This document shows, piece by piece, positions 1-64,000 of a stretch of 64,000 nt of DNA (within the stretch, counting starts at the first letter, position 1; each line of letters begins with the position of its first letter). Source of the stretch: an uncultured Pelagibacteraceae bacterium (GTDB taxonomy: Bacteria > Pseudomonadota > Alphaproteobacteria > Pelagibacterales > Pelagibacteraceae); contig CACJBW010000003.1 in assembly GCA_902591775.1 (NCBI GenBank), forward strand, positions 1 to 64,000, written 5' to 3'. The notes under the pieces were generated by a model. It searched no databases, had not been told where the DNA came from, and saw only the letters and a list, made by a program, of their open reading frames with translations. Position numbers and translations under genes: made by a program.

Positions 1-1
1 A

Positions 2-496
2 AATAAAAGAGTTATTCAATTTACAAAATTTTTTATGGATGTGACAAGATCATTTCCAACATTAATAATAGCAATGGTGTTTTTATATTTGATGGGTAAA
101 TCATCTTTACCAGCAGTGATTGCTATTACGATACACACTGCTGGAGCACTTGGTAAATTATTTACTGAGGCTATAGAAAATTGTGATGGAAAACCTATTG
201 AAGGTTTAAGTTCTGTTGGTGCAACTTGGACACAGAAGATAAGATTTTCAGTTCTTCCCCAGGTACTACCTTTGTTTTTAAGTTATGGAATATTGAGGTT
301 AGAAATTAATGTTAGAGAATCTACAATATTAGGTTTTGTTGGTGCAGGTGGAATTGGAGAAATGTTAGCAGCTTTAATACAATGGAATTATGGAGCTGAT
401 GTTTTAGCGTGTATGTTCTTACTGGTTGGTACGATAATTGCATTAGATTATTTGTCTGCATATTGGAGACATAAATTAATTGGAGCAAATCAATGA
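2..496 (+). CDS. phnE: Phosphonate ABC transporter permease PhnE1 (5' end outside window; frame open to base 2)
   Basis: BPD permease EAA-like loop (TEAIENCDGKPIEGLSSVGAT), GFVGAGGIGEML motif typical of PhnE; directly followed by a second PhnE. Confidence 0.88.
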   Translation, partial: NKRVIQFTKFFMDVTRSFPTLIIAMVFLYLMGKSSLPAVIAITIHTAGALGKLFTEAIENCDGKPIEGLSSVGATWTQKIRFSVLPQVLPLFLSYGILRLEINVRESTILGFVGAGGIGEMLAALIQWNYGADVLACMFLLVGTIIALDYLSAYWRHKLIGANQ

Positions 497-1893
497 GTTC
501 TAGTTTAGCTATTCAAAGAGAAAATATTCGTAAATTATTTCCTGACACATTCAATCAAGCTAGAAAAAGTAGATTAAGAGGCCAAATAATTTTTTTTCTC
601 GTCTTAGTATATTTAATAGTAGGTTTTTTTACTTTAGATGTTGTTGATATCCCAAAAAAATGGAAACCACAAAATGCTGCTATGTTTGTCTTAGACACAT
701 ATGCACACAAAGATCATGTAACAATGAAATGGGAAAATCATGAGGATATTAAAATAGCTTTTGAAGGAAATTATAGAAGTGTTTATGGAAGAGATAATCT
801 TGATAAATCAATTCCAGATTGGTTTTATAAAAATTCTGATAAAGTTGGCAATGTAGTTGAGTTTAATAATAAAGGTAAGGCAATATTATACAAAGATAAA
901 GTCGAGATTGTAAATTTTCCAAAATATGAGAGAGATTTTACCATAAAATTAAATTCTAATGGTAAACCTTACCTTGTAGGTTCAGAGGATTTGGTCATAG
1001 AAGATTTAAAAGGTTTTAGAATCACAGAAAATAGAGTTGAATTTAGACCAACTTTGTATGAGAGAATTCAAGTATATCCAAAAAAAGTTGAAATTCATCG
1101 TTACAGTATCGGATGGAAATATTTTTGGTTTGATTTCTCAAGTCCGTTAGAACCATATACCTTTTTCGAAGCATTAGGTTTGACTTTTTCTAAAGAAAGA
1201 GTTGTTCCTGAAATGTCTAATTTAAAACTTTTCTTAACAGAGATTAAGGATAATGAAGCATTTATGCACGGTAGAGTTTGGTGGGCAATGCTCGAAACAA
1301 TAGTTATGGCTGTACTTGGGACAATGTTTGCTACGGTAATGGCTCTGCCCTTGTCATTCCTTGCTGCATACAACGTTACACCTATTAAAGCTCTAAGATT
1401 TACGTTAAGAAGATTATTTGATACTTTAAGAGGAATAGACTTTTTAATTTGGAGTTTAATATTTTTAAGAGCTTTTGGTCCAGGACCCTTCACTGGTATT
1501 TTTGCGATTGGTTTTACTGATACAGGTACTTTAGGTAAATTATATTCTGAAGCAATTGAAAATACTGAGAAGAAACAACAAGAAGGAGTTAAATCTACAG
1601 GGGCTAGCAAATTTCTACAACATAGATTTGGTATAATTCCTCAAATACTTCCAATTTTTGTATCTCAATCCTTATACTATTTAGAGTCAAATACTAGAGG
1701 AGCCGTAATAATAGGTGCAATGGGCGCAGGAGGAATTGGTTTACAATTTTTAGGTGCACTAGGTACTGGAAATGATTTTGAAAATGTCGCCTACATGGCA
1801 ATATTAGTTTTGGCTGTAGTAATATTTATGGATAGATTATCTGCTTGGCTTAGAAGAATATTAATTGGATCAGATCAATTAATTGTAAGGTAA
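493..1893 (+). CDS. phnE: Phosphonate ABC transporter permease PhnE2, with large extracytoplasmic insertion after TM1
   Basis: C-terminal PhnE permease domain (RGIDFLIWSLIFLRAFGPGPFTGIFAIGFTDTGTLGKLYSEAIEN, AMGAGGIGLQ); ATGA overlap with upstream phnE1. Confidence 0.88.
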   Translation: MSSSLAIQRENIRKLFPDTFNQARKSRLRGQIIFFLVLVYLIVGFFTLDVVDIPKKWKPQNAAMFVLDTYAHKDHVTMKWENHEDIKIAFEGNYRSVYGRDNLDKSIPDWFYKNSDKVGNVVEFNNKGKAILYKDKVEIVNFPKYERDFTIKLNSNGKPYLVGSEDLVIEDLKGFRITENRVEFRPTLYERIQVYPKKVEIHRYSIGWKYFWFDFSSPLEPYTFFEALGLTFSKERVVPEMSNLKLFLTEIKDNEAFMHGRVWWAMLETIVMAVLGTMFATVMALPLSFLAAYNVTPIKALRFTLRRLFDTLRGIDFLIWSLIFLRAFGPGPFTGIFAIGFTDTGTLGKLYSEAIENTEKKQQEGVKSTGASKFLQHRFGIIPQILPIFVSQSLYYLESNTRGAVIIGAMGAGGIGLQFLGALGTGNDFENVAYMAILVLAVVIFMDRLSAWLRRILIGSDQLIVR

Positions 1894-1960
1894 ATAGAAA
1901 AAATACCTTTATCAAAAATTTTTCTAGAAATTTTAATTTAAGAATTTAAAAAGATAAAAA

Positions 1961-2389
1961 TCAATCTTTCCAGAATTTCCACCAAGGTTTTTCTTCCTTT
2001 GTTATCTCATTATTGTCAACAACAACTTTAGTTATAGATGGATCCTCTCCATCTACTAATCCTGCTCTAGCAGTTGTTTTAGCGTCTTCTAATTTTAGTT
2101 TTGCCTCAAAAACTCTGTTTTCATTACACAATTTCATGCCCTCTTTCATTAATGCTTCTGCCTCAGATGCTTTTTCGGGACTAGATCTTGAAATATCATT
2201 TTTAACAGTGGCTCTTAACATAAGTACGCCAGGGTCTTCACAATTCCCTATTTCATTTTTAAATGTATCCTCAGTATTTTGTGAATAACTACTGCCGGCT
2301 TGTTGCTCTGTTATTTTAGCATGATTGTCAGCTTGAGTAATAGAAATTGTGGATAAAGTTAATATAAATGAGATTAAGATTTTATTCAT
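1961..2389 (-). CDS. Hypothetical exported protein, 142 aa
   Basis: N-terminal signal peptide (MNKILISFILTLSTISITQA); no family recognised. Confidence 0.7.
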   Translation of the reverse strand: MNKILISFILTLSTISITQADNHAKITEQQAGSSYSQNTEDTFKNEIGNCEDPGVLMLRATVKNDISRSSPEKASEAEALMKEGMKLCNENRVFEAKLKLEDAKTTARAGLVDGEDPSITKVVVDNNEITKEEKPWWKFWKD

Positions 2390-2411
2390 AATAATCTATT
2401 AACTTACTTTT

Positions 2412-2429
2412 GTTAAAAAAATGTTAAAG
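2412..2429 (-). promoter_or_regulatory. Candidate Pho box, CTTTAAC-ATTT-TTTTAAC (7-4-7), upstream of exported orphan; orientation ambiguous
   Basis: 11-bp periodic direct repeat between divergent 1961..2389 and 2444..3616. Confidence 0.4.
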
Positions 2430-2443
2430 AAATAAAAAAATTT

Positions 2444-3616
2444 GTGAAATATTTGTCTGCATTTTTAATAGGTATATCAGTTACCTTTTGTTACAGCAGT
2501 TGTATGTATCTGTTCTCAGCGTTGTTGCTAACTTGGGAAAATGAACTTAGTATCTCAAGGAATAATTTAACCTTTATTTATTCTCTAGGCTTAGTTGTGC
2601 ATAGTTTACTTTTACCTTTTCTAGGTAAGATTGTAGATAGAAATCTAAGTTTTCCAATGATGTGGACCAGTCCTATACTGTTAGGACTAAGTGTAATTTA
2701 TCTTTCATCAGTAGATACATATGGTGGATTTTTACTTGCTTGGATACTTGTCAGTGCAACCTCGGGTGGCTGTCTTTATACGATGCTTTTTAGTGTCATT
2801 ACTATTAATTTAAAATCAAAGGCCAAAACATCTATTGCAATAATTACTTTATTTGCTGGATTTGCAAGCACATACACATTTCCTACTGCTACTTATTTAA
2901 CAGAACAATATGACTGGAGGTTTACTGTATTTATTTTTGGAATATTAAATATATTGATTAGTTCACCAGCTAATTATTTTGGTTTCAAAAATATAATTAT
3001 AAAAGAATTTAAAAAAATTGAAAAGAAAACAGATCAAAATTCAAAGCTTAAAATAATACTTAAAGATTATAGATTTTGGTTATTTAGTTTTTCATTGTTT
3101 GTTATTGGATTTAATATTGGTGCTATTACAACTCATGTAATTCCAATGTTGCAGGAAAAAGGGATGAGTCTATCCCAAGCTGTATTGACAGCATCTCTGT
3201 TTGGACCAGGACAAGTAATAGGTAGAATTTTAGTTATGATATATGGAGGTGATAAGTCAAATTTAAAATTATTTGTAATTTGTTTTTACTCGATGGTAGT
3301 TGGAATGATATTTTTATACTTTATAAATATTAATCATTACTTAGCATTTTTATTTGTTTTATTTAATAGTTCAGCATATGGCAGTATGGCTATTTTAAAA
3401 CCTTTGGTTCAAAATGATACTTTTGGCCAAAAAAACTTTGGCAATATTCATGGTATTTTAGCTTTGCAATATATGATTGGTAGTATTGCTGGTCCATGGA
3501 TTGGTTCGTTGGTATGGAATGTAGGAGGATATGATTTGTTAATATTAGTATTTTTTGTTTTAGCAATATTTGGTAACTCGACAGCAATTTTTTTAAACAA
3601 AAAAAAGTTTATTTAA
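2444..3616 (+). CDS. MFS transporter, substrate unknown (GTG start)
   Basis: 12-TM-like hydrophobic protein of 390 aa with MFS-like GKIVDR loop. Confidence 0.75.
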   Translation: MKYLSAFLIGISVTFCYSSCMYLFSALLLTWENELSISRNNLTFIYSLGLVVHSLLLPFLGKIVDRNLSFPMMWTSPILLGLSVIYLSSVDTYGGFLLAWILVSATSGGCLYTMLFSVITINLKSKAKTSIAIITLFAGFASTYTFPTATYLTEQYDWRFTVFIFGILNILISSPANYFGFKNIIIKEFKKIEKKTDQNSKLKIILKDYRFWLFSFSLFVIGFNIGAITTHVIPMLQEKGMSLSQAVLTASLFGPGQVIGRILVMIYGGDKSNLKLFVICFYSMVVGMIFLYFININHYLAFLFVLFNSSAYGSMAILKPLVQNDTFGQKNFGNIHGILALQYMIGSIAGPWIGSLVWNVGGYDLLILVFFVLAIFGNSTAIFLNKKKFI

Positions 3617-4163
3617 AGCTTCTCTCTACGTGTTTGTAAAAATAATTTATATTTGGAATTTCTAAATTTTCAATTTTAGCAAGATCATCATATTTTCTTA
3701 ATCTAACTGCATCTTGCATAAAAGGTTGTTTAATAAATTCGTTTGCTTCCTCTTTGGAAAAACTTCCTCCTTGGACATCTAAACTTCGTTTTGAAGCAAT
3801 AGATAAAGACTCATAATAACCTTTTTCACAATAAACCAAATATCTTTTAGCCGGAACATGTCCTTTAATTAATATTGTAACATCTTCTGGAAAAAATCTA
3901 GAAAGAAAAAGAGATCCTGAATTTTCATGCTTTTTATCTATTCCTTTTTTTATGGCTTCTTTGTCATTATTAATTAAGTGACCAATATCATGGAATAGGG
4001 CTGCAGTAATAAAAAAATGGTTTTCATTATTTTTTTTTGCCAATAATGCGCATTGAATTGCATGTTCTAGTTGTGAAACTTTTTCATTTCCATATTGTTT
4101 GTCTGATCCAATTTCTTCTATAATTTTAAATAAATTGGCAATATTTGACATATTATCCATCAT
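3609..4163 (-). CDS. PhnZ-like HD-domain mixed-valence diiron oxygenase (putative C-P bond cleaving)
   Basis: HD ligands QLEH, LFHDIGH, KKHENSG, GHVPAKRYLV, RLRKYDD; Y-x-x-E element (YGNE) as in PhnZ Y24/E27; SIASKRSLDVQGG matches PhnZ phosphonate-binding region from memory. Confidence 0.82.
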   Translation of the reverse strand: MMDNMSNIANLFKIIEEIGSDKQYGNEKVSQLEHAIQCALLAKKNNENHFFITAALFHDIGHLINNDKEAIKKGIDKKHENSGSLFLSRFFPEDVTILIKGHVPAKRYLVYCEKGYYESLSIASKRSLDVQGGSFSKEEANEFIKQPFMQDAVRLRKYDDLAKIENLEIPNINYFYKHVERSFK

Positions 4164-4182
4164 ATTCTTTTAAATTAAAAAT

Positions 4183-4200
4183 GTTTCAGTTTTATTACAA
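4183..4200 (-). promoter_or_regulatory. Candidate Pho box TTGTAAT-AAAA-CTGAAAC
   Basis: 7-4-7 direct repeat about 20 bp upstream of the phnZ-like start. Confidence 0.5.
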
Positions 4201-4258
4201 TTTAGATTTAGTACTCATTAAGTATAGAAAAAATATTTTATAGTAATAAAAGTTAAAA

Positions 4259-4714
4259 ATGAAAAAACTTTTATTTGTTTGTACTGGCAATTCTCACAGA
4301 AGCATATTGGCCGAAAGTGTAGTTAATAAATTTCATAAAAATAAATTTATTGGTTACAGTGCGGGTAGCAAACCATCTGGAATAATTAATAAATATGTCA
4401 TTAAGTATCTAAATGAAAATAATTTTGATACAAAAAATCTGTCATCAAAAAACTTCAACAAATTCTTGAATGAGAAAACAACCTTTGATCAGGTATTTAC
4501 TGTATGTAACAATGCTAGTAATGAAGTTTGTCCAGTCTGGCCATCCCCTGAAAAAATAGTTCATTGGGATATTGAAGATCCTGTTTATATCATTAATGAG
4601 TTAGAGAAGAGTGATAAACCAAATAAAGAAGAGCTGATTTCAACAGAAATACATAAAACTTATTCCAATTTAGAAACAAGAATTAATGATTGGATAAAAA
4701 ATTATGAAATATAG
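4259..4714 (+). CDS. arsC: Arsenate reductase, LMW-phosphotyrosine-phosphatase fold
   Basis: N-terminal CX5R loop CTGNSHRS; FDQVFTVCNNASNEVCPVWP..HWDIEDP motif typical of ArsC-type enzymes. Confidence 0.85.
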   Translation: MKKLLFVCTGNSHRSILAESVVNKFHKNKFIGYSAGSKPSGIINKYVIKYLNENNFDTKNLSSKNFNKFLNEKTTFDQVFTVCNNASNEVCPVWPSPEKIVHWDIEDPVYIINELEKSDKPNKEELISTEIHKTYSNLETRINDWIKNYEI

Positions 4715-5381
4715 TAAGTTTTTTCTTGGAGAGTTTATTGGTAGTTGTTTCCTTGTAATGATTATTGTTGGCTCAGGAATAATGGCTGAAAATCTTACAA
4801 ATGACACAGGTATTATGCTTTTAGCCAATACTATAGCAACTGGCGCAGGACTTTTTGTGCTAATAACTGTTTTTAGTGATGTTTCAGGAGCACATTTTAA
4901 TCCATTTGTAAGTCTAGCAATGTTTCTTACAAAAAAATTAAAAGGAAATTTATTACCCACATATATATCTGCGCAAATTTTAGGTTGTTTGTTAGGTGTA
5001 GCACTTGCCAATTTCTTTTTCGAACATCAAATTTTTGAATTATCAACAAAATCAAGGGACGGAATAAATATATTTACATCTGAAATTGTAGCAACATTTG
5101 GATTGATACTGATAATTTTTGGATCATTAAAGAAAGGAAGTGTGGTAGTGGCCTCATGTGTAGCTTTTTATATCACTGCTGGTTATTGGTTTACATCATC
5201 TACATCATTTGCAAATCCTGCTGTAGCAATAGCGAGAACATTTACAGAAAGTTTTACTGGAATTAATTATATGTATACTCCAGTTTATATATTAGCAGAA
5301 ATTATCGGTGCACTTTTTGCTGTATTTGTGGCTAAAAAAATGCTTTTCAATAACAGGACAAGAGATAAAACTATCTCGTAG
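4704..5381 (+). CDS. MIP-family channel (aquaporin/aquaglyceroporin, AqpS-like)
   Basis: SGAHFNPFVSLA and SFANPAVAIAR (NPF/NPA loops); 11-bp overlap with arsC. Confidence 0.85.
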   Translation: MKYSKFFLGEFIGSCFLVMIIVGSGIMAENLTNDTGIMLLANTIATGAGLFVLITVFSDVSGAHFNPFVSLAMFLTKKLKGNLLPTYISAQILGCLLGVALANFFFEHQIFELSTKSRDGINIFTSEIVATFGLILIIFGSLKKGSVVVASCVAFYITAGYWFTSSTSFANPAVAIARTFTESFTGINYMYTPVYILAEIIGALFAVFVAKKMLFNNRTRDKTIS

Positions 5382-5382
5382 A

Positions 5383-5415
5383 AAAATTGAACCTATAAGA
5401 TTTAAGGTCAATTTT
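5383..5415 (+). terminator. Candidate hairpin terminator after the aquaporin gene
   Basis: AAAATTGAACCT / AGGTCAATTTT stem with one bulge. Confidence 0.5.
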
Positions 5416-5491
5416 CTAAATCAGTTTTTAAAAAATTTATTGAATATTAAAGATTAAAATAATAATGAAGAATATCTATAAGTAAAAACTA

Positions 5492-6211
5492 TTACAGGCT
5501 AGAAGGATTAATACTTTCAAACTCCAGCATGTTTTTAAAGGTACACATTTCAGGTTTTGTTAAAGTAATTTTTGGAAATTTTTTATTAAAATCAGAGGAT
5601 AATTGTTTATTAAATTTAATTAAATTTTTTATTTCAGTCTCATTAAGTTGTCTCAAGATATAAGCTAATGTAACATGGAAAGTATATCTTTGATGATTTT
5701 CAAATTTAATTTTCAATAAATTACTTAGTTCATCTCTACAATTTCTTAAAATTTTTTCGTCCTCCTCAGAAAAGGGTTCTAAAACAATGCTGTAACCACC
5801 AAAAAATGTTTTTAGTTTTAAATTGATTTCTTTTGGAAAATTATAGTTTTCAATTCTTTTATTTAATTGAATAGCTATATCTTTGTAATCCAAATCAAGA
5901 TCTATATCTGTTGGCCAATAATAAGTATTTTTTGTATTTAAATTACAACAGTCAAATAATGTCATATGAAAACTAGATGGAGGTAAATAGGAATAAGTTT
6001 TTTCAGGATTAAAATTTTCTAAATTTTTTTGAAAACCAATAATTTGATCAGATAAATATGTATTAAGAGGAATATTACAAATTATTGTGCACCCTGGAAA
6101 TGGTAAAGGTTTTCCTTTATCGTCAAATTTATTTTCTGCACCTTTTAAAGTATACCCTCTAAGTTTACCTGCTAAAAATTGCTCTTGGTTATTAACTATA
6201 TTTAAATCCAT
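5492..6211 (-). CDS. DUF1868-type 2H phosphoesterase superfamily protein
   Basis: KPLPFPGCTIICNIP start motif; two H-x-T motifs, FHMTLFD and FHVTLAY. Confidence 0.8.
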   Translation of the reverse strand: MDLNIVNNQEQFLAGKLRGYTLKGAENKFDDKGKPLPFPGCTIICNIPLNTYLSDQIIGFQKNLENFNPEKTYSYLPPSSFHMTLFDCCNLNTKNTYYWPTDIDLDLDYKDIAIQLNKRIENYNFPKEINLKLKTFFGGYSIVLEPFSEEDEKILRNCRDELSNLLKIKFENHQRYTFHVTLAYILRQLNETEIKNLIKFNKQLSSDFNKKFPKITLTKPEMCTFKNMLEFESINPSSL

Positions 6212-6220
6212 TAAAATAAA

Positions 6221-7058
6221 CTAAAACCAGTTTATATTTTCTTTGTCACAAAGTTCTTTCAGCCTTAATGGATAGTCTGTCATGATACCATCTACACCAT
6301 ACTCAATCATTTTTAACATATCGTTCTCTTCATTAACTGTCCAAACGTTCACTGGCAAATCTTCTTGATGAGAAATATCTACTAGTTTTTTTGTAATATC
6401 TTTATGGTATGGATGCAAAGCCTTTCCACCTTGTGATTTTATAATTTTTGGTAATTCATATTTTTCAAAAAAAGGTAAGTAACTCATCCATGGAGATCTA
6501 TTGTAAATTGTATTTTTAATTTTAATTCCTGCCTGTTGTTGAAAACTTAAATAAGCTCTTGAAATTTCAGGGTAAAGATTTTTGATTTCTGTCAGTGTTC
6601 TCCAATCAAATGAAGAAATGATTATTTTATTTTGTAAATTTGATTTATTTACTTCTTTCATAACAAGTTTTACCATTTCCTCTGGGGTTGGAGTTAAATT
6701 TTCCTCGTCAGGTGTAGATTTAATTTCTAAATTTATTAACAAATCTTCTTCCATATCTAGATAATTTATTTAAAGACCCAACATCAAATTTTAAAAGCTC
6801 ATCGTAACTTAAGTCAAATATTATTATATTTTCATCCGTTATCCAATTTCCCTCATTATCTTTTGTAAAACTTGGATCTAATCTAAAGTCATGTGTAATC
6901 ACAGGAATAAGATCTTTGGAAATCAAAATATCTGTTTCGTATGCATTAATATTGTTTTTAAATAAATATTTAAAACTTTCTAAAGTATTTTCAGGAAGAT
7001 CTCCTCTAGCGCCTCTATGGCCATAAATTTTAATATAATTTGGCTTTGATAAAATCAA
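6221..7058 (-). pseudogene. Glycerophosphodiester phosphodiesterase (GDPD/UgpQ), split into two ORFs (7058..6720 and 6754..6221) by frameshift plus apparent internal deletion
   Basis: ORF1 has GHRGARGDLPENTLESF..YETDILISKDLIPVITHD; ORF2 has INLEIKSTPDEEN..SFDWRTL..VWTVNEENDM..GVDGIMTDYP; overlap in different frames; PTLEEVL segment absent. Confidence 0.75.
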
Positions 7059-7060
7059 AA

Positions 7061-8113
7061 TTAATTTACTCGATTACCATTAGATTTATCAAAAACATAA
7101 TAATTGTTATCATTTATGTTCAAAGATAATTTACTTCCTTTTTTAATAATTTGACTTCCAGGACATCTAAAACAAAAATCTTTTTTATTTTTTATTTCTC
7201 CATAAATCAAATTATCTGAACCTAATTGTTCTACCAGATCTACAGATAAATTTATTAAACCTTTATCAGTTTGCGACATATGCTCTGGTCTAATTCCTAA
7301 TATAACTGGTCCATTAAAATCACTTGTAACATTATTAATTTCAAAACCTTCTGAAGTAAGAGTTTTATTTTTTAATTCTCCTTCAAGAAAATTCATCTGT
7401 GGCGAACCTATAAATCCTGCGACAAACATAGATTTAGGATTATTATAAATTTCTATCGGTGTTCCAAGCTGCTCAATAAGGCCATTATTTATTACTGCCA
7501 GTCTATCAGCTAAGGTCATAGCTTCTACTTGGTCATGAGTTACAAATATACTTGTCACTCCAACTTTTTGCTGAAGTTTTTTTATTTCAAGCCTCATTTG
7601 TATTCTTAGTTTTGCATCTAAATTAGATAATGGCTCATCAAATAAAAATATTTTAGGACTTCTTACAATAGCTCTTCCCATAGCAACTCTCTGCCTTTGA
7701 CCTCCTGACAACATGGATGGTTTTCTTTGCAAGTATTCAGAAATTTGTAATAGCTTTGCTGCCTCATTAACTTTTTTTTCAATATCTTCTTTTGAAATAC
7801 CTCTATTTTTTAATCCGTAAGCCAAATTGTTGTAAACATTCATGTGAGGATAGAGTGCATAATTCTGAAAAACCATCGCAACATCTCTCTCTGAAGGGTC
7901 AACTTTATTAATTAATATTCCATCAAGATTTATATTACCTTCAGTTATGTCTTCTAACCCAGCAATCATTCTTAAAAGAGTAGATTTTCCACATCCGCTC
8001 GGTCCAACAAAAACCATGAATTCACCATTTTCTACATTCATACTTGTCTCATGAACAGCTATAGTTCCGTTTGGATAGATTTTAGTAACTTTATTTAATT
8101 CTAAAAAACTCAT
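7061..8113 (-). CDS. ugpC: sn-glycerol-3-phosphate ABC transporter ATP-binding protein
   Basis: Walker [10 protein letters not shown], signature LSGGQRQRVAMGRAIVR, C-terminal regulatory OB fold of MalK/UgpC type. Confidence 0.92.
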   Translation of the reverse strand: MSFLELNKVTKIYPNGTIAVHETSMNVENGEFMVFVGPSGCGKSTLLRMIAGLEDITEGNINLDGILINKVDPSERDVAMVFQNYALYPHMNVYNNLAYGLKNRGISKEDIEKKVNEAAKLLQISEYLQRKPSMLSGGQRQRVAMGRAIVRSPKIFLFDEPLSNLDAKLRIQMRLEIKKLQQKVGVTSIFVTHDQVEAMTLADRLAVINNGLIEQLGTPIEIYNNPKSMFVAGFIGSPQMNFLEGELKNKTLTSEGFEINNVTSDFNGPVILGIRPEHMSQTDKGLINLSVDLVEQLGSDNLIYGEIKNKKDFCFRCPGSQIIKKGSKLSLNINDNNYYVFDKSNGNRVN

Positions 8114-8965
8114 TTATTTCTCTGTTTGAATTAATCCTTTTATGAACCATTTTTGCAAAAATACTACCACTAAAACTGGGGGGATCATTGATAAAATAAT
8201 ATAAGCAAATCTCTCTGCTGTTCTTGGTAAAGCAACTCCCTCATAACTTTCAGTAAATATAATTTTCATTCCCATTACTACAGTCCAATATTCCTCACTC
8301 GTAGTCATTATTAACGGCCATAAATATTGACTATATCCGTATACAAACATGAATATAAACATCGCTGCAATCATTGTTTTAGATAATGGAACTAAAAAAT
8401 CTATAAAAAATCTCCAACTATTTGCACCATCTAATTTTGCTGATTCAAGTAATTCATCAGGTATAGTTTTATAAAACTGTCTAAAAAAAAAGGTAGCGGT
8501 GGCTGATGCAACCAATGGAAGAACAAGACCTGTGTATGAATTAGTTAAACCTAAATCTGATACAATCTTATAACTTGGAAAAATCCTAACCTCCAGAGGC
8601 ACAAGTAAAGTAATAAAGATTAACCAAAAAATTGGTACAGCAAATTTGAATCTAAAATAAACTAAAGCATAAGCTGACATTGCTGAGATAATTACTTTAA
8701 GGGTTGCAATTCCCAAAGCCATTATAAAGCTATTTATAAACATTTTTGCAGCAGTCACTTCCTCTGACCAACCACCCTTCTCATTTAAAACTTCGTTATA
8801 ATTTCTTGTTAATTGATCGCCAAGACCAAATTTCATTCCCTCTTTTAAAATAGTTACAGTATCGTGGGTAGAGCTAGCAAATGATAACCAAATCGGAATT
8901 ACCATTAATAAAACACCTAGTATAAGTACAATGTGTGCTAAAATTTGTGATAATTTAATTTTCAT
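8114..8965 (-). CDS. ugpE: sn-glycerol-3-phosphate ABC permease UgpE (copy 1)
   Basis: [26 protein letters not shown] EAA loop. Confidence 0.9.
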   Translation of the reverse strand: [283 protein letters not shown]

Positions 8966-9783
8966 TTGTCTTGAAAGATCCCTTTAATAAAATATTTTTG
9001 TAATACAATTATAATTAATACTGGTGGTATCATTGACATGATAACAAATGCAAATTTGTTAACAATTGATCCAGACATCATCTTTAATCCCATGACAACA
9101 GTCCAATATTGTTCAGAAGAAGTTACTAATATCGGCCATAAATATTGATTATAACCGAATACAAACATAAATATGAACATTGCAACAATCATTGTTTTTG
9201 ACAATGGCACTAAAAAGTCAATAAAAAATCTCCAAGTATTTGCACCATCCAATTTTGCTGATTCAAGTAATTCATCAGGTATAGTTTTATAAAACTGCCT
9301 AAAAAATAAAGTAGCTATAGCAGAAGCTGAAATTGGAATAATTAGTCCCCAATATGAGTTTACTAAGTTAAGTGTAGACATAACAGAATAGGTAGGAAAA
9401 ATTCTTAACTCCAGAGGGACTAGTATAGTAATAAAAATTATCCAAAATAATAATGTTGCATATTTCACTCTAAAATAAACTAAGACATATGCAGTCATAA
9501 GAGATGAAATAACTGATAAAAACGCAACTCCAGTTGCCATTAAAAAACTATTTAAAAACATCTTTAATGCAGTAATTTCTTTAAAAAAACCACCTTCATA
9601 TAATAAAACTTTTGTATAATTCTCTAAAAACTTATCTCCTAAAAAAAATTGAAGACCTTGGGTATTAATTATCGAAGCTGTATGAGTTGAGCTTGCAAAA
9701 ATTAACCAAACAGGAATTATCATAATAAAAATACCTATCAAAAGAATTAAATGAGAAAAGTTTGATGAAAAATATCTAATCAT
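8962..9783 (-). CDS. ugpE: sn-glycerol-3-phosphate ABC permease UgpE (copy 2, tandem paralog)
   Basis: Near-identical [39 protein letters not shown] block to the adjacent copy. Confidence 0.9.
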   Translation of the reverse strand: [273 protein letters not shown]

Positions 9784-9784
9784 T

Positions 9785-10663
9785 TTAATTGTAATGTATT
9801 TTCCCTTCTATGTATCTAAATTGAAAAATTGTAATAACTAAAACAATCAACATCATCATAATTGATTGAGCACCAGCACTTCCTAAGTCTAACCCCCTAA
9901 ATCCATCCATGTATGCTTTATAAACAAGAGTTCTTGTTTCACCTGAGGGTGCACCAATTGTTGTAGTGTCAATTATTCCAAAAGTATCAAAAAAAGCATA
10001 AGTTATATTGATAATGATTAAAAAGAAAGTTGTGGGCATCAATAGAGGGAAAGTGATTGTCCAAAATCTTCTTAAACTACTTTTACAATCAATTATGGAT
10101 GCTTCAATAACAGATTTTTGTATTGCTTGAAGACCGGCTAAGAAGAAAATAAAATTAGCACTTATTTGTTTCCATGATCCTGCTATTATTAAGTAGATAT
10201 AAGAATCAAAAACACTTTCATACCAATTAAAACCCCATAAATCGTTAAATAGATGATACAATAATCCAAATCTTTCACTAAAAAAATAATTTGCCATAAC
10301 ACCCACCACCGCTGGAGCAATAGCATAAGGCCAAATCAAAAGAGTTTTGTAGGCACTTTTTCCATGCATTACATTATTGGCTTGTACAGCAAGTAACAAT
10401 CCAATGGCTCCTGTAACAAGTGTAATCACAAAGCTATAAATAATAGTAAACTTAAAAGCTATTAAATAAGCCGGGTCATCAAAAATAAATAAAAAATTAT
10501 CAAACCATACAAATTGTCTTCCAAATCCAAATGCATCTTGCATGGTAAATGCATCTCTAAAAGTTTGTATTATTGGCCAATATAAAAATATTAATAAAAT
10601 ACCTAGCTGTGGTGCTAAAAAAAAATACTGTGAATAGTTTGATTTAAACTGAACTTTTTTCAT
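9785..10663 (-). CDS. ugpA: sn-glycerol-3-phosphate ABC permease UgpA
   Basis: MalF/UgpA-type permease; operon context. Confidence 0.9.
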   Translation of the reverse strand: MKKVQFKSNYSQYFFLAPQLGILLIFLYWPIIQTFRDAFTMQDAFGFGRQFVWFDNFLFIFDDPAYLIAFKFTIIYSFVITLVTGAIGLLLAVQANNVMHGKSAYKTLLIWPYAIAPAVVGVMANYFFSERFGLLYHLFNDLWGFNWYESVFDSYIYLIIAGSWKQISANFIFFLAGLQAIQKSVIEASIIDCKSSLRRFWTITFPLLMPTTFFLIIINITYAFFDTFGIIDTTTIGAPSGETRTLVYKAYMDGFRGLDLGSAGAQSIMMMLIVLVITIFQFRYIEGKIHYN

Positions 10664-10672
10664 AAAATAAAT

Positions 10673-10696
10673 AGGAGGGTATATTAATACCCTCCT
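10673..10696 (-). terminator. Perfect 10-bp hairpin (AGGAGGGTAT/ATACCCTCCT) between ugpB and ugpA
   Basis: Direct inverted repeat, 4-nt loop. Confidence 0.7.
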
Positions 10697-10711
10697 AATT
10701 TATATTATTTA

Positions 10712-12019
10712 TTAAAGAGTCTTAGCAAATTGTTTTAACAATTTAGCTGCACCCTTATCCATGTTCTTTAATCCTTTTTCGATTGATATTTTGCCATTTA
10801 ACATTGGCTCAACATTTTCGTAAATTACTTCACGAATTTGAGGCCAGTTACCAGCTCTATATCCACCAGGAATAGTTGAACCTTCTAAGCTTAATTGTTC
10901 ACCAACAGCTTTGTGATATGGAGAAGCTCTATAAAAGTTTATAGTTTCAGCTAATTCTATACCACCTTTAGTTACAGCAGAATAACCTGTCATGTTGTGA
11001 TAGTATAAATCCATTTCAGGAGAACCCATAAATTCTATGAATTTAGCAAGTCCTTTATACTCTTCTTCTGTATGACCATTTAAGATCCAGTTTGCTGCGC
11101 CACCAATAAATGTTGGATACTCTTTGCCACCAGTTACTGAATCCCAATAAGGAATATGATTAACTGTAAAATTTGGAACAACACCTTTCATTCCACCAAA
11201 TGATGCAGCAGATCCAAACCAAAAAGCAGCCTCACCTGCTATAAATGGTGCTTGATTATCTCCCCAAGCTCTTCCTTTATAACCGTAGAGACCTTTTTCG
11301 TACCATTCTTTTACTTTTTTCCAATGATAAACAAATGCATCTGTTTCAGCAAATAAAGTTTTTGTCGGAACAGCATCGTAACCATTGTTTCCATCTGTCA
11401 TAAGTAGATTATGTCTTGAAAAGAAATTTTCTGTCCAGATCCAAGGAAAGTGACTTTGAACTAAAGGAATATATCCAGCAGCTTTAATTTTTGGAGCCAT
11501 AGCCTCAAATTCTTCATAAGTTTTTGGAACTGATTCTATTCCTACTTCTTTCAATATGTCCATATTTGCATACATTAAGCAAGTTGAACTATTAAAAGGA
11601 ACACCTATCATTTTTCCATCAGAGTCAGCATAGAAGTTTTTAATTCCAGGAATATAATTATCTGCATCTACTTTAATTCCATATTTCTCAGCCATATCTT
11701 CAAAACCAATCACAACGCCATTTTTAACTTGAGCTACCATAATTGCAGCACCAGCATCGTAAACCTGTGAATAGTGTGGTTGGTCTCCTGCTCTAAATGC
11801 AGCTATAGTTGCCGCCATGTTATCTTCATAACTTCCTTTACCTGTAGGAATGACGGTGTATTCATCTTGTGAAGCATTAAATCTATTTGCAATTTCAATA
11901 ATTACATCACCAAGAAATCCACTATTTCCATACCACCAATGAATTTCTGTCTTTGAATAACTGTGTGATGTAAAAGAGAAAGTAAATAGAATTGTTAAAA
12001 CACTCAATATTTTTTTCAT
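10712..12019 (-). CDS. ugpB: sn-glycerol-3-phosphate ABC substrate-binding protein
   Basis: Signal peptide, IHWWYGNSGFLGDVI..ANRFNASQDEYTVIPTGKGSYEDNMAATIAAFRAG typical of UgpB. Confidence 0.92.
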   Translation of the reverse strand: MKKILSVLTILFTFSFTSHSYSKTEIHWWYGNSGFLGDVIIEIANRFNASQDEYTVIPTGKGSYEDNMAATIAAFRAGDQPHYSQVYDAGAAIMVAQVKNGVVIGFEDMAEKYGIKVDADNYIPGIKNFYADSDGKMIGVPFNSSTCLMYANMDILKEVGIESVPKTYEEFEAMAPKIKAAGYIPLVQSHFPWIWTENFFSRHNLLMTDGNNGYDAVPTKTLFAETDAFVYHWKKVKEWYEKGLYGYKGRAWGDNQAPFIAGEAAFWFGSAASFGGMKGVVPNFTVNHIPYWDSVTGGKEYPTFIGGAANWILNGHTEEEYKGLAKFIEFMGSPEMDLYYHNMTGYSAVTKGGIELAETINFYRASPYHKAVGEQLSLEGSTIPGGYRAGNWPQIREVIYENVEPMLNGKISIEKGLKNMDKGAAKLLKQFAKTL

Positions 12020-12157
12020 TTTACCTCTTTGTTTATTTATTAATTATAATGAATAAATTATTTATATTAAAGTATCGTTAAATTTTGATTACTTAAATGT
12101 AAAAATATATAATGTTTCTAAAGGAGGTTGTATATTTTAAAACAAATCATAATTTAA

Positions 12158-13309
12158 ATGTCTAAAATATTCGATTTATTCATAATAGGTGGCGGTATAA
12201 ACGGTGCAGGTATTGCAAGGGATGCTGCGGGTAGAGGTTTATCAGTTTGTTTAGCTGACAAAGGTGAGATTGGTGGAGCAACTTCATCCTGGTCAACGAA
12301 ATTAATACATGGTGGTCTTCGTTATTTAGAAAATTATGAATTCAAATTAGTTAGAGAATCTTTAAAAGAAAGAGAAATTGTTTATAAAATTGCTAAACAT
12401 ATTTCAAAACCCATTCCTTTTATAATTCCTTATGCAGATAAAATTCGACCAGCCTGGTTAATTAAAATTGGTTTATTTTTGTACGATAATTTAGGTGGTA
12501 AAAGTAATATACCAAAATCAAAAACATTTGATCTTAGAAAAAAATTTTCAAATATTCTTAAAGAAAAATACAAAACTGGTTTTCAATATTTTGACATACA
12601 AATTGACGATAAAAAATTAACGAAATTAAATACCAAAGATGCAAAAAGAAATAACGCTAAAATACTAGAATACAACAAAGTTAAAAAAGCTGAAATTATT
12701 GGCAATGAATGGATTATTAGTCTTGAAAATGGTGAAAAAGTAAAGTCAAAAATTTTGATTAATGCATCTGGACCGTGGATAAATGAAACCTTAAATAAAA
12801 ATATAAAAATTAAATCTAAGAAAAAAATTAGATTGGTTAAAGGAAGTCATATTATTACAAAAAAATTGTACAAAGAAAATGTTGCGTTCACATTTCAAAA
12901 TACTGATAAAAGAATAATATTTGTAATACCTTATAAAGGGAAGTTTTCTTTAATTGGAACAACTGAAGAAGAGGTGAAATCACCTGAAAATAAAGGAATA
13001 TCAAAAAAAGAAATTAGATATTTAATTAGTTCAGTAAATAATTACTTAAAAAAACAAATAACATCAAAGGACATCGTAGATACATATTCTGGGATAAGAC
13101 CTCTAATTGAAGATTTTAAAACAGCCTCAAAAGTCACAAGAGATTATGTTTTTGATTTAAAAATTATAAAAAAATTACCTTTATTGAATATTTATGGAGG
13201 AAAACTTACCACCTACAGAAAATTGTCTGAAAAAGTCCTTATTGATCTTGAAAAATTTTTACCTAAAACAAAAAAAGGTCCATGGACACACAAAAAGAAG
13301 CTTTTTTAA
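12158..13309 (+). CDS. glpD: FAD-dependent glycerol-3-phosphate dehydrogenase, short form lacking most of the C-terminal domain
   Basis: GGGINGAGIARDAAGRGLSVCLADKGEIGGATSSWSTKLIHGGLRYLE; YGGKLTTYRKLSE; ends at GPWTHKKKLF. Confidence 0.88.
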   Translation: MSKIFDLFIIGGGINGAGIARDAAGRGLSVCLADKGEIGGATSSWSTKLIHGGLRYLENYEFKLVRESLKEREIVYKIAKHISKPIPFIIPYADKIRPAWLIKIGLFLYDNLGGKSNIPKSKTFDLRKKFSNILKEKYKTGFQYFDIQIDDKKLTKLNTKDAKRNNAKILEYNKVKKAEIIGNEWIISLENGEKVKSKILINASGPWINETLNKNIKIKSKKKIRLVKGSHIITKKLYKENVAFTFQNTDKRIIFVIPYKGKFSLIGTTEEEVKSPENKGISKKEIRYLISSVNNYLKKQITSKDIVDTYSGIRPLIEDFKTASKVTRDYVFDLKIIKKLPLLNIYGGKLTTYRKLSEKVLIDLEKFLPKTKKGPWTHKKKLF

Positions 13310-13347
13310 TTTCCACGGTCTTAAAAAATGCTTTTCATTAAGTAATT

Positions 13348-14142
13348 TTATTTAATTCTAGTTTGAATTATTTTGATAATTTTAGGTAAATCTTTAATTG
13401 TATCTATTACATAGTGAGCGCCTACTTTCTTAAATTTATTCTTGATCTTTTTTCTAAATTTAGTTTTATCTTTAAAAGAAAGTCTATTAAATTCGACTTC
13501 TGTTTTACCAAATTCATTACCTGAAAATATAACACCCACTACCCACATCCCAGCATTTACTCCCTCTAACAATCCAGGAATAGTGTCATCAACTTTTATA
13601 CAATTTGATCCCTTGGTAATATTTAATTCAGAAAAAATTTTATATATTATTTCAGCTGAGGGTCTTCCAATTTTTGTGTATGAAGAACTATATGACACAT
13701 CAGGTATAAATCTTTGTTTTTTTAGTTCTGGCAATATAACATTTAGAATTTCTTCTGAATATCCGGTATTGATTCCTATTTTTATTTTTTTGTTTTTTAT
13801 AAAATCTAAAGTTTTTTTACTTCCTGATATAAATTTTGAATGTTTCTTAATTATTTTTTTTAATTCTGGATTAAAAAGTTTAAACAATTTATCAATATCT
13901 TTATCTGTTGGTTTTGATTTAAATTTTTTTTTCCACTGCGAATTAATTTTTCTTGTTGTTAGCAATGCTTTTATATGGGCTCGTTTTTCAATACCCATTG
14001 GTCCTATGGCTTGTTTTCGTGTAATTTTAATTCCAAACCTATCAAATAATTCTATAAGAACTTGAGATGGCGCAAGGCTTCCAAAATCTATTAATGTACC
14101 AGCTAAATCAAATACAATTCCTTCTATATTGGAATTTTTCAT
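13348..14142 (-). CDS. phnX: Phosphonoacetaldehyde hydrolase (phosphonatase)
   Basis: HAD motif FDLAGTLIDFGSLAP; PMGIEKRAHIKALL with candidate Schiff-base Lys; KIGRPSAEIIYK; VDDTIPGLLEGVNAGMWVVGV. Confidence 0.85.
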   Translation of the reverse strand: MKNSNIEGIVFDLAGTLIDFGSLAPSQVLIELFDRFGIKITRKQAIGPMGIEKRAHIKALLTTRKINSQWKKKFKSKPTDKDIDKLFKLFNPELKKIIKKHSKFISGSKKTLDFIKNKKIKIGINTGYSEEILNVILPELKKQRFIPDVSYSSSYTKIGRPSAEIIYKIFSELNITKGSNCIKVDDTIPGLLEGVNAGMWVVGVIFSGNEFGKTEVEFNRLSFKDKTKFRKKIKNKFKKVGAHYVIDTIKDLPKIIKIIQTRIK

Positions 14143-14259
14143 ATGTTTTTTTTCGAATCTTTTATTTAAAATTTAATATTTGAAATTAATCATATCTTTA
14201 ATTGAATAATAATACTGATTTTATTGCTGTTTATTTTGATTTTAACTTGTTTTATTAAT

Positions 14260-14277
14260 GTTACAAAAATATTACAG
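14260..14277 (-). promoter_or_regulatory. Candidate Pho box CTGTAAT-ATTT-TTGTAAC in phnX/TPR-gene divergent region
   Basis: 7-4-7 direct repeat with strong resemblance to CTGTCAT-N4-CTGTCAT. Confidence 0.6.
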
Positions 14278-14288
14278 ATTTATTACAT

Positions 14289-14840
14289 ATGCTGAAAATA
14301 CTAAATTTCTTATTGATAATTTCAACAGTATGTTTGACTTCAGCAGCAAAAACAGATGAGTTAGATTTAAACAAACTTTTGAGTAAGTTAAAAGATTGTA
14401 ATACACAAAGTGAAGCAAAAATTTTAGAAAAAAGCATATGGAATTTGTGGGAAACACATCCATCTAATTTTCAATTAACTATTGATTTAAAAGAAGGTTC
14501 AAGACTAGTTCAAAATGGAAATTATATAAGGGCATATAGGATTTTTAGTAAAATTATAGAAAAAGATCCTAATTGGGCTGAAGCTTGGAATAGACGTGCA
14601 ACATCTTTATATTTTATGGGTAAGTATAAAAAATCACTTAGAGATATTGATATGGTCTTAAAACTTGAAAGCAGGCATTTCGGTGCTCTAATTGGAAAAG
14701 GACAAGTATACATGGAAATGAAAGATTACGAAAAAGCCTACACTAGTTATTTAGAAGCTTCATATATAAACCCAATGAATACTGATACAATAAATCAAAT
14801 AAACAAAGTCTCTAAATTAATTAAAGAAAAAACAATATAA
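14289..14840 (+). CDS. Exported TPR-repeat protein
   Basis: Signal-like N terminus; repeats NYIRAYRIFSKIIEKDPNWAEAWNRRATSLYFMGKYKKSLRDIDMVLKLESRHFGALIGKGQVYMEMKDYEKAYTSYLEA. Confidence 0.8.
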   Translation: MLKILNFLLIISTVCLTSAAKTDELDLNKLLSKLKDCNTQSEAKILEKSIWNLWETHPSNFQLTIDLKEGSRLVQNGNYIRAYRIFSKIIEKDPNWAEAWNRRATSLYFMGKYKKSLRDIDMVLKLESRHFGALIGKGQVYMEMKDYEKAYTSYLEASYINPMNTDTINQINKVSKLIKEKTI

Positions 14841-14888
14841 TTACTTTATCTGTAAAATATCTTTAATATTATTAAAATATAATAACTT

Positions 14889-15389
14889 ATGAATTATTTG
14901 AAAAATATTAAGCTTACAAATAATATAACTTTAATTAATAAGCCATTCAAAAAAAAAGAATATTATCATTTCTTAAAAACCTCTGATTTATCTTTGGTAG
15001 TTGCGGAAATTAAGAAAAACGTTTTTGTTCTAGTTAGTCAAAAAAGAATTCCAGTTAATAAAATCAGCTATGAATTTCCATCTGGTATGATTGATAAAGG
15101 AGAAAATTCTATAAGTGCTGCTTGTAGAGAATTTTATGAGGAAACAGGATATAAAATATTAGGAAGACCAAAAAAATTATTTACAATTAATTGTGAACCA
15201 GGAAGGTTAACAACTAAAATATACTGCTATTATTCAAATAGAATAATTAAAAAAAAAGGACCTGAGAAAGCTATTAAAATTCATTTTCTGTCTAAAGAAG
15301 AAATAAACAAATTAATTTTAAATGAAAAATTTTGTAATGCCTCTCATGTGGCTTCATTTTTTAAAGTTATAAAGGTGCCTACAAAGTAA
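14889..15389 (+). CDS. NUDIX hydrolase (ADP-ribose pyrophosphatase-like)
   Basis: Nudix box GMIDKGENSISAACREFYEETGYKI. Confidence 0.88.
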   Translation: MNYLKNIKLTNNITLINKPFKKKEYYHFLKTSDLSLVVAEIKKNVFVLVSQKRIPVNKISYEFPSGMIDKGENSISAACREFYEETGYKILGRPKKLFTINCEPGRLTTKIYCYYSNRIIKKKGPEKAIKIHFLSKEEINKLILNEKFCNASHVASFFKVIKVPTK

Positions 15390-15398
15390 GCACCTTTT
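15371..15398 (+). terminator. Hairpin terminator overlapping the end of the NUDIX gene
   Basis: AAAGGTGC / GCACCTTTT inverted repeat. Confidence 0.65.
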
Positions 15399-15493
15399 AT
15401 AAGAGAAGAATAATGATTTCATTAATGTAATTAATGATGAAATATTACTGATAAATTAATAAAATATTAAATCTAATTTAAATTAACATTAAA

Positions 15494-17002
15494 TTAATTT
15501 GAATAAATTACCCTAGGATCTAAAAATAATTCTCTTGCTAAAGCTTTGAATTTTTTCGTAACTTGTTTTGAGATTATCTCTTGATGCTGCGAAGGTATTT
15601 TTAAAAAAACAGCATTTCCTCTTTTATAAAGTTTAAATTCTTCTAAAAAAATTGTAGATATTGATGTAAGAGAATTAGCAAATCTTAAGGCTGCACCAAC
15701 TTGTTTGCATGAATATATCTCGTTGTTATTTAAAAACGTTAAGTATTCTATCTTTGGGTTGTATTTTATACTGCAATATCTCCAGTAACAAGAAAGTGCC
15801 AATTGTATTCTTTCTTTATGTGAAAGTTTTAATAAAGGCGTATTTAATGTTTCTTGAAAAACCAACTCTGCTTTTTGGAATGCTCCCAAACCCCAATCCA
15901 TATGACTTAGTACGCAAGATAGATGAAGCAATTTTTGATTAAAATGCTCATTTCCCTCAAATATAGGTTTTATAAAATGAAAATATTTCTTATATGTAGA
16001 TCCTAAATCGCCTCTTTTTTTTGAAATATGCTCTAATGATTTATTAAAAACAAAATTACTATCTGAGTTTTTAAATAAATCTTTGGCAAGAGATCCTTCT
16101 CTAATACCGCTAATTGAGCAAATAACATTTTTTGGATTTGCTATGTTCATAATTTCTTCTAGAATTATTGAGCTATAAGGAAGATAAGGCGTTCTAGACT
16201 TTGATATGTATTCAACTGATTTCAATTTAGATTTATTAAATGAAGAAATTTTTTCTAAAAATTTTGTAAGTTTTTCATTTTCTATTGAGTATTGATGAAT
16301 AATATGGACTGGATATTCATTTTGAAATAAGTGTAATTTAAACAAAGCTCTCCACGTACCTCCCACCAAATATAAATTATTAAATTTTTTTTTAGATAAC
16401 CATTTTTCATCTCTTAAAAGATTTTTGAGATATTTAGGTAAATTTCTTTTTTTAACAATAGGATTGTTGATTAACCTTAATACACCAACTGGAAGTGATG
16501 TTTTATTTGTTACAACATTGTTTTCAACTCTAGCAAGCTCTAAACTTCCACCACCTAAATCAGCAACAAGTCCATCCACATTCTCAAATCCAATTTTAAC
16601 TCCTTCAGCTGATGATTCAGCTTCTTCTTCACCAGTTAAAATATTTATATTTTTTTTAAATAAGTATTCTACTTCTTCAATAAAGGGCTTTGCGTCTGTA
16701 GCTTCTCTTAATACAGCTGTTGCAATAATTTTAAGGTTATTAATTTTTGAAACATTAAGAATTTCTGAAAATCTTTTTAAAACTTTTAAAGCATATATCT
16801 TGCCTGATTTATGAAGTTTTTTTGATTTATCTAAGTTTTTACCAAGTTCACAAACTGCTTTTTCATTAAAAAAAGGTACTCTAGATGATGTAAAATCATC
16901 GTAAATTAACATTCTTATAGAATTTGAACCTATATCAATAATAGCTAATTTTGATTGTCTTAATTTTAAATTTTGCTTATTTTTAATTACTTTAAGTTCC
17001 AT
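15494..17002 (-). CDS. ppx: Exopolyphosphatase / guanosine pentaphosphate phosphohydrolase (Ppx/GppA)
   Basis: AIDIGSNSIRMLIYD; TGEEEAESSAEGVKIGF; VADLGGGSLELARV. Confidence 0.9.
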   Translation of the reverse strand: MELKVIKNKQNLKLRQSKLAIIDIGSNSIRMLIYDDFTSSRVPFFNEKAVCELGKNLDKSKKLHKSGKIYALKVLKRFSEILNVSKINNLKIIATAVLREATDAKPFIEEVEYLFKKNINILTGEEEAESSAEGVKIGFENVDGLVADLGGGSLELARVENNVVTNKTSLPVGVLRLINNPIVKKRNLPKYLKNLLRDEKWLSKKKFNNLYLVGGTWRALFKLHLFQNEYPVHIIHQYSIENEKLTKFLEKISSFNKSKLKSVEYISKSRTPYLPYSSIILEEIMNIANPKNVICSISGIREGSLAKDLFKNSDSNFVFNKSLEHISKKRGDLGSTYKKYFHFIKPIFEGNEHFNQKLLHLSCVLSHMDWGLGAFQKAELVFQETLNTPLLKLSHKERIQLALSCYWRYCSIKYNPKIEYLTFLNNNEIYSCKQVGAALRFANSLTSISTIFLEEFKLYKRGNAVFLKIPSQHQEIISKQVTKKFKALARELFLDPRVIYSN

Positions 17003-19142
17003 CTTTAACCAACCTTAAGTTTAATTTTTTAGGTTTAATTTTTAGTTTTGCCTTTCCTCTTCCTGATAAACTTGGATTATTCATGAAATAATCATGTGCA
17101 GAAAAAGAATCTTTGCGACTATATTTAATTTTTTGATAATTTCCATCAGGATAAAGTTCCCAGCTCTGATTCGTGTCTAGATAATTGGCCATCATTATTT
17201 GGTCTAAAACCTGTTCATGCACAGTTTGATTTTCAATTGGCACGAGAAGTTCGACTCTTCTATCTAGATTTCTTGGCATCAAATCTGCAGATGAAATATA
17301 AACTTTTGCATTTCTGTTGGGCATAACTTTTCCATTTGCAAAACAATAAATTCTTGAGTGTTCAAGAAATCTTCCAATGATACTTTTTACAGTAATATTT
17401 TCCGATTTATTTTTAATACCAGGTCTTAAACAACATACACCTCTTACAAATAAAGAGACTTTTACACCGACACTAGAAGCCTCATAAAATTTATCAATTA
17501 TTTGTGGATCAACTAATGAATTCATTTTAGCCCAAATCTCAGCGTGTTTCCCTTTTTTTGCATTACTTATTTCCTTATCTATATTCTGATTTAAAGTTTT
17601 TCTTAAATTTACAGGTGAAATGGAAATTTTATTTAAATTTTTTGGTTTAGAATATCCAGTCACGTAATTGTAGAATTTTTCTACATCTGTAGCCATTTTT
17701 TTATCAGAGCTAAATAGAGATAAGTCTGTGTATATTTTTGCATTTACAGGATGATAATTGCCAGTGCCCAAATGGAAATATGTTTGAATTTTACCACCCT
17801 CACGTCGATGTATTAGTGATGATTTAGCATGTGTTTTGTATTTTGCAAAACCATAAACAATTTGAACTCCAGCTTTTTCAAGACTTCTTGCCAGCTGTAT
17901 ATTTGCTTCTTCATCAAATCTGGCTTTGATTTCAATTAAAGCAGTAACTGTTTTGCCATTTTCGGAAGCGCTAATTAATGCTTTAACAATTGGTGAATCT
18001 AAAGTAGTCCTATACAATGTTTGTTTAATAGCAATTACTTTTTTATCTATAGCCGCTTGATTTAAAAATTCAATTACAGCATCAAAAGTTTCAAATGGAT
18101 GATGAACTATTAGGTCTTTTTTCTTAATTGTCTCAAAAAAATTATTATTGTATTCTTTTAATCTTTCTACGTCTCTTGGTGTAAAGTTTTTAAATTTTAA
18201 TTTAGAATTTTTAATTTTACAAATTTGGTCTATATCCTGGATTCCAACTAAACCTGCTACTTCATAAATATAATTTGGATTAATTTCTAATTTATTTGTT
18301 ATAAATTTTATAAGTTCTTTGTCGCTTTTTTCTAAAATTTCTAATCTAACAATATCACCAGTTCTTCTTCGCTTTAATGCTAGTTCAAATGATCTGACTA
18401 AATCCTCAGCCTCTTCTTGAATTTCTACATCACTATCTCTTATTACTCTAAATATCATTTTCTTTTCTAATAAATGATCTGGAAAAATTTCAGAGGCAAA
18501 GTAACCAATAACATCGTCTAGAACTAAAAATTTCTTAAATGATTTTCCTCCATCTATTTCAATAAATCTTGATAAAGCTTTAGGAATTACGATAATTGAA
18601 TTAAGAATTCTCTTTTTTTTCTTTTTCTTCAGCTTCATAACTAAAGCTCTACCTTGATTAATAATAAATGGAAAAGGATGAGAAGGATCAATCGCTGATG
18701 GTGTAAGTAGAGGATAAATTTCTTCGTTAAATATTTCTAATAATTTCTTTTTTTCTTTTGTGTTAAGGTTTTCTGGCTTAGTCAATAAAATATTATTTCT
18801 CTTCAGCTGATTTGATAGATTATTAAATATGGTATTTTGTTTATTTAATAGATTTTTTGTATCATTGATAACCATCTCCATCTGTTCTTCAGGCGTTAGT
18901 CCATCTGAACTTAGTGAGTCGACTTCTTGTTTAATTTGACTGTATAGTCCAGCAACTCGAACCATAAAAAATTCATCTAAATTAGAGCCTGCAATAGATA
19001 AAAATTTTACTCTCTCATAAAGAGGATTTTCAATATTTTGCGCCTCTAACAGAACTCTATCGTTAAATTTTAACCATGATAATTCTCTATTTATATAATT
19101 GGATCTAAGCTCTTCTTTGTCTTGTTTTTTTAATGCAGTCAT
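16992..19142 (-). CDS. ppk: Polyphosphate kinase 1 (start re-assigned to MTALKK..)
   Basis: NRELSWLKFNDRVLLEAQ; SNLDEFFMVRVAGL; IKQTLYRTTLDSPIVKALISASENGK; GTGNYHP. Confidence 0.93.
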   Translation of the reverse strand: MTALKKQDKEELRSNYINRELSWLKFNDRVLLEAQNIENPLYERVKFLSIAGSNLDEFFMVRVAGLYSQIKQEVDSLSSDGLTPEEQMEMVINDTKNLLNKQNTIFNNLSNQLKRNNILLTKPENLNTKEKKKLLEIFNEEIYPLLTPSAIDPSHPFPFIINQGRALVMKLKKKKKKRILNSIIVIPKALSRFIEIDGGKSFKKFLVLDDVIGYFASEIFPDHLLEKKMIFRVIRDSDVEIQEEAEDLVRSFELALKRRRTGDIVRLEILEKSDKELIKFITNKLEINPNYIYEVAGLVGIQDIDQICKIKNSKLKFKNFTPRDVERLKEYNNNFFETIKKKDLIVHHPFETFDAVIEFLNQAAIDKKVIAIKQTLYRTTLDSPIVKALISASENGKTVTALIEIKARFDEEANIQLARSLEKAGVQIVYGFAKYKTHAKSSLIHRREGGKIQTYFHLGTGNYHPVNAKIYTDLSLFSSDKKMATDVEKFYNYVTGYSKPKNLNKISISPVNLRKTLNQNIDKEISNAKKGKHAEIWAKMNSLVDPQIIDKFYEASSVGVKVSLFVRGVCCLRPGIKNKSENITVKSIIGRFLEHSRIYCFANGKVMPNRNAKVYISSADLMPRNLDRRVELLVPIENQTVHEQVLDQIMMANYLDTNQSWELYPDGNYQKIKYSRKDSFSAHDYFMNNPSLSGRGKAKLKIKPKKLNLRLVKDGT

Positions 19143-19155
19143 ATATTTAGAATTA

Positions 19156-19671
19156 ATGAGAGAACTATATGTCATGAGACATGCAAAATCTAGTTGGGAA
19201 GACCCAAATTTAAGTGATTTTGAAAGACCACTAAATAAAAGAGGCATCAAAAGTGCAAAAATTATAAGTGAATTTTTTGTTAAAAAAAAATATTCTTTTG
19301 ATTATGTGCTTTTATCTTCATCAAAAAGAACAAAAAAAACTCTAAATTTAATACTGAATAAAATAAATAAACCAAAAAAAATTAAAAGTTCCTCAAAGCT
19401 TTATTTAGTTAATGAAAATGAAATTATAGGGTATATAAAAAATATCCATAAAAGGTTTAAGAAAGTATTGCTAATAAATCATGAACCTGCTCTTAAAAAT
19501 TTAGTTATAAAATTAACTAAAAATAAAGATAATAGTAATTTTAAACTATTAAATTATAAATTCCCAACTTGTGCATTTGCTAAAATAGTTTTCGATACAA
19601 ATGATTGGATAAATATTGAAGAGAAAGGAATTATTTCTGAATTTGTAAGGCCTAAAGATTTAGTTATCTAA
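19156..19671 (+). CDS. SixA-like phosphohistidine phosphatase (histidine phosphatase superfamily)
   Basis: RHG-type motif YVMRHAKSSWEDPNLSDFERPLNKRG; NHEPAL. Confidence 0.85.
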   Translation: MRELYVMRHAKSSWEDPNLSDFERPLNKRGIKSAKIISEFFVKKKYSFDYVLLSSSKRTKKTLNLILNKINKPKKIKSSSKLYLVNENEIIGYIKNIHKRFKKVLLINHEPALKNLVIKLTKNKDNSNFKLLNYKFPTCAFAKIVFDTNDWINIEEKGIISEFVRPKDLVI

Positions 19672-20343
19672 CGAATAGCCTGCAGATCTCACTGTGCGAA
19701 TTAAATTTTCTAATCCACTTACATTTAAAACTTTTCTCAATCTTCTTATGTGAACATCAACCGTTCTACTTTCTACATAAATATTTTCACCCCAAACATT
19801 ATTTAGTAATTGTTCTCTTGAATAAACTCTTTTTGGATTTTTAATAAAAAAATCTAATAATTTAAATTCTGTGGGTCCCAAAATTATTTCCTTATCATTT
19901 CTATAAACTCTTTTTGCTAATCTATCAATTTTAAGGTCTTTAAATTCCACAACATCAGTTGATGACAAAGGTTTAGCCCTTCTTAACAAAGATTTAATTC
20001 TTGCATTTAATTCTTTTTGGCTAAATGGTTTAGTGACGTAATCATCAGCTCCAGTTTCAAATGCTTTTAATTTATCTTCCTCCTCTCCTTTTGCAGTAAG
20101 CATAATAATTGGAATGTCATTATATTTTTTATCCCTTTTTAACTGTTTACATATTTCAACACCTGATAAATCTGGCAACATCCAATCTAATAAGATTAAG
20201 TCTGGCATTTTTTGTTTTATTGATTTTAAAGAGTCCTCTCCATTTTCACTTGAAGAAACCTTATGACCTTCTTTTTCTAAATTATATTTTAATAAGGTTG
20301 AAATTGGCGCCTCATCTTCTGCAATAAATATGTGTGCACTCAT
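19660..20343 (-). CDS. phoB: Phosphate regulon response regulator PhoB
   Basis: REC domain plus OmpR-type winged helix; last gene of the pst-pho cluster. Confidence 0.92.
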   Translation of the reverse strand: MSAHIFIAEDEAPISTLLKYNLEKEGHKVSSSENGEDSLKSIKQKMPDLILLDWMLPDLSGVEICKQLKRDKKYNDIPIIMLTAKGEEEDKLKAFETGADDYVTKPFSQKELNARIKSLLRRAKPLSSTDVVEFKDLKIDRLAKRVYRNDKEIILGPTEFKLLDFFIKNPKRVYSREQLLNNVWGENIYVESRTVDVHIRRLRKVLNVSGLENLIRTVRSAGYSLDN

Positions 20344-21044
20344 TACTTTGTTAATTCTGAATCGCTACCCTTAGGTCTTTCTCCCTCTAAATAATCACCT
20401 GTAACTAGATAAAATACTTGCTCAGCAATGTTGGTTGTATGATCTCCTATCCTTTCAATATTTTTAGTTACAAATAAAAGATGTGAGCCATATTCAATAT
20501 TTTCCATATTTGATTTAAGTAATGAGATGACTTCTTCCATACATTTATTTGTTAAATCATCAACTTGTTCATCACTCTCCCATACTGTTCGAGCTACATC
20601 GCTTGATCTACTTAGATAAGAGTCTAAAACAATTTTTAATTGTTTTTGAACCAAAATGCAGATTCTATTCATTGCTTCAATTAAATTATTTGGCAAATGC
20701 GTATTTATAAGTTTTGTTCTTTTTGCAATATTTTTGGCAAGATCACCTATTCTTTCTAAGTCTGAAGACATCTTTAGAGCTGCAACTGTTTCTCTAAGAT
20801 CCACAGCCATTGGTTGTCTTAAAGCAATTAAATTTACTACCTCATTCTCTATCTGAGACTCAAAATTATCTATAACTACATCTGAATTTATAACATCATC
20901 AGCAAGGTTATGATCATTTGTTGATATTGCTTTCATTGCTTTACCTAAAGCGGTTTCGCAATTTGCCCCCATTTCAACTAAATCATTGTTTAATTTTTTT
21001 AATTGGTCTTCGTAAGATTTTACTGTGTGTGGTTTTTCATTCAT
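20343..21044 (-). CDS. phoU: Phosphate signalling protein PhoU
   Basis: Two PhoU-type helical repeats (LKMSSDLERIGDLAKNIAKR; TKNIERIGDHTTNIAEQV). Confidence 0.95.
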   Translation of the reverse strand: MNEKPHTVKSYEDQLKKLNNDLVEMGANCETALGKAMKAISTNDHNLADDVINSDVVIDNFESQIENEVVNLIALRQPMAVDLRETVAALKMSSDLERIGDLAKNIAKRTKLINTHLPNNLIEAMNRICILVQKQLKIVLDSYLSRSSDVARTVWESDEQVDDLTNKCMEEVISLLKSNMENIEYGSHLLFVTKNIERIGDHTTNIAEQVFYLVTGDYLEGERPKGSDSELTK

Positions 21045-21799
21045 TATCCAAACCTTCCTGTTATGTAATCCTGCGTTTGTTGTTGAGTCGGATTCTTGAA
21101 TATCTTATCAGTAGAACCTACTTCAATCAATTTGCCAAGGTGAAAAAAACCAGTATTTTGAGAGACTCTTGCAGCTTGGGACATTGAGTGAGTAACAATT
21201 ATTATAGTATGTTCCTTTCTTAATTCATCAATTAGCTCCTCTATTTGTGCTGTCGCAATTGGATCAAGAGCTGAACATGGCTCATCCATGAGTATTACCT
21301 CTGGCTTAATTGATATTGTTCTTGCAATACAAAGTCTTTGTTGTTGTCCACCTGATAAACCAGTACCTGGTTCGTGAATTCTGTCTTTTACCTCTTCCCA
21401 AAGTGCTGCTTTTCTCAAACTCTCTTCAACAATATTATCCATTTCACTTTTAGATTGAGCTATCCCATGTATCTCAGGTCCATAAGAAATATTCTCATAA
21501 ATGGTTTTTGGAAAAGGATTTGGTTTTTGAAAAATCATTCCAACTTTTTCTCTAAGCCTTACAACATCTGTATCTTTTTGATTTATGTCATAGTCATTAA
21601 TTTTTACGACACCACTGACTTTACAAATATCGATCACATCATTCATTCTATTTAGACATCTTAAGAATGTTGATTTACCACAACCAGAAGGTCCAATAAG
21701 AGCAGTTACTTTATTTGCTTCGATATCCATATTGATATCAAATAAAGCTTGTTTCGCTCCATAATAGACATCAACATTTTTTGCTTCTATTTTATTCAT
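21044..21799 (-). CDS. pstB: Phosphate ABC transporter ATP-binding protein
   Basis: [39 protein letters not shown]. Confidence 0.96.
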
Positions 21800-21802
21800 A
21801 TT

Positions 21803-23071
21803 TTAGTTCCATTTCTTTTCAAATTTATGTCTAATTAATTGTGCTCCTAAATTCATAAAAATTAGGAAAAATAATAATACCATTATGCAAGCAGACACTT
21901 TTTCTACAAATCCTCTTTCGGCACTCTCCGCCCATATATAGATTTGAACAGGCAAGCTAGCTGCTGGATCCATAGGGGTTCCTGGTATTGTGTTAACAAA
22001 AGCAACCATTCCAATTAATATTAAAGGCGCTGTTTCACCTAATGCTTGAGCTAAGCCAATTATAGTACCTGATAAAGTTCCAGGTAAAGCCAATGGCACG
22101 GTATGATGCATCGTCGTTTGCATTCTGCTAGCTCCCATTGCTAAAGCTGCTTCTCTTATACTGGGTGGAACAGCCTTCAATGATGCTCTGGCTGCTATTA
22201 TAATTGTTGGAAGAGTCATTAATGAAAGGGTTATACCTCCAACTAAGGGTGTTGATCTAGGTAAACCAAATACAGCCAATAAAACACCTAATCCTAATAA
22301 TCCAAAAACAATTGAAGGAACTGCTGCTAGATTATTGATATTTACTTCAATAAAATCTGTAAATCTATTTTTTGGTGCAAATTCTTCTAGATAAACTGCA
22401 GCTAGTAAGGCAACAGGAAAGGCAATTGACAGACAGACAAGTATGGAAAATAATGAACCCATAAATGAGCTTGCTATTCCCGCTAACTCAGCTTCTCTAG
22501 AATCAGCATTTGTAAAAAAACTGGCATTAAATTCACTTATAACTCTTCCATCTTCATTTAATTTATCAAAAATTTTTAATTGATAATCAGATGCTCTTCT
22601 TCTATTTTCAGGTATATCTCTTGGATAATTTCCTTTAAATACTTGATCTAAGTCGTCAGAGGCTGTTAATTTTACATCAACTGTTTTTCCAAAGCTATCA
22701 GGATTGTCTAGAAGATAATATTTTAATTCTCTCTCAAAAGTAAATGCAAACATTTTTTTTAATTCCATAATTTGATCCTCACTTGCGTCTGGATCGAGAG
22801 TGATAAATGTTTCTATCCCAAACTCATAAAAGTCTGCATCATTAATATCTTCGGTTGTTGGTTTTTTATCTGGATCCAAATATAATAAATCTGCATTATA
22901 ATTGACTGGTATTACCAACCATGTTTTTTGAAATGCTGTGTAACCAGTAGAAAATATCTTTGTTAGAAATACCACTAGAAATAATAAAGCCATAAATATT
23001 GCAGCTTTACCGTAAAATTGAAATCTTTTTTCAGCTTTGTATCTTTTAATTAAACGTTCTTCTTTATTCAT
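21803..23071 (-). CDS. pstA: Phosphate ABC transporter permease PstA (with N-terminal extracytoplasmic insert)
   Basis: PstA permease core; IREAALAMGASRMQTTMHHTVPLALPG. Confidence 0.94.
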   Translation of the reverse strand: MNKEERLIKRYKAEKRFQFYGKAAIFMALLFLVVFLTKIFSTGYTAFQKTWLVIPVNYNADLLYLDPDKKPTTEDINDADFYEFGIETFITLDPDASEDQIMELKKMFAFTFERELKYYLLDNPDSFGKTVDVKLTASDDLDQVFKGNYPRDIPENRRRASDYQLKIFDKLNEDGRVISEFNASFFTNADSREAELAGIASSFMGSLFSILVCLSIAFPVALLAAVYLEEFAPKNRFTDFIEVNINNLAAVPSIVFGLLGLGVLLAVFGLPRSTPLVGGITLSLMTLPTIIIAARASLKAVPPSIREAALAMGASRMQTTMHHTVPLALPGTLSGTIIGLAQALGETAPLILIGMVAFVNTIPGTPMDPAASLPVQIYIWAESAERGFVEKVSACIMVLLFFLIFMNLGAQLIRHKFEKKWN

Positions 23072-24446
23072 ATTTCTCTCTATATTTTTTCACAACAGAT
23101 AAGGCAACAATATTTAAAACTAAAGTAACTATAAATAAACTTAATCCCAATGCAAAAGCTGCTTGGGTTTTCGGATCCCCAAATTGTTGATCACCAATTA
23201 AGATAACAACAATTTGAGCAGTTATTGTTGAAGTGGACTCTAACGGATTAAGAGTTAGGTTTGCTGCCAACCCTGATGCCATTACAACAATCATTGTTTC
23301 ACCAATAGCTCTAGAAACACCTAATAAAATAGATCCAACAATTCCAGGTAAAGCAGCTGGAAAGATTACTCTTTTTATTGTTTCAGATTTTGTTGCTCCC
23401 ATGGCATAGCTACCATCTCTAAGATTTTGAGGAACACTTGTAATTACGTCGTCACTTAAGCTTGATATAAATGGAATAATCATAATTCCCATAACACCAC
23501 CGGCTGCCAGTGCGCTTTCTGCTGACACCTCTAATCCTAATGATAATCCAAGGTCTTTTAAAAAAGGTCCAACTGTTAAAGCAGCAAAAAAACCATAAAC
23601 AACAGTTGGAATTCCTGCTAAAATTTCAATGACAGGTTTCGCATATTGTCTTAAACGTTTGCTCGCATATTCCGCCATATAAATACCACTTAACAAACCA
23701 ATTGGTATTGCAACACACATTGCAATCAAAGCTATAAAAAAGGTGCCTGCAAATATCGGAACCGCACCAAAAGTATCACTATACATTGATGGATCAAGTG
23801 CTTCACTTGCATCTCGAACAAAAGCTTTTGCAGGATACCAGTGCATTCCAAATACAAAATCAAATAGTGGGATAACTTGAAAAAATTCTATTGTTTGAAA
23901 CAAAAGGGAAAAAATAATACCAATGGTTGTTAATATCGCTGCCAGTGATGATAAAAAAAATACTCCTTTAAGAAATATTTCAACTGGTTCTCTTGTTTTA
24001 GTGTTGTTTGAAATCTTTGTATACGCATAACCTGTTGATGCAATTAATAATGATAAAACTATAACGACCTTAGACCACTTTGCTATGTCTCTAAAGTTTA
24101 AATATTTTTCTGCTGATCTTTGTAACTCTGCAGTAAGTTCTCCTGAATACTGGTTTCGAGAAAGTGATTTTACTTTTTCATAAAATAAATTCAACTCTCC
24201 TTCTAGAAGTCCTTGCGAAGAATAATCACTAAGTATAAAAAATCTTACTATGCTAGGTTCAAATATCGACCATAAAGCATACAAAAGAAAAGCAGGTGCG
24301 CCACACCATATAGCAAGATAGTATCCATAAAATTTTGGAAGAGCTGTTAACCGTTTGTTAGATTGAATTAAAATAGCTTTTTTTCTTCCAAAGAAGTAAC
24401 TGGATAAAGCTAAAAGAACGATTGTTAAAAATATTACTGAATTCAA
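23064..24446 (-). CDS. pstC: Phosphate ABC transporter permease PstC (long form)
   Basis: LRDGSYAMGATKSETIKRVIFPAALPGIVGSILLGVSRAIGETMIV. Confidence 0.94.
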   Translation of the reverse strand: MNSVIFLTIVLLALSSYFFGRKKAILIQSNKRLTALPKFYGYYLAIWCGAPAFLLYALWSIFEPSIVRFFILSDYSSQGLLEGELNLFYEKVKSLSRNQYSGELTAELQRSAEKYLNFRDIAKWSKVVIVLSLLIASTGYAYTKISNNTKTREPVEIFLKGVFFLSSLAAILTTIGIIFSLLFQTIEFFQVIPLFDFVFGMHWYPAKAFVRDASEALDPSMYSDTFGAVPIFAGTFFIALIAMCVAIPIGLLSGIYMAEYASKRLRQYAKPVIEILAGIPTVVYGFFAALTVGPFLKDLGLSLGLEVSAESALAAGGVMGIMIIPFISSLSDDVITSVPQNLRDGSYAMGATKSETIKRVIFPAALPGIVGSILLGVSRAIGETMIVVMASGLAANLTLNPLESTSTITAQIVVILIGDQQFGDPKTQAAFALGLSLFIVTLVLNIVALSVVKKYREKYE

Positions 24447-24474
24447 TTATTGGCTCCTTTAGATTTATACAAAA

Positions 24475-24503
24475 AAAAGGGCCCATTTAATAGGGCCCCT
24501 TTT
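24475..24503 (-). terminator. Strong hairpin between pstS and pstC
   Basis: AAAAGGGGCCC-TATTAAAT-GGGCCCTTTT on the minus strand followed by further Ts (one bulge). Confidence 0.75.
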
Positions 24504-24525
24504 GAGTTTATTAACAAATATTATA

Positions 24526-25560
24526 TTACTCCATTGACATTGCAGTAAGAGATTTCGAATTATCTCTAACTGTTCTGTAAGTTTCAGCATCAAGTGGAAC
24601 AAGTCCTATTTCCGCTAAGTAACCTCTTTTACCAATAGCTTTAGTTGTAGTGAATTCTTTTACAAATTCATGTAATCCTGGAATTACACCAACATGAGCT
24701 TTTTTTACGTAAAAGAATAATGGTCTAGCAACAGCATAACTATAGTCTTGGATAGATTCTAATGATGGTTGACCACCTTCTATACTTGCAGCTTGCAATT
24801 TATCTCTTGCAGCTAAAAAGTAACTAAATCCAAAGAAACCAAACATTTCTTTGTCTTCAGATAATTTTTGAATAATTAAACTATCATTCTCTCCAACTTC
24901 AATAGCAGCACCATCTTCTCTGTAAAGTTTTTGTGGTTTTTTGTATTTTTTATTTCCAGCTTCGAAACCTGCTTTGTATAATGCTTTAGCATCTTTAGGC
25001 ATACCTTTTTTCATTACTAACGAATTCCAAGCATCTCTTGTTCCGGATGTTCCTGGGGGAATCATAACTGAAATCTTTTGTTTTGGTAAACTTGGGTCTA
25101 TTTGATCCCATGTTTTGTATATGTTGTCTACTAATTTACCATCAACAACTGAGTGTTTTGCTAAAGCTTTCCAAAGTTGTTCTTTAGTGAAGTTTACTGG
25201 TTCAGCATCAACACTGTATGCTAAAGTAATACCATCGTTACCTATAATAACTTCAACTATTTCATTAACACCATTTTTTTTGCAAAGAGCTTTTTCTTTA
25301 TCTTTCATTGCTCTTGATGCATTTGTTATATCAGGGTGAGCTTCTCCTACACCTGCACAAAATAATTTTGCACCACCACCTGTACCAGTTGACTCGATTA
25401 CTGGTGTTTTAAATCCAGTTTGCCCGAATCTTTCAGCAACTATTGTTGCGTAAGGGAATACAGTAGATGATCCAACTATTTTGATTTGATCTCTTGCTTG
25501 AGCAATAGTGGCAACAGAAATGGCAACTATTGAAGCAAGGACTATAGTTAGTTTTTTCAT
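24526..25560 (-). CDS. pstS: Periplasmic phosphate-binding protein
   Basis: Signal peptide; IKIVGSSTVFPYATIVAERF; STGTGGGAKLFCAGVG; MIPPGTSGTRDAWNSLV. Confidence 0.95.
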   Translation of the reverse strand: MKKLTIVLASIVAISVATIAQARDQIKIVGSSTVFPYATIVAERFGQTGFKTPVIESTGTGGGAKLFCAGVGEAHPDITNASRAMKDKEKALCKKNGVNEIVEVIIGNDGITLAYSVDAEPVNFTKEQLWKALAKHSVVDGKLVDNIYKTWDQIDPSLPKQKISVMIPPGTSGTRDAWNSLVMKKGMPKDAKALYKAGFEAGNKKYKKPQKLYREDGAAIEVGENDSLIIQKLSEDKEMFGFFGFSYFLAARDKLQAASIEGGQPSLESIQDYSYAVARPLFFYVKKAHVGVIPGLHEFVKEFTTTKAIGKRGYLAEIGLVPLDAETYRTVRDNSKSLTAMSME

Positions 25561-25629
25561 TTTTAATATCCTTTCGTGAATTAAATTTAATTAACGACTC
25601 GCTTAATAAATTTTATTGAGGACTCTAGT

Positions 25630-25647
25630 ATTACAAATTTGTTACAG
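25630..25647 (-). promoter_or_regulatory. Pho box CTGTAAC-AAAT-TTGTAAT upstream of pstS
   Basis: 7-4-7 direct repeat 70 bp upstream of the pstS start; weaker third 11-bp repeat (ATTTAACAAAA) 5' of it. Confidence 0.7.
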
Positions 25648-25668
25648 TTTTGTTAAATAGGTAACTTT

Positions 25669-26301
25669 TTAGTTGTATTTTTTAGAGATGATTAAAGTAT
25701 CATTATCTGCAGCTAAATCTCCTCGACAACGAATTGGGCTCACATTTTCACTTAGTGCTAAGCTCTTTGTTGGTCTTAAAGTAACTTCTAGTTGTATCAT
25801 TGATATAAGGTCTTTTACTTGATTTTGATCATATTTCCATGAAGGCCAACTTGTGGGGGTAGAAAAAGTAGTAATTATATAACTTGAGGCCCTATTAAAA
25901 TTATAATTACTCTCATTTTGTTTTCTTAACAAATGATCTCTTACAGAAAAGAAAATATTTTTACATCTATGCATGTCAGACATATAATTTTCTTTTTTTA
26001 AGTTTTTGTTCATTGGGATTGATACAATCAAATCAATTGTATCTCTCCAGAATGAAGTTAAAACCTCAGTATAGATATGATCAACATTTACTTTGTCAGA
26101 TGGAAAATGTTTATTGACAGTGCTTTTCGTATTTTCTAAGTCATTTTTCATTCTAAAAATACCAATATCAAATACAGTAAGTTGTTGGTTTCTTAAAAGT
26201 GTTGTAATGTCTTTTTTATTAGAAACTTCAGAGTAAGAATTTGATATAAAATTAAAAAATAAGTAAGAAAAAATAAAAAAATTTATTATTATTTTTTTCA
26301 T
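25669..26301 (-). CDS. Hypothetical exported protein (210 aa) between phoR and pstS
   Basis: Signal peptide MKKIIINFFIFSYLFFNFISNSYS; no recognised domain. Confidence 0.75.
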   Translation of the reverse strand: MKKIIINFFIFSYLFFNFISNSYSEVSNKKDITTLLRNQQLTVFDIGIFRMKNDLENTKSTVNKHFPSDKVNVDHIYTEVLTSFWRDTIDLIVSIPMNKNLKKENYMSDMHRCKNIFFSVRDHLLRKQNESNYNFNRASSYIITTFSTPTSWPSWKYDQNQVKDLISMIQLEVTLRPTKSLALSENVSPIRCRGDLAADNDTLIISKKYN

Positions 26302-26375
26302 TTAACAACTTTATTGAAAAAATCCGTTATTTACAAATTAAATTATATTGTGAAAATTGTTAAATTATATGAAGT

Positions 26376-27530
26376 TTATAATTCACTAGGTAAATGAATG
26401 TTAATTTCGGTTCCTTTACCATTAAGATTTTTTATTTCGTAATCACCTCTATGTTGAGAAATTATATGTTTGACAATTGCAAGACCTAAACCTGTTCCAC
26501 CAACTTTCCTGCTCTCTTCAACATCTACTCTATAAAATCTTTCAGTTACCCTGTTAATTTGATCCTCAGGAATTCCAATACCTTGATCAGATACAGATAT
26601 TTTAATTCCTTTTGTTATGAGTTTCCCTTTACTTGGAGAAGCTAATATATTTATAGTTGATTTTTCTTTTGAGTATTTAATAGCATTGTCTAATAAATTA
26701 GAAAAAACTGTTATTAATTTATCTTCATCACCAATAACATCACTTACATTACCTAAATTAATTTCAAGATTAATATTTTTTTCTTTTAAGCTAGTAAAAT
26801 GAACATCTTTTACTTTTGTCAATACATTCTTCAAATTAACTGGTTTGTCAGGTCTTATATGCTCCTGGAGTTCAATTCTGCTTAATATTAATAGATCACT
26901 TATTAAATTTTCCATTCTTTTGCTTTGTGAAGAGATTATTTTAAGAAAGTTTATCTTTGCTATTTCGTCATCTTTAGCAGGACCCTCTATTGTCTCTATA
27001 GCGCCTTTAATTGAAACAAGAGGAGTTTTTAATTCATGGCTAACATTAGCAACAAAGTCAGTTCTAAATTTTTGTGCTTTTGAAATTTCAGTAAGATCTT
27101 TTAAAAATAAAACAACAGAGTCTTTTTCTGTAAAAATTACAGTTGGTCCAGGAATCACATAAATTCTGTAATACTGATATGAAGGCAAATTTATTTCTAA
27201 ATCTAAATTACTGGTTTTTTTTGAAGACTTAACTTCTCTGATTTTTTCATCTAGATTAGGATTTCTTAAAATTGTGCCGAGATGTGTATTTAAAATATTT
27301 TTACCAAATCTTTTTTCGGCACTTGGATTGGCATATTTTATAATATTTAATTTATCTAATGCTATAAATTGATCCTCTAATTCATCTAATATAAATGTTT
27401 TGCTATCATCCTTTTCATACTTTGAAATAATAATTTTATCATCAGTATTTTTTTTATTTCTGTTTGAATAAATTATTATTAGTAGAAATATAATTACACA
27501 GATTAATAGTATTTCAAAGAGGCCAATCAT
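26376..27530 (-). CDS. phoR: Phosphate regulon sensor histidine kinase
   Basis: N-terminal TM, PAS, NVSHELKTPLVSIKG, DQGIGIPEDQ, GGTGLGLAIVKHI. Confidence 0.9.
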   Translation of the reverse strand: MIGLFEILLICVIIFLLIIIYSNRNKKNTDDKIIISKYEKDDSKTFILDELEDQFIALDKLNIIKYANPSAEKRFGKNILNTHLGTILRNPNLDEKIREVKSSKKTSNLDLEINLPSYQYYRIYVIPGPTVIFTEKDSVVLFLKDLTEISKAQKFRTDFVANVSHELKTPLVSIKGAIETIEGPAKDDEIAKINFLKIISSQSKRMENLISDLLILSRIELQEHIRPDKPVNLKNVLTKVKDVHFTSLKEKNINLEINLGNVSDVIGDEDKLITVFSNLLDNAIKYSKEKSTINILASPSKGKLITKGIKISVSDQGIGIPEDQINRVTERFYRVDVEESRKVGGTGLGLAIVKHIISQHRGDYEIKNLNGKGTEINIHLPSEL

Positions 27531-27601
27531 GATGTTCTAAAAGTTAAGTATATAATTAACATATTAAAAATTTAATATGCAATTATTTAAATTTTAGTTA
27601 C

Positions 27602-28606
27602 TTAATTAGGGGAGATATTATTAATAAAAATTTCTGCGGTTTTATCCCAAGTAAAGTTTTTAGAGTATTCTAGGCACTTTTCTCTTTCAACTTTTAGAGC
27701 TTTCATTGCGGATTTTTCTAAATCCTCATCTAAACAATTAATTTCACTATCTTTGAAAATATCTTTAGGACCAGGAACAGGAAATGCTGCAACTGGTGTA
27801 CCACAACTGAGGGATTCACATATTACAATTGCAAACGTATCTGTTTTGCTTGGAAAGACAAAAACATCAGATGATGTAAAATATGAAGCTAATTCACCAT
27901 TAGTTTTTTCACCCAAGAAGTGAGCATCTGGAAATTCTTTTTTTAACTTTTCAATATCTGGTCCTTTACCAACAAGAAGTTTTGTTCCTTCTAATTTTAG
28001 ATTTAAAAAAGCACGAATATTTTTTTCAATAGCCACTCGACCTACATATATCCATATAGGCCTTTTATATTCTAAATTGATTTTTTTTGGATTTTTAAAC
28101 GATCCATGATCAGCACCTCTTGTCCAAACAACCATTTTACTTTCATCTACTCCAATTTGAATTAGTTCTTTTTTCATAGATTCGGTTGTAACCAAAATTT
28201 TTTCTGCTTTGTTATGAAACTTGCTTAGGAATTTCTGTGATAATTTTTCAGGAACCCAAGGTAAATATAATTTCATATATTTATCAAATCTTGTGTGAAA
28301 ACTTGTGGTAAACTTTAGATTATTTTTAAGACAATATCTTCTTGCCATAAATCCTAAAGGACCTTCGGTAGCTATATGTATGGCTGAAGGATTTATTTTT
28401 TTTATTAAATGACTTACTCTTGGCCAAATATTCACAGAAAGTCTTATTTCATTATATTTAGGCATTGGCACAGTGAAGAAAAGTTGGGGATTTAAATACT
28501 CAACTTCGTGACCCATTGCTTCAAGTTTTTTTCCTGTTTCATTTAAAGTTCTTACCACACCATTTACTTGTGGAAAATAAGCGTCTGTTACAATTAATAT
28601 TTTCAT
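27602..28606 (-). CDS. GT4 glycosyltransferase, probably lipid glycosyltransferase (Agt-like) for P-free lipids
   Basis: YFPQVNGVVRTLNETGKKLEAMGHEV; IHIATEGPLGFMARRYC; FTTSFHTRFDKY; 1-bp overlap with the phosphoesterase. Confidence 0.8.
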   Translation of the reverse strand: MKILIVTDAYFPQVNGVVRTLNETGKKLEAMGHEVEYLNPQLFFTVPMPKYNEIRLSVNIWPRVSHLIKKINPSAIHIATEGPLGFMARRYCLKNNLKFTTSFHTRFDKYMKLYLPWVPEKLSQKFLSKFHNKAEKILVTTESMKKELIQIGVDESKMVVWTRGADHGSFKNPKKINLEYKRPIWIYVGRVAIEKNIRAFLNLKLEGTKLLVGKGPDIEKLKKEFPDAHFLGEKTNGELASYFTSSDVFVFPSKTDTFAIVICESLSCGTPVAAFPVPGPKDIFKDSEINCLDEDLEKSAMKALKVEREKCLEYSKNFTWDKTAEIFINNISPN

Positions 28607-29424
28607 TATGATGCCTTTTTCAGACCTGGAGTTTCAATTACTTCTTTATCTGAATTATTACGACTATCTGAAAATTCTTCTCTTAATTTATCCCAATAAA
28701 TTATTTCAAACGTTCCATCAAAGTTTTCAACTAAGGCAGTACAAGACTCAACCCAGTCTCCACAATTTAAATAATTAACACCATCATAATTTTCATTTTG
28801 GGCATGGTGAATATGCCCACAGATTATTCCATCAAATTTTTTTTTCTTTCCATATTCTGCAATTGTTTTTTCGTATTCTCCCATATATTTAACTGCATTT
28901 TTTACCTTATATTTAAGAAACTTTGCTAAAGACCACTGGCCTTTACCTCTTAGACGTCTAAAAAAGTTAATCACTACATTTAATTTCAATAGCATTTCAT
29001 AGGCTATTGCGCCTAACTTCGACAACCATTTGGCATATCTCATAACACCATCCCAAGCATCACCGTGAACAACTAAATATTTTTTATTTAAAACAGACTG
29101 ATGAATTACTCTATTGATCATTTTTATCTGTCCAAAATGCATAGGAATAAATTTTCGAAACACTTCATCATGATTACCTATAACGTAGTAAACTTCTGTT
29201 CCATGTCTTGCTTTTCTTAATATTTTTTGAATTACGTCATTATGTTCTTGTGGCCAATAAAAATTTTTTTGAAGTGCCCAAACATCTATTATATCGCCTA
29301 CACAGTAAAGTTTTTCTGATCTTGTATTTTTAAAAAATTCAAGCAATTTATTTGCTTGGCAACCTTTAGTACCAAGATGCACATCTGAAATGAATATACT
29401 TTTGTATTTTAATATAGGTTTCAT
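28606..29424 (-). CDS. plcP: Metallophosphoesterase, PlcP-like phospholipase C (UDP-2,3-diacylglucosamine hydrolase-like fold)
   Basis: SDVHLGTKGCQ; GDIIDVW; VIGNHDE; VHGDAWDG; GHIHHA; adjacent to GT4. Confidence 0.78.
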   Translation of the reverse strand: MKPILKYKSIFISDVHLGTKGCQANKLLEFFKNTRSEKLYCVGDIIDVWALQKNFYWPQEHNDVIQKILRKARHGTEVYYVIGNHDEVFRKFIPMHFGQIKMINRVIHQSVLNKKYLVVHGDAWDGVMRYAKWLSKLGAIAYEMLLKLNVVINFFRRLRGKGQWSLAKFLKYKVKNAVKYMGEYEKTIAEYGKKKKFDGIICGHIHHAQNENYDGVNYLNCGDWVESCTALVENFDGTFEIIYWDKLREEFSDSRNNSDKEVIETPGLKKAS

Positions 29425-29510
29425 TTAATCCTTTTTTTTTAATTCAATTTGCACTAGAATCGTTTAATTCTTTGTGCCATAGTAATGTTAAGGAAATATT
29501 AAAATTTATT

Positions 29511-30398
29511 ATGAAATATTGCATTATTTACAACAAAAACGCTTCCTCTGGCAGAAAATCTAAATTTATAAAAAAAATTTCTGATGAACTTTCTAAGTAT
29601 AACGATGTTTCTTTTTTTGAAACTGAGAGCGTGGATAAAGCAGAGGCAGTATTTAAAAATATTTCTAAGTTAAATATAGATAGACTTGTAGTTGCTGGAG
29701 GCGATGGTTCAGTATCATTTGCAATAAACAAACTTATTAAAAATAATTTTGTTCCAAAAAAAGATTTTGCTATTGGTTATATACCAGCTGGAACTGCTAA
29801 TTTACTTCAAGCTGAACTAAATATGAGTAAAAAAATAAGTAAAATTGTTCAAATTTTACAATCAAACAATTTAAAACAAACTAATTTAGTAAAAATCAAT
29901 AATGATTATTTTATTTTAATGGCAGGTATAGGTTGGGATGCAACGATAGTCCATTCAATTAATAGTTCTCTAAAAAAACTGTTAGGTAAAATTATTTTTG
30001 GATATAAAGGATTGCAAAAATTTTTGTTAATGAAAAATCAAAAATTAAAAGTTAACATAGATGGTCAAAATCATATAGCTGACTGGGTGTTATGTTCTAA
30101 TACCAATTATTATGCGGGTCACTACAAAATTAATAAAACAAATATATTTGATAACAAAATTATTACTTATGTATTCAAAGACCTTACAAGAATAAAAATA
30201 CTTTATTATATTTATTTGATTATTTTTTTTGGAGATTTATCGAAGTCTACGAGTGTTATAACATCTTATTCCAGTGAGCTAAAAATTGATGGACAAGGGA
30301 AAAAAATTCCAATTCAAATTGATGGTGATAAATATCAATATTGTGATAACGTAGAATTAAGGAAATCAGGAAAATATTTTAACATATTAACAGCATAA
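29511..30398 (+). CDS. Diacylglycerol/lipid kinase family protein (DAGK catalytic domain)
   Basis: IIYNKNASSGRKSKF; VVAGGDGSVSFAINKL; GYIPAGTANLLQAELNMS. Confidence 0.82.
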   Translation: MKYCIIYNKNASSGRKSKFIKKISDELSKYNDVSFFETESVDKAEAVFKNISKLNIDRLVVAGGDGSVSFAINKLIKNNFVPKKDFAIGYIPAGTANLLQAELNMSKKISKIVQILQSNNLKQTNLVKINNDYFILMAGIGWDATIVHSINSSLKKLLGKIIFGYKGLQKFLLMKNQKLKVNIDGQNHIADWVLCSNTNYYAGHYKINKTNIFDNKIITYVFKDLTRIKILYYIYLIIFFGDLSKSTSVITSYSSELKIDGQGKKIPIQIDGDKYQYCDNVELRKSGKYFNILTA

Positions 30399-30486
30399 CT
30401 TTTAAATAAAAGAATTTATCAAAAAATCATTTTACTAAGATATTTAATTTAAATATAATTATTATAAAATTACACAGGAGGTCATT

Positions 30487-30696
30487 ATGAGTAAAAAGTT
30501 AAAGAAAAATGAAAAAAGAAAAAAAAAGGTTATCAAGTTAATAGAAAAACTTAAAAATAAGATCAATTTAAAAGAAAAAAAATTATCTAAAATTAATATT
30601 AAAATTGCAAGTATTGAAAAAAGAGTTGCTGAAAAAAAAAACAAAAAACTAGCTAAAAAGAAGACTATCGAGAGTTCCGCATCTGTAAATAATTAA
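30487..30696 (+). CDS. Small Lys-rich protein (69 aa)
   Basis: AGGAGG RBS immediately upstream (cacaggaggtcattATG); about 25 of 69 residues are Lys. Confidence 0.6.
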   Translation: MSKKLKKNEKRKKKVIKLIEKLKNKINLKEKKLSKINIKIASIEKRVAEKKNKKLAKKKTIESSASVNN

Positions 30697-30708
30697 TTTC
30701 TAAATCTT

Positions 30709-30741
30709 CTTTCCCCTTTTTGTAATTAAAAAAGGGGAAAG
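30709..30741 (+). terminator. Perfect 13-bp hairpin after the Lys-rich gene
   Basis: CTTTCCCCTTTTT / AAAAAGGGGAAAG. Confidence 0.6.
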
Positions 30742-30861
30742 TAGTTAATCAACAAAATTTTAAAATTAAGGGGAAATAAAGATGTTTTATAATTTAAAAT
30801 TTTATTAGAATTTTATAATTAATGTTGATGACAAAAATATTTATAGATTATTACAATTTAA

Positions 30862-32070
30862 TTAAAGTTTATTTGCTCTACCATAAATGTCTTGATATCT
30901 AACAATATCAGTCTCTTTTAGAATTGAACCAACTTGAGCTTCCATAATTTTTACAGGTTTTTTTCCAGGATTTTGTACTCTATGAATTGCTCCTAATGGA
31001 ATAAATATATGCTCATCAGGTTTTTTATTAATAATATTTTTATTTAAAGTTATTCTTGGATTACCTTTTGTAACTAACCAATGTTCTGCTCTGTGATGAT
31101 GTTTTTGAAGACTTAATATACCTTTAGGTTTAACTGATAATTCTTTAATTAAAAACTCTTTTCCTTCAAATAAATTTAAATAACTCCCCCATGGTCTATA
31201 AAAAACATTCTTTTTCTTAAAGTGTTTTTTTTTATTTTTATCATATATCTTAAGTATCTCTTTCCAACTGCCAAGATCAGACCAAGGTATATCTAATTTA
31301 ATAGCATTAATTTTGTTTGTTTTCTCAAGTATTGCATAATCAAAAGATTTCTCGATTGATTGTTCAAAAGCTCTTTTATTTAAATAGTAAGTATTATTTT
31401 TATATTTGCCTTTTTTAAGTGCCTCAACACAACTTTTATAAGTTTTATTTTGATATTTTTTAAAGTTATTGATTATTGAGTCTTTTCTTAAATAAAACAT
31501 ACCCGAATTCCAGTAACCTTTTTTCTTAATTACTTCTTTTGCTTTTGATAATTTTGGTTTTTCAATAAATTTTGTAACTTTATTTATAGATTTAATTTTT
31601 TTAGTTAAAAAATATCCATATTCACTTGATGGGCTTGTAGGTTTTATTCCAAAAATAAATAGATTTTGATTATCTAAATTTGATTTATTTTTTAATAAAG
31701 ATTTATTTAAAATATTTGACTTTTCAATTAAATGATCTGCTGCAAAAACCATTAATGGTTGATCTAATGGAATGTCTTTTATTAATGCAGATGCTAGTAT
31801 TGCTGGTGCAGTATTTTTTTTAGCTGGTTCTAGAACTATTTTAAACTTTTTTATTTTACTTTTTTTTAAAGCTAATTTGACTTCCTTTAAGTATTTGAGG
31901 TTTGTGCTGATTATAGGAAAATCAAAAATTGGTTTATTTACTCTTTCTAAAGTTTTTTGAATTAAACTCCATCCGCCAAAATCAATAAATTGTTTTGCTT
32001 GATGTTTTTTTTTATCTGGCCAAAGTCTTGTTCCTGCGCCACCACAAAGTATTACAGGTCTAATTTTCAT
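30862..32070 (-). CDS. manC: Mannose-1-phosphate guanylyltransferase
   Basis: ILCGGAGTRLWPDKKKHQAKQF; C-terminal cupin (RPWGSYLNL..QKHHHRAEHWLVTKG). Confidence 0.88.
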   Translation of the reverse strand: MKIRPVILCGGAGTRLWPDKKKHQAKQFIDFGGWSLIQKTLERVNKPIFDFPIISTNLKYLKEVKLALKKSKIKKFKIVLEPAKKNTAPAILASALIKDIPLDQPLMVFAADHLIEKSNILNKSLLKNKSNLDNQNLFIFGIKPTSPSSEYGYFLTKKIKSINKVTKFIEKPKLSKAKEVIKKKGYWNSGMFYLRKDSIINNFKKYQNKTYKSCVEALKKGKYKNNTYYLNKRAFEQSIEKSFDYAILEKTNKINAIKLDIPWSDLGSWKEILKIYDKNKKKHFKKKNVFYRPWGSYLNLFEGKEFLIKELSVKPKGILSLQKHHHRAEHWLVTKGNPRITLNKNIINKKPDEHIFIPLGAIHRVQNPGKKPVKIMEAQVGSILKETDIVRYQDIYGRANKL

Positions 32071-33788
32071 TAAATATCAGCGTACGTTCTAACCTCGTTT
32101 TTACCACCTGGATGAGTTGGTGCACCTTTATAAGCTGGTCCTACTGTTTGTGCATATTTCCATAATGTACCATTACCAAAATTCACTTTTCTCGGTTTCC
32201 ATTTTTTACGTCTTGCACTTAGTTCCTTCTTTGTAAGTCTTACGTTAATTGTGCCCTTTTCTGCGTCTATATCGATGATATCCCCATTCCTTAAAAGGGC
32301 TATAGGACCGCCTACGGAGGCCTCAGGGCCCACATGACCGATACAAAAGCCTCTGGTAGCCCCAGAGAACCTACCGTCTGTAATGAGGGCTACTTTCTCC
32401 CCTTTTCCTTGACCGTAGATTGCTGCAGTTGTTTGAAGCATTTCTCTCATTCCAGGACCTCCTATGGGCCCTTCATATCTAATTATAATGATGTCTCCAT
32501 CTTTGTATTTTCTGTTTATTACCGCTTTATACGCAGACTCTTCATTATCAAAACATCTAGCTCTTCCTGTAAATTGTAATTTTTTCAAACCTGCTATTTT
32601 TACAATTCCACCCTCTGGAGCTAAATTACCTTTTAATCCAACTACTCCTCCTGTTGGTGAAATTGGATTTTGATAAGATCTCATTACTTTTTGATTTTCT
32701 CTAAATTTTACATTTTTTAAATTTTCTCTCATGGTTTTGCCTGTAACCGTCATACAATCACCATGAATGTAACCACCATCCATTAGAGTTTTTAATAACA
32801 TTGGAACTCCTCCTGCTTCCCACATATCTTTTGCAACATATTTTCCACCTGGTTTTAAATCTGCAAGATAAGGAGTTTTCTTAAATATTTTTGCAACATC
32901 CATTAAATCAAATTTAATTCCAATTTCATTTGCGATAGCTGGTAAGTGTAAACCTGCATTTGTTGATCCACCTGTTGCTGCAACGATTGTTGCTGCATTT
33001 TCAAGAGCTTTTCTTGTTACTATGTCTCTAGGTCTAATATTTTTTGCTAATAAATTCATTACAGCTTTACCGCTGTCTATTGCATATTTATTTCTTTCTA
33101 AATATGGTGCTGGCGTTCCTGCTGAGAATGGTAAAGCTAGTCCTATTGCTTCAGAGACACATGCCATTGTATTTGCAGTAAATTGTCCACCACAAGCACC
33201 TGCGCTTGGACATGCTTTTAATTCTAATTTTCTTAATGCATGAGCTGTCATTTTTTTTGATGTATATTTTCCAACACCTTCAAATACATCTACAACAGTT
33301 ACATCTTTTCCATTAAATCTTCCAGGTAGAATTGATCCACCATATATAAATACACTTGGAATATTTAAACGAACCATCGACATCATTAAACCTGGTAATG
33401 ATTTATCACAGCCCGCTAATCCAACTAATGCATCATAACAATGTCCTCTAACCGTAAGTTCAGTTGAGTCTGCTATTACATCTCTTGAAATTAGAGATGA
33501 CTTCATTCCTTCATGACCCATCGCAATACCATCAGTTACTGTAATAGTACAAAATTCTCTTGGAGTTCCGCCTGAAGCTTTAACTCCTTTTTTAACTGAT
33601 TGAGCTTGCTTCATTAAATTTATGTTACAAGGAGCGGCTTCATTCCATGTTGAAACAACACCAACAAATGGCTTAGCAACATCCTTTTCTGTTAAATCCA
33701 TTGCATAATAAAATGATCTTTGAGGGGCTTTATCTGCACCTATTGTTGTATGTCTACTTGGTAATTTTTTCTTATTAAATTTTTTCAT
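32070..33788 (-). CDS. ilvD: Dihydroxy-acid dehydratase
   Basis: [63 protein letters not shown]. Confidence 0.96.
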
Positions 33789-36415
33789 TATAAACCTTTA
33801 AGAGTTAATTCTATTTTTTTAACATCTTTTTCAAGATTAGCAAAGTTGCTTTTCTCCTGTTCTACTATATTTTGTGGTGCACGATCAACAAAGGATTTAT
33901 TTGATAATCTAACATCAATTTTTTTCATCTCTTCGCTAATTTTTGTAATTTTCTTTTCTAGAGTTGATTTGATCATATTTAAATTAACATCTTCATCAAA
34001 ATATAATTTAAATAACTCACCACTTATGACTATACTTGCGGAGGGTTTATCTAAATCTTTTTCATAAAAATTTTTAATTCTTCCATTTTTTTTCATTATA
34101 TTTTCATTAGAAGATAAAAAAGTTTTATATTCTTTGTTTGTATTTTCTGTTGAAATTTCAATAAATGATCCAGGACTTATATTTAATTCATTTTTAAATG
34201 ATCTTATTGATGTAATAAAATTGATGATATTATTTATCTCATCATACGATTTTTTTTCATGATAATCATCTTCTAGCCAATTAGCATGCATCAAGTAATC
34301 TTTGCCATCTTTATCTAGCTTATTATTTAACCATATCTCTTCGGTTACAAATGGAATAAATGGATGAAGTATTATTAAAATTTCCTTAAAAACATATGCT
34401 GATGTTTGTCTTAACTCCTTGATATCTTCCTCATTTTCAGAGTTTAAAACAGTTTTAGATAGCTCTAAATACCAATCACAAAATGAATGCCATACAAACT
34501 GATAAATATTCTTTGCTGCCTCATCAAACCTATAGTTTTTTAAACTATTTTCTGTGTCGTTTTTAACTTTTACAAGTTCAGATAGTATCCACTTATTAAT
34601 AGTTAAGTTTATATTTTCAGGTTTTTTTACATCACCAAAATCACATTTATTTTGTGTTAAAAAATTATTTGCATTCCAAATTTTATTTAGGAAATTTCTA
34701 TAACCTTTAACCCTGTCTTCAGATAATTTTACGTCTCGACCTGGTGATGCCATTGATAATAAAGTAAATCTTAAGGCGTCTGCACTATATTTTTCGATAA
34801 GTTCTAATGGATCAATAACATTGCCCTTTGATTTAGACATTTTTTGACCCTTTTCATCTCTAACTAAAGCATGAACATAAATATTTTTAAAAGGTTCCTT
34901 ATCTAAAAACTGAGTTCCCATCATTATCATTCTAGCAACCCAGAAAAATATGATATCAAAACCAGTGACGAGAACACTTGTTGGATAAAATTTTTCAACT
35001 TCTGGAGTTTTTTCTGGCCAACCTAAAGTAGCAAATGGCCATAGACCTGATGAAAACCAAGTGTCTAGAACATCTTCATCTCTTTTTAATTCTACATCTT
35101 TTGAATAGAATTCTTTTGCTTGATTTTTGCACTCATCCTCATTTTCAGCTACAAATATTTTTCCATCAGGTCCGTACCAAGCAGGTATTTGATGTCCCCA
35201 CCATAATTGACGAGAAATACACCAAGGTTCAATGTTATCCATCCATTGAAAATATGTTTTTGACCAATTTTCAGGAAAAAATTTAGTCTTTCCATTATTT
35301 ACTACCTCTTTTGCTTTAATGGCTAAAGTTTTTGCATCAACAAACCATTGTTCTGTTAAATAAGGCTCAATAATAGAATTAGATCTATCTCCATAAGGAA
35401 CTTTGTTTACTAACTTTTCTATTTTTTCTAAAAACTTACCTTCTTCAAGATGTTCTAAAATTAATTTTCTTGCAGCAAATCTATCTAAACCTTTATATAG
35501 GTCAGGTGCATTGTCATTTATTTTTCCATCAGGCGTAAATATATTAATTACTTCTAACTTGTTTCTTATACCTACATCATAGTCATTGAAATCATGAGCT
35601 GGAGTAATTTTTACTGCTCCTGTTCCTTGTTCAGGATCAGCATAGTCATCTGTTATTACTTTTATTTTTCTGTTTGCTAAAGGAATGGTCACTAGCTTTC
35701 CAACAATATCTTTAAACCTATCGTCTTTTGGATTAACTGCTATTGCAGTATCTCCCAACATAGTTTCAGGTCTGGTTGTTGCAATTGTTATAAATTTATC
35801 AGAATTTTCTATAGGATAATTTATATAATAAAGTTGAGAATTTACTTCACGTTGATCAACTTCTAAATCAGATATTGCTGTTTTTAAAACAACATCCCAA
35901 TTTACAAGTTTTTTTGCTTTGTAGATTAATTTCTTATTATAAAGATCAACAAATACTTTTAGGACTGATTTGGATAAATTCTCATCCATTGTGAATGCAT
36001 TACGAGACCAATCACAAGAACATCCAAGTTTTTTAAGTTGGTTTATAATAATATCGCCATACTCATTTTTCCATTCCCATACTTTTTCTATAAATTTTTC
36101 TCTACCTAAATCGTTTTTTTTTACACCTTCTTTTGCAAGTTTTTTTTCAACTAATGCTTGGGTTGCAATACCAGCGTGGTCTGTACCTGGCTGCCATAAA
36201 GTTTCATAATTATTCATTCTATGAAATCTTGTTAAAACATCTTGAATTGAGTTATTTAAAGCATGCCCCATGTGGAGACTTCCAGTTACATTCGGTGGTG
36301 GAATTACAATTGAGAATTTTTTTGAATTTTCTTTGGGTTTAAATAAATCATTTTTTTCCCAATAATCGTAGATTTTATTTTCTACATTTTTATGCTCATA
36401 TTTATCAAAACTCAT
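33788..36415 (-). CDS. valS: Valyl-tRNA synthetase
   Basis: [43 protein letters not shown]. Confidence 0.97.
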
Positions 36416-36534
36416 TGAATTGTTTTATAAATTAATCAAATTAATAAACAATAATGAAAATCATTGCTAAATTTATAGACTAATGATCAAAATGAATTAT
36501 ACAAATATCGATTACCAAATATTTTATATTTGAT

Positions 36535-36608
36535 GGCAACGTGGCGGAATGGTTACGCAGAGGATTGCAAATCCTTGTATCCCGGTTCGATTCCGGGCGT
36601 TGCCTCCA
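36535..36608 (+). tRNA. tRNA-Cys (GCA)
   Basis: Cloverleaf GGCAACG...CGTTGCC-T-CCA; loop TTGCAAA; GGTTCGATTCC T arm; CCA encoded. Confidence 0.95.
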
Positions 36609-36657
36609 AAATAAGTATTGAGATAAATTTTAAAAAAAGTAAGTTGTGAGAAAATAT

Positions 36658-36733
36658 TCCTCGGTAGCTCAGTTGGTAGAGCAGTTGACTGTTAATCAAT
36701 TGGTCGCAGGTTCGAGTCCTGCCCGAGGAGCCA
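36658..36733 (+). tRNA. tRNA-Asn (GTT)
   Basis: TCCTCGG...CCGAGGA-G-CCA; loop CTGTTAA; GGTTCGAGTCC; CCA encoded. Confidence 0.95.
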
Positions 36734-36739
36734 AATCAA

Positions 36740-37111
36740 TTAAACAGCTTTAGAAGTATTTATTTGTGCTATTTGTAAATTTTTTCCGAATTTAATTTTT
36801 TGATCCTGAGTTAACTCTGAATAAACTTTAACTAAGAAGTTATAGTTTACATTCATGTGTCCCTCTTTTGATTTATCAAGATTTACTAGATATTCTGAAA
36901 AATCCTCAAAGAAGTAGTTTATTGGAACTTTTAAATAATTAGAAAGTTGTAATAATCTAATTGAACTTACACCGTTAGTTCCTTTTTCATACTTTTGAAT
37001 TTGTTGAAATGTTACGTTTATAGCTTTTGCTACTTTAGTCTGAGTTAAACCTAGTGCTAATCTTCTTAGCTTGAGCTTATTGCCAAGATGTTTGTTAAAA
37101 TTATCTTCCAT
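36740..37111 (-). CDS. XRE/Cro-CI family HTH transcriptional regulator
   Basis: GNKLKLRRLALGLTQTKVAKAINVTFQQIQKYEKGTNGVSSIRLLQLSNYLKV. Confidence 0.88.
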   Translation of the reverse strand: MEDNFNKHLGNKLKLRRLALGLTQTKVAKAINVTFQQIQKYEKGTNGVSSIRLLQLSNYLKVPINYFFEDFSEYLVNLDKSKEGHMNVNYNFLVKVYSELTQDQKIKFGKNLQIAQINTSKAV

Positions 37112-37256
37112 TCAAGACCCCTCTTTAAATAAAATAATAATGTGAGTTAATCTAAATAGAAAACTTTATGCAAGTAAAATAATTTTTAAAAAAAATGGTT
37201 TTTTTAACTTATTCAAAACCTGTCAAGTAACTTTTTATGAAGTCTTTAGAATTATT

Positions 37257-37991
37257 TTAAAGAATTTGGCTTAAAAAAAGCTTAGTTCTGTCACTCTTTG
37301 GGTTAGCAAAGAATTCTTTAGTGTCTGCCTTCTCAATTATCATTCCCTCATCCATAAAAATGACTTCATCAGCAACTTCTTTTGCAAATCCCATCTCATG
37401 TGTCACAACAATCATCGTCATTCCGCCTTTTGCAAGACTTACCATTGCATCTAACACTTCTTTTATCATTTCTGGGTCTAAGGCTGAAGTTGGCTCGTCA
37501 AATAACATAATTTTTGGTTGCATGCATAATGCTCTTGCTATCGCACAACGCTGTTGTTGACCTCCAGAGAGTTGTCCAGGGAACTTATTGGCCTGATCAT
37601 CTATTTGTACTTTTTTAAGTTGATCTAATGCAAGTTCTTGAGCTTCTTTTTTTGGCATTTTTTTTACCCAAATTGGTGCAAGAGTACAATTATCTAAAAT
37701 TGATAAGTGTGGAAATAAATTAAATTGTTGAAAAACCATTCCAACTTCAGCTCTAATTTTTTCAATATCTTTTGTTTTTTCTGATAGTTCATTTCCATCA
37801 ACAATTATATCTCCCTCTTGGTGCTCTTCTAATCTATTAATACATCTAATTAGTGTTGATTTACCCGATCCTGATGGTCCACATACTACAATTTTTTTAT
37901 TTGCCTCAACCTCAAGATTTATATTTTTTAAAACTTGAAAATCACCGAACCATTTATTCATATTTTGAATTTTTATTATTGGGTCAGACAT
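37257..37991 (-). CDS. aapP: General L-amino acid ABC transporter ATP-binding protein
   Basis: [43 protein letters not shown]; operon. Confidence 0.9.
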
Positions 37992-37994
37992 TTA

Positions 37995-39269
37995 TTATCT
38001 TTCAGTTTTATATTTTGCCTCTAAGTTATAACTATATTTACTCATTGCATAGCATATAATCCAGAATACTATTGATGCAAAAATATATCCTTCCATAGCA
38101 AAGCCAAGCCATTTTGGATTTGTTTTTGCTAAAGCAAGCATACCTGCTAGTTCAGCTAAACCAACTACAAAGATTAAAGGAGTATCTTTAACTAATGCTA
38201 AAAAGGTATTTGCTATTCCCGGAATAACTAATTTTAGCGCTTGAGGTAAAATTACAAAAATATGCATTTTCCAATAACCCATTCCTAATGATTTAGCTGC
38301 ATCGTATTGACCTCTAGGAAGTGATTGTAAACCTCCTCTAATTACTTCTGCACAATAAGCCGCCTCAAACAATGTAATTGCTATAATTACTCTTACTAAT
38401 TTATCCATGAAAAAATCTTCAGGGAGAAACATTGGAAACATCACGGATGACATAAATAATACTGTAATCAATGGAACACCTCTCCAAAATTCAATATAAC
38501 AAATTGATATATATTTTATTACTGGAAGATTAGATCTTCTTCCAAGTGCAAAAATCATACCTAGTGGGAAACAGAAAATTAGACAGAAAAAAGAAACTAT
38601 AAAAGTAAGTGACAATCCTCCCCACGCTCCTGTTTCTACCCATTGTAAACCGAATGATCCACCAGATATTAAATAATAAATAACTAAATATGCAATTACT
38701 GGATAAATAATAACATAATATAATGCCAAATATTTTTTCAAATTTTCCTTCATGAAATATCCAACAAACCCAAGAGCTATAACTAAAATGAATGCGGTAT
38801 TAATCCTCCAATGAAATTCATTGGGATACATTCCATACATAAATCTTCGAAACCAAACTTTAATATACGTCCAACAAGCACCCGTGCCTGTGCAAGCATC
38901 TTTTGAGTCACCTGAAATAGTGGCGTCAAAAATCATCCAACTTAGAGACTGAGGAAGAGCTTTTATAATTGAAAATAATATTAATAGAGTTAACAAAGCA
39001 TTAAAATTATTCGTGTTTATATTTTTATTTAATAAATCTAATTTTTTATTTCCTGAATAATCAATTCTCATCATATTTAATCCGATTAATCCTATGATTA
39101 ATGGAAACAAAGTTGTTAAGGAGCCAGGTAGAAAAGATGTTAAATTTATTTTTAAAAAGGCATTTGATATGACATCAATTAAGCTTACTAAAACTAAAAA
39201 AGTACCAATAATAGAATAGTTTTTAATGTTATCTCTGTTAGGTTTTAAAAAATTAATAGTTTGTATCAT
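37995..39269 (-). CDS. aapM: General L-amino acid ABC transporter permease AapM
   Basis: HisM/GlnP-type permease, GLQSLPRGQYDAAKSLGMGYWK. Confidence 0.88.
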   Translation of the reverse strand: MIQTINFLKPNRDNIKNYSIIGTFLVLVSLIDVISNAFLKINLTSFLPGSLTTLFPLIIGLIGLNMMRIDYSGNKKLDLLNKNINTNNFNALLTLLILFSIIKALPQSLSWMIFDATISGDSKDACTGTGACWTYIKVWFRRFMYGMYPNEFHWRINTAFILVIALGFVGYFMKENLKKYLALYYVIIYPVIAYLVIYYLISGGSFGLQWVETGAWGGLSLTFIVSFFCLIFCFPLGMIFALGRRSNLPVIKYISICYIEFWRGVPLITVLFMSSVMFPMFLPEDFFMDKLVRVIIAITLFEAAYCAEVIRGGLQSLPRGQYDAAKSLGMGYWKMHIFVILPQALKLVIPGIANTFLALVKDTPLIFVVGLAELAGMLALAKTNPKWLGFAMEGYIFASIVFWIICYAMSKYSYNLEAKYKTER

Positions 39270-40421
39270 TTACTTTTCTTTAATTTCAATTTTTTTGTTA
39301 TACCAATTCATTATTGCTGCAATTGTTAAGCTTATAGTTAAATAAGTTAACATTGTTATTGAAACAATTTCTATTGCCTTACCAGTTTGCATCAAAGCAG
39401 TTCCCGCAAATACAAGTACTAAATCCGGATATGCAATAGCAGCTGCTAAAGATGAATTTTTAGTTAAATTTAAATATTGGTTTGTTGTAGGTGGTATAAT
39501 AATTCTTAGTGCTTGGGGCATAATAACTAATTTTAAAACTTGATTAGGCGTCAAACCTACAGATGCCGCAGCCTCTTTTTGGCCTTTGGTAACTCCTTCA
39601 ATACCAGCTCTAACACACTCTGCTACAAAGGTAGAGGTGTATAAAGATAGTGCTAGAACTAATGCTATTAATTCAGGTGGTAAACTTATTCCACCTTCAT
39701 AAATATAGGAAATCTTTGATAATTTTTTGAGCTCAGGTATTTCAAATTCTAAAGATACTCCACCAAATAAAAATGATAAAAGCGGCAATACAATTAATAG
39801 AGCTACTGAATACAGAAGCACAGGAATTTGTTTCCCTTGTGTGTCTCTTAATTTATTTGCATAATTCTTTAATAAAATGATTGAAATTATTGCTGCAAGA
39901 CCACAATATAGAAATACATTCAAATTTTGCCATACCATTGCTGGTATGTAATAACCTTTTACAGTCATATAAGTTACCCCAAACCAAGCATTAGCTTTCT
40001 CTGGCATAGGTAAAGCTCTAAGAGCAGCGTAATACCAAAAAAAGATTTGTAACAGTAATGGAATATTTCTAAAAAACTCGACGTACCATGCGGCAGAGTT
40101 TTTTATGAGGTAATTTGACGATAATCTTGCCACACCAATTATAACACCTAATATTGTGCAAATAATTATACTTATAAAAGAAACCAAAAGAGTATTTAAA
40201 AGCCCAACTAGAAAAGCACGGGCATAAGAGTCTGATCCACTGTATTCAATTAAAGAAAACTGAACATCAAATGAAGATTCTTGTGATAAAAAGCCAAAAC
40301 CAAAATCAATACCTCTATTATCCATATTGGTCTGAGCATTCAGGGTTAAAAACCCAAAAATAAGAACAACAAATAGTATTGCTAAAATCTGAGGTATAAA
40401 TTTTTTTATAATGTTGTTCAT
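39270..40421 (-). CDS. aapQ: General L-amino acid ABC transporter permease AapQ
   Basis: FVAECVRAGIEGVTKGQKEAAASVGLTPNQVLKLVIMPQALRIIIPP. Confidence 0.88.
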   Translation of the reverse strand: MNNIIKKFIPQILAILFVVLIFGFLTLNAQTNMDNRGIDFGFGFLSQESSFDVQFSLIEYSGSDSYARAFLVGLLNTLLVSFISIIICTILGVIIGVARLSSNYLIKNSAAWYVEFFRNIPLLLQIFFWYYAALRALPMPEKANAWFGVTYMTVKGYYIPAMVWQNLNVFLYCGLAAIISIILLKNYANKLRDTQGKQIPVLLYSVALLIVLPLLSFLFGGVSLEFEIPELKKLSKISYIYEGGISLPPELIALVLALSLYTSTFVAECVRAGIEGVTKGQKEAAASVGLTPNQVLKLVIMPQALRIIIPPTTNQYLNLTKNSSLAAAIAYPDLVLVFAGTALMQTGKAIEIVSITMLTYLTISLTIAAIMNWYNKKIEIKEK

Positions 40422-40437
40422 TAAAATCTATAATAAA

Positions 40438-40467
40438 AAAAAGGGCTAGATATTTCTAGCCCTTTTT
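40438..40467 (-). terminator. Perfect 13-bp hairpin between aapJ and aapQ
   Basis: AAAAAGGGCTAGA-loop-TCTAGCCCTTTTT. Confidence 0.75.
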
Positions 40468-40485
40468 GAGTAATTTAAAATAAAA

Positions 40486-41526
40486 TTATCTTGCTGGTGG
40501 TACGTATAATATTCCACCTTTAGTCCATAATTCATTTGGACCTCTGTCAGGTAGAATTCCAGTGTCTGCTATATTTCTTTTATAGCTTTCACCGTAATTT
40601 CCAACTTGCTTGATAATTCTTAAGTTCCAGTCATTATCTAAACCAAAAGCTGCACCTAGTTCACCTTCAGCACCAACTAATCTTTTGATAGCTGGATTGT
40701 TTGAAGTTTTCATCATATCAGCATTTGATGAGTTAATGCCATATTCCTCTGCTTCGATCATAGTATTCAAAGACCATCTAACTATATCTTCCCAAACAGA
40801 ATCACCTTGACGTACAACTGGTCCTAATGGTTCTTTTGAAATAGTTTCAGGTAATACTACATGATCATCTGGAGCTGATAATTTAGTTCTTTGTGCAGCA
40901 AGACCAGATTTATCTGTAGTGTATGTATCACATCTACCTGCATCATAAGCAGCTACGACTTCATCAGCTTTTTCAAAAACTACCGGCTCGTATGAAATTC
41001 CTTTAGAATCAAAGAAGTCTCTCATGTTAAGCTCAGTTGTAGTTCCTAAGTTTGTACAAACTGAAGTTCCATTTTTAAATTCACCTGTAGATGATATTCC
41101 TGAACCTTTTCTTACCATGAAACCTTGTCCATCATAAAAGTTAACACCAACAAATGTTAAACCAATATCAGCATCTCTAGATAGTGTCCAAGTTGTATTT
41201 CTTGATAGAATGTCAATTTCACCTGAAGTAAGTGCAGTAAATCTTTCTTTTGCACTTAAAGGAGTGAATTTAACTTTAGTTGCATCTCCTAATGTAGCAG
41301 CTGCAACAGCTCTACATACATCAACATCTATTCCTGTCCAATTTCCAGATTCATCAGCATTTGAAAATCCAGGTAGACCCTGAGAAACACCACATCTTAC
41401 AAACCCTCTTTTTTTTGTGTTCTCAAGAGTTTTTGATTTCTTAGCAGCCATTGTTTCTGTTGAAAATGCAAAAAGCACAGCAAACATAGCGACTACAGAA
41501 GTCAATTGTTTTATTATTTTAAACAT
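40486..41526 (-). CDS. aapJ: General L-amino acid-binding periplasmic protein
   Basis: Signal peptide; RGFVRCGVSQGLPGFSNADESGNWTGIDVDVCRAVAAA; RNTTWTLSRD. Confidence 0.93.
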   Translation of the reverse strand: MFKIIKQLTSVVAMFAVLFAFSTETMAAKKSKTLENTKKRGFVRCGVSQGLPGFSNADESGNWTGIDVDVCRAVAAATLGDATKVKFTPLSAKERFTALTSGEIDILSRNTTWTLSRDADIGLTFVGVNFYDGQGFMVRKGSGISSTGEFKNGTSVCTNLGTTTELNMRDFFDSKGISYEPVVFEKADEVVAAYDAGRCDTYTTDKSGLAAQRTKLSAPDDHVVLPETISKEPLGPVVRQGDSVWEDIVRWSLNTMIEAEEYGINSSNADMMKTSNNPAIKRLVGAEGELGAAFGLDNDWNLRIIKQVGNYGESYKRNIADTGILPDRGPNELWTKGGILYVPPAR

Positions 41527-41547
41527 TATTTTCCTCTTTTATTATTT

Positions 41548-41585
41548 ATTTGTTAACAAATTATTCAAAAAGTAATTTTTGAATA
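41548..41585. promoter_or_regulatory. Two adjacent dyads in the aapJ leader (ATTTGTTAACAAAT and TATTCAAAAA-4-TTTTTGAATA)
   Basis: Perfect 14-bp palindrome abutting a perfect 10-bp inverted repeat, 22-59 bp upstream of the aapJ start. Confidence 0.5.
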
Positions 41586-41655
41586 CTTTAGTAAAGCAGA
41601 AAGTAATACAGCCATCAATGGTAAAATAACCTCACCAATATTGATCAATTAAAGA

Positions 41656-41732
41656 TGGCGCGCCCTGGAGGATTCGAACCTCCGACCCTCGGTTTAGAAA
41701 ACCGATGCTCTATCCAGCTGAGCTAAGGGCGC
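41656..41732 (-). tRNA. tRNA-Arg (TCT)
   Basis: Minus strand GCGCCCTTAGCTCAGCTGGATAGAGCATCGGTTTTCTAAACCGAGGGTCGGAGGTTCGAATCCTCCAGGGCGCG-CCA. Confidence 0.95.
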
Positions 41733-41756
41733 AAAAAAATACTTTATAATACTAAT

Positions 41757-43166
41757 TTAGTTTTTGAAAAGATATTTTTTAAATAATATTAGTATTGTTA
41801 ATAGCTCTACTCTACCAATTATCATGAAAATTATTATATAAGTCTTAGCAAAGAAAGAAAGATTATAAAAATCGAAATTTGCAAGTTCAAACATACTTGA
41901 ATTAACAGTATTCATAATTGTCAAGATAGAAAGTTTAAATGAATTTTCAAATTGAATATCTGAGAGTGTTAGTATCAAAGTTAACAAGGATAGTGAAATA
42001 ATAAAAATAATTATAGAAAAAAAATATTTATTAATGTCTGACTTTTCAGTCTTCTCATTAATTAATGTAACTTTGTTTGAATAAATTTGATTAGGTTTAG
42101 TGTGCGATAATAGGTTATTTAAAGAAAATTTTAATAAAGTTAAGATTTTTATAAATCTAATACCTGAACTAGTTGAGAAAAAAGAACCTCCAATAACAAC
42201 CATAATAAAAAAGATAAATATTAAATTATTTGGTGTGTCATTAAATGAAATACCAATATTTGAAATACTACTTGATATAGCAACTAGAATTATAGGGAAA
42301 TTATTACTTGGATTTAAAAAAACAAACGAAAAAGAAATAATTATTAATAAGTAAATTAATAGATTAAAATCCTCACTTAAAAAATTGAGTTTTTTTTTAT
42401 TAAAAAAAATAAGATTGTATATTAAAAACAAACTAAAAAATGAAAGCATCATAGTAAAAGATAAAATAATTTTACTTACATCTTTTTCGAATAAGTAATC
42501 TATTCTATTAACAGGTAAAAAACCACCAGACGATATTACAGATAATGATAAATTAAATGCATCAAAAGTTCTTAAATTAATTATCTTAAATAAAATAAAT
42601 ATAGATAAGGTCAATAAGGAATAAATTATTATAATTTTAAGCGATTGTTTAAATATCTCGTTATAATTGAAAGATAAATATTCAGTAAATGATTGCTTAA
42701 GATTTTTATCAAATATGTCAATCAAAAGTAAAATTGAAAAAAGAAAATAAATACCACCAATCCATTGAGAAGTGGATCTCCATATAATTAAACTTTCATC
42801 TAATTGTTTTATATTTTCAAAAATAGTAAATCCAGTAGAAGTAAAACCTGAGATGGCTTCAAAATAAGAATTTAATAAAGATATATTTTGTATACCGAAA
42901 TAGTAAGGTATTGATATAATTAACGGAAATAAAAAATAACCAAATAAAACAGTAAATATTTTTTCATAAAGAGTAATTTTTTTTATATTAGTCCTATTAA
43001 AATATAATATTAATATTCCTAAAAAAAAACTTATTAACAAAGTATAAATATAATTTTCAATATTAAAAAAAATATCAAAATAATTTGAATAAATAATATT
43101 AAAAAAAGACAAAATGCTTATTAAAAATAAAAAAGAACTTATATAAATGGAGCTAAATTTGTTCAT
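41757..43166 (-). CDS. trkH: Trk-type potassium uptake protein TrkH
   Basis: EAISGFTSTGFTIFENI; SLSVISSGGFLPVNRI; GGSFFSTSSGIRFIKI; adjacent to trkA. Confidence 0.87.
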   Translation of the reverse strand: MNKFSSIYISSFLFLISILSFFNIIYSNYFDIFFNIENYIYTLLISFFLGILILYFNRTNIKKITLYEKIFTVLFGYFLFPLIISIPYYFGIQNISLLNSYFEAISGFTSTGFTIFENIKQLDESLIIWRSTSQWIGGIYFLFSILLLIDIFDKNLKQSFTEYLSFNYNEIFKQSLKIIIIYSLLTLSIFILFKIINLRTFDAFNLSLSVISSGGFLPVNRIDYLFEKDVSKIILSFTMMLSFFSLFLIYNLIFFNKKKLNFLSEDFNLLIYLLIIISFSFVFLNPSNNFPIILVAISSSISNIGISFNDTPNNLIFIFFIMVVIGGSFFSTSSGIRFIKILTLLKFSLNNLLSHTKPNQIYSNKVTLINEKTEKSDINKYFFSIIIFIISLSLLTLILTLSDIQFENSFKLSILTIMNTVNSSMFELANFDFYNLSFFAKTYIIIFMIIGRVELLTILILFKKYLFKN

Positions 43167-43173
43167 ATTAAAA

Positions 43174-44547
43174 TTAGATTGAACTAATTCTAAACATATT
43201 TTCTACTATAGGTAGTTGATCTCTCTTAGAAAGAAGCAAAACTGTATCATCTTTTTGAAATACATAACTAGAACTTGGTATAATTACTTCACCATTTCTT
43301 AATATTGCACCTATTCTGATTTCCTCAGGTAAATTAGAATCTTTCAATTGCCTGTTAATTAGTTCGGATGATTCAATGATATCTGCTTCTATGACTTCAT
43401 ATTCACCATTCAAAATTGTATAGGCGTTTTCAATAGTTCCTTTATGAACGTGTTTTAAAATACTAGAGACAGTACTCATTCTTGGATCAATTAAATCATC
43501 AATTTTTAAAGACGATTGTAATAAAGAGTAATTAGGTTTATTTATCAATGCCATAGTTCTTTTATCTTTTGAAAATTTTTCAACTATTACACTTACCATT
43601 AAGTTATCTTCGTCATCATTTGTTAAAGCTAAAACTGTTTCAACTTCGTCAATATTAGCCTCATTTAAAACATCTTCATCTAATCCATTTCCATTGATTA
43701 CGATGGTATCATTTAATTCATTAGCAATATATTCAGCCCTCGCTTTATCTTTTTCAATTATCTTCACTCGTGTTGAATCAAATGATTGCTCGATATTTTT
43801 AGCAAGATTAAAACCAATATTTCCACCTCCAATAATTAACATTTTATTAGAAATTTTTTCGTTATGACCAAATACTGTCAAAGTTTCTTGCATCTGACTA
43901 CTATTTACAACCACGTATGCTTTATCTTTAAGTTGCAGTTGATCTGTCTTTTTCATTACAACAAATTTATCACCTCTAATAACACCAAGAATATATGCAT
44001 TTAATTTTGGAAATTTTTTTGTAAGTTCATTTAAATTTATTCCTTGGATTGAGCATTTTTCATCAATCAAGATTTCTAACAATCTAATTTTATTTTCCGC
44101 AAATGGTACATTGTCTAGGGCTCCTGGTGCTTCTAATTTTCGTTGAATAGATTTTGCAATTTCTATTTCGGGAGATATGATATTATCAATAGGCAAATTT
44201 TCTCTATTAAATAATCCTGAATATTTTGGATCAAGATATTCTTGAAATCTTATACGGGCAATTTTTTTAGGAACCTTAAATAGAGAAAAAGCTATTTGGC
44301 ATATCAACATGTTAATTTCATCATTTCTGGTGACCGCTATTATCATGTCTGCATCTTTTGTATTTGCCTTTTCCAATATTGCTGGAGATGTTGCCTTTCC
44401 AACTATTGCTTTTACATCTAAAGTTTCATTAATTTTTTGAATATCATCACTAGATTGATCGATCATTGTTATTGAGTGATTTTGTTCAATTAACATTTTA
44501 GCTATAGTTGAGCCTACTCTACCTGCTCCACATATAATAATATTCAT
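43174..44547 (-). CDS. trkA: Trk potassium transporter NAD-binding regulator TrkA
   Basis: Two Rossmann TrkA-N domains (IICGAGRVGSTIA; LIIGGGNIGFNLA) and TrkA-C. Confidence 0.93.
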   Translation of the reverse strand: MNIIICGAGRVGSTIAKMLIEQNHSITMIDQSSDDIQKINETLDVKAIVGKATSPAILEKANTKDADMIIAVTRNDEINMLICQIAFSLFKVPKKIARIRFQEYLDPKYSGLFNRENLPIDNIISPEIEIAKSIQRKLEAPGALDNVPFAENKIRLLEILIDEKCSIQGINLNELTKKFPKLNAYILGVIRGDKFVVMKKTDQLQLKDKAYVVVNSSQMQETLTVFGHNEKISNKMLIIGGGNIGFNLAKNIEQSFDSTRVKIIEKDKARAEYIANELNDTIVINGNGLDEDVLNEANIDEVETVLALTNDDEDNLMVSVIVEKFSKDKRTMALINKPNYSLLQSSLKIDDLIDPRMSTVSSILKHVHKGTIENAYTILNGEYEVIEADIIESSELINRQLKDSNLPEEIRIGAILRNGEVIIPSSSYVFQKDDTVLLLSKRDQLPIVENMFRISSI

Positions 44548-45902
44548 TAGTTTAAATCTTTCACCCCAAGTAGTTTTAATTTTCTATGTAAAGCCGATCT
44601 TTCCATGCCTATAAATTTTGCAGTCTTTGAAATATTTCCACTGAATTTTTTTAATTGGGAAACTAAATATTGTTTTTCAAAACTTTCTCTAGCTTCTTTT
44701 AATGGAACAGTAAGAGTTTCTGTCACAGAGAACTCATTTTCAATTGATTTAGATAAAGATTCTTTAATTATATTCATTAACCTCTCGTTATCATCACCAG
44801 GTGACAGTATAGCAATTCTCTCTATCAAATTTCTTAATTCTCTGACATTTCCTGGCCAATCATAATTTAGTAAATAGTTATTATCATTAATCTTAAATTT
44901 TTTAAAATTATTAGCTTCACAGATATTTTTAATGAAATATTCTATTAATATTGGGATATCCTCAATTCTCTTGTTCAAAGGATCAATTTTAATATTAAAC
45001 ACGTTTAATCTATGGAATAAATCTTCTCTGAAATTTCCATTTCTAATCTCTTGTTGAGCATCTTTACTATTTGTACAAATTATTCTTACATCAACTTTAA
45101 TATCATGATTGCTATTAATCCTTTTAAATTTTTGATCTATTACAACTCTCAAAATCTTTGACTGAGTCTCGAGTGGTATTTCAGTAACTTCATCAATTAA
45201 TAACACTCCTCCTGATGCTTTCTCAAGTGCTCCATAAAAAATAGATCCATCTTTTTTTTCTTCACCAAATAATTCAAGTTCATACTTTTTTGCATCTAAA
45301 AGTGCACCATTTATAACTACAAATGGTCCATTATTTCTTTTAGAATTTTTATGAATTTTTCTTGAAATTAGTTCTTTACCTGAACCGGTAGGTCCAGAAA
45401 TAAAAATTCTGCTCTCAGATTTTGATAATTTATTTATCTGATCTTTAATTGACAAAATATTAGAACTTTTTCCAACTAATTCGAAAGTGTGAAAAAGTTT
45501 TGTATTTAATGTTTTATTTTCATTTTTTAAATTGTAATTCTCAACAGCTCTATTAACAAAATTTATTAGCCTCTCTTTATCAAATGGTTTTTGAATAAAT
45601 TCAAATGCACCAGATTTTAATGAATTGACCGCCATCTCTATATTTGCATGGCCAGAAATCATTATAACAGGTAAGTCTGGATTTTTTTTCTTTATATGAT
45701 CTAAAAGAAAGATACCATCATTATCACCTTTGTCTAACTTGACATCTATAATTGCAACATCAGGAAGTTTTTTGTCAATTTCAGTCAACGCTTGATTAAA
45801 ATTAGCCGCAAGTCTTGTCTTGTAACCAGCGTCATTAATTAATTCGTCTAAAATTAATCTAATATCTGCGTTATCATCTATTATTAAAATTTCAGCTGAC
45901 AT
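44547..45902 (-). CDS. ntrX: NtrX-family response regulator with AAA+ domain and Fis-type HTH; lacks GAFTGA
   Basis: REC domain; GPTGSGKELISRKIHKNS; ELFGEEKKDGSIFYGALEKASGGVLLIDE; C-terminal SKTAKFIGMERSALHRKLKLLG. Confidence 0.9.
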   Translation of the reverse strand: MSAEILIIDDNADIRLILDELINDAGYKTRLAANFNQALTEIDKKLPDVAIIDVKLDKGDNDGIFLLDHIKKKNPDLPVIMISGHANIEMAVNSLKSGAFEFIQKPFDKERLINFVNRAVENYNLKNENKTLNTKLFHTFELVGKSSNILSIKDQINKLSKSESRIFISGPTGSGKELISRKIHKNSKRNNGPFVVINGALLDAKKYELELFGEEKKDGSIFYGALEKASGGVLLIDEVTEIPLETQSKILRVVIDQKFKRINSNHDIKVDVRIICTNSKDAQQEIRNGNFREDLFHRLNVFNIKIDPLNKRIEDIPILIEYFIKNICEANNFKKFKINDNNYLLNYDWPGNVRELRNLIERIAILSPGDDNERLMNIIKESLSKSIENEFSVTETLTVPLKEARESFEKQYLVSQLKKFSGNISKTAKFIGMERSALHRKLKLLGVKDLN

Positions 45903-47680
45903 TATTTTTTATATGGAATTATAATTTGGATTTTTGCACCATTTTTGTGATTTAAAAATTTAATTGATCCCTCATGATCACTAATTATTTTGTCTACAAT
46001 TGATAATCCTAATCCAGTTCCTTTTTCTTTAGTTGTAAAATAAGGTTTAATTATATCTTTGGTTTTTTTATGTTTGAAACCTGTTCCAGTATCAAAAATA
46101 TTTATGTTTATATAATCTCTTCTTTGTCTAATTTCTATATCTATATTTTTGTCAATTTTGCTATCTTTTGTTGCCTTTTCCTGAATACTTTCAAGAGAAT
46201 TTTTGATTAAGTTGAAAAATAGTCTATTGAACTGTTCATTATCAAATTTTAATATTGGTTCTTTTGCAAGATGATTAATAAGTCTGATTTGAATTGAATT
46301 GTCCAGTTTATTTACTAAATTAATGTTTTCATTAATTACTTGATTTAAATTATTTGGTTTAAATAATGGTTTTGGCATTCTTGCAAAATCAGAAAATTCA
46401 TTTACCAAATTTTCAATTTGTTTAATTTGTTTAAGTATAGTTTTAAGATTATTTAAATATTTATCTTGATTAAAACTTTCTATGTTGGGTAAATATTTAG
46501 TTTTAAGATTGTCTATTGTTAATTGAATCGGTGTTAAAGGGTTTTTGATTTCATGAGCTAATTTTCTAGCAACATTTTCCCAAGCCTCATGTCTTTCATT
46601 TGTAAGTAGTTTTTCTTGTTGATTTTTTAATCTATCAATCATTGAATTAAAATTTTTATTTAATCTTTCCATTTCTATATCTGCTTTTAAATCAGGTACT
46701 TTAGTATTTAGATTCCCTTTACCAATATTTTCTGAGGCAGTTATTAAATTATTAATTGATATAAAAAAACGAGATGAAAATCTTATTGCAATTGTTATTG
46801 ATAAAAAAAGTAAAAGCGTAACAAGAGTAATGTAAATTATAGCAAATGAAATTCTAATACCTAAATTCTGATTTTCTACTGTATAATAAAAATTTACTGC
46901 TTCCTCAGATTTTATTAAGTAATTAGAAATATTTTTATCTATATATTTTAACACATATAAAAATGTATTTTCATAATTAGAAAGTCTTACAACAGCTGCA
47001 GATTTATTTTCAAAAGTATTTATAATTTTTAATGGTCTATCATCATCTTTAACCATCTCCATAGCTTTATCTTCAATTTTTTTGTAAACCGAGTTTGCTG
47101 CTGATCTTAATAACATACCATCTTTATCTATTAAATGTAGTTGGTCTATGTCTCTTAAAAATCTCTGAGTATTTAATATAAGCTGATACCGATCAGGATC
47201 AGAGTTATACAATTCAGAGTATTTATTTAAATCAAATGCTATGAGCACAATTTCTGACTCTATTTTATTTCTTTTCTCATCAACATAGTTTTTAGCTATC
47301 TCATAGGAATTGTTTACAGCTGTAGTAATTTTTTTGTCAAAATATTTATCTAGGGCAAATGAAAAAATAAACAATGAAAAAACTGCAATTAATAAAGATG
47401 GAATTAATGTAAAAAGAGCAAAAGAAACAATATATTTTCTATTTGCAACAGAACCTCTTACATTGATATTATTTTTAATAGAATTTTTAATATCAATAAA
47501 TATTAATATAAAAAATAAAATTACCAAAATGACATTAGAAATAAGAAGAATTTCCAGGTTCTCTTCATTAAGTTTAATAAAACTTTTATTGATAAATGTT
47601 AAAAATGTAAGAAAACCTAAAGAAATAGTTAATATAAATATAACTATGATAAACAAATTTCTTTTTAACAAAGCAAACAT
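45902..47680 (-). CDS. ntrY: NtrY-family sensor histidine kinase
   Basis: Multiple TMs, HAMP, ENVARKLAHEIKNPLTPIQL, GTGLGLSIVDKI. Confidence 0.9.
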   Translation of the reverse strand: MFALLKRNLFIIVIFILTISLGFLTFLTFINKSFIKLNEENLEILLISNVILVILFFILIFIDIKNSIKNNINVRGSVANRKYIVSFALFTLIPSLLIAVFSLFIFSFALDKYFDKKITTAVNNSYEIAKNYVDEKRNKIESEIVLIAFDLNKYSELYNSDPDRYQLILNTQRFLRDIDQLHLIDKDGMLLRSAANSVYKKIEDKAMEMVKDDDRPLKIINTFENKSAAVVRLSNYENTFLYVLKYIDKNISNYLIKSEEAVNFYYTVENQNLGIRISFAIIYITLVTLLLFLSITIAIRFSSRFFISINNLITASENIGKGNLNTKVPDLKADIEMERLNKNFNSMIDRLKNQQEKLLTNERHEAWENVARKLAHEIKNPLTPIQLTIDNLKTKYLPNIESFNQDKYLNNLKTILKQIKQIENLVNEFSDFARMPKPLFKPNNLNQVINENINLVNKLDNSIQIRLINHLAKEPILKFDNEQFNRLFFNLIKNSLESIQEKATKDSKIDKNIDIEIRQRRDYININIFDTGTGFKHKKTKDIIKPYFTTKEKGTGLGLSIVDKIISDHEGSIKFLNHKNGAKIQIIIPYKK

Positions 47681-47717
47681 AATTTAAAAATATATTACAA
47701 ATAATTTAATAACAATC

Positions 47718-48824
47718 ATGACTAATTGTTTTATACTACTAGCAGCTGGCAAAGGTAAGAGATTTAAATCAAATAATCCAAAACAATTTACAAATTATAT
47801 AAATAAACCCTTATTTATGCATTCAGTAGATAAGGCATTAAAGTCAAGGTTATTTAAATCAATAATAATTGTATCAAATATTCCAATTAAAAATATTAAA
47901 AATAAATCTATTAAAGTAATTAAAGGTGGTAAAGAAAGATATTTATCATCGCAAAAAGCATTAAATTTTATAAAAAATAAGAAATTTATAAATGTTTTTA
48001 TACACGATGCTGCGAGACCAAATTTTTCAATTAAATTATTAAAAAAACTTAATTCAAATCTAAAAAAAAATAAGGCGGTAGTACCTTATGTTACAACAGA
48101 CAGTTCAATAAAATATAAAATTAAAAATGAAATTCAGAATTTAAATAGAGAGAATTTGTTACTTACTCAGACACCACAATGTTTTAATTTTAAAACTTTG
48201 TTTAATCTATCCAAATTAAATAATACAAAAATTACTGATGAGGCAACATTATTTTTAGACAATAAAAAAAAAATAAAATTTATAAAAGGTGAAGAAAATA
48301 ATTTTAAAATTACAACAAAGTCTGACTTAAATAAAATCAATATTCGAAATTTTTATGGAATTGGATTTGATATACATAAATTAATTAAAAACAAAAAATT
48401 ATACCTTGGGGGAATAAAAATTCCATTCCATTCTGGTCTTCAAGGTCATTCGGATGGAGATGTAATTATACATGCCATAATAGATGGACTACTTGGTGCT
48501 ATGAGAAAAAAAGATATTGGAACTTTTTATCCAAGTAACAAAAGAAAATTTCAAAATATAAGATCACCCAATATGTTGTCTCCTATTTTGAAAAAACTTG
48601 ATAATGAGGGATATTTTATAAATAATGTTGATATAAATTTAATTTGTGAAAAACCTAAAGTCTCAAAATATAGAGAAAAAATTATTATTTCATTGTCTAA
48701 TTTGCTTAACATAAATAAAAATCAAATTAATTTAAAAGGTAAAACAGTTGAAAAATTGGGTTTGATTGGAAAAGAGAAGGCTATCGCATGTGAAGTGATA
48801 GTGTCTTTAAATTATTATGCTTAA
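47718..48824 (+). CDS. ispDF: Bifunctional IspD/IspF (MEP pathway)
   Basis: IspD LLAAGKGKRF..IHDAARPNFS; IspF GIGFDIHKL..HSDGDVIIHAIIDGLLGA. Confidence 0.95.
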   Translation: MTNCFILLAAGKGKRFKSNNPKQFTNYINKPLFMHSVDKALKSRLFKSIIIVSNIPIKNIKNKSIKVIKGGKERYLSSQKALNFIKNKKFINVFIHDAARPNFSIKLLKKLNSNLKKNKAVVPYVTTDSSIKYKIKNEIQNLNRENLLLTQTPQCFNFKTLFNLSKLNNTKITDEATLFLDNKKKIKFIKGEENNFKITTKSDLNKINIRNFYGIGFDIHKLIKNKKLYLGGIKIPFHSGLQGHSDGDVIIHAIIDGLLGAMRKKDIGTFYPSNKRKFQNIRSPNMLSPILKKLDNEGYFINNVDINLICEKPKVSKYREKIIISLSNLLNINKNQINLKGKTVEKLGLIGKEKAIACEVIVSLNYYA

Positions 48825-49311
48825 AAAAATAAATGCTTTATTTGTTACAATGTTTGGCATTGGAAAATTGCCAAGAATACCTGGGAGTTATGCATCTTTA
48901 GTAACTGTTATCTTTCTATATATATCATTTCATATTTTTTCTGTTCCAGCAGATACTTTTTTGTTTTTATTAGTATGTATTTTTATAATTTCACTTTTTG
49001 CAGTAAATTTTTTTATTAAAGATTTGACAAATAAAGATCCAAAAGAAGTAGTTATTGACGAGTTTATTGGTCAATCAATACCAATTTGCCTTTATGAAAT
49101 TGCGCATAAAGAACCAACAGATCCAGCAAGGGTGCTAACCTTTTATTTTATAATGTTTATTCTTTTTAGAATTTTTGATATCACAAAACCCTACCCTGTT
49201 AGTTATTACGATAAAAACTTTAAGAATAGCTTTGGTGTTATAATGGATGATGTTTGTGCTGGGTTATACGTGGTTGCAATCCTTGTCTTTTATATGATTA
49301 TAACTACATGA
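48817..49311 (+). CDS. pgpA: Phosphatidylglycerophosphatase A
   Basis: GIGKLPRIPGSYAS; VIDEFIGQ; FRIFDITKPYPV. Confidence 0.9.
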   Translation: MLKKINALFVTMFGIGKLPRIPGSYASLVTVIFLYISFHIFSVPADTFLFLLVCIFIISLFAVNFFIKDLTNKDPKEVVIDEFIGQSIPICLYEIAHKEPTDPARVLTFYFIMFILFRIFDITKPYPVSYYDKNFKNSFGVIMDDVCAGLYVVAILVFYMIITT

Positions 49312-49778
49312 GCAGTTTATCCTTAAAAATTGTAAAGCTACTAACTAAGAAAAAATTAACATTATCATTTGCTGAATCTTGCACTGGTGGACTTTTGGCT
49401 AGTTCAATTACTTCTATAAGTGGATCGTCTAAAGTATTTAATATGGGATTTGTGACCTATTCAAATAATGCAAAAATAAAATTACTTAAAGTTCCGGAAA
49501 AAACTATTGCCAAGTACGGAGCAGTTAGCCATGAAACCTGTCTATCTATGGTTAAAAATTTAAGTAAAATTAGTAAATCAAATATATCAATCTCTATCAC
49601 GGGTGTTGCTGGACCAAATGGCGGAACAAAAGAAAAACCAATTGGACTAGTTTACATAGGACTTAAAAAAGGAAGTAAAATAATCATAAAGAAAAACTTA
49701 TTTAAAAGTAAAAATAGAATTTCAATTCAAAAGGCAACTGTCAAGCAAGTTCTTAAAATGATTTTAAATATATTATAA
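49308..49778 (+). CDS. CinA C-terminal domain (nicotinamide-nucleotide amidase, PncC-like), start re-assigned
   Basis: SFAESCTGGLLASSITSISGSSKVFNMGFVTYSN; SISITGVAGPNGGTKEKPIGLVYIG. Confidence 0.88.
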   Translation: MSSLSLKIVKLLTKKKLTLSFAESCTGGLLASSITSISGSSKVFNMGFVTYSNNAKIKLLKVPEKTIAKYGAVSHETCLSMVKNLSKISKSNISISITGVAGPNGGTKEKPIGLVYIGLKKGSKIIIKKNLFKSKNRISIQKATVKQVLKMILNIL

Positions 49779-50210
49779 ACTTTCGGCTCTTTTCTGAAAT
49801 GCATCAGCTATTTTTTCAAGACCAAATTGAAAAGATTTGGTCATTAAAATATTCAAAAATTTATTTTTAATTTCAAAATCTACATCAAAAGTCACCTCGG
49901 TTAAATCTCCTTGCTCTTGAAATTTCCAATTATTTTCTAAATAATTTAAAGGACCATCTATATTTGTTACAAAAATTGTGTCATCTTTTTTATTAAATTT
50001 TACATCGCTTTTATAGGTATCTACAAAAGGCCCTTTTCCAATTGTTAGATCTGCAACAATAAGTGTTAGATCTCCTTTTTGTTTTCTTTCATGTACTTTT
50101 GAACCCTGACAGAATGGAACAAATTCAGGGTATTTTTCAATATCTAAAACGAACTCTATAAGTTTGTCTTTTTTGTTATCAATTAATCTCTTAACTGATG
50201 CTTTTGGCAT
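49773..50210 (-). CDS. Coq10/RatA-type START-domain protein
   Basis: FVLDIEKYPEFVPFCQGSKV..GPLNYLENNWKFQE..ADAFQKRAE. Confidence 0.85.
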   Translation of the reverse strand: MPKASVKRLIDNKKDKLIEFVLDIEKYPEFVPFCQGSKVHERKQKGDLTLIVADLTIGKGPFVDTYKSDVKFNKKDDTIFVTNIDGPLNYLENNWKFQEQGDLTEVTFDVDFEIKNKFLNILMTKSFQFGLEKIADAFQKRAESL

Positions 50211-51142
50211 TAATGAATATTTTTTCTTTTTTTTTTTAGTTTATTAAAATCTTCGTCAGCATGATAAGAAGATCTTGTTAAAGGTGATGAAGAAACTAAT
50301 AAAAATCCTTTAGATTTTGCTATTAATCCTAGCTCTTTAAATTCATCTGGATGGTAATACCTTTTTAATGGAAAGTGCTTGGCCGAAGGTTGGAGATATT
50401 GACCTATAGTTAAGAAATCAACTTCTGCAGATCTTAGATCTTCCATAACTTGAATTAACTCATCTTTTGTTTCTCCAAATCCAACCATTATTCCTGATTT
50501 TGTAAAAACATTTTTATTGAATTTTTTTGAATTTTTTAAAAGTTCTAATGAACCAAAATATCTTGCCCCCGGTCTAACTTTTACGTAAAGACTTGGCACC
50601 GTTTCAATATTGTGATTAAAAACATCTGGGTTTGCTTCCAATACTCTTTTATAAGCCTCTCCTTTTCTTAAAAAATCAGGCGTTAAGACTTCAATTGTAG
50701 TATTTGGATTTTTTTTTCTTGTTGCAACAATAACATCGTGAAAATGATTTGAACCACCATCAGAAAGATCATCTCTATCGACAGAAGTTATTACCACATG
50801 TCTTAAACTTAATTTTTTAACTGCATTAGCTATTTTAATTGGCTCGTATTGATCTAGTTTTTCTGGCTTTCCTGTTCTTACGTCACAAAACGCACAAGCT
50901 CTTGTGCATGTATCGCCCATTATCATTAGAGTTGCGTGCCTTTTGCTCCAGCATTCAGTAATATTAGGGCAGTTTGCTTCTTGGCAAACTGTTACAAGAT
51001 TATCTTTATTTACTACCGTTTTGGTTAAAAAAAATTCTTTGCTGTTTAGAAGCTTCGACCTAATCCATTCAGGTTTTTTTTTGATAGGATTAATAGGCTT
51101 ATTTACTTTTTCAGGATGTCTTGGTCTATTTTTGATTTCCAT
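50210..51142 (-). CDS. lipA: Lipoyl synthase
   Basis: [30 protein letters not shown]. Confidence 0.96.
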
Positions 51143-51434
51143 TTTCTCTAATTATATAGGTAGTCTCTCCTTCTTTTCCAAATAAAAATTTTTCTCTAAT
51201 TAATATTTCAATGAAATCTAAGTCTATGTTTTCAGTTAAAAGTGAATTTTTATGCTCTAAATCTGCTATTTTTTTAGTTAAGACAATTTGATCGTTTTTT
51301 AGTTGCTTGTAATTATCTTTCTTTTCCATGTAAGAAATCAGACCTCTTTCACCATCCAATAAATTAAAAAAAAAATATATAAAAAGAAATGTAATCATTA
51401 AGATGAGATAGTTTTTTTTGAATTTGTCTAACAT
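51126..51434 (-). CDS. FtsB/DivIC septum formation initiator family protein
   Basis: N-terminal TM plus coiled coil; [17 protein letters not shown]; next to enolase. Confidence 0.8.
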
Positions 51435-52693
51435 TAATTTATTTTATTCATTTTGGCAGATCTACCAAGATTTTCTTCTATACGAATTAATTGATTATAT
51501 TTTGCTATTCTCTCAGATCTAGCAAGAGATCCAGTTTTGATTTGATTAGAATTAGTACCTACTGCTAAATCAGCAATAAATGTATCTTCAGTATCTCCTG
51601 ATCTATGTGAGACGATTGTTTTAAAACCAATAAGTTGAGCAAATTTAATTACTTCTAACGTTTCGGTAACAGTACCTATTTGGTTCAATTTTATTAAAAT
51701 GCTATTTGCAGACAAATTTAAAAAGCCTATTTTTAATCTTTCAAGATTTGTAACAAAAAGATCATCACCTATAATTTGTGTTTTGTTATTTGTTTGTTTT
51801 ACAAATTTCGACCATGCCTTCCAGTCATCTTCACCAAATGGATCCTCGATTGACTTTATTTGATATTTTTTAACAAGTTGTAAATATTTTTTAATTGATT
51901 GATCAACACTTATGTAGTTTTTAGAATGAATTGAATATTTGCCTTTTTTAATTAATTCATTGGCTGCAACATCTAAACAAATAGATATATCTTTACCATT
52001 TTTAAAACCTGATTTTTTGATCGCTTGAACTATAAGCTTTAAAGCACTCTCATTATCACTTATCATTGGTGCAAAACCACCTTCATCACCTACATTAATA
52101 GAGTGACCTGCATTTTTTAATAATTCTTTTAAATTGTTTATTACTAAAAAACACATTCTGACAGCATCATTAAATGATTTTGCCTTATCAGGTCTAATCA
52201 TAAACTCTTGGATTCTAAGGCCATTGTCGGCATGTGCACCTCCATTAATAATATTCATTAAAGGATAAGGGAGTTTAAAATTTTTTTTAACAATAAAATT
52301 TTTATATAAAGGTATTTTTTTAACTTTTGCTGATAATTTTTTTATAGCCATGGATACAGCTAATATTGTGTTCGCACCTAACTTTGTTTTTTGTTTTGTG
52401 CCATCTAATTTTATGAGAATGCTATCTATTCTCTCTTGGTCATGGATGTTTTGATTTTTTAATTTTTTTGAAATTAATTTATTAACAGTTGCAACTGGTA
52501 TTAAAACACTTTTTCCTAAGTATTTTTTATTACTCTTATCTCTTTTTTCATAGGCCTCAAAAGTTCCTGTTGAAGCACCTGAAGGACAAATTGCTGATGC
52601 ACTTAAATTATTTGAAAATACCTCAGCCTCAATAGTGGGATTTCCTCTACTATCATAAACCTGTCTGGCTACAACTCTTTTGATTTTGCTCAT
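51434..52693 (-). CDS. eno: Enolase
   Basis: RQVYDSRGNPTIEAEV; GGFAPM; VSHRSGDTEDTFIADLAVG. Confidence 0.97.
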   Translation of the reverse strand: MSKIKRVVARQVYDSRGNPTIEAEVFSNNLSASAICPSGASTGTFEAYEKRDKSNKKYLGKSVLIPVATVNKLISKKLKNQNIHDQERIDSILIKLDGTKQKTKLGANTILAVSMAIKKLSAKVKKIPLYKNFIVKKNFKLPYPLMNIINGGAHADNGLRIQEFMIRPDKAKSFNDAVRMCFLVINNLKELLKNAGHSINVGDEGGFAPMISDNESALKLIVQAIKKSGFKNGKDISICLDVAANELIKKGKYSIHSKNYISVDQSIKKYLQLVKKYQIKSIEDPFGEDDWKAWSKFVKQTNNKTQIIGDDLFVTNLERLKIGFLNLSANSILIKLNQIGTVTETLEVIKFAQLIGFKTIVSHRSGDTEDTFIADLAVGTNSNQIKTGSLARSERIAKYNQLIRIEENLGRSAKMNKIN

Positions 52694-52696
52694 TAA

Positions 52697-53521
52697 TTAC
52701 TTTTTAACTAAATTATCAATTTCTACAATTTGATTAATTAGCTCGTCTAATTTGTCTAAAGGGACCATGTTTGGACCATCTGATGGAGCATTATCAGGGT
52801 CTTGATGTGTTTCCAAAAAAATAGCTGCAACGCCTACTGCAACTGCTGCTCTTGATAAATACTCAACAAATTCTCTTTGACCACCACTTTTTTCGCCTAG
52901 ACCACCAGGTTGTTGCACTGAATGAGTTCCATCGAATACCACTGGATAACCATTTTTTGCCATGATGGGAATAGATCTCATATCTGAGACCAATGTATTA
53001 TAACCAAAGCTAGCACCTCTTTCTGTGACTAAAATATTTTTATTCCCACTGTCTGAAATTTTTTTTGTTACATTCACCATATCCCATGGTGCTAGGAATT
53101 GACCTTTTTTTACATTAATAATTTTATTGGTTTTAGCAGCAGCAATTAATAAATCTGTTTGCCTACAAAGAAATGCTGGTATCTGAATAACATCTACGTG
53201 TTTAGAAACTAGGGAACATTGTTCTTCATTATGTATATCAGTTAAAACAGGCACGTTAATTTCTTTTTTGATTTTATCAAATACAGGCAGAGAGTTTTCT
53301 AAACCAGCTCCTCTTTTGCCTTTCAAGCTTGTTCTATTAGCCTTATCAAATGAAGTTTTATAAATAAATCCAATATTGTACTTTGTTGTGATTTCTTTAA
53401 TTTTACCTGCAATGTCCAAAGCATGTTGTTCTGTTTCTAGTTGGCAAGGTCCAGAAATAAGACAAATTTTATTCTTATTTGAAATTTCTATACCGTTACA
53501 ATTAACTATTTTATTTTCCAT
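52697..53521 (-). CDS. kdsA: 3-deoxy-8-phosphooctulonate synthase
   Basis: [20 protein letters not shown]-like [29 protein letters not shown]. Confidence 0.95.
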
Positions 53522-55133
53522 TAAAAGATTTTGCAGCTTTAATAAATGATGAGAATAGAGGATGGGGATTCAAAGGTCTAGATTTAAATTCTGGATGAAA
53601 CTGAACTCCAATAAACCATGGATGATTTTTAAGTTCAATAATTTCAGGTAATTGATTATCCGGAGAAATTCCTGAAAACATCAAACCTTTTTTTTCAAAT
53701 TTTTGCATTAAATTTATATTGACCTCATATCTATGTCTGTGTCTCTCTTTAATCATATTAGATTTATAAATACTTTTTATGGCAGAATTATTTCTTAATT
53801 TTGCCTCATATAGACCTAATCTCATTGTTCCTCCCAAGTTTTTATCAGTCCCTTTTATAATCTTTCCATCTTTGTTCCATTCATCAATTAATCCTATTAC
53901 TGGAAAACAACTTTTATCTAACTCACTAGAGCCAGCTTTTTTAATTTTTAATCTATTTCTTGCAAACTCAATCATTGCCATTTGCATTCCAAAACAAATA
54001 CCTAGAAAAGGTATTTTTCTCTCTCTGGCATATCTAATAGCCTCAATTTTTCCCTCTGTTCCTCTCTTACCAAATCCACCTGGTATCAATATCCCTGATA
54101 CATTCTTTAATATTGATTTAATTTCTTTTGATCTAAGTTTATCTGACTCAATTCTTATTACGTTAACTTTAACTTTATTTGAAATTCCCCCATGCGTAAG
54201 AGCTTCATCAAGTGATTTATAAGCATCTTTTAAGTTTACATATTTGCCTATGATAGCAATATTTACTGTTCTTTTAGTTTTTAAAACTATATTTGTAATT
54301 TTTTTCCAAGGTAGTAAGTTTGGCCTTTTTCTTGATTTTATTTTAAAGAATTTTAAGACTTGCTTATCTAATTTTTGATTAAAGAAACTTATTGGAGCCT
54401 CATAAATAGTTTTTACATCAACTGTTTCTATAACATTAGCAATATCCACATTGCAAAATAAGGATATTTTTCTTCTTTGATCTAAAGGAATAGACTGTTG
54501 AGATCTACAGATGACTATATCGGGTTGAATTCCTATACTTCTTAATTCTTTAACAGAATGTTGTGTTGGCTTTGTTTTAATTTCATCTGAAGATTTTAAA
54601 AAAGGAACAAATGTTAAATGAATAAATAATGATTTTGATCTTCCATTATCATTTGAAAACTGTCTTATAGCTTCTAAAAATGGTAAACTTTCAATGTCAC
54701 CAACTGTTCCTCCAATTTCACAAATTACAAAATCTTCATTTGTTATATCTTTTTTTATAAACTCTTTAATTCTATCTGTAACATGTGGAATTACTTGAAC
54801 TGTTTTTCCGAGATAACCTCCTCTTCTTTCTTTTTTTATTATATCACTATAAATTCTACCTGTAGTAATGTTGTCAGATTGTTTGGCTGAAATATTTGTG
54901 AATCTTTCGTAATGTCCTAAATCTAAATCAGTCTCAGCCCCATCGTCAGTTACAAAAACTTCACCATGTTGAAAAGGACTCATTGTTCCTGGATCTACAT
55001 TTAAATATGGATCCATTTTTCTTATTCTCACCTTATATCCTTGTGATCTAAGTAAATATCCAAGCGATGCTGATGATAAACCTTTACCAAGTGATGATAC
55101 CACGCCGCCAGTGACAAATATATATCGCGCCAT
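53511..55133 (-). CDS. pyrG: CTP synthase
   Basis: [23 protein letters not shown]; glutaminase GICFGMQ. Confidence 0.97.
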
Positions 55134-55173
55134 GGAATTATGTTATAGCCAATGATTTATAAAAATGAAAGTA

Positions 55174-55476
55174 TTAATTATTATTTTCTGGTAATTTAGG
55201 AGCATCATCTGCATTTTCTTCTATTTTATCAATCACAGAAGTGCTTGAAGGAAGATCCCCTCGTGAAATAATAGTTAATCCTAAGCTACAAATTATGAAT
55301 AATGTTGCAACAATAGCCGTTGCTTTAGTCATAAAATTACCAGCCGACCTTGAAAACATAAAATTATCTTGAGATACTCCAATACCCAAAGCTCCACCTT
55401 CAGATTTTTGGAACAAAACCAGCAATACTAGAATTGCCGCTAATATTATATTTATAATTAATAGTATGTTTTCCAC
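55174..55476 (-). CDS. secG: Preprotein translocase subunit SecG
   Basis: LVLFQKSEGGALGIG; TKATAIVATLFIICSL. Confidence 0.9.
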   Translation of the reverse strand: MENILLIINIILAAILVLLVLFQKSEGGALGIGVSQDNFMFSRSAGNFMTKATAIVATLFIICSLGLTIISRGDLPSSTSVIDKIEENADDAPKLPENNN

Positions 55477-55481
55477 GACGC

Positions 55482-56228
55482 CTAATTAATTGATTTTTTC
55501 ATTATATCAATAAATATTTTTTCATTAGTTGATGCTCCGCCAATCAAAAAACCATCAATATTGTCGATTGTCATTAAATTTTTTATATTTTTTGGGTTTA
55601 CAGAGCCTCCATATAAAATCTTAGATTTTGTAAATTTTTTTGAAATCTTTAAGGTGTTTCTTATAAAACTTATATTTTTTTTTAAATCATTTTCACTTGG
55701 AATAATGCCTGTGCCAATCGACCAAACAGGTTCATATGCAATTATAACTTTATTTAAATTATTTAAGTTTTTTAAACCCTCAAGTAATTGTTTTTTTAAA
55801 ACATATTTTGTTTTATTTTTTCTTTTATCAGTCAATTTTTCGCCTATGCATAAAATGACAATTAATTTTTCATTAAGTGCAGACTTAATCTTTAAATTAA
55901 TTTTTTTATTATCATTTTCTGCTCTTGTTTCTGAATGTCCAATTATTACAAACTTACCCCCCAAATCTTTAATCATCTTTGAGCTTATAGCTCCTGTAAA
56001 AGGTCCATAGTTTATTTGAGTATGACAATCTTGAGCACCAATTTTAATATTTGATTTTTTTGTTTTATCTACAAAAGATTTGATCAATGTATAAGGCGGA
56101 CAATAAATAATATTGGCTTTAAGTTTCTTTGTTTTGGAATAACTTATTACTTTATTTAATGAATTAACTGATTTAACTGACCCAAACATCTTCCAATTAG
56201 CAATGAAATACATATTATTATTTGTCAT
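55482..56228 (-). CDS. tpiA: Triosephosphate isomerase
   Basis: FIANWKMFG; VIIAYEPVWSIGTG; ILYGGSVNPKN. Confidence 0.95.
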   Translation of the reverse strand: MTNNNMYFIANWKMFGSVKSVNSLNKVISYSKTKKLKANIIYCPPYTLIKSFVDKTKKSNIKIGAQDCHTQINYGPFTGAISSKMIKDLGGKFVIIGHSETRAENDNKKINLKIKSALNEKLIVILCIGEKLTDKRKNKTKYVLKKQLLEGLKNLNNLNKVIIAYEPVWSIGTGIIPSENDLKKNISFIRNTLKISKKFTKSKILYGGSVNPKNIKNLMTIDNIDGFLIGGASTNEKIFIDIMKKSIN

Positions 56229-56289
56229 AAAGAATAATATAATTTATATGTTTATTTTTTTTTAGATCAATAAATAAAGACTATAGAAT

Positions 56290-57711
56290 ATGATAAGTAA
56301 ATTAAGAGGTTTCTCAAATTCAAAATTAGCTGGAGTGCTTGTTGGAATTATTATAATTCCATTTGTATTTTGGGGCATGGGTAGTGTTTTTAGTGGAGGT
56401 AATACCAACAACGTTGCTAAGATTAATAATGAAGCTATCTCATCAAAGGATTTTGTAAATTTTATAAACGAGTCAAGACTTACAAATGACATCATAAAAG
56501 CAAACATAGATAAAAACATTATTGAAAATATCTTATCAGAATTGGTATCTGAAAAATTAATTGAGATGGAAATTAAAGAATTAAACGTATCAATGTCAGA
56601 GGAGGCGTTGGCAAATAAAATAAGATCTAATTCAATTCTACTTGATGAAAATAAGAAGTTTTCAAGAGTTAAGTATGAAAAATTTCTATTAGAAAATAAC
56701 TTAAGTGCTTCAACATTTGAAAATTCATTAAAGAAACAGGAACTTAAAGAAAATTTATTTAATTATATTAGTGGAGGAATTAAGTCACCTTATTTTTTAA
56801 AAAATAAAATATATGTCAATGAAAATAAAAAAATTGAGATCGAATTTTTAGATTTAGACTTAGTTCATGATAAAACTGCAACTAAGTTAGAAGTTGAGGA
56901 TTTCATCAAAAATAATCAAGAAATTTTAAAAATTGATTTTATTGATGTTGCTTATGCAAAAATTACTCCTAAAAATTTAATTGAAATAGATGAGTTTAAC
57001 GATGAATTTTTTAAGAAAATTGATGAAATAGAAAATAATATTTTAAACGGGTCAAATCTTAGAGAAATTAATGAAATTTATAATTTAAAACTAAACGAAA
57101 TTAATAATTTTGTATTGAATGATGATTCAGATGAAATACTTGAAGAGATTTACTCAAAAAGAAACCAGGATAAAATACAACTAATTGACAAAAATGATTA
57201 TTATCTAATTTTTGAAATATCAAATATTAACAAAAAAATTCCAAACAAAACTAATCCAAAATTTTTAGAAGACGTTAAAAATAATGTAATTTTAAAAAAG
57301 AAATTTGAATTTAATAAAAGTCTTTTTGAAAAAATTGACGAAAAGATATTAAATGATGATGAGTTTGTGAAATTATCAAAAGATACAAAAAATATTAAAA
57401 CCATAACTATTAAAAACAATAATGATTATGAAATTTTTGACCCGGACTCTTTAAAACTTTTATACACATTACCAAAAGAAAGTTTCTCATTAGTTACTGG
57501 GGAAACAAATAAAGTTTTTCTCATAAAAATTAAGAATATTTATTATTCAGATATGGAAAAAAATAATGATAATATTAAAGAATATTCTATTAAGGCAAAT
57601 AACGATATTATTAATGATGTTTATACATCTTATGACCTATCTTTAAATTCAAAATATAAGGTAAAAATTTTCAATCAAACAATTGATAGAGTTAAAAATT
57701 ATTTTAGATAA
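56290..57711 (+). CDS. SurA/PpiD-like periplasmic folding factor (SurA_N_3)
   Basis: MISKLRGFSNSKLAGVLVGIIIIPFVFWGMGSVFSGG N-terminal anchor typical of PpiD; precedes trpE. Confidence 0.78.
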   Translation: MISKLRGFSNSKLAGVLVGIIIIPFVFWGMGSVFSGGNTNNVAKINNEAISSKDFVNFINESRLTNDIIKANIDKNIIENILSELVSEKLIEMEIKELNVSMSEEALANKIRSNSILLDENKKFSRVKYEKFLLENNLSASTFENSLKKQELKENLFNYISGGIKSPYFLKNKIYVNENKKIEIEFLDLDLVHDKTATKLEVEDFIKNNQEILKIDFIDVAYAKITPKNLIEIDEFNDEFFKKIDEIENNILNGSNLREINEIYNLKLNEINNFVLNDDSDEILEEIYSKRNQDKIQLIDKNDYYLIFEISNINKKIPNKTNPKFLEDVKNNVILKKKFEFNKSLFEKIDEKILNDDEFVKLSKDTKNIKTITIKNNNDYEIFDPDSLKLLYTLPKESFSLVTGETNKVFLIKIKNIYYSDMEKNNDNIKEYSIKANNDIINDVYTSYDLSLNSKYKVKIFNQTIDRVKNYFR

Positions 57712-59168
57712 TGTTGAATATTGATCTAAAGTTATTTAAGAAAAATCACGAGAAGAGTAAAAATCAAGTTCTTTATCATGCGATAAAATCAAATGGTCTA
57801 AAAGAAATAGAAAATTTAATTAATAATTTTTTAAATGTAAGAAATAGCTTCGTCTTCGAGTCTGTTGAAAAAGGTTTCATAAAAGGTAGATATACAATTT
57901 TTGGTAAAAATCCTGATAAAATTTGGGAATTTAATAATAATAACTGTGTTTTAAACTTTGAAAATAAAAGAAAGAAATTAAGAGGAACGCCAAAAGATAA
58001 TATTGAGAAAATAATCGAAAATTTTAATTTTAAAATACCAAGTGAATTACCACCAATTAGCTCAATTATATCAGGATATTTCTCTTATGATACAATAAGA
58101 TATATTGAGAAAATTCCTAATAGTACAAAAAATGATCTTAAAATCCCTGATGCAAGAATTTTGAGACCAAAAAATCTAATAGTTTTCGATAACGTAGAAA
58201 AAAAATTATTTTTTATAGTTAACTGTTTTTCTGATGAAAAAATCAAAAATTATCAAGTTAAGTATGACAAAATACAAAAAGAAATAGAAGAAATGATTTT
58301 TTTAGCAAACTATACTTATAAAATAAATCAATCTAAAACCAAGATTTCCAAACCAAAAGTTAAGTCAAATATCTCAAAAAAGAAATTCCTTAGCAATGTT
58401 TCAAAGGCTAAAAATTACATTAAAATAGGTGATATTTTTCAAGTTGTTCTAAGTCAAAGGTTCGAAACTGACCTTAGTAAAGAACCATTAGATATTTATA
58501 AAAAATTACGAATTACTAACCCTTCCCCTTTCATGTATTTTTTTAACTTTGAAGATTTTCAAATTATAGGCGCTAGTCCTGAAATACTTGTGAGGCTTAG
58601 GGATAATAAAATTACTATTAGACCTATTGCGGGTACAAGACCTAGAGGTAAAAATAAAAAAGAAGACAAATTTTATGAAAGGGATCTTTTAAATGATAAA
58701 AAAGAGCTTTCTGAACACTTAATGCTTCTTGATCTTGGTAGAAATGATACTGGAAAAGTCTCTAAAATTAACTCAGTTAAAGTTACCGAAAGTTTTAAGA
58801 TAGAGCGATATTCACATGTAATGCACATAGTCTCCAATGTGGAAGGCATATTTAATAAAAAATTTGGTAAATTTGACACATTATTAGCTGGTTTTCCTGC
58901 TGGAACAGTATCAGGTGCACCTAAGATAAGAGCTATGGAAATTATAGATGAATTAGAAACGACTAGAAGAAAAGTTTATGCTGGCGGTATTGGTTATTTT
59001 TCCGCGAATGGTGATTTTGATACCTGCATTGCGCTTAGAACAGCAATTTCAAAAAATAAAAAATTTTACGTACAGTCAGGTGCAGGAATTGTTGCTGATA
59101 GTAAACCTATTAATGAATTTAATGAAACAGTTAATAAAGCAAAAGCTTTAATTAAGGCTTTGGAATAA
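57711..59168 (+). CDS. trpE: Anthranilate synthase component I
   Basis: SPEILVRL; PIAGTRPRGKNKKED; LMLLDLGRNDTGKVS; FPAGTVSGAPKIRAMEIIDELE. Confidence 0.96.
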   Translation: MLNIDLKLFKKNHEKSKNQVLYHAIKSNGLKEIENLINNFLNVRNSFVFESVEKGFIKGRYTIFGKNPDKIWEFNNNNCVLNFENKRKKLRGTPKDNIEKIIENFNFKIPSELPPISSIISGYFSYDTIRYIEKIPNSTKNDLKIPDARILRPKNLIVFDNVEKKLFFIVNCFSDEKIKNYQVKYDKIQKEIEEMIFLANYTYKINQSKTKISKPKVKSNISKKKFLSNVSKAKNYIKIGDIFQVVLSQRFETDLSKEPLDIYKKLRITNPSPFMYFFNFEDFQIIGASPEILVRLRDNKITIRPIAGTRPRGKNKKEDKFYERDLLNDKKELSEHLMLLDLGRNDTGKVSKINSVKVTESFKIERYSHVMHIVSNVEGIFNKKFGKFDTLLAGFPAGTVSGAPKIRAMEIIDELETTRRKVYAGGIGYFSANGDFDTCIALRTAISKNKKFYVQSGAGIVADSKPINEFNETVNKAKALIKALE

Positions 59169-59173
59169 GGATT

Positions 59174-59737
59174 ATGAAAATAATTTTAATTGATAATTAT
59201 GATAGTTTTACATTCAACTTATATCACTATCTTTCATCTTTTTCTAAAGTAGATGTATTTAGAAATGATAAAGTAGATCATCATTTTATTTTAAAAAAAA
59301 GGTATAATAAAATTGTAATATCTCCAGGACCTGGAAATCCTAATCAATCTGGAAATTGTTTAAAGATAGTAAAAAATTTGTATAAAAAAATGCCGATTCT
59401 TGGTGTTTGCTTAGGTCATCAAATTATTGGTCAAATATTTGGATCTAAGATAATTCAAGCTAAAGAACTTGTACATGGAAAGACAAGCAATATTATAAAT
59501 AAGAAAATTGGCATTCTAAATAATTTACCAAAAAGTTTCTTAGCTACCAGGTACCATAGTTTAGTAATTGATAGAAAATCTTTATCTAAAGATTTAACAA
59601 TTACATCTGTTACATCTGATGGAACAATAATGGGTGTTATGCATAAGAAATATAAAATTCATGGAGTTCAATTTCATCCTGAAAGTATCAAAACAAAATA
59701 TGGTTTAAAAATTTTAGAGAACTTTGTAAAAGAGTAA
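59174..59737 (+). CDS. trpG: Anthranilate synthase component II (glutamine amidotransferase)
   Basis: LIDNYDSFTFNLYHYL; GVCLGHQ; GVQFHPESI. Confidence 0.95.
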   Translation: MKIILIDNYDSFTFNLYHYLSSFSKVDVFRNDKVDHHFILKKRYNKIVISPGPGNPNQSGNCLKIVKNLYKKMPILGVCLGHQIIGQIFGSKIIQAKELVHGKTSNIINKKIGILNNLPKSFLATRYHSLVIDRKSLSKDLTITSVTSDGTIMGVMHKKYKIHGVQFHPESIKTKYGLKILENFVKE

Positions 59738-59739
59738 AA

Positions 59740-60732
59740 ATGGATCAATTTTTAGAAAAGCTCAGAAACAAAATAAATTTAAATTTTGATGAAAGTAAAG
59801 ATGTATTTAAGATTTTAATGAATGGTGATGCTAGTGATCAACAAATTTATGATTTTTTAACTTTATTATCAGACAAGGGTGAAGTTTCAGATGAAATAGC
59901 TGGAGGAGTATATATATTAAGAGATAAGTCAAAAAGAGTAAAAGTTGAAAATTGCATTGATACCTGTGGTACTGGAGGAGATGGAAAAGATACTCTTAAT
60001 ATTTCAACTGCATCAGCGCTGTTGTTAGCAAGTATGGGTGTTAAAGTGGCAAAGCATGGAAATAAAGCAGTTTCATCAAAATGTGGGTCAGCTGACGTTC
60101 TTGAAGCTTTAAATATAAATATCAACTTAGAACCAAAACAAATCGAGGAACAGATTAAAAATAATAATTTCGGCTTTATGTTCGCACCAAATTACCACTC
60201 TGCAATGAAATATGTTGGTCCAACAAGAAAAAAAATAGGAAAAAGGACAATTTTTAATATGATAGGTCCATTAAGCAGCCCAGCACTTGTTGAGAGGCAG
60301 GTAATTGGTGTTTTTGATAACAAACTACTAAAAATTTTTGCGAATGCACTAAAAAATTTAAATTTAAAATTTGCGTGGATTGTAAATAGTGAAGATGGTC
60401 TAGATGAAATATCGCCTTACGCCAAAACTAATATTGTGCAATTAAAAAATAATGAAATATCTGAGTTTATAATTGACCCAAATGAATTAAATATTAATGC
60501 TGATAAATTTGAAAATTTAATTGGAGATGATGCTAAATTCAATTCTGATAAAATTTTAAATATTTTTGAAGGTGAAGATAATGATTTTTCAAAAGCTGTA
60601 TGTTTAAATGCTGCAGCAGGGTTAATGATATCTGAAAAATATGATGATTTTAAAATTGCTTTTAATTATACTAGAGATTTTATTAAGTCTGGAGCAGCAT
60701 TCAAATATATAAAAAGTTTACAAAATGTCTGA
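59740..60732 (+). CDS. trpD: Anthranilate phosphoribosyltransferase
   Basis: DTCGTGGDGKDTLNIST; KHGNKAVSSKCGSADVLEAL. Confidence 0.96.
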   Translation: MDQFLEKLRNKINLNFDESKDVFKILMNGDASDQQIYDFLTLLSDKGEVSDEIAGGVYILRDKSKRVKVENCIDTCGTGGDGKDTLNISTASALLLASMGVKVAKHGNKAVSSKCGSADVLEALNININLEPKQIEEQIKNNNFGFMFAPNYHSAMKYVGPTRKKIGKRTIFNMIGPLSSPALVERQVIGVFDNKLLKIFANALKNLNLKFAWIVNSEDGLDEISPYAKTNIVQLKNNEISEFIIDPNELNINADKFENLIGDDAKFNSDKILNIFEGEDNDFSKAVCLNAAAGLMISEKYDDFKIAFNYTRDFIKSGAAFKYIKSLQNV

Positions 60733-61516
60733 AAATATCCTTCAGAAAATAATTGATCAAAAGAAAACTAAAATTGAAAAATTAAAACTTAAAATTGATA
60801 TAAACAGATTATTGCATGCAATAAGTGAGAAGGACGTTTTTTTTGATTTTAAAAAGAAAATACAAACGAAAAACTCAGAAAATAAAATATCCATAATTGC
60901 TGAAATAAAAAAAGCAAGTCCCTCTGCAGGTATTTTAATAGATGACTATGACCCAGTTAAAATTGCCAATATATATAATTCTAAGAATGTCACATGTTTG
61001 TCTGTATTAACCGAAGAAGATTTTTTTTTAGGAAATCTATCTCATATTTCTGAAATTAAAAAAAAAATTGAATTACCCATTCTTTGTAAAGATTTTTTTG
61101 TTGATAAATTTCAAGTACCTTTAGCAAAAAGTTACGGTGCTGATGCAGTCCTGATCATATTAGCAGGTATTTCTGAAAAAACTGCTGATGAAATTTACGA
61201 GGAGGCTTTAAAGCATAATATGAGTGTGATTGTTGAAGTTCATACAGTTGAAGAGGCAGAAAAATCAGTAAAATATCCGGATGCTTTAATTGGTATAAAT
61301 AACCGAAACCTAAAAACTCTTAAAACTGAGATAAATACAACTTATGATATATATGATGTAGTTTCAAATCACTCTTCCCCTCTAATTTCTGAGAGTGGTC
61401 TAAAAACAAAAGATGAATTGCTTGATATAAAAAACAGGACCTCAATAAGCACTTTTTTAATTGGTGAATCACTTTTAAAAGATTTAAAAAATAATAGTAT
61501 TTTTTCCCTTTTATAG
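60725..61516 (+). CDS. trpC: Indole-3-glycerol phosphate synthase
   Basis: IAEIKKASPSAG; LCKDFFVD; IGINNRNLKT. Confidence 0.96.
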   Translation: MSENILQKIIDQKKTKIEKLKLKIDINRLLHAISEKDVFFDFKKKIQTKNSENKISIIAEIKKASPSAGILIDDYDPVKIANIYNSKNVTCLSVLTEEDFFLGNLSHISEIKKKIELPILCKDFFVDKFQVPLAKSYGADAVLIILAGISEKTADEIYEEALKHNMSVIVEVHTVEEAEKSVKYPDALIGINNRNLKTLKTEINTTYDIYDVVSNHSSPLISESGLKTKDELLDIKNRTSISTFLIGESLLKDLKNNSIFSLL

Positions 61517-61563
61517 AAATTTTCCAATATTAATGATGTTTTTTAGCTGTTGTATAAATTGAG

Positions 61564-61578
61564 GAACTTTTATAGAAC
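61564..61578. promoter_or_regulatory. Alphaproteobacterial SOS box GAAC-N7-GAAC (reverse complement GTTC-N7-GTTC)
   Basis: GAACTTTTATAGAAC, 23-37 bp upstream of the lexA start. Confidence 0.8.
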
Positions 61579-61600
61579 ATCTATGTACTTAATTTGTTCT

Positions 61601-62284
61601 ATGTTAACTAAAAAACAAAAAAACCTTCTTCTCTTTATCAACAAAAAGTTGAGATCTACAGGTGTGTCTCCTTCATACGAGGAAATGAAAGAATCATTAA
61701 ATTTAAAATCAAAATCTGGCATTCACAGACTTATTAGTGCATTAGAAGAAAGAGGCTTCATTAAAAGATTAGCCCACAAAGCAAGAGCATTAGAAGTAAT
61801 TAAGTTACCTGAAACTGCATCTGCAAACGATATTTATAACAGTTTTTCTCCAAGCGTTATTAAGGGAGGACTAGATGAGGAAAATTTAAATAATTCTAAC
61901 GATACGGAAATCCCTGTTCTTGGAAAAATTGCTGCAGGAACTCCAGTTGAAGCTATACAGAATGAAGTTTCAAGAATTCCACTTCCAGCAAATATTGAAA
62001 AAGATGGAGAATTTTTTGGTTTAAAGGTCCAAGGGGATTCTATGATTGAAGCTGGAATCAATGATGGTGATACTGTTATTGTCAAAAAAGCAGATACTGC
62101 AGATAATGGAAAAATTGTAGTAGCTTTAATTGATGATCATGAGGCCATGTTGAAAAGAATTAGAAGAAAAGGTAAAACTGTTGCATTAGAAAGTGCAAAT
62201 AGAAATTACGAAACAAAAATCTTTGGCCCAGATAGAGTGAAAGTTCAGGGAATTCTTGTATCTTTATATAGAAACTTTCAGTAA
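61601..62284 (+). CDS. lexA: LexA repressor (start re-assigned)
   Basis: [29 protein letters not shown]; cleavage [16 protein letters not shown]; Lys in [15 protein letters not shown]. Confidence 0.94.
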
Positions 62285-62303
62285 AATAGTCTAAATAAAT
62301 TTC

Positions 62304-63698
62304 ATGAAAAAAGTAGCAACTAGATTTGCTCCTTCTCCTACCGGTCCTCTTCATATTGGTGGGATAAGAACAGCACTATTTAATTGGTTATATTCAAAAA
62401 ATAAATCCGGTAAATTTTATTTAAGGATAGAAGATACTGATAAAGAAAGATCTAAGGAAGAACATAAAATTCAAATAATTAACTCTCTAGAATGGATGGG
62501 AATTAAACACGATGGTGAAGAGTATATTCAATCAAAAATGATTGGTGAACACGCAGCTATTGCTAAAAGATTATTGGAAAATGGAAATGCCTATAAATGC
62601 TTTTGTAGTGCAGAGGAAATAGAGGAACAAAAGAAAAGAGCTAAACAAAAAAAAATTCCTTATGTGTATAATCGAAAATGGCGTGATATTTCTGAAGATC
62701 AAGCCCCAAAAGATATAAAGCCAGTTATAAGATTTAAAAGTAAAATAGAAGGCACTTCTCTACTAAAAGACTTAGTTCAAGGAAACGTGGAGATTGAAAA
62801 TAATACTATTGAGGATTTTGTTATTTTAAGAAATGACGAAACACCAACATATAATTTATCTGCGTCAGTTGATGATCATAATATGGGAATGACTCATATC
62901 ATAAGAGGAGATGATCATAAAATTAATACTTTTAAACAAATACAGATATATGAAGCACTAGGATGGGATATTCCACAATTTGCTCATATACCTCTTATTC
63001 ATACAATAGATGGTAAGAAATTATCAAAAAGAGACAATGCCTCAACATTAGAAGATTACTCAAAAATTGGAATTCTACCTGAATCACTTAGAAATTACCT
63101 ACTTAGGTTAGGATGGTCCTATAAAGATAAGGAAATTTTTAGCTTAGATGAAAGTATAAAACTTTTTGATTTAGAAGGAATAGGTAAATCACCTTCAAAA
63201 CTTGATATGAGTAGAATTCTTTCTATGAATGAATATTACATTAAAAATAGTGAAGAAAATATATTGTACAAAAAGTTAAAAGAATATTGTGAGATGTATA
63301 AAGATAGAATTCAAAAAGATAAAGAAAATACAATAAAGAGCTCTTTAACATTTTTAAAAAATAAAGCAAAAACACTTGAAGATATATTTAACAATTCTAA
63401 ATACATATTAAATGATAAAGTTATTTTTAACGACAATGATAAAGAGCTGATAAACGATGAAGCAAAAAAAATAATACATTTATTTAAAGAGAAGATTTCA
63501 GAATTAGAAGTTTTTGATAGAGAAAATTTAGAACAAATCATAAATGCGATAATAAAATTGAATAATACAAATTTTAAGGGTATTGGGCAGCCATTACGAA
63601 TAATGTTAACAGGATCTAAATTTGGTCCAGGAATATATGATATAATATTATCTCTTGGAAAAAACGAGGTAATAAAAAGATTAGGAAATATAGGATAA
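62304..63698 (+). CDS. gltX: Glutamyl-tRNA synthetase
   Basis: TRFAPSPTGPLHIGGIRTALFNWL; KKLSKRDNA. Confidence 0.96.
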   Translation: MKKVATRFAPSPTGPLHIGGIRTALFNWLYSKNKSGKFYLRIEDTDKERSKEEHKIQIINSLEWMGIKHDGEEYIQSKMIGEHAAIAKRLLENGNAYKCFCSAEEIEEQKKRAKQKKIPYVYNRKWRDISEDQAPKDIKPVIRFKSKIEGTSLLKDLVQGNVEIENNTIEDFVILRNDETPTYNLSASVDDHNMGMTHIIRGDDHKINTFKQIQIYEALGWDIPQFAHIPLIHTIDGKKLSKRDNASTLEDYSKIGILPESLRNYLLRLGWSYKDKEIFSLDESIKLFDLEGIGKSPSKLDMSRILSMNEYYIKNSEENILYKKLKEYCEMYKDRIQKDKENTIKSSLTFLKNKAKTLEDIFNNSKYILNDKVIFNDNDKELINDEAKKIIHLFKEKISELEVFDRENLEQIINAIIKLNNTNFKGIGQPLRIMLTGSKFGPGIYDIILSLGKNEVIKRLGNIG

Positions 63699-64000
63699 GA
63701 TAATATTTGATGCCTCTTCAGACGAAGAGCTAGGAGAGGTCAAAGTTTCAAGAGTTTTTTTTATTTCATCTTTTTGTTTGGAAATTAAATCTGGTTTTTT
63801 TAGAAAATAGTAAACACTTTTAAATATTTCATCAGCATTACATTCAGATTGTATCAACTCTGGAATAACTTCTCTATTATTAATAATATTTATCATATTA
63901 ACAAATTTTATATTTAGTAGAAATTTTGCTAAATAAAAATTTATAAAATTCATCTTATAAATAATTACCGATGGAACATTCATTTTACACACTTCCAAGG
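63681..64000 (-). CDS. lpxB: Lipid-A-disaccharide synthase LpxB, C-terminal part (truncated by window edge)
   Basis: PSVIIYKMNFINFYLAKFLL..NIINNREVIPELIQSECNAD. Confidence 0.82.
   Translation of the reverse strand, partial: LEVCKMNVPSVIIYKMNFINFYLAKFLLNIKFVNMINIINNREVIPELIQSECNADEIFKSVYYFLKKPDLISKQKDEIKKTLETLTSPSSSSEEASNIILSYIS

Follow-up and report, generated by a model that had tools for sequence, protein, structure and literature searches.

A PhnZ-family oxygenase gene of SAR11 bacteria, linked to the C-P lyase operon and without its known hydroxylase partners

SAR11 bacteria are common in the ocean, and those equipped with C-P lyase have been proposed as a source of methane, formed from methylphosphonate, in phosphate-poor seas. 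The window analyzed here, a stretch of 64,000 nucleotides whose first base is also base 1 of contig C3 in a Pelagibacteraceae genome about 70% complete, also holds a gene for an HD-domain protein resembling PhnZ. PhnZ and PhnZ1 bind a 1-hydroxyphosphonate at a mixed-valence diiron site and use O2 to convert it into phosphate and a carboxylate (PMC8177086, PMC10574752). What does such an enzyme do where the usual hydroxylase is missing from its surroundings? The preliminary description of this DNA offered two answers: a PhnY-type partner lying upstream of the window, or a substrate taken up already hydroxylated.

The gene in question occupies positions 3609 to 4163 and encodes 184 amino acids, exactly as first described, with the correction that it lies on the minus strand, which had been left unstated; the plus strand over the same interval contains many stops. 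On one side it is convergent with, and overlaps by 8 bp, a gene for a major facilitator superfamily (MFS) transporter (2444 to 3616, plus strand) whose best model is ArsK (127 bits, cut-off 400). Beyond this lie a gene for a 142-residue protein whose start resembles a signal peptide and which has no known family (1961 to 2389, minus strand; it keeps its place between the MFS gene and phnE2 in relatives), then phnE2, a phosphonate ABC permease gene (493 to 1893, plus strand; TIGR01097, 229.7 bits, over cut-off), and the 3' part of phnE1 (35 to 496, plus strand; 284 to 293 amino acids when complete in relatives). A weak Pho-box-like site at 2412 to 2429 goes with the gene for the 142-residue protein. 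On the other side, divergent from phnZ, is arsC for a thioredoxin-type arsenate reductase of the LMWP fold (4259 to 4714, plus strand), followed by a gene for an AqpS-like aquaporin of the MIP family (4704 to 5381, plus strand); the arsC and aquaporin genes of HTCC7211 have already been described (PMC6426599). The Pho-island setting noted earlier is borne out by pstSCAB, phoU, phoB and phoR at 19660 to 27530, named from reading their translations.

Because the window begins at contig base 1, inside phnE1, the upstream stretch is unreadable in the source genome, and we reconstructed it from the loci of 43 relatives. Reading away from phnZ, the order is MFS gene, 142-residue protein gene, phnE2, phnE1, phnD, phnC, phnF and phnGHIJ, and two loci that extend further continue with phnK, phnL, phnN, a DUF1045 protein gene and phnM. 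The upstream stretch in relatives is thus a complete C-P lyase operon (phnGHIJKLN, DUF1045, phnM) following phnCDE-phnF. These genes stand where the preliminary description had thought a PhnY-type partner might lie, and the C-P lyase link, which was out of its view, is the chief feature of the locus. On the opposite side of phnZ, relatives have arsC and the aquaporin gene, and then a content that varies between genomes.

Several other genes of the window deserve mention. A phosphonoacetaldehyde hydrolase gene, phnX, is found by profile match at 13348 to 14142 (minus strand), and no PhnW scores over cut-off in the source genome or in ten relatives; like phnZ, phnX thus encodes a second-step enzyme lacking its usual first step, and has its own Pho-box-like repeats. 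A glycerophosphodiester phosphodiesterase-like gene (6221 to 7058) appears as two overlapping reading frames of 177 and 112 amino acids, a split common to five relatives, and is a single gene for 307 amino acids in other genomes. GlpD (12158 to 13309) has 383 residues that match only positions 4 to 392 of a 508-position model; it is without the C-terminal part and has the same length in relatives.

As for the identity of the 184-residue protein, its best-scoring model was TIGR03276 (Phn-HD), at 203 bits, 11 bits short of the cut-off of 214.6. It reached 156 bits against the PhnZ1 model NF052439 (hydroxymethylphosphonate dioxygenase; cut-off 300) and 141 bits against the TmpB model NF049941. 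TIGR03276 is not discriminating here, because a TmpB-type homologue (L235) also scores 202 bits against it. Structures matched in the PDB were those of PhnZ (4mlm, 1.4e-28) and TmpB (6npa, 5e-27). Aligned to PhnZ, the protein has all six metal ligands, namely H34, H58, D59, H79 (H80 in PhnZ), H102 (H104) and D159 (D161), as well as the substrate and loop residues Y24, E27, K106 (K108), R107 (R109), S124 (S126), Q131 (Q133) and R156 (R158). The ligands, the tyrosine-glutamate pair and the lysine, serine and arginine contexts pointed out earlier are therefore all present; together with the glutamine, they are invariant in 43 of 43 SAR11 orthologues in an alignment with PhnZ and TmpB. The ligand pattern H..HD..H..H..D is also kept in the other aligned homologues, one ambiguous letter excepted. 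An AlphaFold model had a mean pLDDT of 41, the alignment being shallow and made of near-identical orthologues. By every sequence test made, and despite the TIGR03276 shortfall, the protein is a PhnZ-family HD oxygenase.

A phylogeny was calculated with 80 sequences. The gene and its SAR11 orthologues, hereafter clade A, are sister (support 97/91) to a homologue of another alphaproteobacterium with a phnWAY type of locus, and are separate from the clades of TmpB and PhnZ as well as from a second, oxygenase-paired SAR11 clade (clade B). We claim only the separateness of clade A, because the deeper forks are weak. Pairing with a 2-oxoglutarate oxygenase is limited to a small number of distinct clades (10 changes, versus 25 in shuffles). 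The locus of the sister sequence, of marine alphaproteobacterial type (L195, 2955 to 12508), carries arsC, a Pit-type transporter gene, phnZ, and PhnW-, PhnY-dehydrogenase- and PhnA-like genes, all labelled by reading; arsenic and phosphonate genes are again joined there.

Clade B has surroundings of its own. In L272 (3486 to 8457) and the clade B loci L205-L224, we observed genes for a beta-keto acid cleavage enzyme, a thioesterase, a TauD-type oxygenase and a choline-dehydrogenase-type protein. This SAR11 operon usually includes the clade B phnZ, which is absent from 24 of the 51 genomes retaining the TauD gene, and hints at a route for a choline-like phosphonate. A genome from another genus of the SAR11 family (G082) has a clear TmpA gene (L016, 1965 to 3110; 542 bits, cut-off 400), divergent from a clade B phnZ, and probably has a TmpA/TmpB-type pathway. 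No relative was found in viral contigs. The only phage hit, a PhnZ homologue (42%) in the Pseudomonas phage record OQ658365.1 (61100 to 61573), lies near the terminus of that record, where no gene is annotated, and is probably flanking host DNA.

To what is the clade A gene linked across genomes? Among 397 Pelagibacteraceae genomes, a close phnZ, defined by at least 90% identity, is present in 11, one of which is complete (G035, 1,456,888 bp). The C-P lyase gene phnJ is present in nine genomes, all of them among these 11 and none among the 386 non-carriers (Fisher's exact p ~9e-17, kinship uncorrected). The two carriers without phnJ are both cut short by a contig break, at phnE1 in the source genome (G000) and within the MFS gene in G166. 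Since phnJ coincides with it and arsC occurs in 215 of the 397 genomes, close phnZ tracks C-P lyase in SAR11, not arsenic resistance. The SAR11 island may have been inherited as one block, in which case the co-occurrence does not amount to many independent events; independent cases outside SAR11 therefore weigh more. In the Nostoc plasmid pNsp_b, a homologue (49% identity) sits between phnM and phnJ; on a Variovorax plasmid, another follows phnJKLM-phnCDE; and in 7 of 40 alphaproteobacterial loci the homologue adjoins phnGHIJ (chance ~5e-11). The linkage thus recurs in unrelated genomes, and these distant homologues in the C-P lyase operons of Nostoc, Variovorax and the seven other Alphaproteobacteria are likewise without a hydroxylase. 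Other partnerless homologues are found with phnX and a PbfD-type FAD oxidoreductase gene, or with phnAY or phnWAY genes.

We then have to consider the missing hydroxylase. No 2-oxoglutarate oxygenase gene occurs beside phnZ or in the adjoining Pho and C-P lyase island of the relatives' loci. The search for known partners was made with the PhnY1 and TmpA models; neither scored above its cut-off in the 11 carrier genomes, the TmpA model finding its positive control in G082. The upstream-partner idea is unsupported, and uptake of an already hydroxylated substrate is now the favoured half of the original pair. With neither an adjacent hydroxylase nor a PhnY1 or TmpA over cut-off in the genome, the label of a two-enzyme PhnY/PhnZ or TmpA/TmpB system is withheld. 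Among homologues without any other label, the ten neighbourhoods scanned contained no 2-oxoglutarate oxygenase gene and had no common theme.

The main rival, weakened by testing and now unlikely in our judgment, is that phnZ supplies the later step of a conventional PhnY/PhnZ-type pathway and that the hydroxylase gene lies at another place in the genome, an example being the TauD-type gene at the choline-dehydrogenase locus. An unlinked partner is conceivable because 8 of the 11 carriers have this TauD-type oxygenase, the orthologue of which accompanies clade B phnZ in other SAR11 genomes, and most carriers hold other 2-oxoglutarate oxygenases, general PhyH and TauD proteins being present. The enrichment of the TauD orthologue over all other genomes is marked (p ~5e-6, kinship uncorrected), and in seven of the eight carriers the clade B phnZ that usually follows it is gone, as if replaced in trans. 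However, 17 genomes retain the TauD gene but have no PhnZ from clade A or clade B, and two carriers, G140 and G262 (96% and 91% complete), have neither the TauD gene nor any TmpA-like gene. Moreover, no PhyH orthologue common to all carriers was found, and in other taxa, too, the related partnerless phnZ genes have no hydroxylase gene beside them.

The neighbouring genes suggest another rival, in which the oxygenase belongs to an arsenic module, acts on organoarsenicals, for example arsonates carrying methyl or hydroxymethyl groups, and has its control region in common with arsC-aqpS. Arsonates are indeed phosphonate analogues, and phnZ is always divergent from arsC and convergent with the ArsK-like MFS gene in loci whose contigs reach that far. 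HTCC7211 demethylates DMA by an enzyme that is not known (PMC6426599). Against this, the much wider distribution of arsC than of this phnZ, limited to 11 genomes, means that arsC does not require it; homologues outside SAR11 reside in phosphonate operons; and the phosphonate-binding residues are all retained. We consider such a role very improbable, and a shade more so its fuller version, in which hydroxylated or methylated organoarsenicals replace ordinary phosphonates as substrates, the arsC-aqpS control region is shared and the enzyme is the missing piece of arsenic demethylation in HTCC7211. Also very improbable is a generic HD phosphohydrolase: in Pfam only the general HD model fires, but the PhnZ, PhnZ1 and TmpB models give 141 to 203 bits versus 23 bits for the general HDIG model, and the YxxE loop that defines HD-domain mixed-valence diiron oxygenases (Y24/E27 in PhnZ; PMC8177086) is invariant along with the K108, S126, Q133 and R158 equivalents.

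Control of the gene was approached through its promoter. A Pho-box-like direct repeat, TTGTAATAAAACTGAAAC, lies on the minus strand at 4183 to 4200, some 20 bp ahead of where phnZ starts. Over 20 distinct promoter alleles, the block TTGTAAYAAAACTGAAACAT at this distance is invariant in 19 of 20 columns, compared to 48 of 75 for the rest of the gap. Pattern matches identify tandem Pho-box-like repeats upstream of phnX (14260 to 14288, minus strand) and of pstS (25630 to 25658, minus strand). The standard E. coli-type Pho box pattern is not enriched in the window (7 matches versus 7.2 by chance), and an A-rich form was taken post hoc from pstS and phnX instead: the pattern YTGTAAYAAAWYTGTAAY, picked after the sites were seen, has 8 matches for 0.83 expected. 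With a matrix built from pstS and phnX alone, the phnZ site has a chance of 0.002 within its gap. Because the pattern is post hoc and the E. coli one unenriched, we regard this as good but non-independent evidence for PhoB control. A Pho box is thus probable in front of phnZ, phnX and pstS, and phnZ is probably induced through it by phosphate starvation.

How does this enzyme compare to characterized ones? PhnZ of bacterium HF130_AEPn_1 (PDB 4MLM, 4N6W) is like it in the HD fold, as judged by sequence, the ligand pattern, the YxxE element and the substrate-contact residues, but has the 2-oxoglutarate hydroxylase PhnY as partner, whereas the SAR11 gene lacks such a neighbour and forms a separate branch. 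PhnZ1 of Gimesia maris has a model that the SAR11 protein matches better than that of TmpB, although under cut-off, and the carriers are without a PhnY1 over cut-off; GmPhnZ is reported to cleave hydroxymethylphosphonate as well as (R)-HAEP (PMC10574752). TmpB of Leisingera caerulea (PDB 6NPA) has the same ligand set and YxxE loop, but belongs to a well-supported separate clade whose members in our sample all adjoin TmpA. The clade B protein, from the same family and genus and about 40% identical, is paired with a TauD-type or TmpA hydroxylase, with a choline-dehydrogenase-type gene added in the TauD case. A parallel in setting is PhnHD of Achromobacter, included in TIGR03276 and likewise a partnerless HD oxygenase beside phosphonate-degradation genes (PMC11203657), except that it adjoins phosphonatase operons and the SAR11 gene a C-P lyase operon. 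The literature searched names TIGR03276/PhnHD in a single paper, for Achromobacter, and contains no description of a C-P-lyase-linked, partnerless branch of the PhnZ family, which, within that literature, is what is new here.

Taken with the directly supported features, namely family membership, conserved catalytic residues, the C-P lyase link, the absence of known partners and a conserved promoter box, the reading that we favour as reasonably probable is a stand-alone, Pho-controlled mixed-valence diiron oxygenase of the PhnZ family, without a dedicated 2-oxoglutarate hydroxylase, that cleaves imported 1-hydroxyphosphonates beside C-P lyase. We infer its catalysis, substrate, import route and PhoB control. 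Phosphonates would enter via the adjoining PhnCDE transporter. The C-P lyase next door would deal with unactivated ones such as methylphosphonate, and the PhnZ-like enzyme with those already bearing a 1-hydroxyl, most likely (R)-1-hydroxy-2-aminoethylphosphonate and/or hydroxymethylphosphonate, which it would oxidize with O2 to phosphate and glycine or formate. In PhnZ, E27 contacts the amino group of the substrate; it is kept in the SAR11 enzyme and lost in part of the partnerless group, and its retention in the alignment leans slightly towards (R)-HAEP. Hydroxymethylphosphonate has been reported from marine dissolved organic matter (PMC6581173), and the phnZ genes of phnWX and phnWAY clusters have been interpreted as serving a HAEP route (PMC8154272).

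Surveys take marine phnZ to mark organisms that use 2-aminoethylphosphonate by way of a hydroxylase partner, and Pelagibacterales account for 45% of the marine phnZ sequences (PMC9381506). The SAR11 phnZ genes fall into at least two clades that differ in their genomic partners, and one clade has no linked hydroxylase at all; the marker therefore probably misreads them. Lacking the usual hydroxylase, this SAR11 phnZ probably serves to free phosphate from phosphonates hydroxylated before uptake. If true, an oxygen-using enzyme in the same island as C-P lyase would route hydroxylated phosphonates to formate or glycine, and not to C-P lyase products.
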